From positions 186,001 to 250,000 of the forward strand of contig CP114119.1 of the NCBI GenBank assembly GCA_029959195.1: a stretch of 64,000 nucleotides of DNA, in the 5' to 3' direction. The notes beneath the pieces were generated by a model. It saw only the letters and a list, made by a program, of their open reading frames with translations. It was not told the DNA's origin and did no database searches. Shown piece after piece: positions 1 through 64,000 of this stretch (within the stretch, counting starts at the first letter, position 1; each line of letters starts with the position of its first letter). This DNA is from Dictyophora rubrovolvata. Taxonomy: Eukaryota > Basidiomycota > Agaricomycetes > Phallales > Phallaceae. A program made the translations under genes and the position numbers.

Positions 1-61
1 CTTCTCCCATTGTGGGCTGGCGAGGAGCGATGAGACCTTCCCTAATTATTCGATGTCATTC

Positions 62-858
62 TTAGTAAGAATAGTGTGTATGAATATTTGGATCATACTT
101 GTGTCCCTTGCGCATTGAATTTTCTTCTGGAATAACGGCCAAAGAAGAGTTTGGCGTAAGGGGAGAAGCCTTTGGTGTCGGAAGGGGCGATCTGCGTGGG
201 CTCGGGTACAAAAGAGGAAGCTCTCTTGTGCGCGGGCTCGGGGACGGAAGAGGAGGCTCTCGTGGAGACTGGGCCGGACTATCCGTCGGAAGCCAAATGG
301 AAGGTGAAGGTGGCGAGAATGAAGAGTTACTTCTTTCTTTTTTCAGTTTCGGATCATCCCTCAACAACTGGCTCAGGGCCATAGCTGCTTTTTCAATCCT
401 GGTTGCTTCGTTTGGGTGCAGCGGGTCTTTATGAGTGCAAAAGGACGCGATGATGTAAAGACGACTTCTGAAAAATTCAACAAATGACTGTGGAGCGATA
501 AAGCAACATTGACGAAGTACGACGAGAATCTGTTATGATTATTCGTTCCAGTACAGTACGTAGCAGTCGCAGTATAAAGGGGAATGTCAAGAACTCACGT
601 GTTCAATTTCAGGGTTTGACAATTTCAGTTCTTTATGACGCTTGAGCCTTGAGAAAAGTGTTTCTTGTAATTTTTCCGAAGCATTTGCACTGGATTTTTT
701 GGGCCACCGAAAGTAAGAAACTTCAAATTGGTTTGTCACAGCGGTAGAAGACTCCTATACCTAGCATGTGCCTGTAGACACAATCTCTCAACTTGAGTCT
801 TGTTGGGAACATTTGAAGCCTTTACACAGGCTAATATTTCTTGTTCGAAATCTTGCAT
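62..858 (-). CDS. Small VHS/ENTH-like helical protein with proline-rich tail
   Basis: Three exons (858-761, 689-599, 529-62) give one 218-aa frame. Start is the ATG at 858 (MQDFEQEILA). Residues about 1-130 are predicted helical, with a pattern like VHS/ENTH/ANTH superhelices: an AEKL-type helix, a 'RLKR' basic patch, then 'APQSFVEFFRSRLYIIASF'. The tail (about 135-200) is Pro/Ser rich with repeated PSPR-type motifs and looks disordered. The N-terminal half resembles residues 1-130 of the kinase at 7798-10293 in spacing and key residues (SEKL/AEKI, RLKR/RLRK, P-x-S-x-x-F-x-x-x-x-x-x-R). Such domains usually bind membranes, cargo or ubiquitin in trafficking; that role here is inference. The exon chain is seen in sequence; the fold assignment is by eye only. 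Confidence 0.65.
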
Positions 859-1256
859 TGTACTTTGTAGGGTGATGGGAAAAATTGAGATCAAGAAGCT
901 TGACGGAGGGGGGCTACAACACTTTTGTCAATGGCACATCTTCTCATCATTCGAAGATATGTGGTCACATAACGGCACATGTGAAAGAACTTTGATTCAC
1001 GCTGCGGAGTTGAATTCGTATTGCCAAGGTTGGCACCAATGACAACTTGAATGCCGGTAGTATTAATATTATTGGTTAGCATTAGATCCCTGAACTGTCA
1101 AAATGCTATATTCGCACACACTACAAACCACAAAAGAAGAAAATACGGGCACGGAAGAAGCTGAGTCCTGAAGACTTGTTCACATTGATAGACTTTCATA
1201 CCCTTGAGTACATATTCGGCATCCGTTTTAATCCGGAGGTTTCCAGGGTTCCCATT

Positions 1257-3069
1257 TTAGAGACATTGACTGTACTATATAACGGATAAGAACGCGGTGG
1301 TTTGATTGATCGAGTTTCAATCATGAACTTACGTAGGCGTTGCTGTAAGTGCAAGTGTAAGGAGAAGCGCAGGCGGTGGGTCCAGTCCATCCTAGATTGT
1401 CATGTTATTTACTATCCGTCGCAAAGTGACATGTAAGAGAAAACAAATACCTTCTCCACCACATTGACCAAATTCAGCAGCAGTGCCGCCAGTTGGGGCT
1501 TGGGTAGGTTGCGATGGAGGGATGGAGCTGGAGACTGGGGCGTGAGAAGAGACTGGAGCGTGAGAAGAGACTGGAGAGCTTGGAGCGGAGACTGGAGAGG
1601 AGGAAGCTGGGCTTGAAGACCAACCGGAGGCGGGACAAAGAGGGGAGGCGCCGCTGTACAGTGCAGGTCCGGGGATGGGATACGTGGTCATAGTCTCAGC
1701 GGCTTGGCCGTAGATATCAACAGTGAGACCTGGGTCAGTGTTGCTATAGGCACCGGGGAAGGATACCTATTATGGGAAGTATAGTGTAAGTTCCCGCACG
1801 AAATATTAGTCGTTTACACTTACAAGTTCAGAGGATGAAGGAGCGAGACTCCCTCCATTGGTGATCTATTGATGATAAGTACAACGCTCCTTTGAGAGGC
1901 TAATAAGTAGAATATTTACCGAGAGCTGGGCACATTCTGCGAGAAAAAAATATGGTTCAGGGACTCAGAACTCGCGTTAATTAGCTGAGAACTTACCGGG
2001 GTAGAATCTGAATTGATAGTCCCCACAAAGTCAGTAATAGAATCGCCTTATGGTTATGTCAACTTACTGCTACAAAGATAGTCAGAATCTAAGCATAAGT
2101 ACAGATATAGTCTCGAAGAAGCTTACTGCTGGGAGAGAGTGAAGTGCAATGGTCTCAAAACGGATCATGTAGTTCCCGGTGGGGACATCCTTGGGGATAA
2201 CGGTCGTCCATGAACTATTTTGAACAATCATCACACCATCACCTGTGAAATCTCAGTATCCCTTGTAAAGCAAGTCTAGGTAAAAGAAATATACGCACCC
2301 CAGACCCCATCGAAGACAGTTCCGTTAATCAAACCACACTGGTCTGTACACGTTATCAACGCCGAAATCCGAACCAGGAGATTGTGTTACTAACCGATCT
2401 TGAACTAAATCCGAGATGTAATGTTAGTATCGCATTTTTGATGATCTGAAATATGAATCCCACCCATTGCAAGGTGTTGGAGTTGACAGACGTGCAAGAG
2501 CCTCCCGGACATTGGGCCAAGTAAACGAGCTAGAACCATCGTCAGCGCAACAAGTCTGAATTCGAGAAGATAACCTACCATCGGGCCGAAGGCGTGGGGC
2601 CAGACTAGTATCAACAAATTCATAAACACTTTATTTATTTCAAAAAAGAGCGAATGTTTACCTTGGTTCCAGTAAGCTGTAATAGACGAACCAGCTTCGA
2701 CGGTGGCTGTGAGCTGCAGAGCGCCGGCAGTGCCGTCATCATTGCAGCCTATCTGTGGGTCAGTAGCGTTTTGGATGGGGTTGCTAAGCAAGTGTTAAGA
2801 TGCCTTTATTTTGAGAGTAGAAATTTGAGGAATTACTATGTGGACCAAGGTCTTTCGATTGTGGTTTGACCGACGGGTGTGTTGTAAGGAGCCCATCCCT
2901 CTGAAGAAGGGGGATTTAAAAAATAATCTTCTGCAATTCATCGGAAATAATCCTTACGATACCAGTTTCCGGCATTGGAGTACGCCAAAACACCACCGTG
3001 GGCCGCCACTTTAGCGAGTTGTGAGAAGGTTGCAGTTGCGAGAACTGCTAAAGAGGACAAGGAGAACAT
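1257..3069 (-). CDS. Secreted AA9 lytic polysaccharide monooxygenase with C-terminal CBM1
   Basis: Fifteen exons sum to 1026 nt, 341 aa: 3069-2958, 2900-2837, 2783-2662, 2604-2579, 2529-2464, 2404-2395, 2343-2299, 2242-2127, 2069-2068, 2007-1997, 1936-1920, 1865-1824, 1766-1451, 1391-1333, 1274-1257. A 23-residue signal peptide ends just before His24, which would be mature His1 of the copper histidine brace (HGGVLAYSNAGNWY). The second brace histidine is His103 in WPHAFGP. The axial Gln-x-Tyr is Q188-F-Y190 in QFYPECAQL, matching AA9 spacing. A Ser/Pro/Ala linker follows (about 230-300), then a CBM1 (FGQCGG...[24 protein letters not shown] order, read in pieces). AA9 enzymes oxidatively cleave cellulose or xyloglucan outside the cell. 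The gene is very intron-dense, with exons of 2, 10, 11, 17 and 18 nt. Confidence 0.92.
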
Positions 3070-3131
3070 TTCGTTGCTGAACTACGTTGAGGAGGAGAGC
3101 TGAGGAGCAGAGTATTGAGCTGAAGGGGGGT

Positions 3132-3139
3132 GTTATATA
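3132..3139 (-). promoter_or_regulatory. TATA-like element upstream of the LPMO gene
   Basis: On the minus strand this reads TATATAAC, 63 nt upstream of the LPMO ATG at 3069. The position suits a fungal core promoter. It is a motif match only. Confidence 0.35.
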
Positions 3140-4459
3140 TGTCGCTAGTACGTGATTCATACAGTTAGTGTTTATCGAACGATGACGAACAAGACTGACG
3201 AAAATAGACTGGGTAATCGATGATGTACAGACCGGATGGAAATCGGTCGAAAGTCACACACATGAACAAAAAAATCATGTTTGTGCTAGCGTTTGAGTGA
3301 GTATACAAATGATTACGGATTGTGAACGGACGAACTTCGCGTTTCTTGTTGAATAAATCTCGGATCACGCGGATGCCGAGCCATTGTGCACGAACCCCAT
3401 AAAAGGCACGAAGAATACCAAAGTGCTCTTTGGAATTACGCTTTAAACAAGGTGAAGGTCCGGACTAACTGTGGAATGTAGGACAACGCGATGTTCTCGT
3501 GACCCATACAGGCACTATTTGAAAATGCCCAAGCATCGGCATGGAAGGACTCATTTACATCATATAGTCAATTGTTGGATTTTAATCCCCCATCCCTTGG
3601 AAAATTCGATTTTGATTCTTCTCCTTGAATCAAAGCGACTGAAAAATCCGCCATGCCGGTATATGATTCCGTTATAAGTCAAATCTTTCTGCGCAGGTTC
3701 TAATGAATTCTTGGTATAACTAGCGTATTTCGTCAATCGGGAAAATTTTGGGAGCATAGGAAAAGTTACATTTTCACGTGAACAAATGTGAAACAGACTC
3801 TTTGCCGGTCGTAAATAAGCTTTTTCTCCCGCGTGGTAAATCTAAGATTCCGACGAGAAAAAAGTTTATTTTATAAGGCTTCCAATTCAGAGAAGCTTGA
3901 CTGAGAGCGACTGTCAAACGACGGAGCAAGCCGCAGAATAATATGCATAGGACCTCCTGAAACAGGTCAACAGGCTGTACGGGTCAGAGATGGCATTCTA
4001 GATGACGTTGAAATGTTGGCGAAAATTCTCCACCAATTCGTAATAATTCCGATGTCAGCAAATAGTTCTAATTATACACTTGAGTATGTTTGTTATAGAG
4101 AAACATAAAAAATCTGACTAGCGAAACCGTTGTGATTTAGTGCATTTCGAAAGATCTTCGATGAATAAGTTACAATCGCAAAAACATCCTTCTCCAAAAC
4201 TCTAATTCATTCCATGACGCCCGTTCTGCGGTTTAATAATGATGCGCGAAGGGTGAATGTAAAAGGACGCTTTGTGGAAAGAAGAGCACTGAGCAGATTA
4301 GTCAGTGTCACAGGGTTGGTCATGTCACGTGATGATGTGGAAATTCGTCGGCACTTCAATTTTCCTTCTCTTAGCTTTACCGTTACAACTCAACTACAAT
4401 TTCAAAAATCAAGTCGCTCTTTGAACCTTTCGCAAACATTTATAGTATTGTTTTAAAAC
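3140..4459. other. Intergenic, no gene seen
   Basis: Between the divergently transcribed LPMO and the 329-aa gene. It holds only short overlapping ORFs with no recognisable domain or exon chain, and probably contains the promoters of both genes. Confidence 0.5.
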
Positions 4460-5449
4460 ATGCGGACAATTCCCTCCTATTCTGTTGCTTCTCCCATACT
4501 CCTTTCTGAAGGAGTGAGCAGGTCTTGGTGCATGGTAGCTGAGGCGGCGTCCAGGTTTTTCAACCGGTCTTCTGTGACATCTCATAATTCCAATAATAAT
4601 ATTTCGACTCAAGAGTTCATTCCCAATTCCGAAGTTCTCGAAGAAAACAAGACTGTTGTCAGCATACCCCTCGAAGACCTAATTGTAAAATACCACTCTC
4701 TAATGCTAAGCTGCTCCGGAAACTTTCCTTCCTCCAAGGCTGTGTCTCAACCCTTTTCTTCCCATGGCTACGTCGGTGGTGCTTATAATCCTAAGAAAAA
4801 GTTATTGCGTTTAGCTGCACATGATCATTCTCTTCCCAAGCGGGCCTCTCTGTTGTCCCCTCGTTCTCGGCCCGCTTCCCCGTATCGGCACCTTAGGCCT
4901 CCGCATACACACCACGTTTATTCTGATAATGGCTATACAGATTCAAGCTTGAAGCTTATTAAATGTCACTGGGAGTATCGTTACGAGCACTGGAAGAATT
5001 TGCTTCCTGGGTCTGATGTCTCGTTCGACGATGAGAGCTCTAATGCTGATACTGACTTTAACCCTGCCTTATTTCCCCGCGCGGGTTCCTTGACTCGTCC
5101 TCTTAACCATCCCGAATCGCAAGCTCTGATTGACCTTGATTGGACTCTTCGATGTTGGTCCATAGACAAGATTTCCCGGACGTTGTTTCTACACGATCTC
5201 TCTCAACGATTAGCTTCTTCTGATCCATATTCTACTTATCGTCCGGATTCATTGAGCAGCAGACCGTGGGAATGTGATTGGAAAATGAAATGGAAAATCA
5301 TTGAGGACGCTATGCTTGGCGAATACGAACAATCAAGCCGATATCGAGATAACACAGATGATGGATTTCGTATATTTGATGAAGATGTCGTTATGAAGGA
5401 AATATTCGGAGAGGATAGGATGGATGTTGATGGAAGTTTTGCTGTGTGA
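4460..5449 (+). CDS. Unrecognised single-exon protein, 329 aa
   Basis: One uninterrupted ORF of 329 aa starting at ATG 4460. I do not recognise the family. Residues about 100-160 are basic and rich in Ser/Pro/Arg/His (KKKLLRLAAHDHSLPKR), suggesting a disordered linker. Residues about 160-290 hold aromatic, Trp-rich helical stretches (KCHWEYRYEHWKNLLPG, WTLRCWSID, RPWECDWKMKWKIIEDAMLGEYEQ). The C-terminus is acidic (DEDVVMKEIFGEDRMDVDG). No signal peptide or membrane span is evident. Absence of introns is unusual beside its intron-rich neighbours. It is probably a lineage-restricted agaricomycete protein; length and coherent composition support a real gene. Confidence 0.6.
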   Translation: MRTIPSYSVASPILLSEGVSRSWCMVAEAASRFFNRSSVTSHNSNNNISTQEFIPNSEVLEENKTVVSIPLEDLIVKYHSLMLSCSGNFPSSKAVSQPFSSHGYVGGAYNPKKKLLRLAAHDHSLPKRASLLSPRSRPASPYRHLRPPHTHHVYSDNGYTDSSLKLIKCHWEYRYEHWKNLLPGSDVSFDDESSNADTDFNPALFPRAGSLTRPLNHPESQALIDLDWTLRCWSIDKISRTLFLHDLSQRLASSDPYSTYRPDSLSSRPWECDWKMKWKIIEDAMLGEYEQSSRYRDNTDDGFRIFDEDVVMKEIFGEDRMDVDGSFAV

Positions 5450-6109
5450 GTGAATGAGCTCCATGCCAATGGCAAATAAATTTCAGTTAGGAGCCTTATT
5501 GTATGATATCATATTCACCTAAGTAAGTCACATTTCATTGATGAATTCTGCTGAAACCTTATCATCCAGCGTACCCGAGTATTATGTCCACTATATTTGC
5601 AAAGCTCCACCTGTAGGCGGTGTGGTTATGTTTCAAAAATGTCTATTACGAACATTCTTTATGACATCAAGACGTCTCCTGCACCCTCATGCGAAAAATA
5701 AGACTGACACAGCAAGTATTATGTGCTGTTGTGCCCTGCCGCCGAGCATCGCTTCTTGACGTCATTGTTTCCTTGTTTGTACCTTGAAGCTCCTACGTCA
5801 TTGCAGCTTATTTAGCTCTAAAACAGCAAAATTTACAAAAACGTTTTTTCGTGTATTGTCACGCTCATTGTATGACCCCTTAGATCCATCCGTATCCCTT
5901 ACGATCCAAGAATGAGTCTTCTTCCTCCTACGATTACAGTAACTTCCAAAGTTGCCGTACGTCTTTTGTGAACTACCTGGTGTACGATTTACATCTTTCG
6001 ACAACTTTTTAAACAGATCAGTCGAAGTGGAGGTTGGACCTTCATATTTAGACACGGAATCTGTTTGTGGCAATCATTTCGCGCATTGTTTTGTCTGGAC
6101 CCAGAGTCC
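5450..6109. other. Intergenic, no gene seen
   Basis: Only short ORFs on both strands (for example a 91-aa minus ORF rich in Lys and Arg) without splice partners or motifs. The 3' part probably contains the promoter of the kinase at 6110. Confidence 0.45.
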
Positions 6110-7288
6110 ATGACCTCTGCTGAGACTGAGGATTACGGATCTCCACATGATCGGCTAAGGGACGAGGGGAATGGCTTGATGGTCGAAATTTTCGGACCAT
6201 ACCCTGTTGGCTGGGGAGGTACATCCGATGTTTGGAAAGGAAGATTACTCAAACCTTCTGAGAGGAATACAATAGTACGTAGACTGAAGACTTGAGTCCA
6301 GACTATGTAACGATGGACGATTGGTTGTAGGTAGCCGTAAAGATGCTACGGATATTCGCAGACGGCACCAAACTGGGAAAGGTAACTTCCACGACATATC
6401 GATTGATGTACCGATAATGCCATGTCCATTTCGTCGTCATAGTGTCTTCATCGGGAAATGGAGATATGGAGACTGTTAGACCATGATAACATTGCAAGCT
6501 TCTACGGCGTGGTATTCACCTCAGAGGGGATTCCAGCTCTCGTGTCTCCATGGTATGAGAACGGTAGTGCAGATGTCTACCTTCAGAGGAACCCTGATGT
6601 TCATCCTATGAAGCTCGTTCGCACTTGTTTTTCTTGGTGGCAGATACACTTGATTCAATCATTTAGGTCTGGGAAATTGTACTTGGCGTGAAATATCTGC
6701 ACGAGCACGATATTGTTCACGGCGATTTGAAAGCGGTTGGTCATGTTTATATATCGCTGCGAACTAACTCAAAGATAATGTCAAAGGCTAACGTAATGGT
6801 GGATTCCTCTGGCCATGCCAAACTAATCGATTTTGGCTTCTCCCGAATCATTGATACTGTAACAGGAATCTCGGGTGGGGTCACAATGACTACTGTTGCG
6901 TTCTCAGCCAGATGGTGTGCTCCCGAATTATTACTATCGGCCCATGCTCAAGTAACGAAAGCGGCAGATGTCTACGCATTGGCCAGCACGGCACTTCAGG
7001 TGAGATTCGCTTGCCATTACCCGTTTCTAACGCTGATCCCTTTGTTAGCTCATCACCGGCGAAGTGCCTTATGGGTCCCGGCCGGAAAGGTCGATTCTTT
7101 TGACCGTTTTGAATCACGTACCACCTGACATACCATCTACATCGCTTCGACACTACCTTCCTGGCCAAGATGGGATTTGGCACTTGTTGAGAACGTGCTG
7201 GAAAGAAGTCTCCCAGCGCCCATCTATCTCTGAGGTGAAAGATACTATCCGCGCTATTTATTTGGCCAACATTCCTTTGCTATACTAA
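6110..7288 (+). CDS. TKL-type protein kinase 1
   Basis: Six exons (6110-6274, 6331-6381, 6443-6616, 6667-6735, 6787-6999, 7049-7288) sum to 912 nt, 303 aa. Kinase landmarks in order: a Gly-rich loop variant (YPVGWGGTSDVWKG), VAVK lysine, a helix C Glu in HREMEIWRLL, an HGDLKAANVMV catalytic loop (Gly in place of Arg of HRD), DFGFSR, and an APE-like SARWCAPELL. The C-lobe ends with the TKL-like 'LLRTCWKEVSQRPSISEV'. The protein is nearly all kinase domain. It resembles the large agaricomycete TKL families; substrates are unknown. An in-frame ATG-free upstream extension exists, so the start is chosen as the first ATG (MTSAETEDYG) and an earlier exon is possible. Confidence 0.85.
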
Positions 7289-7797
7289 GCTACTAACCTT
7301 TATTGGACCAATAAGCGCCGCATCTCAGTACGTCAAGTCTCACGGCATCCAATTGAATCTTAGTTTATGACACCCTTGTATAATATCACACACATGTATA
7401 TGTGTATCATCTAATCGATTCCCGAATCTGCCAGCGCATCTCTATCTCATCGTCCAATCCTCAAATCCCATGCTGAAAGCTTCTCTAGAAATTTGCGCCC
7501 TCAGACTCTTAAAAAAAACAAAAAAACAATACCTTTTGAATTTATTCAGCTAAGCGATTAACCGGCAATGATTTCTTGGTAACTTGGCCAACATTTCCTT
7601 TGAAAGCAGCGGGGATTCCACTCAGGAACCACTGACAGATAGGCTATCAGCCAATCTTCTGGACCGAAAGTCCGCCTGTTTTATGGTCCATTGAACGCCC
7701 CCATGCTTCACTGTCTCACGACCAGCCGTTATCTATTTAGTGTAAATTGTTCGCTTCTCATTCAACCTTACTCTACAACCGAGACGAAACACCTCCC
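7289..7797. other. Intergenic between two kinase genes
   Basis: No ORF with motifs. It contains an A-rich tract near 7510-7530 and TATA-poor sequence before the second kinase. Confidence 0.45.
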
Positions 7798-10293
7798 ATG
7801 TCTCCACTCTCTATATCGGAATTAATTGGTGTCGCTACGGGTATAGGTCCCCATGCAAGTCTTAAACAGATTGACGAAATTGCCGCCCTTACGGCCGATG
7901 AGTGCGTCTTGCCACAGGTCGTATATTCCACCAATTAATTCTTTCAGTAGCTCCCAGGCTGAGAAGATTCGAGAGAAATTAGTTAAGAGATTACGAAAAC
8001 CGCGTATATATGGTTTGCTTTGTGTTTATAAGGTAAGTTCTTCTTGCACAATAGTGAATGCCACCCATGATCCTCCGCCTAGACATTATATCTCATTGCG
8101 AAATTGCTGCCTATATCACACAGAGCGTTCCACGAATACTGGACTAGAAATCGTGGTCTTTTTAGCGACGAATATTTGAACGACAGTTCAGACCAAGACG
8201 AGGTACAAACTTGTCAAGACATCAAAAATATTTCAAATAAAATCAAAGTCATCCTCAAACAATTCGATGAACGTTCTGGCTCAAAAGACAGTATATCCCC
8301 TGGTCCTACTGTTGCAATCGTGACTTGCCCAGAGACACGGAGTAGTAACGCTTCACTGTCTAATAGCCCGGATGACACACTCCGGGTTGTAAACTCTACG
8401 ACTGGAGAACAGTTTAGTGATGTTCGGAGGAACGACGGTAGTTTTTAGCTTCTTGCTTTGTTTTACCTGTATAACGTTAATGCTTCTTCAGAGGCTCAAA
8501 AAATAAGCAAGGCATTGCACCAAGACTCTTTATCGGGACCTTCAAGCCTAAGCCCAAACCTAAGCCCAAGACTGACAAGCGACAGACCACTATCCAGGAT
8601 TGCATGTCCTGCCGCAACTAATAGTGCCTCGCTGCAGAACACCGGAAGATCTAATATCATCGGTCCTTCCCCTGGACTGGCTACTCGAACGCTGAGCAAT
8701 CGTGCTGCCGGAGTAGCAAGTACGAATACTATAACACCCCAATCTTCCCCGAGTTCTTTTCCAAATAAAGTTCTTGAGTTCTTATCTCCAGCTTCGTTCC
8801 ATGTAACACATGGCAAAACTTCTCAGTCTGACTGGGCTTCAGTTAACAATACGCTTGTCTCATTGACACCCTATCTACGGACGCCTCCGTCAAATCCACA
8901 TCCCCCACTTCCATTAGACAGAGAGGTTTATACTCCCAAAAAATCGGTTCACATTCGAAGTACCCCTGACATAATCAACGACTTGGATCTCCCGTCTTTT
9001 ACCGAGACGTCTATGGAAACTCTCAGAGGGGAACAAGAAGAGACGAAACGCAAGAAAGGAGAAACACTGGAGGTCCAACGACTTACTGCGGCTTCGGTCG
9101 TTCTAACAGCTGATAAGGATGATTTCCCCGAGACCCCTTTGTTTCAGGAGCCGGTTTGGGACATAACGGAGTGTATTCCAAGAACTGGTTCCGACCCTTT
9201 TGCGAAGGGAGGATATGCCGATATATGGAAAGGGATTTACACGTGGTCAGACAGGGGGAAACCCGGGCAAGAGATCGTAAGTCTTATCCTACTCGTGCTG
9301 AGTGGATTCACCTCATTGCATTGGGTTTTCTAGGTGGCGATAAAGAAAGCAAGAAAGGGTGTTCATCCCCAAAGTGAAATTACAATGGTTTGTCAATTAT
9401 ATTAGTTGACAGCTCATTCAATTTTTATTTTGTTTTAGAAACTGTATCAAGAAGTGCATACATGGCAAAAACTTTCACATAAAAATATCGTTCCGTTTTA
9501 TGGTATATATTTGTTTACGGATGGACTTTACGGAATGGTTTCACCATTTTTTCCCAACGGTGATGTCATTCAGTACCTTAAAAAAACTAAAGAGGACCCT
9601 ATCACATTGGTATGAATGTCTCTTTCGGTTTGTGGCGGAATACCAACTCTACCTATCTTTAGCTCTACGATGTGGCGAAGGGAATTGAATATTTGCATCT
9701 GAAAACCGTCATTCACGGTGATCTAAAAGGGGTAAGACAAGTATTTGAGTAAAAGTCGTTCCATATGGAAGAACCTTCTAGGCCAATGTTTTAGTTCATG
9801 AAGATGGTCATGCGTGTCTCATTGATTTCGGTTTAGCTCAAATACAGGATGAGCAAATGGTGGCTTTAGGCCAGGTCGGGTCCAATACGGGAACTTCACT
9901 TCGCTGGTCTGCTCCTGAACTTTTGAAGCCAGCATCGACTGTCAAAATCTCGAAGACGGAGAAAAGTGATGTATATTCCTTTGCTTGCACGGCTGCCGAG
10001 GTAAATTGGGTATTGAACTAGACACTTTGCCCTGGCTAGTATAACAATTTTTCTAGATGATGACCTTGAAAGTTCCTTATCCACATATCAGTGACCCTGC
10101 TGCCCTTATTCGAAAAATTTGTTCGGGGGAGCACCCAACGAGACCTCGATCTCCGTCATGGGAGCCAAGTGATGGATTGTGGATGTTGCTTAGAAGTTGT
10201 TGGTATGGAAGAGCAGAAGAACGTCCAACAATTCGCGAAGTCACAAATGAGCTCAAATTGTATGTTCCGCAAACTAAGCTACGAGAAGTGTGA
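7798..10293 (+). CDS. VHS/ENTH-like domain fused to TKL-type kinase (kinase 2)
   Basis: Nine exons (7798-7901, 7948-8032, 8083-8437, 8492-9276, 9334-9387, 9439-9609, 9663-9731, 9782-10000, 10057-10293) sum to 2079 nt, 692 aa. Residues about 1-130 form a helical module (SSQAEKIREKLVKRLRK, LPISHRAFHEYWTRNRG) resembling the protein at 62-858. A long Ser/Pro/Thr-rich linker fills about 140-385. The kinase domain covers about 390-685: Gly loop FAKGGYADIWKG, VAIKKA lysine, helix C Glu in LYQEVHTW, HGDLKGANVLV, DFGLAQ, SLRWSAPELL, and 'LLRSCWYGRAEERPTIREV'. The tandem position after kinase 1 suggests duplication within a family, with the N-terminal domain gained or lost. The N-terminal fold is inferred by eye. 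Confidence 0.88.
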
Positions 10294-10355
10294 TGGAAGT
10301 TTCATAAAAATATATATGTAAAATAGCGGATTCGGTTCGGAACCGTTACAAGCAG

Positions 10356-11752
10356 CTATTGGTTTGATCGATGAAGGAGCCAATCTAATCCTGTCGTAAA
10401 ATCTTTCTTCTGCTTTGTCGTAGCTTTGATGTCAAGAGACACATAAAAACCGTGTGGACAACCAGGGTATCTTTATTGGGTTTCGTTAGAAAACTAACGT
10501 CACGGTAACGTCTTCAAATGTGGCGTTATATGGTGAAACTTACACATCAAGTTTAGTGGGTACACCAGCGTCTTTCAACATTCTTTCGTAAAGGAGTCCT
10601 TCATCTCGGAGTATGTCGCGTCCAGCTATTTGTATGTATGCTGGTGGTAAACCTTCAAAAGAGTCCGCCAGTAGAGGAGATACTTCTGGGTTGGCAGCGT
10701 TTTCTTTGCCGTGGTATGCTTCTATCAAAGTAATAAGAATTTAAATAAAAAGGCCGATTAGCCTACGTTGATGATCAACAAAAAGTGTGAAATGGCATCG
10801 CCCACCAGTGAAAGCGCATAATTGCTGCTTCGTTAGGAAACGTCCATCTTCGTCTCTGTCTACTGAAAGAAGATCGGATTTGAACCTGTTACGCAAACAA
10901 CCCTATGGGTTGTGCCTATGAAATATACAGCTCCAATTAAAAAAACATACCTTTCAGCTTGAGGATATGCTTGAGGGGATATGACCACTGGTAACGATAG
11001 CAGCTGCCCAGATATTATACCCTTAAGTTCCGGGTTTTTCAAACTTCGATGAGCCAGTACGGTTGCTATATTAGCACCAGACGACATCCCTCCTATAATA
11101 ACTCCTTTCGATTTATTTATAGACAGTTCGGCGTTGTTATCGAGGGCCTGTTGAGTCTGCTTCAGAATCAAAGTTATAAAATATTAATAACTATTGGAAA
11201 AACCCATTTAAACGCTGCCTGGCAATCATTAATGGGGATGGGGAACGGATGTTCAGGTGCTTTGCGCTGGTCGCCACATACGCAAGTAATCCTGGATTTA
11301 ACAGCTAGGCTGCGCAGTAATGCCTCTTCATTGTCGATACTTCCGAGTATAAAACCTATTTTCGCGGACCCATTAGCCCCCCAAAACGCGTTTTAGTATC
11401 ACGGTGCGTACCTCCACCATAAATATAAAATAACAGGGGGAAGCCCTCATTCTCTGCTTCGCTCGACGCAAGAGGAATGAATGCCTTTACAAGAATCTCG
11501 TCGTTCTCTACTGGAATACGTGCCTCAACAACCCTAAGTCCTTCTGTGACTACGAACAAAAATTCAAGCTATCATCCAAAGAGTTCAACGACTTCACGAA
11601 CTTTTCTCCTTAGTTGCATCTATTTGAGTTCTTATGGCCGCTATTGTTTCACGATAGTCGAGTAGCGAGTTTATGACCATGCCTTTAGGATAAAGATGTT
11701 CTACTGCAGCCCATTCGGGGTCGCGTTCAGATAAATAGGCATACTGTGCCAT
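10356..11752 (-). CDS. Alpha/beta hydrolase 1 (HSL/AADAC-like esterase)
   Basis: Seven exons (11752-11602, 11549-11412, 11355-11204, 11147-10951, 10885-10806, 10721-10544, 10470-10356) sum to 1011 nt, 336 aa. Start [15 protein letters not shown], shared by its paralogues. Family landmarks: an oxyanion strand where the usual HGGG is YGGG, nucleophile Ser in [10 protein letters not shown], Asp in GRDILRDEG, and His in YPGCPHGFY. No signal peptide, so it is probably cytosolic. Members hydrolyse short-chain esters; the natural substrate is unknown. It is the first of five paralogues in the window and sits head-to-tail with hydrolase 2. Confidence 0.9.
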
Positions 11753-12098
11753 TGCAAGTTGTGCGGGGTGGTGAAATTGCACTGCAGAGAGACGTCTCTG
11801 GGTACATTAAATAAAACCACGGATCCCATGGATCATCTTTGTTCGCGCTGGCATCAACCGGCATCAGATAGTGGTAGATCCGACTGAAAAACATTATTTT
11901 TTTCTTTTCCTGCGAATACCTAACAAATTACAACGACTACTGCCTAGGCGCACACAATGCAGCCCTTGGATGATGAAACTCAATCCGAATAAATACAGCT
12001 GCAATGACTAATTCCTTGGATACATCTTACAAATCGAATGTACTCGTATTCAGCATAATGATACGATTGGAACGACTAAAAGATAGAAGTCATAACCA

Positions 12099-13472
12099 TC
12101 ACGCTGTTCGATGAAGCAGCCAATCTAATCCAGCAGAAAGATCTTTCTGTTGTTGCTTCGTGGCTTTGAATTCTGAGAAAACAAGATGAAATCCGTGTGG
12201 AAAACCAGGGTATCTTCCATTCTTTTAAGTTAGAACGAAATACTTGATAATGTGGAAAATCAAATAAAGCTCACATATCGAGTTTAGTAGGAACACCCGC
12301 GTCTCTCAATAGCTTTTCGTAAAGTATCACTTCATCTCGAAGCATGTCGCGTCCGGCAGTTTGGAGGTACGCTCGTGGCAAGCCTTCGAAAGATTCAGAA
12401 AGTAAAGGTGACACTTCGGGATTGGCAGCGTTGTCTTTGCCGTGATATGCCTCTAGATTTAAATAAAAGTCAGCGATCAATGAAAAACAAGGAGATGCTA
12501 CTTTCTGACCAGTGAATTTGAGCAACTGGTCCTGAGTCAGAAGATATCCATCTTCGTTTTTATCAAATGAAAGAAGCTCGGATTTAAATCTACGGAATAA
12601 CGTAAAAGAAAGAAATACTTTGACGGATGCAAACTTACTTATCAGGGTAGGCGTGAGGCGATATGACACATGGCATCACCAGCAATTGACCAGATACTAC
12701 TGCTTTGAGTTCCGGATCTTTCAAGCTTCTATGAGCCATTACTGATGCTATGTTGGCACCTGAAGACATTCCGCCAATGACAACTCCTTTAGACACATTG
12801 ACCGACAGTTCGGATACATGATTCAAAGCCTGTTATGAAGTGGTTAACGTAATAAACCATTTGAGCTGAGTTATTCGTAATACCCATTTGAGGACTGCCT
12901 CGCTGTCATGAATCGCAAAGGGGTATGGATGTTCTGGTGCCAAACGCTGATCGCCACAAACACAGGTAACCCGGGAATTAACGGCTAAATTACGCAGGAA
13001 TGGCTCCTCATCATCAACAGTGCCTTGTATCCAACCTGTTTGAGACATTTTTTGTTATTAGTTTGAAGAATATTCCGTGGATTAGTTGTATATACCTCCA
13101 CCATGCAACCATTGAAACAAAGGGAAACCGCCAGTCTCGCCGTCTCGTGCATCAGGAATAAATGCCTTCACAAGGATTTCACCGTTATCGACAGGAATGT
13201 GTGCTTCAATCACTTTAAGTCCCTCCGTAGCTGTAAGTTTTGAAAAAAATAAGAAGAGATTGAAACAATATTAATCAGTATTGATGAGTATCGTTGGAAT
13301 TTCCATAAATGAGCTCACCGCCTTTTATTTTGAATGCGCTAACCTGTGCTTTCAAAGATAATACCTTTTCACGAAAATCAGGTATGGATTCTACGACATG
13401 TCCTTTCGGAAAATGCGGTTCAACGGCGGCCCATTCGGGATCGTACTCAGAGTAGTGAGCGTTCTGAGACAT
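12099..13472 (-). CDS. Alpha/beta hydrolase 2 (HSL/AADAC-like esterase)
   Basis: Paralogue of the gene at 10356-11752 with the same exon pattern. Start ATG 13472 ([19 protein letters not shown]). This copy keeps a classic HGGG (FQWLHGGG). Nucleophile [10 protein letters not shown], Asp in GRDMLRDEVILYEKLL, and His in YPGFPHGFH; stop at 12099. The tail '[12 protein letters not shown]' matches hydrolase 1 ([11 protein letters not shown]), supporting a tandem duplication. Substrate unknown. I checked exon ends by homology to hydrolase 1 rather than summing every exon. Confidence 0.87.
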
Positions 13473-14535
13473 CGCGAATTTGCGACTGGAAGACCTGGAA
13501 AGACCGCAGTTTGCGATTTAAATAGTTCTTCAATTATCAGATCTATGTTCAATGTGGAGCTTTCGGCCTTGTCAGGCCATGTCAGACCTTGCTTACGGCA
13601 TTTTTCACCTCATCTCAATTACGCAAATCCTCGGAATTCTGATGCGCAGTGTCGATCGTTGTCTTATAAGAAGATGAAATAGAATTGAGAAAGAGGAAAG
13701 AGGATGCTCAGAGAAGCTATTCATAGACTGAAGGACATGAGGATGAACCAGTAGATTCCGGCGTCTACGCCGACTGTACGGTCTACCAGTATTTGCCGGG
13801 ATTAGCTAAGATTTTGATGCCGTTTTTCATCGTTCTTTTCTCATCCAAACACACCGTATTGTCAGCCTTATTCTTCCTCGACTTCAACTACAAAATACCC
13901 TAGTCTTTTTACTAAGGATTCATATTTCTCTTACTATGCGAGACCGACGCAGCTACAGATTCCGCCTATCGCAAAGAATTTTTGGAGTTTTGGTAACCTT
14001 TATGAACTCTCGGCGTGATGGAGTCTGGACAATATATTGTCGATCATCCGAAACCCTTATGAGGCAATATGCAAGGACATGCAGCAACGTGGACTTGGGT
14101 TTCTAACACATACGAAAAATCATGGCCAAGGTCATCGTCAGGTGAAAGGATCGAGACGTTGTTGTACAAGTATTACGTCTCCCAACTTGAAATTTAATTC
14201 TGTGCGTGGATCGTTATAGAGTTCCAATATGACTATTTTGAGTGGTCTGACGTCCTATTTTAGTGAATTGACACATTTCTATTTTTTATTGTATAGACAA
14301 GGTCATCACACATTGACATTGACAGTTCGGCACGTGTTTATGACAGTTCGATGTTTACTTCAATCGGACTTATCCTACACATAGTAAGCTTCACGATCGA
14401 AGTCAAATCGAAGCTGTCAAGCTGGGGTTAGTTGCCTCGTGGACATACAATACGGTAGATCACCGGACTCACCAATAGAAACCAAGTACCAAATCATTGT
14501 TCTGGCGACTCAATTTGGCTTTATTTAGAAAAGGA
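13473..14535. other. Intergenic, no gene seen
   Basis: Upstream of hydrolase 2. Short ORFs only (for example 13398-13682 +, which overlaps the hydrolase start). Nothing recognisable. Confidence 0.4.
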
Positions 14536-15061
14536 ATGAGTCAAATAGATAGTAAAGAGATTATTGAGTTGATCAAGAAGATCATGGTACGTTTTTGCTT
14601 ATCACAAAAGTTGAAATAATTCACTCGAAGCCAAAGAACCAGAACACTCCAACGATTTAGTTGAAACCCTCTGTTCATGTTTGATGACATTCATAATGCA
14701 TCGGCCCGCGCCTCATTTCAAACTCTGAAGCATGATATCATGAATTGAAGGCGTTTACTCTCCGTAGTCTTTCTATTCCGACGACGATCTCAATACCTCA
14801 GAAGATTCTCATCCTGACTCTAAATTCAAGAAGCAAGCTGGCCGACCTAACGGGTAATAAAGAGTCCTTCCCTTCCATTGTGGGGATTAAATGTATACGG
14901 TGCAGATAAGCCACTAGATCGCATAATTTACTAGGACGTGGCGAAAGATGTTCAACTTCCCTGCACCCCTATTTGGAAATTGCGCATTGCTGTGGAGCGA
15001 ATCAGCGCTTTCGGCCGGTACTGCTATTACGTTAGGTGGAATTCTTGCAGATCTATCATGA
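14536..15061 (+). CDS. Possible small three-exon gene of unknown function
   Basis: Exons 14536-14586, 14768-14853 and 14935-15061 join in one frame to 87 aa with consensus donors (gtacgt, gtaata) and tag acceptors. The chain starts MSQIDSKEIIELIKKIM, has an acidic then basic middle (YSDDDLNTSEDSHPDSKFKK) and ends with a small-residue, partly hydrophobic stretch (LLWSESALSAGTAITLGG, then ILADLS). The first intron would be 181 nt, long for this genome. I do not recognise a family. It could be a real small gene, a fragment of a larger decayed gene, or chance. Confidence 0.25.
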
Positions 15062-18000
15062 GAATAGGCTGTTTTTTTTTTCAAATGAAGATCTTAGCGA
15101 TTGGATTTGTTGTCCTAACCGAAGACCCTTCCCGATGACGTCGATGACAGTGCGTATCATATACATATTGACGTTTCGTTAACACGCGAGGACAGCAGAC
15201 TAATGTGACTTGACGTTAATGCTTCGAGACTTGAAAGGCGTATATACTTTACTCTAAAAAGGTATACAGAGAGCTAGAAGTCTTTCAAAAGCCAGGACTT
15301 AGTGCCCACTGTGAAGGGGACCAAGGTCCGATCTTCCGAGTTTAGGATGTTTTATTTAATCGCTTAAGATTTGCTAGTGTATTACGGTATGTAAATACAT
15401 CGCGTATGCTGTTTGAAGGTCATCACGAGAAAATAGACACTGCTATTGAATCTTCATGTCGAGCTGGCTGCGCATGCCTAAATGGAGTATCTCCGTATGG
15501 ATAGGATGCGTATTTTGTGGAGAAGTCCATTGGACCGTGTATCATTTAATGCGTTTCACTTGAAATGTTGAATCGTTTGTAGAGTCATAACTGCTAGCTT
15601 CATACGTATCTGACCAATGAGCATAATCATGATCTACAGTCATTCAAGTCGAGTGATTACAGGTACTCACGCTCTTAACCTGAGACTACAGCACATTGAA
15701 TTAAATGTAAGGAACCCACCGACACGGCTGGAGTTATCAACTACTGATCAAGTACTTTCTTTGCATGATAATTCAAGTTGTACATATTACATAGTGGCAG
15801 TATACCCCTGTTCCTTTTGAATCATGATGTGTTGACGTCGAAGTTCGATACTAGGGCACGTCACTTTAATTCTAAAGATAGTACGGCAAATTGCTGAATG
15901 GTCAAGGACACGGAAGCGAGATTCGCTACGTTACCGCGTAATATATATCACTGGCATACATACGTAAATACAATTATGTACATCTCTATATACTGTGCGG
16001 ATCAAACCTCGCTATCATTTCCGCTGTATTGTATCGTAATTGAACTCTTTTGCCGAAATTTCGTTTAGCTGATTGAACGGCTACCCGGTGTTGGAGTGTG
16101 AGAAGAGATACGTATGTATATACATTACATGGGGACTATTCTTTTTTCTCCATTTGGGAAATTGTCCGCTCAAGTTCACAGTTACATTAGTCCTTCATCT
16201 CAGTCGACTCAACGTGGGTACCAACGTCAAACATCAAAACAATGGTATAACCTATGTGACCTATCATAAGACCAATTGATTCTAGTTTCTAGGAACATTA
16301 ACACCTTTCCACTAGTGATAATGCTAGTGACCGGGAACCTCACGGTACTTAACGGTTCTCCCAAATCCATCAACTTCTAGAAGCTATTCGAATCTTCTCT
16401 TGATGAAGCCCGTCTCAGAATCCTAATCATCTGACTCACCGGCGTACTATGTAGGTATGTATATTCTTCCCTGCACGCGAGGATAGAATAGACTACATAT
16501 TCAGCTATGAGCGGATACAGACGAGCATGCGCACCCCGCGGAGAAGCGTGTGCGTCGCGTTCATATATATACATACAGTGTAAGTGTGATTTCCGACGCG
16601 AAAGGCTCGGCGATGCCGCCGGTCTCGACGAGAGTGGAGGGAAACTTTATTTGACTGATGAGGATGCCCGCGCGCGCTCTAAAGAGAAAAAACTAAGCTC
16701 GCGGAGAGTGGAATAATCATCTTATCAATTCAATATTGTTAGCTGGACGTTGTGTGGTCAGGACGCGTAACAGTGTAATACCAGTCTTACATTGATGTGT
16801 ATGTATGTATATTGGTCTGGACAAACTCCCAGTTTTGCCCCTTTGGTGGGCTATAGATCTAGATTTTTGAATTAGGTGTTAATCAGCGGGGGAAATTGGG
16901 GGTGTGGGGAATAATAATTGTATTGTATTGTACACATTCGTCTCGGACGCGCGCGCGCGTGCTGCCGGTGGAGCCAAAGGCTCAAAGCTGGATGGTGTGT
17001 CGATCGACGTTCGCGTTCCTTGATCGCTGTGTATAATTTGTTGGCACTTTTCCGAAAGAAATCGGCGTTCAGCGCAAGCGACCATTGTACATCAAAGAGT
17101 CTGAAAGCTGATCTTTTCTGTAAATGGACATTTCTCCTTTCTCCGTTCAATTTAAGATTTGTCACTCATTCCGTTACAGTGAAGAGACATCACTGAATCA
17201 AGATATCATGGTTTCCAAGTGGTGTGATGTCTACCTCCTCCGACTGTTCGGGATGGCCGACTTTTATAAGAGAGCTTGATACACCGAGTTCAAAGAAAAC
17301 ACACCACGCTACTATTAGTTAAACTTTGAGAAAAATCAGATCGTGTGTACATACATAACATATAGCAACCACGAACTTGAAAATTCAAGGTCGCCTTCAA
17401 CGCGCAAACCAATGGACAGCGTGCTGACTTATATTGTACGCCGGTCAGAACGCACAAATGAAAGCGGTAGCTGGCTCATCAAAGCTTATCAGTATACTAT
17501 AAAGTAACAATATAAGACGGTGATTAAAACTCACAACCAATAATCAAGCTTGGCTTTTAGATGTCTATTCATTCAACCACCTCCATCAGTATTATTGAGT
17601 GATGTCTCGCCTGCCAATCCTATATGGTATATCAATGTATATAGAGTGATAACCGTTGATGAGATGCTTTCGACTTCCAGTTCCTCCTTACGGCGTATTT
17701 ATTTTATGCCTTGATCAAGATCGACGTTGAACTTTTTCATCATCAGTGAAATCGTAGTTACCTACTTGCCAAATTTGCTAGTCTCCGGCGTTGAAAGGAT
17801 ACCAAGTCCGTATTATTACCACTTTACGCTGCAAGGGGTTTGCTCTTGGAGCAGCCAACTTCTGCAACATTGAAGGGGTGGGTGTTCGGATTCTTTAGAT
17901 TCAAGCCACACACGTGATGGAGTGTCGTACAAGTGGCACTGACAGCTGCTGGCTTCCGGAATTCTGTATTCAAATCAAGAAAGATTTTTCATTTCCACTG

Positions 18001-19853
18001 AGAACCGGATATACAGATAGTCCAGTACTTACTATCAGGTACATGATCGTGCGGTTTTTTATCTACATATTTCCAAGTTTTTTTGGGTTTTGGAGGTACG
18101 GAAGAAGTAGCAAATCCCATGCCAACAGGCACCGCTGGATAGTCAAGATAGTCAAGATGAATCGTGCATACTTCCAGTATGAAATGTTACATTCACGAAC
18201 TCGAAAGATGATCCACAAGTTATCCGATTTTTATTTTTTTTCGAAGTTAGTGCGAGGTCCAGATTACAGGGGACGGGTAAAGTCCAGACAGAACATATAC
18301 CTCCGCTATGTACCTAAGCCAGACGATCATTTCTTGTTCTAGCTCCGGCGGACATGATTGCCCATGCGAGCCCGCATCAGCTCGCGTAACGTGCACAATA
18401 TATTACGCGTGGAGAAGGTTTCTGACAAGCGGTGGGAGAAGAAAACACATACATAGAAAGTATGGCTGTTTCGTTGACGATGAGTTTTTTAGATGGATCG
18501 ATGGATAGGTAATGATAATAATAATTTTTTGATTGTCGCCGTATGCGGTATGCGTTAGCCTGTTGAGATGATGGATTTTCTTCTATCAAGAATTGAGCGG
18601 GGATGGCTTTCTTTCTTTCTGTCTTGCAGTTGAATGTTTTACGATTGCAGTTACGCGAACGCTCCGAGTTTTGAGTTCCTCGAAAAAAAGAAAGAAAAGG
18701 GGATTCAGGCCCAAGGCCCAAAGACTACTTTTAACTTGTTAAGCGTAGCTGAAACTGACAGCCGTCGCATGCACATATGTATATATATTGAGGAAGGAAG
18801 TCTTAGCTTAGCCACACGTACCTGAATATCGAATTCGGTTCTTTTCAGCACCCTTGAAACGCCTCAGCTCCAAATCTTCCTAAATCTGAAAAGACTTGTT
18901 GTCGGACCTTTTTTCAGACCAACCCGAGATCAGTGTGGCATCAATCATCTCCGCGTCATGCTTCACCCTCAAAACATCAGAGAAAAAAAACCAGCGCGGT
19001 AAGCCACAGCAACGGTTCTGTAGTATGCGATGGGAACGCAGGAAGACAGGAAGAACTCGGACTGACTATGAAGCTATCGTTCACCACCAAAACAGTAAGG
19101 TTTTGCGGAGTGCAAGATTCCGCGCAGTTTTCTTTTTTTTTTTCTCAGGTGACGAGAGAAGTGGGGTCACAAAATTTATAGCCCTTTGCCTGCCTTCGCC
19201 TCTTTTGCTTCCTTTTTTTGCTTGAAATGGACTAACTCCATTCGACGCCTTGTACTATGTAGTACTAAAACCTATATCTCCGAAACAAGTATTATGTACA
19301 ATCTTGAATATACTCTCGTGCGTACCCTCCAAAAAGGAAGAAATGATCGCCCTACGCCAAAGAGAAAAACAATTGCTTGGTATTAGCCCCACCTGTCATG
19401 TCCCTGACTGCAAGAAGCTTTTTTTTTTGCTACTCTTACATACACAGTAACCACATTCTTTTCTAAACGAACACCGGCCCTTAAAGCCCTTTCAGCCCGG
19501 TTTAAGCGCCATCGCCCCGGTTCCACCCCTCTAAGCCTGATAGCCTTTTTTTTGCGTTGAGAAGCTTCTTATTCTATCGCTTAGGAATTTACCGAAATTG
19601 GACTAAATTTTGAATGGGGAGGAAAAATAGAGAGATTTCCCTTATTTTGGGATTAAAAATTAATTTTATATATTTTCTGTTACACAGTTGGTTGCTCTGC
19701 AACTGCTCTGCTTAAAAGACCGAAGGAGGCGCACCGTTTTCCCCCAACTGCTCTCTGCAGCTTCCCCCATTGTCTGTCTCCGTTGACTGTTCTGTTCCTT
19801 GGCGTTGTCCTCCTCGTCGTCGTCAGCAAACCAAAGCAAAAGAAAAGACAAAG
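15062..19853. other. 4.8-kb gene-poor stretch
   Basis: Neither strand shows a chain of exons with motifs. Only short ORFs occur, many formed by low-complexity runs. There are scattered tetranucleotide-like CATA/TATG tracts (for example 15950-15990 and 16800-16815), CG dinucleotide-rich patches (16665-16680, 16945-16965) and homopolymer T runs near 18230 and 19130. The last 150 bases are presumably the promoter of the transporter at 19854. Confidence 0.45.
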
Positions 19854-22125
19854 ATGTCAGACCACGCCATAACAGTCACTCTTCCCGCTCTTGACTCAAT
19901 AGTCCAACCGTCGTCTCCCCCACCGTCCCGTCCATCGATGACCATCGCACCCACGCCTTCGCCTGTGCCTACCACTCGTCCAACAGGGCGCAGCCAATCC
20001 GTGTCTTCAGCCGACAAGGACTCGTTGAAAAAGGGTGGTGCCCAAATGACAACTGCTTCGGCTGAGTGTGTTGCTGTCGTGCCTACAACCAACACCCCGG
20101 GATATGAATATTTGGATGAGTTGGAGGAGATGAAGATAAGACGCAGCAGAGTAGCCGAGACCGGTCATCGTCCGCCTGGTCATATTGGTCGTGTTATGTT
20201 GCCCGTGTTTGCTGCGTTGACGTTGGCCTGGTGGATTAGTGGTTTGATTGTCAAAGAGGCCAAACATCAGTGGTAAGCCTTGCAGAAAACCGCATATATG
20301 CGCGAACTTCATTCAACTTTGTCTGTAGGATTCCTCGTTCCTTATGGGCCTGGTTCTTCCTCCTCGTTACCCTCTTTCGTCTCATCCCCGCCACCTTTGT
20401 GTCCAGGCCTGTTGGCAAAGTCTGTGAGATGGTTTCCACTCCTCTGTCGCAGTATCCGTATCATGCCAAACTCGGCATGTTGTGGGCTTGTGCAGTCGCT
20501 ATCACCTTCGGGACTGCTTTTGGCGCGGCTCGTCCTTCCGTAAGATCTTTTTTTTTTTTAAAAAAAAAACTAATATTCAAAACACTAAACCATCTGTCAG
20601 GGCACGTCAATCCCCGACCGAGTAATCTCACTTTCAGGCATATACTTCACCCAACTCGTCCTAGTATCAATGTCCCACGACAAAAAATCCATCAACTGGT
20701 TCGCCATCCCCCGCTCCATCATCCTCCAACAAGCCTTAGCGCTTTTCATCCTCCGCGCTGACGCGGGTCTTAAATTCTTCAACTGGATAAATCAGGCAAC
20801 CGCCGATTTCCAGAGTTCGGCTGTCGCGGCTACAGCTTTGATTTTTGATCCTGCTACGACTGCTAAAGGATGGTTTTTCGTTACCGGTTTGGCGACTATG
20901 ATTTTCTTGACTGCATGGGTGCAGATGTTGTATTGGTTTAATTGGATGCAATGGTTTACTAAGCAATTGTGAGCTTGAGTCGAGCTGAGTTAGACTGGAA
21001 AAACTGAATTCGTCTTCTTTTTTTTTAAAAAAAAAAAAGTGCCTTCCTTGGATACCACCTCTTCTCCGCCTCAGGCGCCGAAACGTTCGTCGCACTCTGG
21101 TCTCCATGGTTTGGTCAGGTCCACAGCGCAATCCTCATCAACCCTTACATCGACAGCATGACGAACAGCGAACTCGCTAGCGTCATGGCAACCTCAATGT
21201 CCTCCGTCTCTTCACTCATGATGCTCTCCTACTCCGGCAACCTTCAGATCCCGCTTCGCTCTTTGCTCGCCATATCGGGTATCCTCATTCCGGCTGGTAT
21301 CATGAATGCTAAAATCGTGTTCCCCGAGTCGACCCAGCCGGATGAAAAGACGGGTACTATGCTTGAGCCGCTTACGAAGACCAGAGAGAGTACATGTGCG
21401 AATAGGAAGAAGATCAATTTGAGGAAGGCTGTTGATATTTTGGATGCGTTGAGTGATGGTGCTTTGTTAGGTCTCAAGGTTGCCGGATGGGTCTTGTAAG
21501 TTTTTCCCCTTTGGTTCTTCAACCGCTGCAATCCCGTTAATTTTCACCGACCAGATCAAACTTCTTCTCAGTTCTCGCTCTCCTAGTTGTAGTAGACGGT
21601 CTCCTGATTTACACCTTCCGCTCCTTCGGCGTCCACGCTTTAGACCTCCACCTTGTCATAGCCGCCCCACTCGCGCCGTTAACCTTCTTCCTCGGTGTCC
21701 CGCGCAATGAAGTCTGGCGGACAGCCTACATCCTCTCTGGCAAATTGCTCGTTTCCTCCGATTACGCAATGGCCGCTCTCAATGCCGCAGCACTAGGCAC
21801 TACAGGTGCTACAAGTGCGAATATTGGTCCGGGAAGTGGAGCGGGTCCGTTGAGCGAACGTGCTTATAATGTCATGGTCGGTGCGCTTGCCAATACGGCT
21901 AACCTTGGAAGTTTGGGTGTCCAAGTTGGTGTTATGACTGCTCTTGCGCCCGGGAGGAAGGGTGCTATTTGCAAGAGTGCTATTTTGGCGTTGTTGGTTG
22001 CTACGGTACGTGAAAAAGTGATGTGTAGTGACTGTTGTTGTGTCACGCGTTGAAACTTTTTTCTTTTTTTTCCCTCGCAGGTATCGACGATCCAAGCTGC
22101 TTGCGTCGCTGCAAGCTTATTCTAA
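19854..22125 (+). CDS. Concentrative nucleoside transporter (CNT/SLC28 family)
   Basis: Six exons (19854-20272, 20329-20539, 20601-20968, 21040-21495, 21555-22005, 22081-22125) sum to 1950 nt, 649 aa. The N-terminal about 110 residues are Ser/Pro/Thr rich and probably cytosolic. A series of membrane segments follows. CNT family landmarks: FILRADAGLKFFNWI, the SGAETFVALWSPWFGQ core, 'LINPYIDSMTNSELASVM', 'AKIVFPEST', and a C-terminal core 'DALSDGALLGLKVAGWVL'. CNT proteins import nucleosides with Na+ or H+ across the plasma membrane; the coupling ion is not evident here. Introns 2 and 3 each hold a long T run followed directly by a long A run. Confidence 0.87.
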
Positions 22126-23807
22126 AGGTTCCCCCCCACCCGTCCCTGCCTGCCCGCCTCTAAATGTGTTTTAACGTGTGTAATGTATTCGAAATCCTCC
22201 CCTTGCTCCGACGTTTTTCGGCCCTCGTTTGGTTTTTTTCGCAAGGCTTAGACCTCGTTCAGTCGTCGTCTCTCGTCATTTTATCTAACGTAAAAAATTA
22301 TGTGTTGTATGTGTACGATCTACGTCTTTATTACGGCCCCATGTCCTCATCTCAACGGTTAACGGCTTTTTAACGTGGCTTATCCCCTTCCCCCCTTACG
22401 TGCCACCCCCTCCCCTTCCACGAAAAATGGACACTTATTATTCCTCATCCCCCCCTTATTTGTTCATTAATATTCATATGTTCGTGTTCTTGTCTTTTAT
22501 CATTGTTGTTGTTGTTGTTGTCTTGTTCGTGTCTCTTGTTCTTTTATCGCTTCATACTTCATCACCACACCACACCCACATCTCGAGCCCACCACGATTC
22601 TACTCTACCATCACGATCCCCACGATCCCGCCATCTCATCAGTATATACCAAAAATTTGGCTTTACCATGTGCATATCAAAAATATCTCAAATGTCGCAA
22701 TTTTATCTCTTATTCATCCCGTCTTGCCTTCGAAGAACAAAACCATGCGCATACACATTTGCATGCCTGCATAAAATATATTAAGTTTTTTCTTCATTTT
22801 TTTTTTGAATCCCTTTTCCTTTCTTTTTTCTTTTCCGTGACGTGTGAGTGTGGTTGTGGTGTGTGGCCTTTTCAAGGATCGTGGTGTTTTTTCCTCTTCT
22901 CATCTTCATTTATTTTCTTTCGAGACCTGGGGAAAGGAGGCCTGAAACGTTAAAAGCACCCCGAACACCAACAAAGACGTACGGGGGCAAAATTCTTCCG
23001 ATTTGCTGTTTTATCGCTTTTTTTTAAGTTAAAAGGGGAGGCGAATTGATGAACGACTTCTGATGACTGAAAAAACACTGGATTCTTGGTTTGGTTCTTT
23101 GATACTTATACGACAAACTCATGCACGGGCAGGCAAACATCATCGTAACTGGGAACCTAACATTTAAAATCGACGTATTTGTTAAAACAAATAATACCCC
23201 CACACTCATTTATATTCGTTTTCTTTATACCACTCCTTTTAATTTGATTATTTTATCTACATTATTTTTTCCGATCTTTATTTCCATACTTTCTAATCCC
23301 GAAACTCTTGAAGTCTAATTATTCCCAAGCTCAAGCTAAACAGGTGCGGTTATTATAGATATATTAGTTGGTGTCAACACCTGCGTGTTTATTTGTTTGT
23401 TTTGTCTTGTTTTGGTGATTCGCGTGATCCCTCTATTAGCGGTTAATATGTGATTATTATCGAAGTTTATTCTGTAGGTACATGTAGCAGTAGTATATGT
23501 AGATCTGCCTGTTATATAATTTAATAGAAAACTCGCAAGAAGCTTTGACGATTGGAATCCTCGATGGCGTATATTTACATACTGAACGCAATTCAAATGG
23601 ACTTTGTTTCCTTTATCCACACATACTATATTGGGTGCACGTGTTGTTATTTTCAAGCTAGTTTCGCGCTCACACATTGCCAACATTGGCCTTTCAAGAT
23701 ATAATCAATTTCATTTCATTCTTATTCTCATTGATCATTCCTTGAGACATGATCAACATTTCGATATATCACATACAAATATTTCAAAAAACAAAATGGA
23801 GCAAATT
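22126..23807. other. Pyrimidine-rich and AT-rich intergenic region
   Basis: It holds T/C-rich low-complexity sequence (for example about 22400-22620 and 22790-22920) that yields spurious ORFs full of Phe, Leu, Ser and His. No motif-bearing gene was found. It includes the 3' region of the transporter. Confidence 0.45.
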
Positions 23808-24518
23808 TTACAGTGCGCTGTCCCTCATACGAGCAGCGTTCTCCTCAGTGATTTCGTAAAGATGCTCAAGATTCACTTTACCGCGGGGGCAAGAAGCTAC
23901 CCGATCCAGCTCCTCCGTAGTTATCATTATTAGCTAATGAAAAAAACGGTTGTTAATCCAATGTCAAACAATAGATCTTTAGTTTGAAACTCGACTTACT
24001 CTTGAACTATTGAAAAGGGTTTTATCTCAGGATAAAATTGTATGAACAACAGAAAACTAGTACGTACGACTGCAGTGATCTTCTCGTCTGTGTAGAATTC
24101 GATGACGGTACGTCCGACAGCTTCACCCTGACTAGGCGGGTATTGAACTAACCAGAACTGGGAATCGCCAGTGGGTAGACTTCCACGGATGAAAAAGGTG
24201 CCCTGTGCACCTGAAACAGGGTGTATGAAAGCTTCACGGGAAAATAATAGGGTAAATAGTCGTTTAGAAAACGAAAAAAAAACAGAATACTCAACTGCCT
24301 GGAATTGGTGCGAAATCTGGATTGGCTTTAAAACCTCCGGGAATGCCGTTTGTGATAATAGTCAGATCCCTAAACTTTGTGGGGCTCTCGAGATGAAGAT
24401 TTAAGAGTCCACCGACGTCTTGTATTTGCGAAATGATACCTTGTGGGAACTTCTTCTTAGCTTGTTCGAAAGAGTGAGAGTGAAGGTAATGCAAGAGAGC
24501 TTCAACTGTGTCAGACAT
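23808..24518 (-). CDS. Small protein, possibly SnoaL/NTF2-like, 163 aa
   Basis: Three exons (24518-24296, 24210-24068, 23933-23808) sum to 492 nt, 163 aa. Start MSDTVEALLHYLHSHSFEQ. The middle shows alternating strands typical of NTF2-like folds (GTFFIRGSLP, SQFWLVQYPP, GRTVIEFYTDEKITAVLIM) after an N-terminal helix. No signal peptide. Family is not certain: the strand pattern and size suggest a SnoaL/NTF2-like small-molecule-binding protein, but this is by eye. The last intron is 134 nt, longer than typical here, so a missed micro-exon is possible. Transcribed in the same direction as hydrolase 3 downstream of it in coordinates. Confidence 0.6.
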
Positions 24519-25056
24519 TTCTGAGTGTTCGTTTCTGTGGAAGATTGAATTTTGAGGACGTTATTTATATGCTAGTAAAGCCGTGAAATCGCGCCATTAT
24601 GGAATCAGCTGCACAATATGGAGATGTAATGAATAAATCAACGTCAGAATTGTTCGGAAATTGAATTGAACTCGTTTACGGTATTCACAAAACTGAATTG
24701 ATCTTCGATTTCAGCACTGCCACGAATGGCATGCAAGCATTATCACGTCATGAATGATTCAATTTTTGGGCCTCCGAAATGTCATTTAAAGGCCAACGAA
24801 CATCCAAAAGATCGGTGTCTTGAAAGACCGACGTCGACAGCACATGCAAATTACGGCCGCCGGTTCGATTACTGCGCAATAAGATATGTATATATGGATA
24901 ATACTACTCGAGTTCTGTGGGTGCCTTCTCGAAGTCATTCATCTGACTCGGATTCTACATATTAGCGTTCCATCTGAGACGACTAAATCAATGAAGAAGG
25001 TTTAGGGGTACATTTGTTTCAGTTCACTACAATTACCTTATTTACATATTAGCTCG
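24519..25056. other. Intergenic, no gene seen
   Basis: Short ORFs only. It lies between the start of the 163-aa gene and the stop of hydrolase 3, both on the minus strand. Confidence 0.4.
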
Positions 25057-26425
25057 TTATTTAGTTCGCTTGAGCAACCAATCTAACCCTCCAATAAAAT
25101 CGACCTTCTGTTTTTCTGCGGCTTTTAATGTTGGGAAGACTATATGAAATCCATGGGGAAGACCAGGATATCTGCGGCAAGTAGGATTAGAAATGAGGTA
25201 TGTAAAGTAAGGAAAGGTCACATTGTCCAAACGTACATATCAACCTTAGTACGAACACCCGCTTCCTTCAATAACCTCTCATAAAGAAATGCTTCGTCTC
25301 GGAAAGGATCGAGTCCACATATTTGGATGTATGCGGGCGGTAAACCTTCTAATGATTCTGCAAGCAAGGGGGATACATCCGGGTTTGAAGCATTATCCTC
25401 GCCGTGGTAGGATTCTATCATAAATAATCGGTGTTGACAAACATATATGGAAAAACAGAAGCCAATACGGTCTGACTAGCGAACATGAGCACTAAATCTT
25501 TCGTTAAGCTGTATTTATCGGCATCTTGTTCTACCGAGAGAAGTTCAGGTTTGAATCTGTTTTTATCTCAGTCATACAGATGTGCAAAGTGATCGATTGT
25601 ATGGCTGACTTACTTTTCGGGATAAGAATAAGGTGATATGAGGCTTGGTATCACTAACAGCTGTCCAGTTATTATATTCTTCAGTTGTTGATCTTTCAGA
25701 GCTCGGTGAGCGAGTACGGCTGCAATGTTGCCTCCTGCAGATGTATCACCTACGATAACTCCTTTACCTGCGTCCACAGATAGTTCTGACGTATTATTGA
25801 GAGCCTGTCCACAGTTTAAGCGTGTGATTCAATACGTGAAAAGTCATATTACCCATTTGAGGACAGCAAAACTGTCATCGGCTGCCGCTGGGAAAGGGTG
25901 TTCTGGGGCTTTGCGATAGTCACCGCATACGCATGTGGTTCTGGAGTTGATAGCTAAATTACAGGGTAATGGTTCGTCGTTCTCGATAGTGCCTAGCACA
26001 AAACCTGTCGTCGCGACCTTTGAGACAGGAAAAAATGGGGGTATGATCTTGACTATTGCATACATACCTCCGCCAAACATCCAGACCATCAATGGAAAAC
26101 CTTGAGCTTCATTGTCCCGTTTATGAGGGATGTAAGCTTTCACGCGAATTTCTCCGTTCTTTACAGGAATTTTCGTCTCGAGAATGTTTAGAATGTTTGA
26201 ATCTAACGACGGGCCGGAAGAACAAGTGTTAGCATGTATTGAACTTAACTTTAAACAGTACGACGTGCCAATATGTATTGGATTCTCGTTTATTATTGTA
26301 CCGTACGCAGCCTTTGCCTGCTCGCGGAAAATTTGAACAGAGATCACGGGTTTGACTGGAGGAAGATGAGCTGAAAATTCAGCCCACTCTGGATCTGGAA
26401 TCGAGAGGTGAGCGTATTGTGCCAT
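25057..26425 (-). CDS. Alpha/beta hydrolase 3 (HSL/AADAC-like esterase)
   Basis: Third paralogue. Start ATG 26425 (MAQYAHLSIPDPEWAEFSAHLPP), stop at 25057 after LDWLLKRTK. The oxyanion motif is FGGG (VWMFGGGM). The nucleophile motif is GDTSAGGNIA, closer to the family consensus GDSAGG than hydrolases 1 and 2. Asp lies in CGLDPFRDEA and His in YPGLPHGFH. The N-terminal exon reads open through about 100 nt that probably form an intron after GKAAYG-like sequence (donor near 26300, acceptor near 26200); if retained, it adds a low-similarity insertion. Substrate unknown; probably cytosolic. Confidence 0.86.
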
Positions 26426-26874
26426 TGTAAATGCACTTGACTGAGAAATGTTTGACCCAGTACGTGTACAGACTTATATATACCCTTCGTTGAAATGTCT
26501 CCAGGCGCTCGGAGTCTTATGGAAGGGTGTTATTGTAAGGATTATACTGCGTATGCCTCACGATATGCCTAACAGGTGATTTGATGGTATAGCCTCCTGA
26601 CTCACAAACGAGTCATTTTTGAACCGAGGCCGATCCCCCCAATAATAGTTTCGTTTTAGGGCCGAGACGTTCAGAAAGCCAATCAACGAGTTTGAATGAG
26701 TCAGACATCGGGATATGATTGGTACATTGTGCATGATAAGTCGGTTATGTATCGACAATGAGAAGCATAATGATTAACGAGTAGAAGCGATACGAATGGA
26801 CAAATGAGAATGACTGATAGCTGATTAGTATGCAAGGATGGGTATTCGTCAAGGAAGGTTAAACCGGAACTTAA
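26426..26874. other. Intergenic, no gene seen
   Basis: Upstream of hydrolase 3. It has a TATA-like 'tatatat' near 26473 and nothing else that I can support. Confidence 0.4.
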
Positions 26875-27417
26875 TTAGCAATCTGATCGACATCCTCTCG
26901 CGAAATTCCCGGTGTAGATCTTCAGTTGAGGTAGTTTCTCTACGACTTGTTGTTCGTCAACTGCCAGTAAGACTTTGGTTTGCATTTTTGTGAGATAATA
27001 AGGAAAAGTCTGATTCGTACCAGTTAACTGATCTCTGATTCGCACACGGCTAAAGTGCGCCAACCCCTATATTTGAGAATGTATGAGAGTGAAAAATGTA
27101 ATGTCTACAAAGTAAAAGCAGGAAGGGTGTGTAAAGTGTAAAGAACGAAAGGGCATGTCCTGAAAAGGAGAAAGTATTTTGAGTAGAATCACAGTTACCA
27201 TGCGGCGCAGTGCCTGCACATCTTCATTGAAAGAAATACTCGAACCTGTTTTTTCATACAAGAGTGAAAGTATCGTGATCACTGACTTATTTTCCATAAG
27301 AGCATGATCCGCGGCATGACCAACACATCCAAGGTTACGTTTATGAGCTGGAAATCGCCCGAGGCCTGGTGAGTAGTACAGCTGCAGCGCTGTTTCCTGC
27401 AGATGCATCGCCTTCAT
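26875..27417 (-). CDS. Orphan 120-aa protein of unknown function
   Basis: Exons 27417-27199, 27066-27021 and 26972-26875 join in one frame (363 nt, 120 aa), starting MKAMHLQETALQLYYSPGLG. The sequence has a Gly/His/Asn middle (HKRNLGCVGHAADHALMENK) and a mixed helical C-terminus (DEQQVVEKLPQLKIYTGNFARG). I do not recognise it. The first intron would be 132 nt. It may be the 3' end of a longer or decayed gene, since the opening residues already look like the inside of a domain. Confidence 0.4.
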
Positions 27418-29086
27418 ACAGTTAAAAATCCATTTTAGTGTGCAAATTTCTGTATGAAACTTTTACTTACCAATTCAGTCGATTTTACGCCATGATACTG
27501 ACGCCGGTAGAATGTGGTTTCAACATTGTATTGCTGTTTTTAGGTGCTTTTGGTTTGTAACCCCCTGCGCTTAAGCCTTACGGTACTCAATCCATTATTG
27601 GTGGAGTGCCATGCGTGGGTCTAATAATCAGGCAGGAATGAATGGTTACCAAGAACCTTAAAAGCCAATCAAAGGACTTCAAATAAGTTAGAGATCTGCA
27701 TGAGGTCGGAAATGATTGATGCATTGCGCATATCAAGTCGACTAGCAGGCGACGTTGAGAGCACTACACTCCAACGCAGTTAGCCCCCAGTCCATCTCGA
27801 CCATCTTTGATCAGTTATGAATTCGAATCCGATTTTCTAAGATGTAAGCGTGAATAACGCCCGTAAGTCTATTATATTAAACCCGATAAGAATCAGTATT
27901 GAACATGAGAAGACACGCCAGTTCGACGAACCGCTCCGCTCGTTTTTGTCGGACTCGGCAGCTACTCGCCGGAGATGTTTGTAACAACAATGTTGACTTG
28001 GACTTCTTCGCCACGGGATAGGCTCTGATGAGCTGTGATATCAGCCTCACGAGAAAACATCATTAAGAATCCACTCCCCATTTCAATTGTTGATATCCAA
28101 AGGCCTTTAAGAATGTGGTCTCATTGTTAGGTCCGCGCTTCTCAATCTAACCATTATTAGAAACCTTCTCAGCAGAGCATTATAAAGAAGGGTTTCAAGT
28201 CAAAGTCTCCTTTTTTTCTAGATATAGGGGAGTAAATTATCCTCTTTAAGGCAACTGTGGCTGCAGAACGACAAATTCATATTCCGAGCTGTGGTTGATG
28301 ACGGAGGCGATATGCTACAAGTACTCCGATTTTGTTGCACGGAATTACGGCTTTCGAGGCTTCTTTAGATTCAGGCACTGAATGTCGATTAATTCTATAG
28401 CCTCATGGAAAAAACATGTATCAGCTCCGTACGGTCAATCAATACAGAAGCTTGGCAATGCAATTTAACCACTGTTTTACAGGATGTCGATTTGATCGCA
28501 ATACTAAACGCGGTTAGAACACATCAAATAAGGGTCAATGAAACATACTGTCATAACCTTTGAACGTATTTTGATTGGATTTCGACGAAACGTACGTAGT
28601 GTGAGTCAGAAAGTCGGTCAGAGAATTCTTATGCCGATTGAGAAGCGAAGGGCAGTTTACCATGAGGCGCGTGTGACACTGACATAATCATCGTCACTCA
28701 CAAAGTAAAACTCGAAACAAAGAGAAGAAAAAACAGAAAAATAAAATAAAAAATGATTCCTGGCATCTATTTGGGAAACACCCAGAGATCCTTTTTTCCG
28801 CCTCCATTTGTTTTTTTTTTTATAAAAGAAAGGAGGGGGGCCACCACTAAATTTAGGGTGAAATCACGTGACTGAGTGTGACCCTGAGGCCCGTTTCTAA
28901 TTAAAGATCACAGCCATAGGGCAACGCAAAAAGCATAGAAAAGCTTTGCCAGTGCAACCCTCCGCCCATGTTTACTTTTCGAAAGGTTTCCGGGCAATAA
29001 TAACTTGCCATACAACGCACACAGACATCATTGTCTGCTTCCCTTTACTCTCCTTCTATCTCTCCATCGCGGCGATTGCCCCCTCC
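27418..29086. other. Intergenic, no gene seen
   Basis: No motif-bearing exon chain on either strand. An A-rich tract (28715-28755) and a T run near 28810 precede the gene at 29087. Confidence 0.45.
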
Positions 29087-30391
29087 ATGACCATGAGTCA
29101 CACACCGTCGCAGGCTTCAAGCAGTTTGTCGGGCGGTAATGCGTCAAATGCTGCATTGGCCAGCACACGATCAATACTGAAGCCAGGCAGCAAATATCTA
29201 CGCTCGAAATGTGACAATTTTCAGGCGAGAACTTGTGAAAGTGGTGGAGCTATTGGTGGTATGTTTGTTGTCGTTGCGTCGTCATTGACATGTGGCCAAC
29301 CTAAAGTTGTTCTGCTTTTGTTCTGTTCTGTTCTTTCTCATAGACTCGTTTGTATCGTCGAAGGAATTGAACCGCAGAAATCCTGATTCTGAATCGATCT
29401 TTTCATTTGGAAAGTGTCGTCCTAGATACGATGCCATTCCACCCATTCCACTCGCTGGAACAAGGCGATCCGCAAAGTCGTCATCCCGACTCCGTGAATG
29501 CAGTCGAACTACTCCTGTCTCCAAACTTTCTCCCTCCTCTCTCCTTAAACGTTCGATTGATTCAAGCGATAACGAAGATGGGGAACAGCATCCCAGTGAT
29601 GTCAAAGTCTCCGAGAGACCATTAAAGAGAATACGTACGGAAGTTGACTCATACTTGCATTCTGATCTTCGAATGCCGTCTTGTTCCAAACCTGTGGTAG
29701 AACCAGTGACCCCTGCTCCAACCCCTCCTTCATCGATGTTGTCTAAATGGCGATCTCCCCGAACTTCCCCCCTTGGCCCAAGGACCTCCAAGTACCGCAG
29801 ACGCTCCAGGCAATCTTCTCAGCCAGCTAGAACACCCACCAAAGCGAATTTGAATCTGGCCATGCAATGCGTACTGCGTGCTTTCCAACACGAGTAAGAT
29901 TCTTTGTTCGGTTCAAAGAAAAAAAGACAAGTTCTGAAACATAACATTGTAACAGCAATGTAAACCGTAATCCTTCGCTTCAAAGTCCACAGTGGTGCGA
30001 GGATCTCTTGGTTTCCGGCCTCAAAGATCATTTCCACCCGAGTTATCAGTGTCGACACATGTATCATCCAAGTGATCCAGAATTCGACGAGGAATGGTCC
30101 GAGGATACTTGGAGCGATGAGGAATGGAGCGATAGCGAAGACGAAGAGTTTGAAGATGATCCACCGACACCTCCAGATACAGGGGACGTACATGATGTCG
30201 ACATGGATGTCACTATCTTGGCACCCGAGGAACGTACCCCGCAAGTCAATTCAGGTATCGAGCTAGATATGAAGTCACATTGGAATAAATGGCGGACCCC
30301 TTCGAAGTGCCCTTCTTCCATTTCACTTTCCTGGCGGCCTGAATCGGATGTGCGTTCCGAGAAGGCACTTCCCGTATCTGTTTCCGCTTAA
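29087..30391 (+). CDS. Disordered, acidic/Ser-rich protein of unknown function
   Basis: Three exons (29087-29258, 29344-29893, 29956-30391) sum to 1158 nt, 385 aa. Start at the first of two close ATGs (MTMSHTPSQASSS). Residues 1-60 are Ser/Ala rich. The middle carries basic, Ser/Pro-rich stretches with nuclear-localisation-like clusters (LKRIRTE, SKYRRRSRQ). Residues about 245-300 include NPSLQSPQWCEDLLVSGLKDHFHP-like sequence, then a strongly acidic run (EEWSEDTWSDEEWSDSEDEE). The end is Trp/Ser rich. No catalytic motif. Composition suggests a nuclear regulatory or scaffold protein; this is inference. The splice joins are well supported by frame. Confidence 0.7.
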
Positions 30392-32047
30392 TTGGACAAT
30401 TTATCCCTCCCCCGTTTCCCATCCACCCACCTCAATTTCACCCTCACGCTCAACGTAAACCTCATTCCGTAAATACTGTATTATTATTTCAACATACATA
30501 TTATCAATCACTGGCATTGCAAACGGACTTTTTCTATCATACCTTCCATTCCCACCCTACTTTGATAACCCCTTCGTTTCACCACGCCCGTCATCATCGG
30601 GCAGCTTTTTTTACGTCTTATTACTGGCTTCGCGCTTTGCGCCCGCCTAATCACTTACTCCGCTGTTTGGATAGCAGCTTCGCCGAATTCAGACACCCTA
30701 AGGTTTCTGAATATCGCGCCTTTTCTTCGCTCAAATTTTTTTCTTTTTCGGTCCCTTGCTTGCTTTTCTTGGTGGACTTTATTTTACCATCTTGGCGTTC
30801 GATTCATCGTCTCTCGTTTAATCACCTGTTCTATCCCCAGCTCTTTTAGCTCCCTGTACGCCACTGGGGTTGCTATTCTCTCTTTCGCATTCTTGCTTCC
30901 TGGACGAAGTTCCTTTTTCTCTTTGCCTTCTTTGCTTTCTCTGTTTTTGCTGTCAAATTTGTTCTTTTTCTTTGATCGCTGTTCTTTCAACCAATGCACA
31001 ATCAAAGTACTTTTTGGGACATCATAGGATGTCCACCACAGCAATAGCTATTTGTGATAATTATAACACGGTGTGTCTGCAACGACGCGGTAAGTCTAAG
31101 GAGTTGTTGAATATCTGCACTTTGGGAGAAGCACACGCCCAATGATTTGTGATACCGCTAATGTGATTTTACAGGCTCCATGCTTCACACGTAGACCTAG
31201 GAAATAGTCGCTGCGTTAATCGGACAAAGCTACTGTAAAACGTTATTCCTGGCTTACTTGAGTATTTAATTCATTTGACAGACCCCTTGAAGGCACTGAC
31301 TTGCAAATTCTGTCAGATTCGCATCTAATCATGATCAATGTACGTTTGAAGAATGTTCCTGGCAGCATCATTACTAAATCAGCTCATCTAGAGATGAACA
31401 CTACAGGAATTTACCTGAATAGGTAGTTCTTGTAGGTAGTTCTTCTTATGTCAAGGTCTCTTTGAGAAATGCAACGCAGATCAGGACTCGATCTATGTTT
31501 GATCAAAATATATTTGTACATCTATTACAACGTGTTCCTGTCAAATGTCAGCTCTTGCAAATTTGTAAACTATGAAACAAAGTCTACCAATCGTGAAACT
31601 TCGTCTGAGCACATGGCGAGTCCCTGCCTTTATTGACGCTTTTGGTAACGGCGATGTATATAGCCGCGGAAGAAGCCGAATACTTCCGGATCTTGATTAT
31701 TTATTTTTTTATGGGAAGTTGTTCTGAAGTCTGTTGATTTCCTCCAGCTTTGTAGAGTTAGAGTGAATCGTTTGCTTATCCTTCTACTTCGGCTTGCCGA
31801 TATAGGTCGTGAAGTCCTCGGGTATACTTTGCTGAAGAAGTCAAGATTTGTAATACTTGTGACAGGACGTTACGCGTGACGGAGATTTAGCCTAAGTTGT
31901 CTAGTCCCATTTTTCTCAAATCAGCCTCGTCCGTCAAGTTGGTGGTATGTATTTCCCCAAATCGAAAACTTTGGTTATTTCCCTTGCTATCCAATCTTTT
32001 TTTCTTTTAGGATCTCTCTTCATGTCAATAATTTACCTAGTTTTATA
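30392..32047. other. Intergenic, no gene seen
   Basis: Pyrimidine-rich sequence follows the 385-aa gene (30517-30980) and gives ORFs full of Phe, Leu and Ser without motifs. The last few hundred bases should hold the TOR promoter. Confidence 0.45.
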
Positions 32048-35000
32048 ATGCTTGTTCTCAATCCGGCGACACGCGTCGATCAAATCTTTGCAGAACTCGT
32101 ACAAAGTAAAAAAGCGTCTCATGAGGTTGCCTTAACTGAACTCCGAGATTATGCAAGTTTTATTTAAGTTCACTCGTGAAGGTATTTCTCATAATTTGTC
32201 ATGTAGGTTATCTCCAATGCCAACGGCCAGTGGGAAGAAGACGTCTGGAAACATCTGCTGGATCTCGTTCAGTCTAAAGTTATATCTCGTCAGCTTGCCG
32301 CTGTTTTAGCTATCGGTATGCTTTAATTTTCCCGTTTCCCGTGATTTTCCTTATTGTCTCCTTCCAGATTTGATTTTGGATATCATCAAAGAAGACCCCA
32401 TAGATAATAGGCATAACTTATACCGATTTTATAATCATCTCACCACTATTTTGCAACATGCAACAGACCATAATATCATAAGGACAGCCGCGAAGTTGAC
32501 TGGGAAGCTCGTCAAAGCTAGTGGAGGCGTACTAGGGGATCATTTTCTCGAGGAACATATCCCGCGTTTTCTCGAAATGACTGTCGCCGATAGCGCATCC
32601 TCGTTTGCGGTCGTCCATGTATTAAAGGAATTTTCCATTCATAATCCTCTCTCCTTTTTGTCTCATTTCGCTATCACCTTTCGTTGTATTGCTACTTTTC
32701 TACGCGATCCTCAAGTCCGTCTTTATATTATTATCGTTTGATCCCTTCTTTATGTTGACCATTGTTTTCTATAGATGGAGGTTCGCACCGCATCTGCCGA
32801 ATTTTTTGAGAATCTGCTGGCCGCAATGGGCCCGCACGAGTTAGAGCTGTACCGCACGGCACTGCAATTTTTAGTCCGGCGAGTTCAGCAAGGATTGAAT
32901 TCACTCACTCCTTCAGTACTTCATGGGTCTATTCTGGGCTATCAAGTTCTCTTCCTTTCTCCCGAAAAGGTACGGTGTTTCGGTTTCGGTTATCTTTTTT
33001 CTCTTGCCATCTCTGAATATTCTTTCGCGTGGTTCAGGAGCTCCTGCAATCGGATTATATTGGAACGTGTCAAGCGGTTCTTCGGTTCAGGTCGCATTCT
33101 GATTCTATGATACGAGATAGCGTTATTTCTATTATCCCGTCTCTTGCCAGTTACGATTCCAAAGTCTTCACCGAACAGTTTTTCAGTGTAACAATATCGT
33201 TTCTCATTCAGAGGATTGGTACTACAACTAGCAGTGATGCTCCGACAGGTACCGTAATGTTCTTTAGCCTATTTTTATTACCCGGTTGACTAGGTGACAA
33301 GCTTATCTGTCGATCGGACATCTAACCTCAGTCGTCGGTGAAGATATGGAGCCGTACGTCAATGATATTTTTCAGCGTGTACAGGTTGCCCTCAATAGGC
33401 AAAAGTGAGAGCTTAAATCCATTTTAGCCTTTCCGCGGGTTTCTGAACCAATCATTTTTTTTGACCTAGTGACCGTGGTTCAACTGTGAAACCGGATCAT
33501 ATTTTCAAAGCTCTGAGCTTAATGATTTGTGCCTTAGGTTCGATGCTAGGGCCAATAATCAATAAACACCTCGAGCTGTTTTTCACATGTGGTTTGAGTG
33601 AGGCGTTGATCGAGATGTTGCATATGGCCGTGCGACATATTCCTACCCTTCTGAATCCAATTCAAGGTATTTTTGGGTTATTTTCGTCGTCACCTTATTG
33701 AGTTTCGCTTCCCATAGAGCGACTATTGAATCTCATTTCAATTATATTGAGCGGGCAACCGTTCGTTCCGCCGGGAGCTCGGCACATTCCTGCAAAGGCT
33801 GAACCCGAACCTTTACACGTAAGTAGGGTTCCCAAGGGGTCGGGTTTAATTTTTTTTCCGATTGTGATTAACGAACCACAGTCTTCGTCACAAATCATCT
33901 TGGCGTTGAATGTCCTCAGTCATTTTGACTTCAAGGAGCATGGTTTAAGCGAATTTGTTCTTCAAGCTATTCTTCCGCATCTAAACGACGACGATATCAA
34001 CGCTCGTAAGGGTGCGGCGGTAGCAATTTGCCAGATTTTGTCCCGCGACAGGATTCGATTTCAATCAAGCCAATATGCGCTGGAGATTATCACAGCTGCT
34101 CTGGACAAGTTGCTTTCTGTTGCAATTGTTGACAGCGGTAAGGTATTTAAGAATAAACGACACGCGGTTATCTTATTTTTTTATTGAAATAGATGCATCG
34201 GTTCGTAAAGCCGTTCTCTCTTCCTTGACAGAGAACCTGGATCATCAACTCGCTCAAGGGGACTATATTCGGCTTCTCTTTCTTGCACTGCATGATGAAG
34301 TCGTTGAGAATCGCATTTTGGCTATGGTCATCCTTGGTCGTGTCACCAATCACAATCCAGCACATGTCACTCCACCACTGAAGAGAATGCTGGTTCAGCT
34401 TTTGACTGAGCTCAAGTATTCCATAACAGTGTAAGATCATTTTGTCAACATCATTCATTTACCTCGTCAAAACCGAACTGACACGAGCTAGTCAGAACAA
34501 GGAAGACGCCATACGACTCCTCGCTGCCCTCGTTTCGTCTGCCCATACGGTTGTCGAAAAAGAAGTTCTGGACGTTCTGGACGTTTTACTGGGTTGCTCA
34601 GCAGACTCGAGCGTCGTCGTCAGAACTAACGTTCTTGTCTGTCTTGGAGAGCTCGCTGTTTTGGACTGCAACGAAGGGCTAGCGATGCATGTTGGTCAGA
34701 TTATGAATATCATACTTCCCTCTTTGGAGAGAACGTCACAAATCCGTTCGGCTGCGCTTCATTGCCTGGGAAATATTTGCACGCACATGAGCTATGTGAT
34801 AACACCTATTGAGGATTATCCGCCTTTACTTCCTTTACTGCACGGAATGCGGAAACGCGAACAAAGTGCCGGTGTTAGGCAACAGGTCATCCGAGTAATA
34901 GGTCTTTTGGGAGCTTTAGATCCTGATCGTTACCAGGTTTGGTTCTTTTTCGATATATTTTTCATGGTTCGAAAAGTTTTATTCTTTTATTCTTCTAGAC

Positions 35001-38000
35001 CCGTGTTCAAAAGCTCGTTTTGACTGAACTTCAGCCTGAGTCTATCAACGTCATTCCGGAAACCGATACTCAAGACACCAAGTCTATAGTCGTTGACGAC
35101 CCATATCAAGATAAAGTAATACGACTCTTACTCGATATACTTCAACAGCAAGCTCTTAATAGTCATCACCACCTCGTCGTTCACTGTTTCGTATCAATGG
35201 CTAATGCGAAAGGAGCCAAGTTTGCGCCTGCTATGCCTAAAGTAAATTTTTATCCAATCATCTATCTGCTCAACATAATAACGCTTTGCAACAGATTATA
35301 CCAACTTTGTGTACTGTGATACGAAATTCCTCCAGTTCCTTACAAGGTCATTACCTCGCACAGTTGACCTCTCTCATCAGTACCGTTCGACAACATGTCC
35401 GATCATGCCTAAAAGAAGTCATGGATCTTATCAATGACCTATGGAACGTTACGAATCAAAGACTCGCTCTGATTGTTCTAGTCGAGACCCTGGCCGATGT
35501 TCTCGCAGCTGAAATAGGCAAATATACTGCACAGATGGTCTCGAGGCTGCTGTTAAATCTCCAGGAAGAGAAAACGGAAACGTCTGCTCTTATTCATGCT
35601 AAAACCGTCACGGCTATAGTCGCCTTCGGTCCTAATCTACAAGAACATCTAAACTTGGTTATACCAGTCCTAATATCATGTTTTCGACCCTCGCCACTAC
35701 CATTTACCCTGCGCAAGCAAGCCATCGATTCGCTATCGAAATTATCAAAAAATGTTGATTTATATCCCTACGCCTCACGTATTATTCATGCATTGGAAGA
35801 AGTCATGACAGATAGTGGCCAGTTACGTCAAAGTGTAATTGACGCCTTTTCCACGTTCACTTACACCCTGGGAACGAGCATGATAATTTTTATTCCTTCC
35901 TTGACCAAGGTAAGATTTCGGCCTTCCTCCTCCCTACGTCTATCTTCTTTCCAAAATTTCTAGATTCTTCATGAGAAGAACATTCCAGCCGTAGAATTGT
36001 TGGATCTTTTCTCCCAGATGCTCAAAGGCCATACGATTCAGCAACCTCCGAAAACACAGCGGTATGCTTGAAGTCTGTGTATATTAAGATCAGATTAATT
36101 TTAGTATGCTAGGCCGGCTGAAGTCTTTCCTACTGTGCCTGCTCGCACACCGAATGCTAATCTACTCAAACAAGCTTGGGACGTTTCCCGTGTTTTGAAT
36201 ACCCACGAAGCTTGGATCTCCTGGTTTACAGAACTTTCTGCTCAATTCGTGAAGGAATCACCTTCGGTTTCTCTGCAAGCTTGCATGAATCTTTTTGATG
36301 CCTACCCTCATATTGCCGCCGAATTATTCAGCCCCGCTTTGGCTTCTTGTTGGAAGGACCTCTCGGAACCTTTTCAAGTAAAGTCTATTCCATTGGGCGA
36401 CCAGTCTCAATAAGGCTCTGATCGCTTCATCTTTTAGGAAGATTTCGTACATGTTATCCAGCACGTTGTCTCTATCCCCGCCGTTCCACCCGAAGTCGCC
36501 CATTACATGCTTAACCTTGTGGAGGACATGGAAAGGAACAATACCCCCTTTCGTTTATCCCACGGTCAAATGGCCGAGTATTGTTTCAACCTTAGGGCTT
36601 ATGCAAAAGCTTTGCATCACCGGGAACTTCAATTTTTTCAAGATTTTACGCCGTCAACTATAGAATCTCTTATCGAGATCAACGCCATGTTACGGCAAAG
36701 TGACGCGGCTCTAGGGACGTTGAACCTGGCTCGACAGAACTACGAGATTCGAAATCCTGAGTCGTGGTATGAAAAACTTGGACAGTGGAACGAAGCCCTG
36801 CAGCTCTACCAAGCCATGGATAGCCGCGATTATATGGAAATTGAACGAGCCAATGATTCTTTGCTCGGACAGTTGCGGTGTTTACATGCTTTGGGAGAAT
36901 GGGAACAAGTCACTTCGCTGACTTCTAAAATTTGGGAAGATAGCGATGAGCAATTGCGAAAGCAGCTCGCTCCTTTAGGTGCCGCGGGGGCATGGCAAAT
37001 TGAATCGTGGGATGAATTGGAAAAGTATTACTCTGCGATTGATGCTTCCAATGGAGACCGGTTCTTCTATGAAGCAATCTCCTCTCTTCAAAGGAATCGC
37101 TTGCCGAATGCACTGCTTAATATCACGAAGGCACGGGACTTACTTGATCCGGAGTTTACATCTTTATTGGACGAGAGTCCAGACCGCTTAGACCGGTTCG
37201 AAACGATTATATCTCTTTTACTTTCATTTCTAACTTTTTTAAAGGTTTGCTGTCCAAGCGCAAATGATATCAGAACTTGAAGAACTCGTTCAATACAAAA
37301 AGTATGCTGACCGTCCTCAAAAACAGAAAAGGCTGCGAGAGAGTTGGAAGAAGAGGCAAGACATCCATCTTTTGAAAGGATCTTTCGTTGTTCAATAATG
37401 AGATTAGATTGCTTGGATGTCAAAAGGACGTCAATGTCTGGCAGCGTGTTCTTAAAGTTCGAAGCTTATGCTTGAAGTCAGACGACGACATTGATACTAC
37501 AGTCCAATTCGCCAATCTATGTCGGAAATCAGGCCGCTTTCGAGCCGCCCACCGAGCCATGGAACCTCTAATTCGTTCAGAGGAGCAAGGGGTAAGGATT
37601 GATAATTCGAAAATCGTGTTTCTATACCAATCCCCATTTAGAGCAAAGCTCCACCGCCCATTGTCTACGCTCAGCTAAAAATAATTTGGCATAATGGAGA
37701 ACGTCCAAAAGCGTTTCATTCTTTACGGCGATTTATTCAAGAGTTATCACAGAGTCCCCAATTGGACGATCCAAACACAAAATCTGAGATATCACATGTG
37801 TTATCCAGATGTTACTTGAAACACGGTATCTGGCAAGCCGAGCTGGAAAGCGGATTGACGCTGGTATGTTTTATTATCGCATGTTTGGCACATCTGATTT
37901 GTATAAAAGTCTAATGCGGCGTCCATATTAACTTCTTACCATTTTGCAACTGTACATGATCCGCAATGGTCCAAAGCGTGGCATACGTGGGCTCTTGCTA

Positions 38001-40666
38001 ATCTGGATATGATACGTACGCCGTATACGTTGGAAGAGATGAGTGAAGAACCGATCCCCGATCGCATCAAATACGTCGTAGCCGCTGTTGAAGGTAGTGA
38101 AAAGAATAATGCTCAACTCGAACTTCATCACTAAGCTATTGTGTCGTCTGGCAGGTTTCTTCCGATCATTGGCGCTAAGAAGTCGTGATAACTTGCCAGA
38201 TACTCTGAACCTTCTTACACTATGGTTCAAATATGGAGGACACACAGATGTGAATGAAGCAGTGATTGCAGGTATCAAGTCAGCGACTTGTGCAATGTGG
38301 CTTGATGTTGTTCCTCAGGTAAGAAATCGACCTATCGGTCAAGTTAGCACTGCAGCCTCCCTTTTTTTCACAGATTATTGCACGAATCCAAACACCCGTA
38401 CCCCTTATTAGGTCCACGTTAACTCGCCTTTTAACGGAGATTGGCAGGCAGCATCCTCAATGTCTTGTTTATGCCCTCAATGTGGCAGCAAAATCTCCCA
38501 GTGCGCCCAGGAAGGCTGCCGCCACCAAGATTTTGAACCATATGTGTACTCATAGCCGTATTTTGGTTGAACAAGTATGCCTTCACTATTTTGACTTGGT
38601 TGTACCTGACTGGTTTTCAGGTAAATCTTGTTGAACGTGAACTAAGTAGGGTTGCGGTCAGTTGGTCTGAGATGTGGTATGAGGCGATTCAAAAGCTTGC
38701 ACGGCATTACTTTGCTGGTAGTTCTACGGCTATTCTTGAGATGCTACAACCATTACACGAGCAACTCGATGTGGGTTTTCGTTTAGCAATGGAATACTTA
38801 CCTCACGTATCTCACGTACCCTATTAGGCTCCATTGACCCCTTTTGAGCTAGAGTTCAAGGAGATTATAGGACCCCATCTTATCAAAGCCAAAGCCCTTT
38901 GTCAGAAGCATGCGACGAACGGTGACAAGAAATGCTTAGATCAAGCGTGGTCGTTATATCTCCGAGTATATCAACAAATTGAGCCTCATCGACCTGAAAT
39001 TCAGCCGTCCGTTCGAGGTAGAAGCCAGAAGAGTTTGGATCTTCATACAGTATCACCGTTGCTTGTCCATGCCGTGCATTTGGACCTCGCTGTGCCCGGT
39101 GAGCAATTTTAAATACATGTGTCCTCCTATCGTAGACTTACGGAGAATAACATTAAGGTACTTATGTCAATGGTTCTGAAGTCATCAAGATCGCTGGGTT
39201 TAAAACCCAGGTTCCGTGCTTGCCTACGAAACAAAGACCTCGAAAGCTGACTATTCTCGGTAACAACGGCCAACGATACCTTTTCCTGTTGAAAGGATTT
39301 GAAGATCTTCGTCAAGATGAACGTGTCATGCAAGTCTTCGGACTTGTGAATACTTTATTGGCAAGGAATCGAGAATGCCTTGATAGGCGACTACACCTTC
39401 AGAGATACTCTGTAGTACCCCTAGCTCCCGATGTGGGTCTGATTGGATGGATAGCTGATATTGACCCGTTGCAAAACTTGATCCTTGAATATCGTAATAA
39501 TCAAGGTATTTGGCCAGATTTGGAACACCGTTTAATCCTACAGGTACAGTGACTTCATCTCCTAACGCAATGACACATTTTTGACACGGACATAGGAAGA
39601 GCCAGACTTTGACACCACTGCTCCGTTAGCAAGAAAGTTACAGGTCTTCGAGTCTGCGTTGAAACAAACTACCGGTCAAGATCTATATCGTATCTTCTGG
39701 TTGAAGAGCCCAAATTCTGAAGCATGGGTAACCCGTCGCACAACGTATACACGTTCTTTAGCGGTGGGTAATATGATATGCTACCTTCTGGGTATTGGAG
39801 ATCGCCATCCCGGAAATATTATCATCGATAGAAAGACGTGCAAAGTTATTCATATCGACTTCGGTGATTGTTTCGAAGTCTCGTTTGAAAGGGAGCAATT
39901 GCCCGAGAAAGTACCTTTCCGCCTTACTCGGATGTTACGACATGCCATGGAGGTTAGTGGACAATCTAAAGTTGGATGGGACGGTGCTTTCTTTCTCACT
40001 TATTTTGTAGGTTTGTGGCATCCAAGGAGGGTTCCGGATGTCATGCGAACTCAGCCTCTCAGTCTTCCGCGAAAACAAAGAATCGCTTTTAGCTGTCCTA
40101 GAAGCTTTTATTTATGATCCGCTCATTAATTGGCGCCTCGTAAAAACCGAAACCCATAGTAAGCCCGAAACATTTTCTGAGACATTTTCCGAAAGTGAAT
40201 TTCTTTTTTAGCGGGTGGACCGGGGGTCGCTTCTTCCTTCGGTTCTATTAGCAACTCTCCCAACCGTCGCACGGTTCTCAACGAAGATGTGATTTTAGCA
40301 GGTTGGTTATTAATTGAGAGGTAGAATATTTCTGACGAACTGATCTTTGTTAAAAGATGTCTCGCCTTCCGGAGGTAATTATGAGTCTAGGAATGAGCGC
40401 GCTTTAGCTGTATACAGTCGCGTCGAAGATAAATTAACTGGTATAAATAATTTTATTTATATTCCTCGTCGTCAATCCTTGCTTATCGTTTAACCAGGAC
40501 GGGATTTTAATACTGCCACCTTATTGACAGTGGGCGAGCAGGTCGAGCGGCTGGTTAAGGAGGCTACTTTAAATGAAAACTTGTGCCAGCTGTTCCACGG
40601 ATGGTAAGAATATCAACCAGCATCTCACTACATTATTGATCATTCTTTAGGTGTCCTTTCTGGTAA
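32048..40666 (+). CDS. TOR: TOR (target of rapamycin) PI3K-related protein kinase
   Basis: A long multi-exon gene, of the order of 2,300 aa by eye. First exon 32048-32152 ([14 protein letters not shown]); stop at 40664-40666. HEAT-repeat helices cover about 32050-36060, the FAT region about 36100-38560 ([20 protein letters not shown]), FRB about 38640-38990 ([30 protein letters not shown]). The kinase domain spans about 39200-40140: [31 protein letters not shown], the [12 protein letters not shown] catalytic loop and [13 protein letters not shown] ends [16 protein letters not shown] is the nutrient-sensing kinase of the TORC1/TORC2 complexes. All checked splice joins keep frame, so it looks functional. 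Two introns appear to use GC donors, and several FRB rapamycin contacts differ from human mTOR. Whether the genome has a second TOR is unknown. Confidence 0.95.
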
Positions 40667-41303
40667 TCCAAGCATTATTTCACAACAAATACCCTATACC
40701 CTTTCAATTCATTGATATATTTTATTGTATACTAATCAGTCATCGATCATCCTTTGTTTGTCCATTCATTAATATCTTATTGTCATTACTAATTGTTGTT
40801 ACTCTTTCATGCTTTCATTTCTTTGCTATGTACTCATGTCTACATACATAACCGATCTAATATGCCAGTGCACCAATCATATATCGAGACTTCGCATTTT
40901 GAATTCGTCTGATTAGCCACTTAAACGATTCCACTCGTTCAATGACTCACACGTTCTGTATTTAAATACGAAATGTGGGACAATACTATAGTAATGCTAA
41001 GTAGAAGTTCCTATAATTGCGCGGGTCATCCAACTACATTAAGTCATCCATCCAAGTAAACTCTTTTGCGCTGTACACGCAGTATATAAACCTCTTATCT
41101 ATTTTAAGTTACTTGCAATGGTTATGTCTAGCGAATCCAAATTCAAATAATTCGACTGCGAATTATCTGTCATTCTCGAATTCGTCGAAAGATTGCCGAG
41201 ACGCAGTAATAGAACAGGTCAGCCAGGAACTCAAATTGGGCGTGAAATGAGTTTATATAAACTCACAAGTTGTGACATTCTTTTTTCTCAGGGACATCTA
41301 ACA
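40667..41303. other. Intergenic between TOR and hydrolase 4
   Basis: AT-rich TOR 3' region, then hydrolase 4 promoter sequence. A tatataaa motif lies at 41083-41090. No gene seen. Confidence 0.45.
41248..41265 (+). promoter_or_regulatory. Perfect 18-bp palindrome with TATA core before hydrolase 4
   Basis: The sequence TGAGTTTATATAAACTCA is its own reverse complement and contains a TATATAAA element 43 nt upstream of the ATG at 41304. It could serve as the TATA box, possibly combined with a dimeric factor site. Seen directly; function inferred. Confidence 0.4.
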
Positions 41304-42641
41304 ATGGCACAATACGCACATCTTTCGACACCAGACCCAGAATGGGCTGAAATTTCCGCCCACCTCACCCCCGCCAAACCTGTAGAGTCTATTCAGACCT
41401 ATCGCGAGGAAGTAATAAAGTATGGAAGGATGACTGCACAAGCGAATACGGAGACTGCGTGTACGTTATCTCGTCTGTTACAGTTGTTCTCGTTTAGTCC
41501 GACGTTTTTATCTACTCAGCCCCAGAGACACTAAACGTTATTGAAACAAAGATTCCTGTGGAGAATGGCGAAATCCGGGTAAAGGCGTATATTCCTCGCG
41601 CGCAAGAAGGCGAGACCCAAGGATATCCCTTGTTAGACTGGATGTATGGTGGAGGTAGGTATACAACATAATGATAGTCAAAGATTGCTGCCGACTCCGA
41701 CATGAATAACCATTAGGATTCGTCATTGGAATAATCGAAAACGATGAGCCATTTCTTCGAAGATTGGCTTTTCACTGTAGGATTGTATGCGTGTGTGGAG
41801 ATTATCGCAAAGCACCGGAATATCCGTTCCCAATTCCGGTTAACGACAACTACGCAGTCCTTAAATGGGTAATGTAGCTGTCTTTATATAATGATTTATG
41901 CGCTCTAAAAGTCGACCAGGCTCTTAGTAATACATCTGAACTCTCCGTAGATGCGTCCAAAGGGGTTATTGTGGGCGGAGCATCTGCGGGAGGCAATTTT
42001 GCAGCTGTGCTGGCACATCGTGCTTTGAAAGACCCCCAGCTTAAGAATGTGATAACCGGGCAGTTTCTTGTAATGCCAACTGTCATATCACTTCGTGCTT
42101 ATCCTGAGAAGTAAGTCAATATACTAGTAGCAACTCTTATGTTCATATGACCACGACGAAACAGGTTCAAGTCTGAACTCCTTTCGGTGGATGAAGATGC
42201 TGATAAATACTGTTTAACGAAAAACCAAATACTCGCCTTCAGCAGTAAGAAGCATACTTAGTCCTAGTGTCTTTCTCAGATGTATATTTTAGAGGCTTAC
42301 CATACTGAGGATGAGGCCGCAAATCCCGAAGTTTCTCCTGCGCTTGCAGAATCATTTGAGGGTTTACCACCTGCATATATTCAAATTTGCGGACTCGATC
42401 CTCTTCGGGATGAAGGGTTTCTTTATGAAAGGTTATTGAAGGAAGTAGGTGTTTCTACTAGAGTTGATGTGTATGTTTTTAATGTTTGATTTCCCCTGAA
42501 ATTTCTCGATTAATTATTTTGCCAAGGTACCCTGGCCTTCCCCACGGATTTCCTGTGTTTTTTCCAAATCTGACGGCCAGTAAAAAACAAGGCATTGATT
42601 TCATTCAAGGATTACAGTGGCTGCTTAAGCGGATTGAGTAG
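41304..42641 (+). CDS. Alpha/beta hydrolase 4 (HSL/AADAC-like esterase)
   Basis: Fourth paralogue, plus strand. Start MAQYAHLSTPDPEWAEISAHL, very like hydrolase 3. Exons follow the family pattern with introns near 41461, 41656, 41869, 42110, 42246 and 42467. Motifs: YGGG oxyanion strand (LDWMYGGG), nucleophile GGASAGGNFA, Asp in CGLDPLRDEG, His in YPGLPHGFP; it ends with LQWLLKRIE. In LLDWMYGG the usual aromatic/Val before Trp is Asp. Probably cytosolic; substrate unknown. Followed head-to-tail by hydrolase 5 with a 259-nt gap. Confidence 0.87.
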
Positions 42642-42900
42642 GAAACACCTAGTCAACATGTGCTGGTACTCTTTGTGTATTGTAGTTCTTTTAACGACTA
42701 TAGATTCTGATGGGATTGGCTGGACAAAGCGAGGACAAAGTTTACAACCGGCACGGCTACCATTTTACTCCGAAAGGGGGAGCCAATGAAAACCTGAGGA
42801 CACGTTGACTAGCTTCGTCATCCTTCGACAATTCGCTGAGTAATATGTATGATTGCGCAGACGCACTGAAAAGAAAAAGCAACGCTTACGATCATCGCAA

Positions 42901-44263
42901 ATGGCACAATACGCTCATCTCTCTAATCCTGACCCAGAATGGGCCAAAGTTGCAGAAACATATCCGATTCCACAAATCGTATCTGTGGAAGAGTTTGCTC
43001 ATACCGAAACCGAGCTGCGAAAGAAATACCACGCGGCTAACAGGCCGACGCGTAAGCTAATTTCCTACTCTTGAATCGATGCCGGCGTACCTATTGCCGA
43101 CGTACCTACTGCAGAGAACGATGATCTTATAGTCAAGGAACAACTTCTTGCTGTGGAAGAGGGTGAGAATCCTTTGAGAACTTACGTTCCGAAAAGGAAG
43201 GACGGAGATCCTTCAGATGGATTCCCTGTTTTGGTCTGGATGTACGGTGGAGGTAAAAGATTCGACGAACATAAAATGTCACTAATTATATATAACTGAC
43301 CTTCTTTTGCAACCACCCATTTAGGATTCGCAGTCGGTTCACTTGATGACGACGATAAATTGCTAAGAGATCTAGCGCTTACTTTCAGAATCGTTTGCGT
43401 CTCTGCAGATTACCGAAAAACTCCTCATTACCCTTATCCAACTCCAATAAATGACAGTTATGCATGCTTAAAATGGGTAAATACATGCTCGATGTCTTGA
43501 CAAAAGTTAGGCTACTGATGGGTTACTAATATATAAGGTCGTCGGTAATGCTTCCAGGCTGGATGTCAATATCCAGAAAGGGTTACTCGTAGGTGGACTT
43601 TCGTCAGGCGCAAACATAGCAACAGTTCTTGCCCAACGCGCAGCGGCGGACGAATCTCTAAGAGGAAAAGTGACCGGACAGCTTTTATTGATTCCAAATA
43701 CAATTGCTCCAGGCGCGTATCCTGAGAAGTATGTAATTCCTTCAATTACGACATTGAACGACACTTTTTTCTCCTTCCTTCTAGATACAAATTGGAGCTT
43801 ACGTCTTTGGATAAAGACGAAGACAAGCGTATCTTACCGAAGTATCTCTTCCAGATGTTCCAAGGTCAAGTGTTTCTTTGGTAACTTGAATTTAAGACGC
43901 TCAAACTTCTTCTAATATGTAGAAGCGTATTATGCAGGATGCCCTCCCGAACATCCAGATATTTCACCAGCTTTATCGGATTCATTGAAAGATCTGCCGA
44001 AGGCTTATATCCAAGTCTGTGGTTTAGACGTGCTTCGAGATGAAGGATTACTCTATGAGAAACTTTTGAGGGAAACGGGAGTCCCAACTAGACTTGACAT
44101 GTCAGTAACCTTTCATAGAAAAGTATAGTACTGAACTGATTTGAACAAAACCCACAGTTATCCTGGATGTCCTCATGGATTTTGGCTTTTCTGTAAAGAA
44201 TTTGAGGCAGCCAAAAAACAACATAGGGATTTTCATGACGGACTCAAGTGGTTGCTGCAATAA
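42901..44263 (+). CDS. Alpha/beta hydrolase 5 (HSL/AADAC-like esterase)
   Basis: Fifth and most diverged paralogue. Start ATG 42901 (MAQYAHLSNPDPEWAKVAETYP); an upstream non-ATG extension is not needed. Intron after exon 1 near 43051-43110, then QNDDLIVKEQLL. Motifs: YGGG (VLVWMYGGG), FAVGSLDDDDK, nucleophile GGLSSGANIA, Asp in CGLDVLRDEG, His in YPGCPHGFW; stop after GLKWLLQ. It is slightly shorter at the C-terminus than its relatives. Tandem with hydrolase 4. Substrate unknown. Confidence 0.87.
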
Positions 44264-44808
44264 ATACAGAATGGAAAATATCTGACTAGTAAGACAATCC
44301 TTATTGTGGATTAGCTCGTAATGTATAATAGGGACGAAGAAGTTCCAAACTCACTTATTCAACCTTCCCTCCATTGTTTTGAGTACAAATGTCAATCATT
44401 CGATCTGCATCTCTGACTTGAATCGCCATTGTGAGTTTGTGCATAGTACGCGCTGGCTTGCTTCAAATTCATCACCCGATATTATCGGACGATTGGAACG
44501 GACTCTCAGGTAAACAAAAGATCCCCTCTGTCAGTATCCTCATTATTATACACAGATCGCTTGCTGCTAATTACCCATCTATTTATATCTAGCAGTCTTG
44601 GCGATATTTGACAGAGAAACGTGTCCTTGATCAAAGTTATCAGTTTATCACTCAACGAAATCAACTCTCATTGGGCCGGATCGGATTTAAGCCGTTTTTC
44701 TCAATCATACCAATGCCCAAAGCAATCACGGCAGATTTATTCTCTCACCCCATAGCCCCTTTTGGTATGAGTCAGATTGAATGACTCACCCATTAGATAA
44801 GAAATGGC
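44264..44808. other. Intergenic before methyltransferase A
   Basis: No gene seen; AT-rich, with short ORFs only. Confidence 0.4.
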
Positions 44809-44817
44809 TATATAAAG
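44809..44817 (+). promoter_or_regulatory. TATA box-like element of methyltransferase A
   Basis: TATATAAAG, 93 nt upstream of the ATG at 44910. Motif match and spacing only. Confidence 0.4.
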
Positions 44818-44909
44818 TTTGAACGGAAGCTCTGTCTACCTAATAGCTTATTCGGACCAGGGTTCGTTCCACTGCTGTCGTGTTAACTTTGATACCAAGG
44901 TCCAATAAA

Positions 44910-46089
44910 ATGTCTCAGCCAAACGAATCAAAGCTCTTGGACACTTATGCGATACTACGTACACTCGACCCATCCCTCTATAGTATCGCTGAAGACGAGG
45001 CCAGAATTTTAAAGGAATGTACTGGAATTAAGGACGATGAAGATTTGAAGCAACATATTTTTCAAATTCAAGCTGAAGCATTTGCTGTGAGGCTTTGAAC
45101 TCCTTTAATGATCATTTGTTGTGTAAATTCATGCTTTCATTTAAAATTAGGTCTTTCCATACCCTTGCATCCGAAGATTCGCATTCATTGAGTTAGTCCA
45201 GTTAAAGGTGTATACACGGGTGGTTTATCTCTTACATATCTGACAGCTCGCCATTACCCAGAAACGCGGATTATCAGGCTATTTTGGAGTTGGTAAAAAC
45301 ACGAGAGAGCGCGATCCTGTTGGACATAGGCTGCGGGTGTACGTGGTACCGTATTATCCTTACTTTCCGGGACACTGTCCGACAGCCCTTCTGTTTTTAG
45401 TTGGAAACGACGCACGAAGAGCTATACACGACGGTTTTCCCTTGCGGAACGTTATATGCAGCGACCTTCGCAAAGGTGGAAAGGCATTAATTCTCGGCTG
45501 CAAAGCGGTTGCTTATTAAATGGTAATAGGGTTCTTCGATATTGGTCATAAGCTCTACAAGACAACACCGGAGACTTTTCCGCTCGCATTTTTCGAAGGC
45601 GACATATTCCAAGCCGAATTCACCACGAATATTGATTCTGAATCTACTACCAATGTTGTCGATCCCGTAGCGAACGCACCTATCCCAGATCTGCACACGC
45701 TGAAAAACATAGGTCAGCTCAGAAACAAAATCAGCGTCATTAACACATCCGCTTTCTTTCACCTATTCGATCATGACAAGCAACGCGAGTTAGCACATAT
45801 TTTGAGTAACCTTCTATCTCCTCAACCAGGCTCAATAATCTTGGGTAGTCAAGGCGGAGCTCTTACATCGACAATTTTGCCATCACATATAAGTGGTGTC
45901 ATTGGACTACACAGTCCTGAAACGTGGAAAGAATTGTGGACTGGTACTGATGGACCGTTCAAGCCGGATGATGTGGAGGTTCGCGCGTATACCGAGTCAT
46001 TCTCTCTAGAAAAATTGGGGATCTCGTCGATCGACAATCCTGATGCTGCTAGGGGATATTGGCTTTTCTGGAGTATAAAACTTATATAA
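44910..46089 (+). CDS. SAM-dependent methyltransferase A
   Basis: Start MSQPNESKLLDTYAILRTLD (44910); stop at 46089. After exon 1 (ends near 45085) the chain runs FPYPCIRRFAFIE, then SPLPRNADYQAILEL, then the SAM-binding motif I LLDIGCG-VGNDARRAIHDG, NVICSDLRKG (motif II region), EFFDIGHKLYKTTPETFPL, a motif-IV-like 'INTSAFFHLFDHDKQRELAHIL' and a SPQPGSIILGSQGG strand. This layout is typical of the fungal methyltransferases of the AusD/Trt5 kind used in meroterpenoid pathways; the family link is by eye. The intron around 45190-45250 is not resolved to the base. It converges on methyltransferase B. Confidence 0.8.
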
Positions 46090-46219
46090 ATGATGTGGCC
46101 GCCGTGTACTGCTTTATTTGATTTAAATGTAACTGTCGAAAATGCGACCCTTTCAAGTAGAAACCCGAACGCCAGACACAATTGACATGCAGATACCTGA
46201 ACAATACACAGAGGAGGTA

Positions 46220-47333
46220 TTAAACCCTTTTCAGACTCCACTCCAAAAACGTAATCGAGGTAGATTCACCAACTGCTGCATTTCCCACATCAGCAGGCAA
46301 ACTTAATTCTGATACCTGTGCGTCCACTTCTTCAGGTTTGAATGGACCATTATCTCCCATCCAAAGATCTTTCCAAGCTGAAATGGAATACGACCAAGCC
46401 GATCCGAGTGATGTGCCGGAATTCCATTCTTTTATACCTGACTTTGTAGCCGACTGCTTACCGATGATTATGGAACCACTCAATGGGGACAAAAGGCTTG
46501 CAAAAATATGGGCGAGCCGTTGTTGTTTCTCGGGGGAGAACAGGTGAAAAACGGACGAGGCGTGTAATACGGAGACACGGCTTTGCAATGGTGTCAATGA
46601 AGTGAGCGAGCGCAAATAGGGTAAAGGTTCCGTGTTTGGCCTAGTCTCAGGGAGTTCGGATGCAAGATCGAAAACGTCGCCTGGGATAAATGCAAAAGGA
46701 TATGTCTTAGGAGTTGTTTTGAAGAGCTGATGCCCGAGATCAAAGTATTCTAAAATTACTGACTACGTCAAAAAGGATTCCCAGCCAAGTATTCCATTTA
46801 CCGTTTTGAATATCTAACGCAACAACATTCTCGAGAGGATAGCCATCAGCTATCAACTTACGAAGATCGGTTCCGACTATATGTATGTATATGTGTTGAA
46901 TGGTGAAGTCGGGGAATCTTGGTTGTTTTACTCACAGGCACATCCAATCTCTAAATAAATGGCATCAGGCCGTTCCTTACCGAGCTTCAAGATGTCTTTG
47001 TAAACCCGAAAATGACAAAGCTGGAAGCTACGAAATGATTCTAGTTAAACGTGATTGCGCCGAAAAATCGGTTATCTTGTACCGACTTGAGGAAATAAAA
47101 AGCGCGGATACATGGGTATGGAAATATCTAATTATGAGAAAACTCAGCGATCATGCTATGGGCATTGTACAGGATAGTCATACTGCATAGGCTCGAGCCT
47201 GAATTTTACAGATGTGTTTTCGTAATTCTTCATCATTGTTTATCCGAGTTGTTAGCTTGAAGAATTGTTTTTCTTCATCTTTGATTGAATAGACAGATTC
47301 GTCGACTGGAAGAGGAGGTGCGACTGAAGACAT
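46220..47333 (-). CDS. SAM-dependent methyltransferase B
   Basis: Paralogue of A and close duplicate of C. Start ATG 47333 (MSSVAPPLPVDESVYSIKDEEKQFF), stop at 46220 after LEWSLKRV. Exon sequences give KDILKLGKERPDAIYLEIGCA (SAM motif I), VGTDLRKLIADGYPLENVVALDIQN, EYFDLGHQLFKTTPKTYPFAF, 'VLHASSVFHLFSPEKQQRLAH', LSGSIIIGKQ. No break is visible. Function inferred as O- or N-methylation of a small molecule. It converges with A (130 nt between stops). Confidence 0.82.
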
Positions 47334-47671
47334 AATGAGGATGAAAGAGTCTGATAGCTGAGAACGGTACGAATAAATTTATATTCTCGATAACCGAATT
47401 TGTAGAAACAAACACCAACCACTCACGCGCCGAGTTGTCAGGAAGAACATTATGCCATGTACTATTAATATGTTATCATGTGGCTTGAAATTCAACCAGC
47501 GATCAAATTTTCATGTCGATTTATTTATAAATCTTGTTTGTGGGTATTATTTCAATGTAGACGCTTTTCACATTGTCCACCTGCTAATTAGGCTAGTTAT
47601 TAGGCTATGTCATTGTCCAATGATCATTTCAGAAATTTCAAAACGTACTTGTTATGTCAACGTAGTTTCGA

Positions 47672-47698
47672 TGTCGCAAAATCCAACAGTGCCGGATC
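47672..47698 (+). repeat. Left terminal inverted repeat
   Basis: Pairs with 50188-50214 on the opposite strand; three mismatches in 27 bases. Confidence 0.7.
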
Positions 47699-47715
47699 CG
47701 CGTCTGATCAGGCCT

Positions 47716-47765
47716 TCAGGCTCGGTCAGGAAGGGGTATTCGGGGGTTTTCCTGACCGAGCCTGA
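47716..47765. repeat. 17-bp perfect hairpin near left end of the transposon
   Basis: Arms 47716-47732 and 47749-47765 are exact reverse complements, separated by a 16-nt loop. The arm shares its core (CAGGCTCGGTCAG) with the sequence near the right end of the element. TGATCAGG-like words recur through 47700-47860. Confidence 0.75.
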
Positions 47766-49348
47766 TTGGGCTGATCAGGCCGAAGACTTAGATCCGGAAG
47801 GAGGCCAGACTGATCAGGACGAGGCCAGGCTGATCAGGATGGGGCTGCAAGTATCAGGATTCGTAGGGACAGATCTGGATTACTTGCAATGTATCAGCTC
47901 AGATGGTGCAAACAAGTAAATTCACGTTAAGATAAACTTTTATTATTACTAGTTAATTACGTAATCTTCAACTATGTACAGAGCGCGTGAAGTAGACTAT
48001 TTTAAATACACTACTAATTTTTGACTACATCCTCAACTCAATATACTTCATTTTTCATGTCGGAACTAAGTGTTAATGTTGGAATTAGTCAAGTTCATGA
48101 GCATTGTCAAGTAATACTCACATATAACCCAACTACGCTGCGCAACAGGAATTAATTATTCTGTAAGAGTGGTTAGAGCGACAGTCAAAGTTACTAGAGC
48201 GCCAGATGTGACATACTCGACCCGAAGCTTGGATATTGACTAGTTGGTGACAGGTGCTTCATGTGATGGAAGGGGGTAAAGGAAGGTGGCGATGGTCGTA
48301 CGTCCCCGAAAGGAGGGAATACGAACTTCGTGAGAGTGGCACTCGGCAAAGGAGTTCGGACTTCCATGTCTGTAGACGATGAAAACCCTTCAAAGGCGTC
48401 AAGTGATTTTATTTTTAGAAAGCTAGTTAACCGGTGACCCACCTATCATTCCGCCCGCCCCAAACCTAAGAGATATGGGCGGGATGAGCTGAAAATGCCT
48501 TAAGTAGAGGCGGGGTGGTAGCTCCCCACGCTAAACCCTCCAACGTCTCCACCCACTGCTAGCTTCGAGACCAGATGCGTAGACGACAAAACGAGTGGGC
48601 AGGCAGGTAACATTCAATCTGAACAGTCCTCCCGCCGCCGACGATTTAATCTGCACCATGCACAACTGCCATAGCTTAGATATTTCAAATTTACTAATTT
48701 ACTTATTTACACCAAAATCTATCTAATGTTTGATGGAATATGCCAGCATTAGGGTTTACAAACCTACCATCACATCCTTACCACCCAGCAAACCCGCCAA
48801 AGAGGAGCTGAAACCTAAAAATGAGCCATGTATGAGGGGGAGAGGGGAGAGGGGAGAGGAGAGGTTGCAGCGTCCACTCTAGCTAAAACCGAGGTACATG
48901 AACAAAAAAAATGTTAAAAAGGTGAAAAAAATTTTCACTAGGCAGATGCTTACTATTGATCCATTGCCGGCCCTCATCCATACATATCTATCTGAATGCT
49001 GCACATTTTCGCATCTACTAAAAGATGCAAACACGGGGAGATGGGCGCAGTTGGGAAAGGAGGTAGTGATGGTCGAGAAAAGGTTTGGGCCGTTTGGCGC
49101 CTGTCGACTTGGTCACGTGATGGAACTTTCCTCGGTTGCGCCTCTTGTACCATAGTCAACTAGTCGCCCCGCCCTGTCAGTTCCCGCCTCCCGCTTAATT
49201 TGGGCACACACGGGCATCTGCACGCGCCTACGGTGAAAAAAATAGCTATATACACGCTGCGTGATACTCAATTATATAATAACTATCTACGAGGAGCTCG
49301 GACTTACGAGTACCACGTATCTCGTATAGACCCCCCTGAAAGTCTTAT

Positions 49349-49900
49349 ATGAAGTTTGGTCGGGATTATATAATTTGTCGCTACGGAACCAACCCTGTAT
49401 TGATTGCATCGACAACCGAAGTCATTTATCAGCACACGGGCACTGTTTGCCGTTGCCTGTATACAGCCTCAGCCACTTGTAATTTTTCCATTCTATTCAG
49501 ACAAAGAGTTCGCTGTTCAACAAATCGACGAAAAAAATATACCAGCATGCCTTTGGCATCTCAGAAAAACATTCCAAATTCAATATGGATTTTGTGCAAA
49601 TACTGCCGCTCGAGCTTCCTTTGATTGACTCTCTGCAAATCTCATCAGAACAATGAGAGTGTGCTCCTCTTGCCCCCCATTTCTTCTTCTTGGTTTACAT
49701 ATATACTCACAGAAAGAAACAATGTTCGGGACAGCGCCACCTTGAAAGGCCTCTGTTCCAGTTTGAACCGCGCATTGACATCGCCGGTGCTGCCCACTAT
49801 GCCGCATTGATCATCAATGACATGGTCGACTCGGATGCCTTGTGATTTATTCTCAAACAACGGCTGTACCAAACAGATATATAATGCTACAACATGTATA
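49349..49900 (+). pseudogene. Degenerate coding remnant inside the transposon
   Basis: Several plus-strand frames have protein-like composition (for example IPACLWHLRKTFQIQYGFCAN and later AAHYAALIINDMVDSDAL), broken by stops and with no splice sites that rejoin them. This may be a transposase or passenger-gene relic. The family could not be assigned. Confidence 0.3.
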
Positions 49901-50003
49901 TTCAGTCAAATTAATAAACAGTTTCCTAAATTCTTAAATGATGGTCCTAGCCCCCAACAGTGTCCCTCAGCTTTAAAAAGATTCTTTCCGTCGCCCGCAG
50001 GAA

Positions 50004-50150
50004 TTCACTCAGTCCGTCAGTTGCCGGCAAGGTTTGACCGGAGTCCGTCAGTCACCAGCTGGACTTCACTCAGTCCATCAGTCGTCGGCAAGGTTTGACC
50101 GGGGTCCATCAGTGGCCAGCAGGTTTTCACTCCAGTCGGTCAGTCGCCAT
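50004..50150. repeat. 61-bp subterminal tandem repeat, about 2.4 copies
   Basis: Copies start at 50004, 50065 and 50126, each beginning with a TTCACT-type word and containing CAGTC...GGCAAGGTTTGACCGG. The third copy is partial. Subterminal repeats next to an inverted repeat are typical transposase-binding regions. Confidence 0.75.
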
Positions 50151-50187
50151 CAAGACCCTCAGGCTCGGTCAGATTGGACCCTTGCCT

Positions 50188-50214
50188 GATCTGGCACTCT
50201 CGGATTTTGCGACA
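50188..50214 (-). repeat. Right terminal inverted repeat
   Basis: Reverse complement of the left repeat with three mismatches; ends GGATTTTGCGACA on the plus strand. Confidence 0.7.
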
Positions 50215-52356
50215 GAAGGACACTGATCTGAACCCCAGTTCCAGCTACCTCCAGCCTATATTCTTTCTTGCAAAACCATAATGTCGCAGAAATCAGTAGT
50301 GGGAGTGTGCCTATGGAGTATATGGGCGAAAGGCAATTCATGAACGATTTAAGGTTACTATATTTGACCGGCAGTTGTCAAAAAGCTGCGTTTGGCGAAG
50401 TCAAACGTTAAAGAGTGATCTTTCAAACAAAAAGCTATTTGAAAATGTACACTCTATATCTATACATGAATCTTAAGTAGTGTACTATAGATTCTATGAA
50501 TACTGCAGATAATGATCTAGTAGTAACTTATCAAACTAGTGCTTAGTAATTCCCCGAACTATTACTTTACCAGTAGCTATCGCCGGTACTAGGACCAACG
50601 GGGCCAACAAGACGCAACCACGTCCCGAGTTTATATTGAGCCTAATATTAATATGAACACACGGACCATGAATCATGATCTTTCCTAGAATCAACCTCAG
50701 GGAGCCGATTACATGATCACAGCTGAGATTTCCGATTGGATAACAAGTTCAATGCATCGCAAAATTAAAAACAAACACAAACTAAAGTCAATTTGGGTCA
50801 AAGGCCTATTCGAGTTTTTGCGGCAATTGACAATGTTATGTAATTATAATTGGCTTTCTCAACTATATTTTATCATACAAATTAACATTAACTTGAAGGT
50901 CTGAATGGTTGTTTTAACTTTTAAATGTACAGTCGGTTTAACTGCATTCCGAGTCGATTCTCAAATCTCAGTACCACGCCTTCCATTACAAACGTAAAAA
51001 AAAGAAAGATCCGTTCTCCACAGGCGCCATAAGTACCTGATCCTTTTAGATTTCCGCTTTGTGGTTTTCTTCGCTAAAATCACATCAACATAACAATGCC
51101 AATGGCATTAGCGTCAATCTGTTTATACAAATATCAACCCCCGTGCACAGAAGCACAGCATACTATGTCAAGGTACAAAACTTCTTAAGAGTATCTTCAG
51201 TGTACTTCCATTGCGGCGCGTGTGTGTACTACATATGTAATTCCACTAAGGTCGAGACTTTTATTACTTCGTCGGTCCGTCGCCTTTCGCTTCCCGCAAT
51301 TCCGAATTCTCTTCCATTGGGTATTTTTTTTTTAATCTTCGCGACGATAGATATGATCTCTGGCGTGTCTATCCCGATTCATCCATAATAATGGTCCTCT
51401 TGCTGCATTAAATACACAGTACCGCTGCACTTTACGAGACTCGTCCTTTAACTTCAACTCCATCATGTAGGATGCGTGCTGCGGGAATACGCAGAGAAAG
51501 AGAGGGAACCAGCGCCGGCGTGTGTCGGGGAGTAGGGTGTAAATAGTGGGAATAAGTATGAAGAGGCTCGTTCGCCTGAGACCCGAGCTGCGCGGGGGCT
51601 AAGATTGAGTGGGGATAATTTTCTCCGGTCTTAATCTTTATATTACATTCTTTCAATGAATCAAAGGACAATGGGGGTCAAAGTGTGAAAAGGTTCAAGA
51701 GGTAATGAAACGCGGGAAGAAAGAAGGCGGGGAATGGCGTTATACTAGACGGTTTAATTAATAAAGGCGATAGAGATTGTACTTAATGTCGATCGTGATT
51801 GAAATGCAAGCGGGAACGATTTTTGAAATAAACAGGGGAAGAAAATTGCGAACATAAGTTTCATAGACACTAAGGGCCTTATAATCGTTGGCGTGCAGCG
51901 TGACTAATTAGGTCCGAAACACGGGACTGCAGTGCATATACGGCGGTCGAGTGTTACAATGCCGAGTTGTTTCGGTATGGATGTAGTACATGCTTCCTCA
52001 GAAAGTGGTGCCGTTATCATTGGTTTGCTAAGTACTGGTTGAAACGCGTGATTTTGAAGGAGCTTTGACTTGTCAGTTTTCGCGTAATCTCTTTGTAAGT
52101 CCTTCCCGCCCTCGACAGCTTGCGGGTCATTTGATTCAACATACTTCGAACGACGGCACGTTTCATATCTCTTAATCACGTGGCGGTGACTCATTCTTCT
52201 ATCACTGGCTTCGCACCATCCATGTTTACGGGAGATAAATCAGGCTGAAGCAAAACTCTCTTCGTTGACAGCAAAACCACATGAACCTAATTACCACTTT
52301 TATGTATAAAAGATGAGAAAAGCAAGCTTCATCTGAACGATACAACAAAGAGATTA
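50215..52356. other. Intergenic, no gene seen
   Basis: Between the transposon and methyltransferase C. AT-rich with short ORFs on both strands; nothing with motifs or consistent splicing. Confidence 0.45.
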
Positions 52357-53456
52357 TCAAACCCTCTTTAGACTCCACTCCAGAAACGTAATGATTGCAG
52401 TAGATTTACCAACTGCCGCATTTCCTATATCAGCAGGCAAACTTGATTCCAATACTTGTGCATCCACCTCTTCAGGTTTAAAGGGGCCTTTATCTCCCAT
52501 CCAAAGGTCCCTCCAAGCTGAGACGGAATACGACCAAGCACATCCAACTGCATTCCTGAAATCCCATTCATTTATACCTGATTTCGTGGCCAGTTGCTTG
52601 CCTACTATTATAGAACCACTTGACGGGGACAAAAGACTTGCAAAAATATGGGCAAGCCGTTGTTGTTTTTCAGGCGGGAACAGGTGAATAACGGACGAGG
52701 CGTGTAACACCGAGACGCGACTGTGCAAAGGGGCCAACGAAGTGAGCGAGCGTAATGGAGATAAAGCTTCTGTGTTCGGCCGGGTTTCAAAAAGTTGGGA
52801 TGCAAGATCAAATACATCTCCTGGAATAAACGAAAAAGGGTAAGTGTCAGGAGTTGTTCTGAATAGCTGATGCCCGAGATCGTAGTATTCTATATTGAAC
52901 GCGTTACAAGACTTTCTAGCCGAGTGTGCTATCATACCGTTTTGGATATCTGACGCAACGACATTTTCGAGAGGATAGCCATCAGCTATCAATTTACGAA
53001 GGTCGGTTCCGACTAAAAATGATGTATTTGGGTGCTCCGAGAACCTTAAATATCTGACTCACAAGCGCATCCAATCTCCAAGTATATGGCATCAGGCCGC
53101 TCTTTACCGAGCTTCAGGATGTCTTTGTAAATCCGATAATGACAGAGCTGGAAGCTACAAAACGACCCTGATTAGACGTGGTGGTGTTGAGGGGCTATCC
53201 TGTACTGACTTGAGGAAATAAAAAGCACGGATACATGGGTACGGAAATATCTAATTATGAGACAACTTAGCAATCATGCTATGGGCATTGTACGGGATGG
53301 TCATACTGAATAGGCTCGAGCTTGAATTCCACAGATGTGTTTCCGTAGCTCTTCATCATTGTTTATCCGAGTTGCTAGCTTGAAGAATTCCTTTTCTTCC
53401 TCTTTGATTGAATAGACAGATTCGTCGACCGGAGGGGCAGGTACGACTGGAGACAT
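52357..53456 (-). CDS. SAM-dependent methyltransferase C
   Basis: Close duplicate of B on the same strand. Start ATG 53456 (MSPVVPAPPVDESVYSIKEEEKEFF), stop at 52357 after LEWSLKRV. Motif I region KERPDAIYLEIGCA, then VGTDLRKLIADGYPLENVVASDIQN, EYYDLGHQLFRTTPDTYPF, 'VLHASSVIHLFPPEKQQRLAH', PSSGSIIVGKQ. The B/C similarity extends into introns (the same 'aaaaagcgcggatacatggg' type sequence lies in both), so the duplication is fairly recent. No break is visible. Confidence 0.82.
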
Positions 53457-54362
53457 GGAGGAGAAAGTTTGGCCGAGACACGACGTCAAAATTGTGCTCA
53501 ACTTATATTCTGCTCAAGCCAAGATAAATTTCAAACACCGTTGCGAGTTGATCGGAGGGATTGAATATGTCATATATGCCGGTGCTATAAGTAATGTGGC
53601 TCTGTGGCTTCGGACACGCGAATAAGCATTGGCGGAATCGCTTTATCGTTTAGTCGACACACGATATTTCCCGCGGTAGTACATACCCAAACCAGAAGCG
53701 CAATGATGCTAGTTATTTACGGGAACCGGCGGCTTGTCAAGTATTTGCGAGCTCATAATCCTCAAATTTCATACAGAAGAGCTTTTCTTCTACAGGACAT
53801 GCTTTTGAACCTTGTCCAGGCTTATAGGGATTAGTCTACAACTGCTTGGAAGCCATTAAAATATAGGTACACTCACAAGTACTTGCAACATCAATCAATA
53901 CCTTATCAACACATGATTAAGCTTATCGACGCTGCCTCACTTTGTCTGTCAGATGTATTGTAAGGTTGTGGTCATGTTCCGAGAAGTCTTTTAATCAGGG
54001 GTCACATCTATCATCGCCGTTTTCCAGGTGAAGGCGATCTTAGAAGATTTCTGAGCGACACTGTGACAGTGAAAGCAGAGAGAAATTTACCGATAAATGA
54101 AACGTATCTTGATGGCTTAACAACGCGTCATGCAGTGTAACGTGATACAGCTGTCCTAGCAACCTGAACGTGAAATAACGGACAATTCGTACACTTCGAG
54201 GCCAGCAGCCAGTAATACTGTTACATTACGTAGATGACAATTGTTTGGTTCTGATATAAAAATATGCATTAAACTAACAGAATTGGGAGATTTCATCGCT
54301 TACTTTATTAATACAATAGAATTTCACACTCTAAACTCAGAATTCATTACGATGAATTTTTT
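53457..54362. other. Intergenic, no gene seen
   Basis: Promoter side of methyltransferase C and 3' side of the methylesterase gene. Short ORFs only. Confidence 0.45.
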
Positions 54363-55898
54363 TTACAATTCACCAACTTTCTTAATGCCCTTGAGAACCC
54401 GATCGTTACGCTTCCAAAATTCTACTAGAATTTCAGCCAAACGTGTAGGATCGTCCTGTTCAATTGAATTTAATCATAAGGAAAAAGAAGGCTTCAAGTT
54501 TTTCAATACAATTCATACCTCGTGGACTATGTGGCCAACATGCGGTACAACCACCATTTGAAATTTGCCCTGCATTTGTCCAATCATCAGTTCCTTATCT
54601 AGACGATCTGTGCCTGCCAATACGAGTAAACGCGCGGCACGGGAAGTCAGGAAAGCACTCGATAAACCGGTAAACCAATCTAGAGTAATTAATAACTGAA
54701 GAAAGCACGTTTATGTAGTTGACTCACTCGCCCAATAAGGGGCAGTTGAACGTAATGGTATTCTCCATTTCCAGCCCTTTGTTTTGGATGGTGAAATCAT
54801 AGCCGGGACGGATATTCTTGCTGATTCAAGATTACGAATGGTATTTGTGGTTATACTAAAGTAAATTGTCATCCCTTTAGTCTCGAGTTGGAAGGTCAAA
54901 AAGAGGGGGGAACATACTGCCATTGAATCGCATCTTCGGGAGAATCAAACTTATCTGGCCGTGAATCAAGGAGATTATGCATATGAGGTAATGCATCTAA
55001 TGTGAATCCTGAAAACCATTGGAGAGCTAGTCAAAATGTATATAAATTTCATAAGCATACCTTCTACGACATCTAACACAGCCACGCCTATCACCTTGTA
55101 TTTAGCCGTCAAAAGAGGTGTGCTGGCTCGCACGATCACAGATCCGCCCATGCTATGACCAACCAGCTTTGATACAGAATCGTTTAACGGTTAAGATATA
55201 AATCCTTAAAAAGAAAGAATAAACGGGCTCACGAGAAGACCAGGAGCATCGGACGATGATGGGAAGATAACTTTGATCAGCTCCACCAGGTCGTTACATA
55301 GCGTCTCAATGGATAAATTAAGGTCATCGGAAGGAACATGAGTGCGTGTTTTCCCTAGAATAAGCCTCTGTCAACACCATTCTTTGTTCGTTAAAACGGA
55401 CATCCAACGTACCGTGCTCTCTAGCGTCTAAAGATAAGACTCCACATTCGCCGCCACATATTGTTTTGACCTCTTTAGCAAAACAGGCGAAACTGAGACC
55501 GGAGAACCCTGCACCGTGATGACATATCATGACGGTCCCTTTAGAAGCGGCTAGCGTAGACGGTGTATAATAAACCCGCATAGCCAATCCGACAGCAGAA
55601 ACTTCAACTTCGACAGCTTGATCGAAATAACCTTCAGCAGAAACAGGGGAGTATTGATTGTTATTCTTAGATAGTCGCTTCGGTCTGCAGGACTAGTGTA
55701 TCTGCCGCCAAATCAGGTGAAAAAAACTACTCACGTTTTAGAAGGACCTGTTGGTTGTGGAAGATCTCCCAGGCTGTCAGTTTCTTCATCTTCATCATCA
55801 TCTTGTGAAAAGGGTGCGACAGTAGGTGCTATTTCTGGAGGTAACTGGGGTAGTTTAGCAAGTCTCGCGCTCATTGCTGAGCGTTGCAGCGACGACAT
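54363..55898 (-). CDS. PPE1: Protein phosphatase 2A methylesterase (PME-1/Ppe1)
   Basis: Start ATG 55898 ([21 protein letters not shown]); stop at 54363 after KKVGEL. Exons give an acidic linker ([15 protein letters not shown]), then [30 protein letters not shown] (read in pieces), [11 protein letters not shown], a nucleophile [18 protein letters not shown], the [14 protein letters not shown] helix, ISVPAMI, 'WFTGLSS.FL', [13 protein letters not shown] and a final [11 protein letters not shown] with the catalytic His. These are the hallmarks of PPME1, which removes the C-terminal methyl ester from the PP2A catalytic subunit in cytosol and nucleus. Introns near 55735, 55420, 55190, 55065 and 54680-54730. 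Likely an essential-type housekeeping gene. Confidence 0.92.
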
Positions 55899-56138
55899 TG
55901 TTTAAACGAGTAGAGATTACGTAACGACGATTACATGATGAATCATGATGACCCGTGTTCAATCACTCAGCACAGTGTATCGGTGCCATGTACATTCAAT
56001 GATTGAGGTTTGAAAGCTGTAAGCACAAGTATACATAGTGGGTATATAATTGATCGAGATCTTTACGAGACCTAGGAAAAATGAGCGGGGATTATAACTA
56101 CGGTGGTCAAGGAAATTCTTTCTCTATCGATTTCAATG

Positions 56139-59130
56139 TTAATTCATTGTATTAAACCCTCCAGTGCTGAGACTAGGAGGTAAGTTGCTTTGTCCAGTGC
56201 CCCAAGAACTACCCGTGCTAGACCCCATCACGAGCTCCAAAGTACCTCCACTAAGGAAGAACTCATGCGAAATCCAATTCTTAGTGTAAGAAACCCCGTT
56301 CAACTTTGCCGATTGGATGTAAATATTTTCAGACGAGAAATTGTCAGAAATGATGGTGGCGATAGCTCCAGTTGCTTGATTCTGGAATGTGATTTTAGGG
56401 AAGAATGGTCGGCACAGTAGGTATGTGTCTTGTCCTGCTACGGGATAGAAGCCTAAGTGCGTCCAAACCACATATGCTGTTCGACAGTTGTTATATAATT
56501 GAGCAAAAAAAAACATTCAACGAAAAACATACCTCCCATGGCACCACTGTCATCGTTACCCGGCAAGCCGTTGGTCCTATGAAATGGTCAGAATAGATGG
56601 TAGTAAACGTCGATTAAGATAGGTGATTACGAGGTGTTGAAGAACTGGTTCAAAATTGAATTGACCCTATCGACCGTTTTAACTGGCTGACCGACGTAAT
56701 TGTACAAGAATGTAGGGACTACACAGAAATGAGTTAAATAGCTGACTATGATTTATTTAGACTATACTTACGGAAACCCGGCTCATCACCTATTGTTCAA
56801 ATAAACGCAGTTAAGTATTTACGAATTTGAAAAAGAGAGATTAGCCCGCTTTACCAATGTCCTGGAAACAAATCAACTGACGATCATTTCAGGCAAGGTG
56901 AAAATATTCTTACATGATATCCAGCAGCGAAGAAGGTATCCAGGCGATTACTATCATAAATATCAGTATAGTCATTTCTCAAAGAAATAAAAAGGTTTAA
57001 TCACCTGAACGTTTCCGGTCCGCCCATCAGCGTGACTAACCTAGCCATATCATGTGGAACATAGAAACTATATTCCCAAGAACTGGCTTCATAGAATTCA
57101 CCACCGGTAGAGAACTACAAAAAATGCAACATAAGCGTCTAAGAAGACGATGCAACGAAAACAGCCGTACCAAGAAGCAGTCATCGTGTCCGAAAACAGG
57201 ACTGCAATGTGTGGGATTGAAGACACCCCCAATGTCGAATGCCGGATTAATGAACCAAGATCCATTCGCGTTCCGGGGTTGTATGAAACCGCTAAAGCCA
57301 GTATTAGTTACATTCGGGTTCCACAGGTTCACCCAGTCGCCAGAAGCCTTAGTGTATTGGTCATAGAGATCCTGTCTTCCTAAGCCTCTTGCTATCAGAG
57401 CAATGCTAAAGTCGTTATACACGTATTCTAATAACCGAGATGCACTCCTGTGATAAGGATTGAATGAACCATCAGCACGCGTGTACATGTAGACTTTCAA
57501 ACTCACCTCGTGTTAGGCCCCTCATTTGGAGGATTATCGCTGGTATCATTAACAGGTACATAACCGTGGATTCTGCGTGCTTCAATACCGCCACGACCCT
57601 GGACACTGAAGTCCCCTTCTATGGTCGCATCTTTGATGACGGCCTCCAACCCAGTCTCCCAGTCGATACCGTTCTTGATGTTCTTGACGAAGGAGTCGGA
57701 CAGAATAGAGTCCACATTTGAACCTCCTTGAGTGAAACCTTTGTCCAAAGACATTCGACAGTCGGGTAGCCACCCGGTATGTCGATAGATATCGATGAGA
57801 GCGCGGATGATTTCAGCTTGAGCTGTGGGTGCTACAATGGCCCAGAGAGGGTGGACGTCTCGGAAGGAATCCCTGCAGAATGGTTAGATATCGAGATGTT
57901 GGTGATTCGACTAAGACCCATACCATATACAGTAGAAGCTATCATAGTATGGTTCGGTTGACACCCAAAGCGGATTGTCGCCGGTTATGTTGGTGGGAGA
58001 GATATGAGTGCGGTAAAGAGAGCTCCAAAAGAGCTGTTGTTCATCTTCGCTTACACCCGTTGCATCAACAGTTATGGTACCTAAAACGTCGTTCCATGTG
58101 TTGCTAACAAAGACTCGTCAGTTGTATTGCGTATACCAAGAGGTGAATCTTCGTACCGAGCTGCAGTCATGACAGAATCAAAAGCACTCAGATCGGGAAT
58201 CTCTTCTTCGGCATAAGCACAAGCTTTAGCCGTGCTTGTCCATGATATTCCCATTCGTACCCTAAGAACATTATCCGCCTCTGGCTTGAATGACAAGCCG
58301 AAACCAGAAGGAGCCACTGTCAAAGAAGTGTTGAAACCCGAAGCTGAGACTTCTTGGATAGCACCGTTATTGGAAAAGACAGCTTGTTGGAAAGTAGGGC
58401 CATCGAAACAAAAGAAAACTTGGTAGCTTCCTTCACCAAAAGAGGGCAGATATTCTCCGCTTCCAGTGATACGTGTTCCGGTGCTGGTGGTAGTTAACGT
58501 CGCCAAGCCGACACCTTGGAAGCTACGCGACAAATCGGTTGTAACGTCCAGGAGCAAGAGCTGATCAGTTGTTCCTTGGGGATAGGTAAACTGGTGCAGA
58601 GCAGCGTGTTGAGTCACAGTGACTTCCGCGGTTATGTTGTTGTTCAAAGGAATGTTGACTATAGCAAATTTTCAGTGAGCAAGCATGTCGACAGTGGAGA
58701 GAGAAGGAAATAATGACTGACAATAGCCAGGTGCTGACGTTGGATTCCCATGTTGAATACCACGAGCATCAGGATCAAAGTTGCAGTTTGCCAGGTTGTT
58801 ACTGGCACAGTCCTGGTTGGTAAGAGGTAAAAGCGGAAAGTTCCCCAACGAAGCACCTCCACCAGTTCCATCATCGTGCAGCTGTGAAATGCCATTTATA
58901 GGTGAACCATCGCTGACGTAGCCGCCCTGGTTGTCGTCAGATAGACTGTCCGCGACAACCTTGACAGAGCCGTAGGGTAAGGTAGCGCCTGCAAAGACAT
59001 GTCCTCCATTTTTCGTGCCTATGAACGTATTAACGAATTGAGAGGGGTCTGCACCGCTACCGATTGATGCTGCGTTGCTTGCAACGCTCAACGAAACAAG
59101 AGCTGAGAAGATTGCTGTCAGCCTCAGCAT
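56139..59130 (-). CDS. Secreted GH92 alpha-mannosidase
   Basis: Start ATG 59130 (MLRLTAIFSALVSLSVASNAAS, a signal peptide); stop at 56139. The first exon carries FVNTFIGTKNGGHVFAGATLPYGSVKV in pieces, typical of the GH92 N-terminal beta-sandwich. Later exons give GISWTSTAKACAYAEEEIP, FWSSLYRTHI, the DSFRDVHPLW catalytic-domain motif, 'TGWLPDCRMSLDKGFTQGGSNVDSIL'-type sequence in order, YNDFSIALIARGLG, WEYSFYVPHDM, GLPGNDDSGAMGAYVVWTHLGFYPV and a C-terminal sandwich. GH92 enzymes are calcium-dependent exo-mannosidases acting on N-glycans or fungal mannans, outside the cell. Length fits the family. Many short introns; exact ends were not all fixed. Confidence 0.92.
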
Positions 59131-59720
59131 TTTGAAGAGGAAAAAAAAAAAACCACGAATGAACGTGATATTCACCGGACTACAAGTGATACTTTTTATC
59201 GCCCTTTTCTGTTTTATAGCATGTTCTTGTACGCCTTTCCGATTGAATTCATCAATTCATAAGTATGGCTCTATAGCTTCTATGTTCGTGCTGAAAGTAA
59301 GGAATGGTTGGTCACGCGGTCACGAACCACACGACTCACCTCGTCACCAGTGCCGCGCAGTGCGTTCAAACAATAGGCAGAGATTTTCCAAACATTTTCT
59401 CACCATGAACTTGGTGCGTTGGCAAAGGAAGGGTCACGTAGGCCCAAATTGAAGTCTTCAATACCACATGGATTGCTGATAAACCATTGCCGAGTATTTT
59501 AATGACCAACTCATACGATGTTTTTACACGCGATACCCCAGCATGACACTCCATGTGAGTTCAAAATTACGAGCTTTACACACCGGATTCTTACGTGTTT
59601 AATTCATTTTTCTTATGTAGTCCAAAAGTAGTCTGCCGTTTGATATTATGTTCCCCTTCTCCTTCTCTTTATTACATTTGGACTCTTATTCCTAACGACT
59701 TAGGAAGAAAACGTATATAC
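59131..59720. other. Intergenic upstream of the mannosidase
   Basis: No gene seen; probable promoter of the GH92 gene. Confidence 0.4.
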
Positions 59721-59846
59721 TGTGCTGTTGCTGATTTTGTGCTGTTGCTGATATTATGCTGTTGTTGATATCGTCACTGTTGTTGTTGATATTGTGTTGT
59801 TGCCAGTTGATATTGTGTTGTTGTTGATATTGTGCTGTTGTTGATG
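59721..59846. repeat. Imperfect GTTGTTGAT-type simple repeat
   Basis: About 125 bp of interrupted units such as TGCTGTTGCTGAT and TTGTTGTTGATATTGTG. It lies between genes and is not part of an exon I can support. Confidence 0.8.
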
Positions 59847-60396
59847 AGTGCACGTGTTAAAAAATCAAATGAGCCGGTCATCTGATGACACCACAGCCGC
59901 AATCAAAAAGCTAGTTAGAGAGGAAGTGCCTCCTAAATAAATAGGAGATGGACAAGGTGAGCATATTCGAACTATGTCAATCGTGGCGAGACTCGTCACT
60001 CAGGCTCCGACTCCGACGGCTCCAACGCTATGATTTCGGGGGCAATTGCCATGTAGTAAACAATCGTAAAATACACGCTCCAGATCTCGAGGGCTATTTG
60101 CTACATACCGAGTCAGGATACATAGCGAGGCACGCGCAATCAATTCTGACTTTGCCCATTCTAACATGTGTGATCGACTCAAAGGTCGGGATATATTTCT
60201 CACTTGATGCCGTCGAAATAAATGCAAAGAATCGCTGGTTCTAAACAATTCTTAGGGGTCAACATAGTTTCCAGACGGCCCAAACGCAGATTCTCCCCAT
60301 GCTTCATGACGTCATATTCTAGACTGCACCGTAAATTCCCGTTCATTAAGCGGCATGTCACGTGTAGTTGTGATTGGCGTTCAGCTTAGGTAACTG
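59847..60396. other. Intergenic, no gene seen
   Basis: Short ORFs only, before the F-box-like gene. Confidence 0.4.
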
Positions 60397-62191
60397 ATGA
60401 CAGCTCGAAAACTAAGGCTAAAGCTCCCTGGAAAGCTTTCTCCACTTCACCCAACCCCCCCCCCTCTTATGATACCTAATTCTCTGGAACGACTTAACTC
60501 GGATACCTACGATCTTATATTCCACTTTATCTGTAGTTCTTCTGATTATGACCAGAGTTCTGGCTTCTCGGCATTATTACCTCTCTCTTTAGTCTGCAAA
60601 CCATTACGCTTGGAAACCTTACGATGGCTTTTTCGAGAATTCCATTGGAAATTGCATCTTCAAAAGGATTTCCTTCCTTATAATTTACGCACATATATAA
60701 GGTAACCATCGATCATCCCATTGCTGTTTACTAAGCTGGGCCCTGACTGGGATTTCACACAAGGACATTACGCATCACAGCTAGTGACCACGTCAATCAT
60801 TTGGACTTCGATAGAAAGGAACTACAAGCCGCATTTTCTGCCCTGAAAAATACAAGAAAACTCATCGTTAGTGGTGAGGGCGGCGCATCACAATTTCTCT
60901 TATCTCTCTTAACGCTCATGCCCGCCCTGGGAATCGTGGAATGGAACGATGTCCCTTTCACGGGTGTCTCGTGTGATTTCAGCAAGATGTCAGGAATATT
61001 TCACTTGACATATTTTGAAAGCCGCGAACCTTCTCCACGCACTCTCGAACTAGAGAATCAACTCATCTCTGCCACCATTTCTTCCTCAGCAGGCACTTTA
61101 TTATATCTTACCATGCCGGGCCGACGGGCTTTACCAACCGTGCTGTCGGATTGTTTCCTTCCAGCTCTCAGAACTCTTATTTTAACGGGATTCGCTCCAC
61201 GAACTCATGAATCACCTTTATACCAGTTCTTGCCTCAGATGCCTAACCTACAAAACTTGCAAACCCGTCTATGTCTAGGACCTCCTTTTGAAATATATCC
61301 CCATACCGACAACGACCCCTTCCCAAATTTTACAAAACCCGATCTCCCGCTGCATTCACTTACCATGTACAATACTGTCCCCACGGATCAAATTCTTCAC
61401 AATTTACCATCAACGTTGCAATATCTTTCTCTCGCTCAGCACCCATACCCATATGAAATCATCAAAGAACATGGTCATAAATTCCCACGACTCATTCTCA
61501 ATTCCAAAGTGTCATATCTAAATCGTCCCAAACTCACCACAACTGACATACTGCAACATCTACAATATTGTAATCTAAACGCACTTCGAGAACTTCGTCT
61601 GGCAGTCTCCGGGATACTTTTAGCCTCGTGGTTCCTAGATTTGAGTCTAGCACTTCCAGAACTGGAGACGCTCGAACTTCATTATTGGCACCCGAGGATG
61701 GAAGAGAAAATACCTTCTATAGTAGGCCTTATCAATTCTTTTTACTATCATTGCTCCAATAAATATGAACAGGACCACTATGCACCAGCATTTTCCGCTT
61801 TCAACAAGCTAAGAGATCTTCGGCTGGATCTACATCTCACGGACGAGGTGGATCATTGTGCCGACGAATCCTGCAAAGCCGAATCACAACTATCTCGCGC
61901 GAAAAAGATCGCACAACATGCCCCACCTTTTTTGAAAACAATAGGTTTTCTGGAAGGTCACGCACGGATTATGGTCGGTGGAACAGCCAATCCTACGATT
62001 TTTTGGAGGATTTTCAATATCGTGCCTAAATATACTTCCACCAGCTGCGTCGAACTGTTAGTCAGACAGTCTGGAGATTTCCGGCTCTATCGAAGGTATG
62101 TAAACCGATGCAAGTTCAACTTCTGGGATTTTATTTTTGTACTGATATATTGGTTTTCCTCTCTCCCCCCTCACACAGTGAAGAATATTGA
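60397..62191 (+). CDS. F-box-like / leucine-rich repeat protein
   Basis: Three exons (60397-60701, 60764-62095, 62179-62191) give 549 aa from ATG 60397, or 525 aa from ATG 60469 (MIPNSLERLNSDTYDLIF), which looks the better start because the F-box-like helix begins there. Residues near the start (LNSDTYDLIFHF... LLPLSLVCKPLRLETLRWLFRE) match fungal F-box-like N-termini. The rest has irregular leucine-rich repeats (LPALRTLILTGF, LPSTLQYLSLAQ, LRELRLAVSG, LPELETLELHYW, LRDLRLDLHL). Such proteins are usually substrate receptors of SCF ubiquitin ligases; agaricomycetes have large unstable families of them. Last exon is tiny (SEEY, stop). Confidence 0.82.
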
Positions 62192-62569
62192 CTCGAAGAG
62201 TACACTAATAACGTAGTTTCAATGATTTTGTATTGCGAATTTGTAACGGGCATATTTGAATATTTTCTTGGGATATTGTCCTTGGACAATTATGTGTATT
62301 TCAGATTCCGCGAAATGGAAAATAGGTGTCCAATAGGTGTCCAATAGGTGTCTTTCCAATTTTGGGGAAAGATCAAATATGCAATGGGCACACGTCTTCT
62401 ATTACATTCCCATATGCAAAGAACTTACCTCTCATTATATTAGAGCGCCTGCCGTTCCCTCTCGGCCTATCAATGGGAATAAGTCTAATCTAATTAGGCA
62501 GGAGCTGGGAATATATATATATGCAAAACTGCGAAAAAGAAGGCGAGACAAGTTCGCTCATATACGAAC
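62192..62569. other. Intergenic with short tandem GTGTCCAATAG repeat
   Basis: Three consecutive copies of an 11-bp word (CCAATAGGTGT) at about 62327-62352. A TATATATAT run lies at 62511-62521, about 50 nt before the ATG at 62570, and may act as the core promoter. Confidence 0.5.
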
Positions 62570-64000
62570 ATGCCTCACAGCACTAAAGCCCCAAGATTCA
62601 AGGTTGCCATTTGGTGCGCTGAAATTTTGTCTTTTATAACGGCTGCATTATTAACAACACTCCTTTATCAAGCGGAGGTGGAATTGGAGGCCTTTCTTTT
62701 GCACTAGCCTTGACCAAGTACGACGATATCCAAATTGATGTATACGAAGCTGCATCGATATTCAAAGACATTGGAGCCGGGATCGGGATCTGGGGAAGAG
62801 GAATCGCTGCGTTACGAGAGTGGGGTTTGGAAGACAAAGTTCGTACCATAGCCACAGCCGTCCCAGGGAGATATGACGGTTAGATCATGGCTATCTTTAA
62901 AGAGAGAAAAATAAAACCATTGAATTGAATAATAGATGTGAAGTTCGACATCAGACGATCCGATCAACTTACAGAAGGAGAATTGATGGGTCAATGGGTA
63001 ACATCCAGTAAGCAGTCTCAATCGTCGAAAAATGATTGCAATTACTATATCATCTACAGCCAATCTGGGCTTCCATAGATCGCAATTCGTCAGTCTCTTA
63101 GCTGAAGAACTCGTAAAGACAGAACGGGCCACCGCTCATTTCAAAAAACGGTGCATCTCTTTCTCACAAAGGGAAGGGAGCGAAGAAAACGGATTTCAAG
63201 ATCTCGTTGTGATCTATTTCGCCGATGGAACTACTGCGACCTGTGATGTTTTGATAGGATCAGACGGAATTAAGAGCGCCGTGCGAGCTTGCATGTTTTA
63301 TGGAGACCCGAATGAGGAAGGTGAACCAGTAACTACGGCACAGAGATTTGCGGATACCAAGTTTTGCGGTACCGTCGCATATCGAGCGTTGGTCGATCCT
63401 GTTGAATTGGGAAGGATCAATCCAAACCACCCAGCTATCAAAGGAAGAAAAATGGCAGGTTTACGTTTCAAATCATCTTTGATGGAACCCATTAACAAAT
63501 TGAACAGTATTGCGGTAAATTGAGGGTACGTCTCATAAATGACCTTCCTGCATCTATCCCGCTAACAACTTGGGTCCGAAGCATCTCGTATCTTATCCAG
63601 TCGCAAAAGGGAAGTTCCTAAATTTCATCGCTTACTCTTCGGATCCATTTCGATACAAAGAGTGGGCGGAGGGTCCGTGGGAAGTTGAAGCAGATGCAGA
63701 GGAAGTCGATCAATACTTTAAGGATTTCGAACCTGAAGTCCGGGATTTCATGAAAGTACGTACAAACTGAGGGTGATTTATGACAAGACGTAATAATGGC
63801 ATTAAAGTGCATCCGTACCACTTCTCGATGGGCGATGTATGACCTTACTCCGCTTCCGTTTTGGTGTAAGGGTCGCGTTACACTTCTCGGGGATGCGGTA
63901 CGTTGAAGCTGTCGTCTTCGTTCAGTAAGTCAAACCTAATGCGAAACAGGCCCATGCCACCACCCCGTTCATTGGGTCTGGAGGTGGACAAGTACTTGAA
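62570..64000 (+). CDS. FAD-dependent monooxygenase, salicylate-hydroxylase-like (3' end beyond window)
   Basis: Exons 62570-62613, 62673-62878, 62936-63007, 63060-63514, 63582-63755, 63808-63897 and 63950 onward keep one frame. Start MPHSTKAPRFKVAICGGGIGGLSFALAL in pieces: the Rossmann GxGxxG for FAD. Later: GFHRSQFVSLLAEEL, DVLIGSDGIKSAVR (the DG motif contacting FAD/NADPH), TVAYRALVDP, LVSYPVAKGKFLNFIAY, and VTLLGDA-AHATTPF (the GD FAD motif), then GSGGGQ. Class A flavin monooxygenases hydroxylate aromatic or polyketide substrates with NAD(P)H. The C-terminal part lies outside the window. The intron at 63515-63581 removes a GPKH-like sequence expected by comparison, so that junction is less certain. 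Confidence 0.88.

Follow-up and report, generated by a model that had tools for sequence, protein, structure and literature searches.

A predicted two-nucleotide exon in the active-site glutamine codon of an AA9 LPMO gene of Dictyophora rubrovolvata

Can a coding exon of only two nucleotides be a genuine part of a fungal gene, or is it the residue of a gene model fitted around damaged sequence? The question is raised by an AA9 LPMO gene of the basidiomycete Dictyophora rubrovolvata, which lies in a stretch of 64,000 nt (positions 186,001 to 250,000 of contig CP114119.1, assembly GCA_029959195.1). This whole stretch is referred to here as the window, and positions are given in its own numbering. 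The initial annotation, made from the DNA letters, divided the gene into 15 exons, one of which consisted of the dinucleotide CA. Here, that proposal is examined against the splice signals, the reading frame, a solved relative, the AA9 paralogs of the same genome, and shuffled sequence.

The AA9 gene and its protein

The gene and a first, less extreme example of its short exons are as follows.

1257..3069, minus strand: AA9 LPMO gene with a C-terminal CBM1; 15 exons, 1026 nt, 341 aa
2395..2404, minus strand: exon 6, 10 nt, a further micro-exon of the gene (FKI), given by the splice model and by spliced alignment

When the 15 exons were located in the raw sequence and joined, the claimed length and frame were reproduced, and the sole stop codon was the terminal one. 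The protein matches the Pfam AA9 profile over residues 24-234 with 191.1 bits in a profile search, against a cut-off of 27.8, covering profile positions 1-203 of 207. A second match, to Pfam CBM_1, spans residues 310-337 (50.4 bits). By eye, the protein begins with a signal peptide-like stretch followed by His1. Among solved structures, 5nns is the closest relative, with 275.8 bits and identity at 128 of 223 aligned residues (57%); we take it to be an AA9 of the HiLPMO9B type. In mature numbering, the protein carries an N-terminal His1, His80, Gln165, and Tyr167; presumably these include the N-terminal His (His1), the second His of the brace (His80), and the conserved active-site Gln (Gln165). 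In 5nns, as in the window protein, the WPH motif has its His at residue 80 and QFYPEC has its Gln at residue 165. Residues 165 and 167 of the window protein are those first assigned to the Gln and Tyr. Tyr occupies the axial copper position in AA9 (PMC6771041). Both terms, HiLPMO9B and 5nns, occur in PMC6124812. The window gene thus has in common with 5nns its protein family and copper-site residues; unlike 5nns, it carries a CBM1 and has one residue fewer between a conserved His and Gln165 (a spacing of 5 versus 6).

All 14 introns of the gene are GT-AG and measure 49-60 nt. Three exons are tiny, at 10 nt (2404-2395), 2 nt (2069-2068), and 11 nt (2007-1997). At the join of exons 3 and 4 (near 2604, minus strand), the protein reads NQVWPH, one residue more before the second copper His than in 5nns (NQWPH). 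Since the model of the paralog L019 also has an extra residue here (NNPWPH), a splice error confined to the window gene is improbable.

Other features were observed elsewhere in the window. Pieces of open reading frame at 34442-37280 (plus strand) match mTOR_dom and FAT and are probably exons of a TOR kinase gene; a GH92 N-terminal domain lies at 58081-58647 (minus strand) and an Abhydrolase_3 fragment at 25844-26425 (minus strand). The open reading frames 45520-46089 (plus strand) and 52357-52992 (minus strand) have short stretches in common, e.g., KLYKTTPETFPLAFFEGDIF and QLFRTTPDTYPFSFIPGDVF, and look related; by eye they are perhaps methyltransferase-like, with no Pfam match at 0.001.

Splice anatomy at the glutamine codon

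The region between exons 8 and 11 is composed of the following features.

2127..2242, minus strand: exon 8, 116 nt, ending ...LHSLPA in phase 0
2070..2126, minus strand: intron 8, 57 nt, with gtaagc donor, CTGAC branch-like site, and ttgtag acceptor
2068..2069, minus strand: micro-exon CA, 2 nt, bases 1-2 of the CAA codon of Gln165
2008..2067, minus strand: intron 9, 60 nt, with gtaagt donor, CTGAC branch-like site, and ttcag acceptor
1997..2007, minus strand: exon 10, 11 nt, ATTCTACCCCG, base 3 of Gln165, then Phe, Tyr167 (the axial copper-ligand position), and Pro
1920..1936, minus strand: exon 11, 17 nt, completing Glu, then CAQLS

The exon ends (2127, 2069-2068, and 2007-1997) and both intron lengths are those originally proposed. 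Exon 8 closes with ...CTC CCA GCA and exon 10 opens with A TTC TAC CCC G. Between them, the micro-exon is preceded by ...ctttgtag and followed by gtaagt, such that the signals are canonical on both sides (ttgtag/CA/gtaagt) and the introns on either side are of normal size. The A of the branch-like CTGAC lies 13 and 24 nt from the end of introns 8 and 9, respectively. With CA included, the translation reads ...ALHSLPAQFYPECAQLS..., giving QFYPECAQL as had been claimed, and the conserved Gln is encoded, again as claimed, by CA and the first nucleotide of exon 10. The joined sequence predicted around the micro-exon is ...CTCCCAGCA-CA-ATTCTACCCCG-AATGTG..., and the peptide predicted across the joint is LHSLPAQFYPECAQL.

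It is very probable that CA is a real, constitutive coding exon and that the two short introns beside it are removed separately; intron 8 was likely gained or moved. Splicing of short fungal introns is usually by intron definition. Introns 8 and 9, which would be complete short introns two bases apart, each having a donor, a branch-like site, and an acceptor to itself, may likewise be excised separately by intron definition, with either order leaving normal signals. Removal of intron 8 first would leave GCACA/gtaagt, while removal of intron 9 first would leave ttgtag/CAATTC. Because both intermediates are ordinary sites, sequential removal would be possible, though simultaneous binding is probably not. 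The intronic gtaagt may compensate for the absent exon bases. Completion of the CAA codon by exon 10 would then restore the frame into Tyr167.

Alternative structures and chance

Inclusion of the micro-exon is probably constitutive, since all four faulty forms tested (CA skipped, intron 8 retained, intron 9 retained, and both retained) run into an early stop. With ...CCAGCA joined directly to ATTCTACC, the translation reads ILPRMCPAL and is predicted to stop at codon 209, for a product of 208 codons; retention of intron 8, alone or with intron 9, is predicted to give a stop at codon 202, and retention of intron 9 alone a stop at codon 189. These same stops would suit a regulated switch, in which inclusion yields an LPMO and skipping or retention yields a degraded transcript, thereby tuning LPMO output, and alternative splicing of AA9 genes has been reported in Gloeophyllum and Aspergillus niger. 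Such regulation, which would add to constitutive splicing as the best explanation rather than exclude it, is unlikely given that both donors look strong and that shuffled sequences fold as stably as the RNA of 2150-1997 (z +0.86; 162 of 200 shuffles at least as stable). In that fold, no exon-looping structure of the pre-mRNA was found beyond chance.

Less probable still is a pseudogene, or an assembly or sequencing error, in which two bases were lost near the donor of exon 8, a single intron of 119 nt remained, and the placement of CA between AG and GT is coincidental. The role of coincidence was gauged by dinucleotide shuffling of the 119-nt stretch, repeated 1000 times with the first and last six bases fixed. 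QFYPECAQL was regained in 35 of the 1000, and the best shuffle scored 90.9 against a native local score of 91.9; these results would accord with a coincidental CA, as would the loop before Gln, which is one residue shorter than in 5nns. However, not one of the 1000 shuffles reached the native score (mean 64.3, sd 9.9), and the remaining frame, the CBM1, and the stop codon are all intact. Moreover, an intron lacking the micro-exon would measure 119 nt, around twice the length of every other intron of the gene; its 14 introns as modelled measure 49-60 nt, and the 34 introns modelled in paralogs are all shorter than 119 nt, at 48-95 nt. Lastly, one paralog (L016, below) independently has an intron at the edge of the micro-exon. 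The signal motif itself, YAG-NN-GTRAGT, is estimated to occur roughly 0.0015 times per 119 nt of one strand, and with CA inside at about 1/16 of that rate; the window holds two copies, which is no enrichment over the 1.58 expected (46 of 100 shuffles hold two or more), and thus the motif alone proves nothing. At the level of sequence, the case for the predicted exon is carried by frame, homology, and intron length.

Homology was assessed with a purpose-written spliced protein-to-DNA aligner that chooses introns freely and uses simple, untrained splice scores. With 5nns as the sole query, the aligner returned the exon boundaries of the initial annotation over the aligned part, including the 2-nt exon, and this exon was kept at intron penalties of 6, 9, 12, 15, and 18 in the region 2300-1641 with both 5nns and the paralog L019 as queries. 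Masking the donor of the micro-exon lowered the best score from 264.1 to 217.0 (-47.1) with the 5nns query and from 271.1 to 225.0 (-46.1) with the L019 query; the solution then chosen gave up part of exon 8 as well as the Gln. Splice structures were also enumerated with the outer exon ends fixed, allowing at most two introns, each with a GT or GC donor and a minimum length of 20 nt. Exon 10 was kept in every enumerated structure, and the aligner, which was free to skip this exon, did not do so. Full frames were obtained for 1 single-intron and 62 two-intron structures, 23 of the latter being GT-AG with both introns at least 40 nt long. Nine of these 23 keep QFYPEC, structures with a 2-nt exon also number nine, and only the proposed structure keeps exon 8 whole. 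Under the fixed exon ends of the enumeration and with the donor masked in the aligner, frame and motif need CA and no canonical alternative appears. The assertion that a 2-nt exon is required therefore holds for GT-AG structures with introns of at least 40 nt, among which no further solution retains both exon 8 and QFYPEC, and the spliced alignments agree. The sole single-intron full frame in the enumeration, a longer non-canonical GC-AG intron (2094-2008) that would give a longer loop, ...LPAVSFFETISVLIFYPEC, is highly improbable, as its GCTTAG donor departs widely from the GCAAGT-type consensus of GC donors, and as it bypasses the gtaagc donor and replaces the conserved Gln with Ile. The two-nucleotide exon is confirmed as a gene-model prediction.

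Paralogs, other ultra-short exons, and a possible origin

At least six further AA9 loci, grouped from 13 Pfam search matches, are present in the genome (28.2 Mb, 11 contigs). Their models, built with the purpose-written aligner, comprise the aligned part only and have uncertain ends. L019, the paralog most similar to the window gene by alignment score, encodes HTANQPQFYP within one exon, and it is one of four paralogs (with L014, L015, and L017) that read through at the Gln site. In L016, an intron interrupts CA/A TTC, the position and phase of intron 9 and thus the downstream edge of the micro-exon, while in L018 an intron lies one base later (CAA/TTC). None of the six paralog models has an intron at the position of intron 8, and none has an exon shorter than 8 nt, let alone one of 2 nt. 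The introns of L016 and L018, set beside the four read-throughs, place intron 9 at a site that other AA9 genes use as well. A tree of eight rows, rooted at its midpoint for drawing only, united the window gene, L019 with 5nns, and L014 with L015 against L016-L018 (100/97); the order within this group of five is unresolved. Judging from seven genes in one genome, intron 9 may be old and have been lost several times or may have been gained in parallel, and intron 8 looks like a newer, extra intron two bases upstream of it. Two further observations concern these genes. Compared with its L019 counterpart, intron 10 (junction at 1997, minus strand) is situated one base further downstream (CCCCG/AATG versus CCC/GAATG), which looks like a one-base shift. 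In L014 and L015 (on one contig, C2, near 175.6 kb and 149.5 kb), the motif reads AEFYPSC, with Glu for the conserved active-site Gln, and the models contain few introns.

The likely origin of the micro-exon is the gain of intron 8, or its shift, to a place two bases upstream of intron 9, which itself is situated at the paralog-used site. Tentatively, it may have been born by intron gain proper, with a new intron inserted two bases upstream of the AA9-family site and isolating two-thirds of a catalytic codon. One potential source of a new intron, tandem duplication, was considered on account of a direct repeat.

2122..2130, minus strand: direct repeat AGCAGTAAG, 9 bp, copy 1, across the exon 8 donor
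2063..2071, minus strand: direct repeat AGCAGTAAG, copy 2, across the micro-exon and its donor

A third copy in the window lies on the plus strand at 42241. Introns 8 and 9 do not resemble each other in their bodies (a local score of 14, matched by 24% and 22% of shuffles), and a simple tandem duplication would break the frame; this source was rejected. The best of 26 intron comparisons paired intron 8 with intron 11 (3% of shuffles as good) and intron 9 with intron 13 (2%), which is unremarkable for 26 comparisons. Origin from a repeat family was likewise rejected, the 141-nt stretch 2140-2000 matching only itself in the genome in a search that skips very common words. No relatives were confirmed in viral contigs.

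The initial annotation placed a 2-nt exon at the extreme low end for any eukaryote. This is fair, but shorter exons exist, Arabidopsis and Fusarium both having documented exons of 1 nt. In Fusarium CYP621A, a 1-nt exon, called by its authors the first for a fungal gene, was shown in 20 orthologues and in RNA reads, and an origin by ‘base loss plus cryptic exon rescue’ was proposed; the same report cites exons of 2-5 bp for Arabidopsis, Drosophila, and humans (PMC12940212). Like the window gene, CYP621A is fungal and has an ultra-short exon that keeps the frame within a conserved motif. The arguments are also alike, resting on an apparent intron of double length (139 nt in CYP621A, 119 nt in the window gene), a phase clash, and an uninterrupted relative that serves as a length marker. 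CYP621A differs in that its exon is of one base rather than two, it is an ascomycete P450, and it is accompanied by RNA reads (PMC12940212), whereas the AA9 case is known from genome sequence. Among plants, Arabidopsis APC11 has a 1-nt exon (PMC4674806), and 1-nt microexons of APC11 and VPS55 are found across land plants, those of VPS55 with conserved GTRAGT donors (PMC8831610). Such exons resemble that of the window gene in restoring the frame and, for VPS55, in the GTRAGT donor, but they differ in being experimentally validated, long-conserved exons of plants (PMC4674806, PMC8831610). Tiny exons between introns, as in the window gene, are also described for other fungi: P450 genes of Phanerochaete chrysosporium have a shortest exon of 6 bp and introns often of 45-55 bp (PMC1184071), Tuber nank genes contain codon-sized, alternatively spliced microexons (PMC4986451), and a microexon of Trichoderma Xlr2 acts as a regulatory switch (PMC11121469). 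These differ from CA in being of whole-codon or regulatory type. The open-licence literature, searched mostly at the level of titles and the starts of abstracts, yielded no description of a 2-nt exon from any AA9 gene or any basidiomycete, nor of any micro-exon in AA9 genes.

Gene finders and read mappers readily overlook exons of this size (PMC8831610, PMC12940212), and AA9 genes with such exons would therefore be annotated as frameshifted or as truncated before the copper-site Tyr. In the present gene model, an exon edge splits a catalytic codon, and the enzyme family concerned is of industrial importance. If intron gain is the true origin, it would differ from that proposed for Fusarium CYP621A, and the exon would possibly be among the shortest in a basidiomycete. 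The same genome also contains paralogs that are uninterrupted at this site or carry one of the two introns, and in combination with them the gene provides a testable history for the origin of an ultra-short exon.
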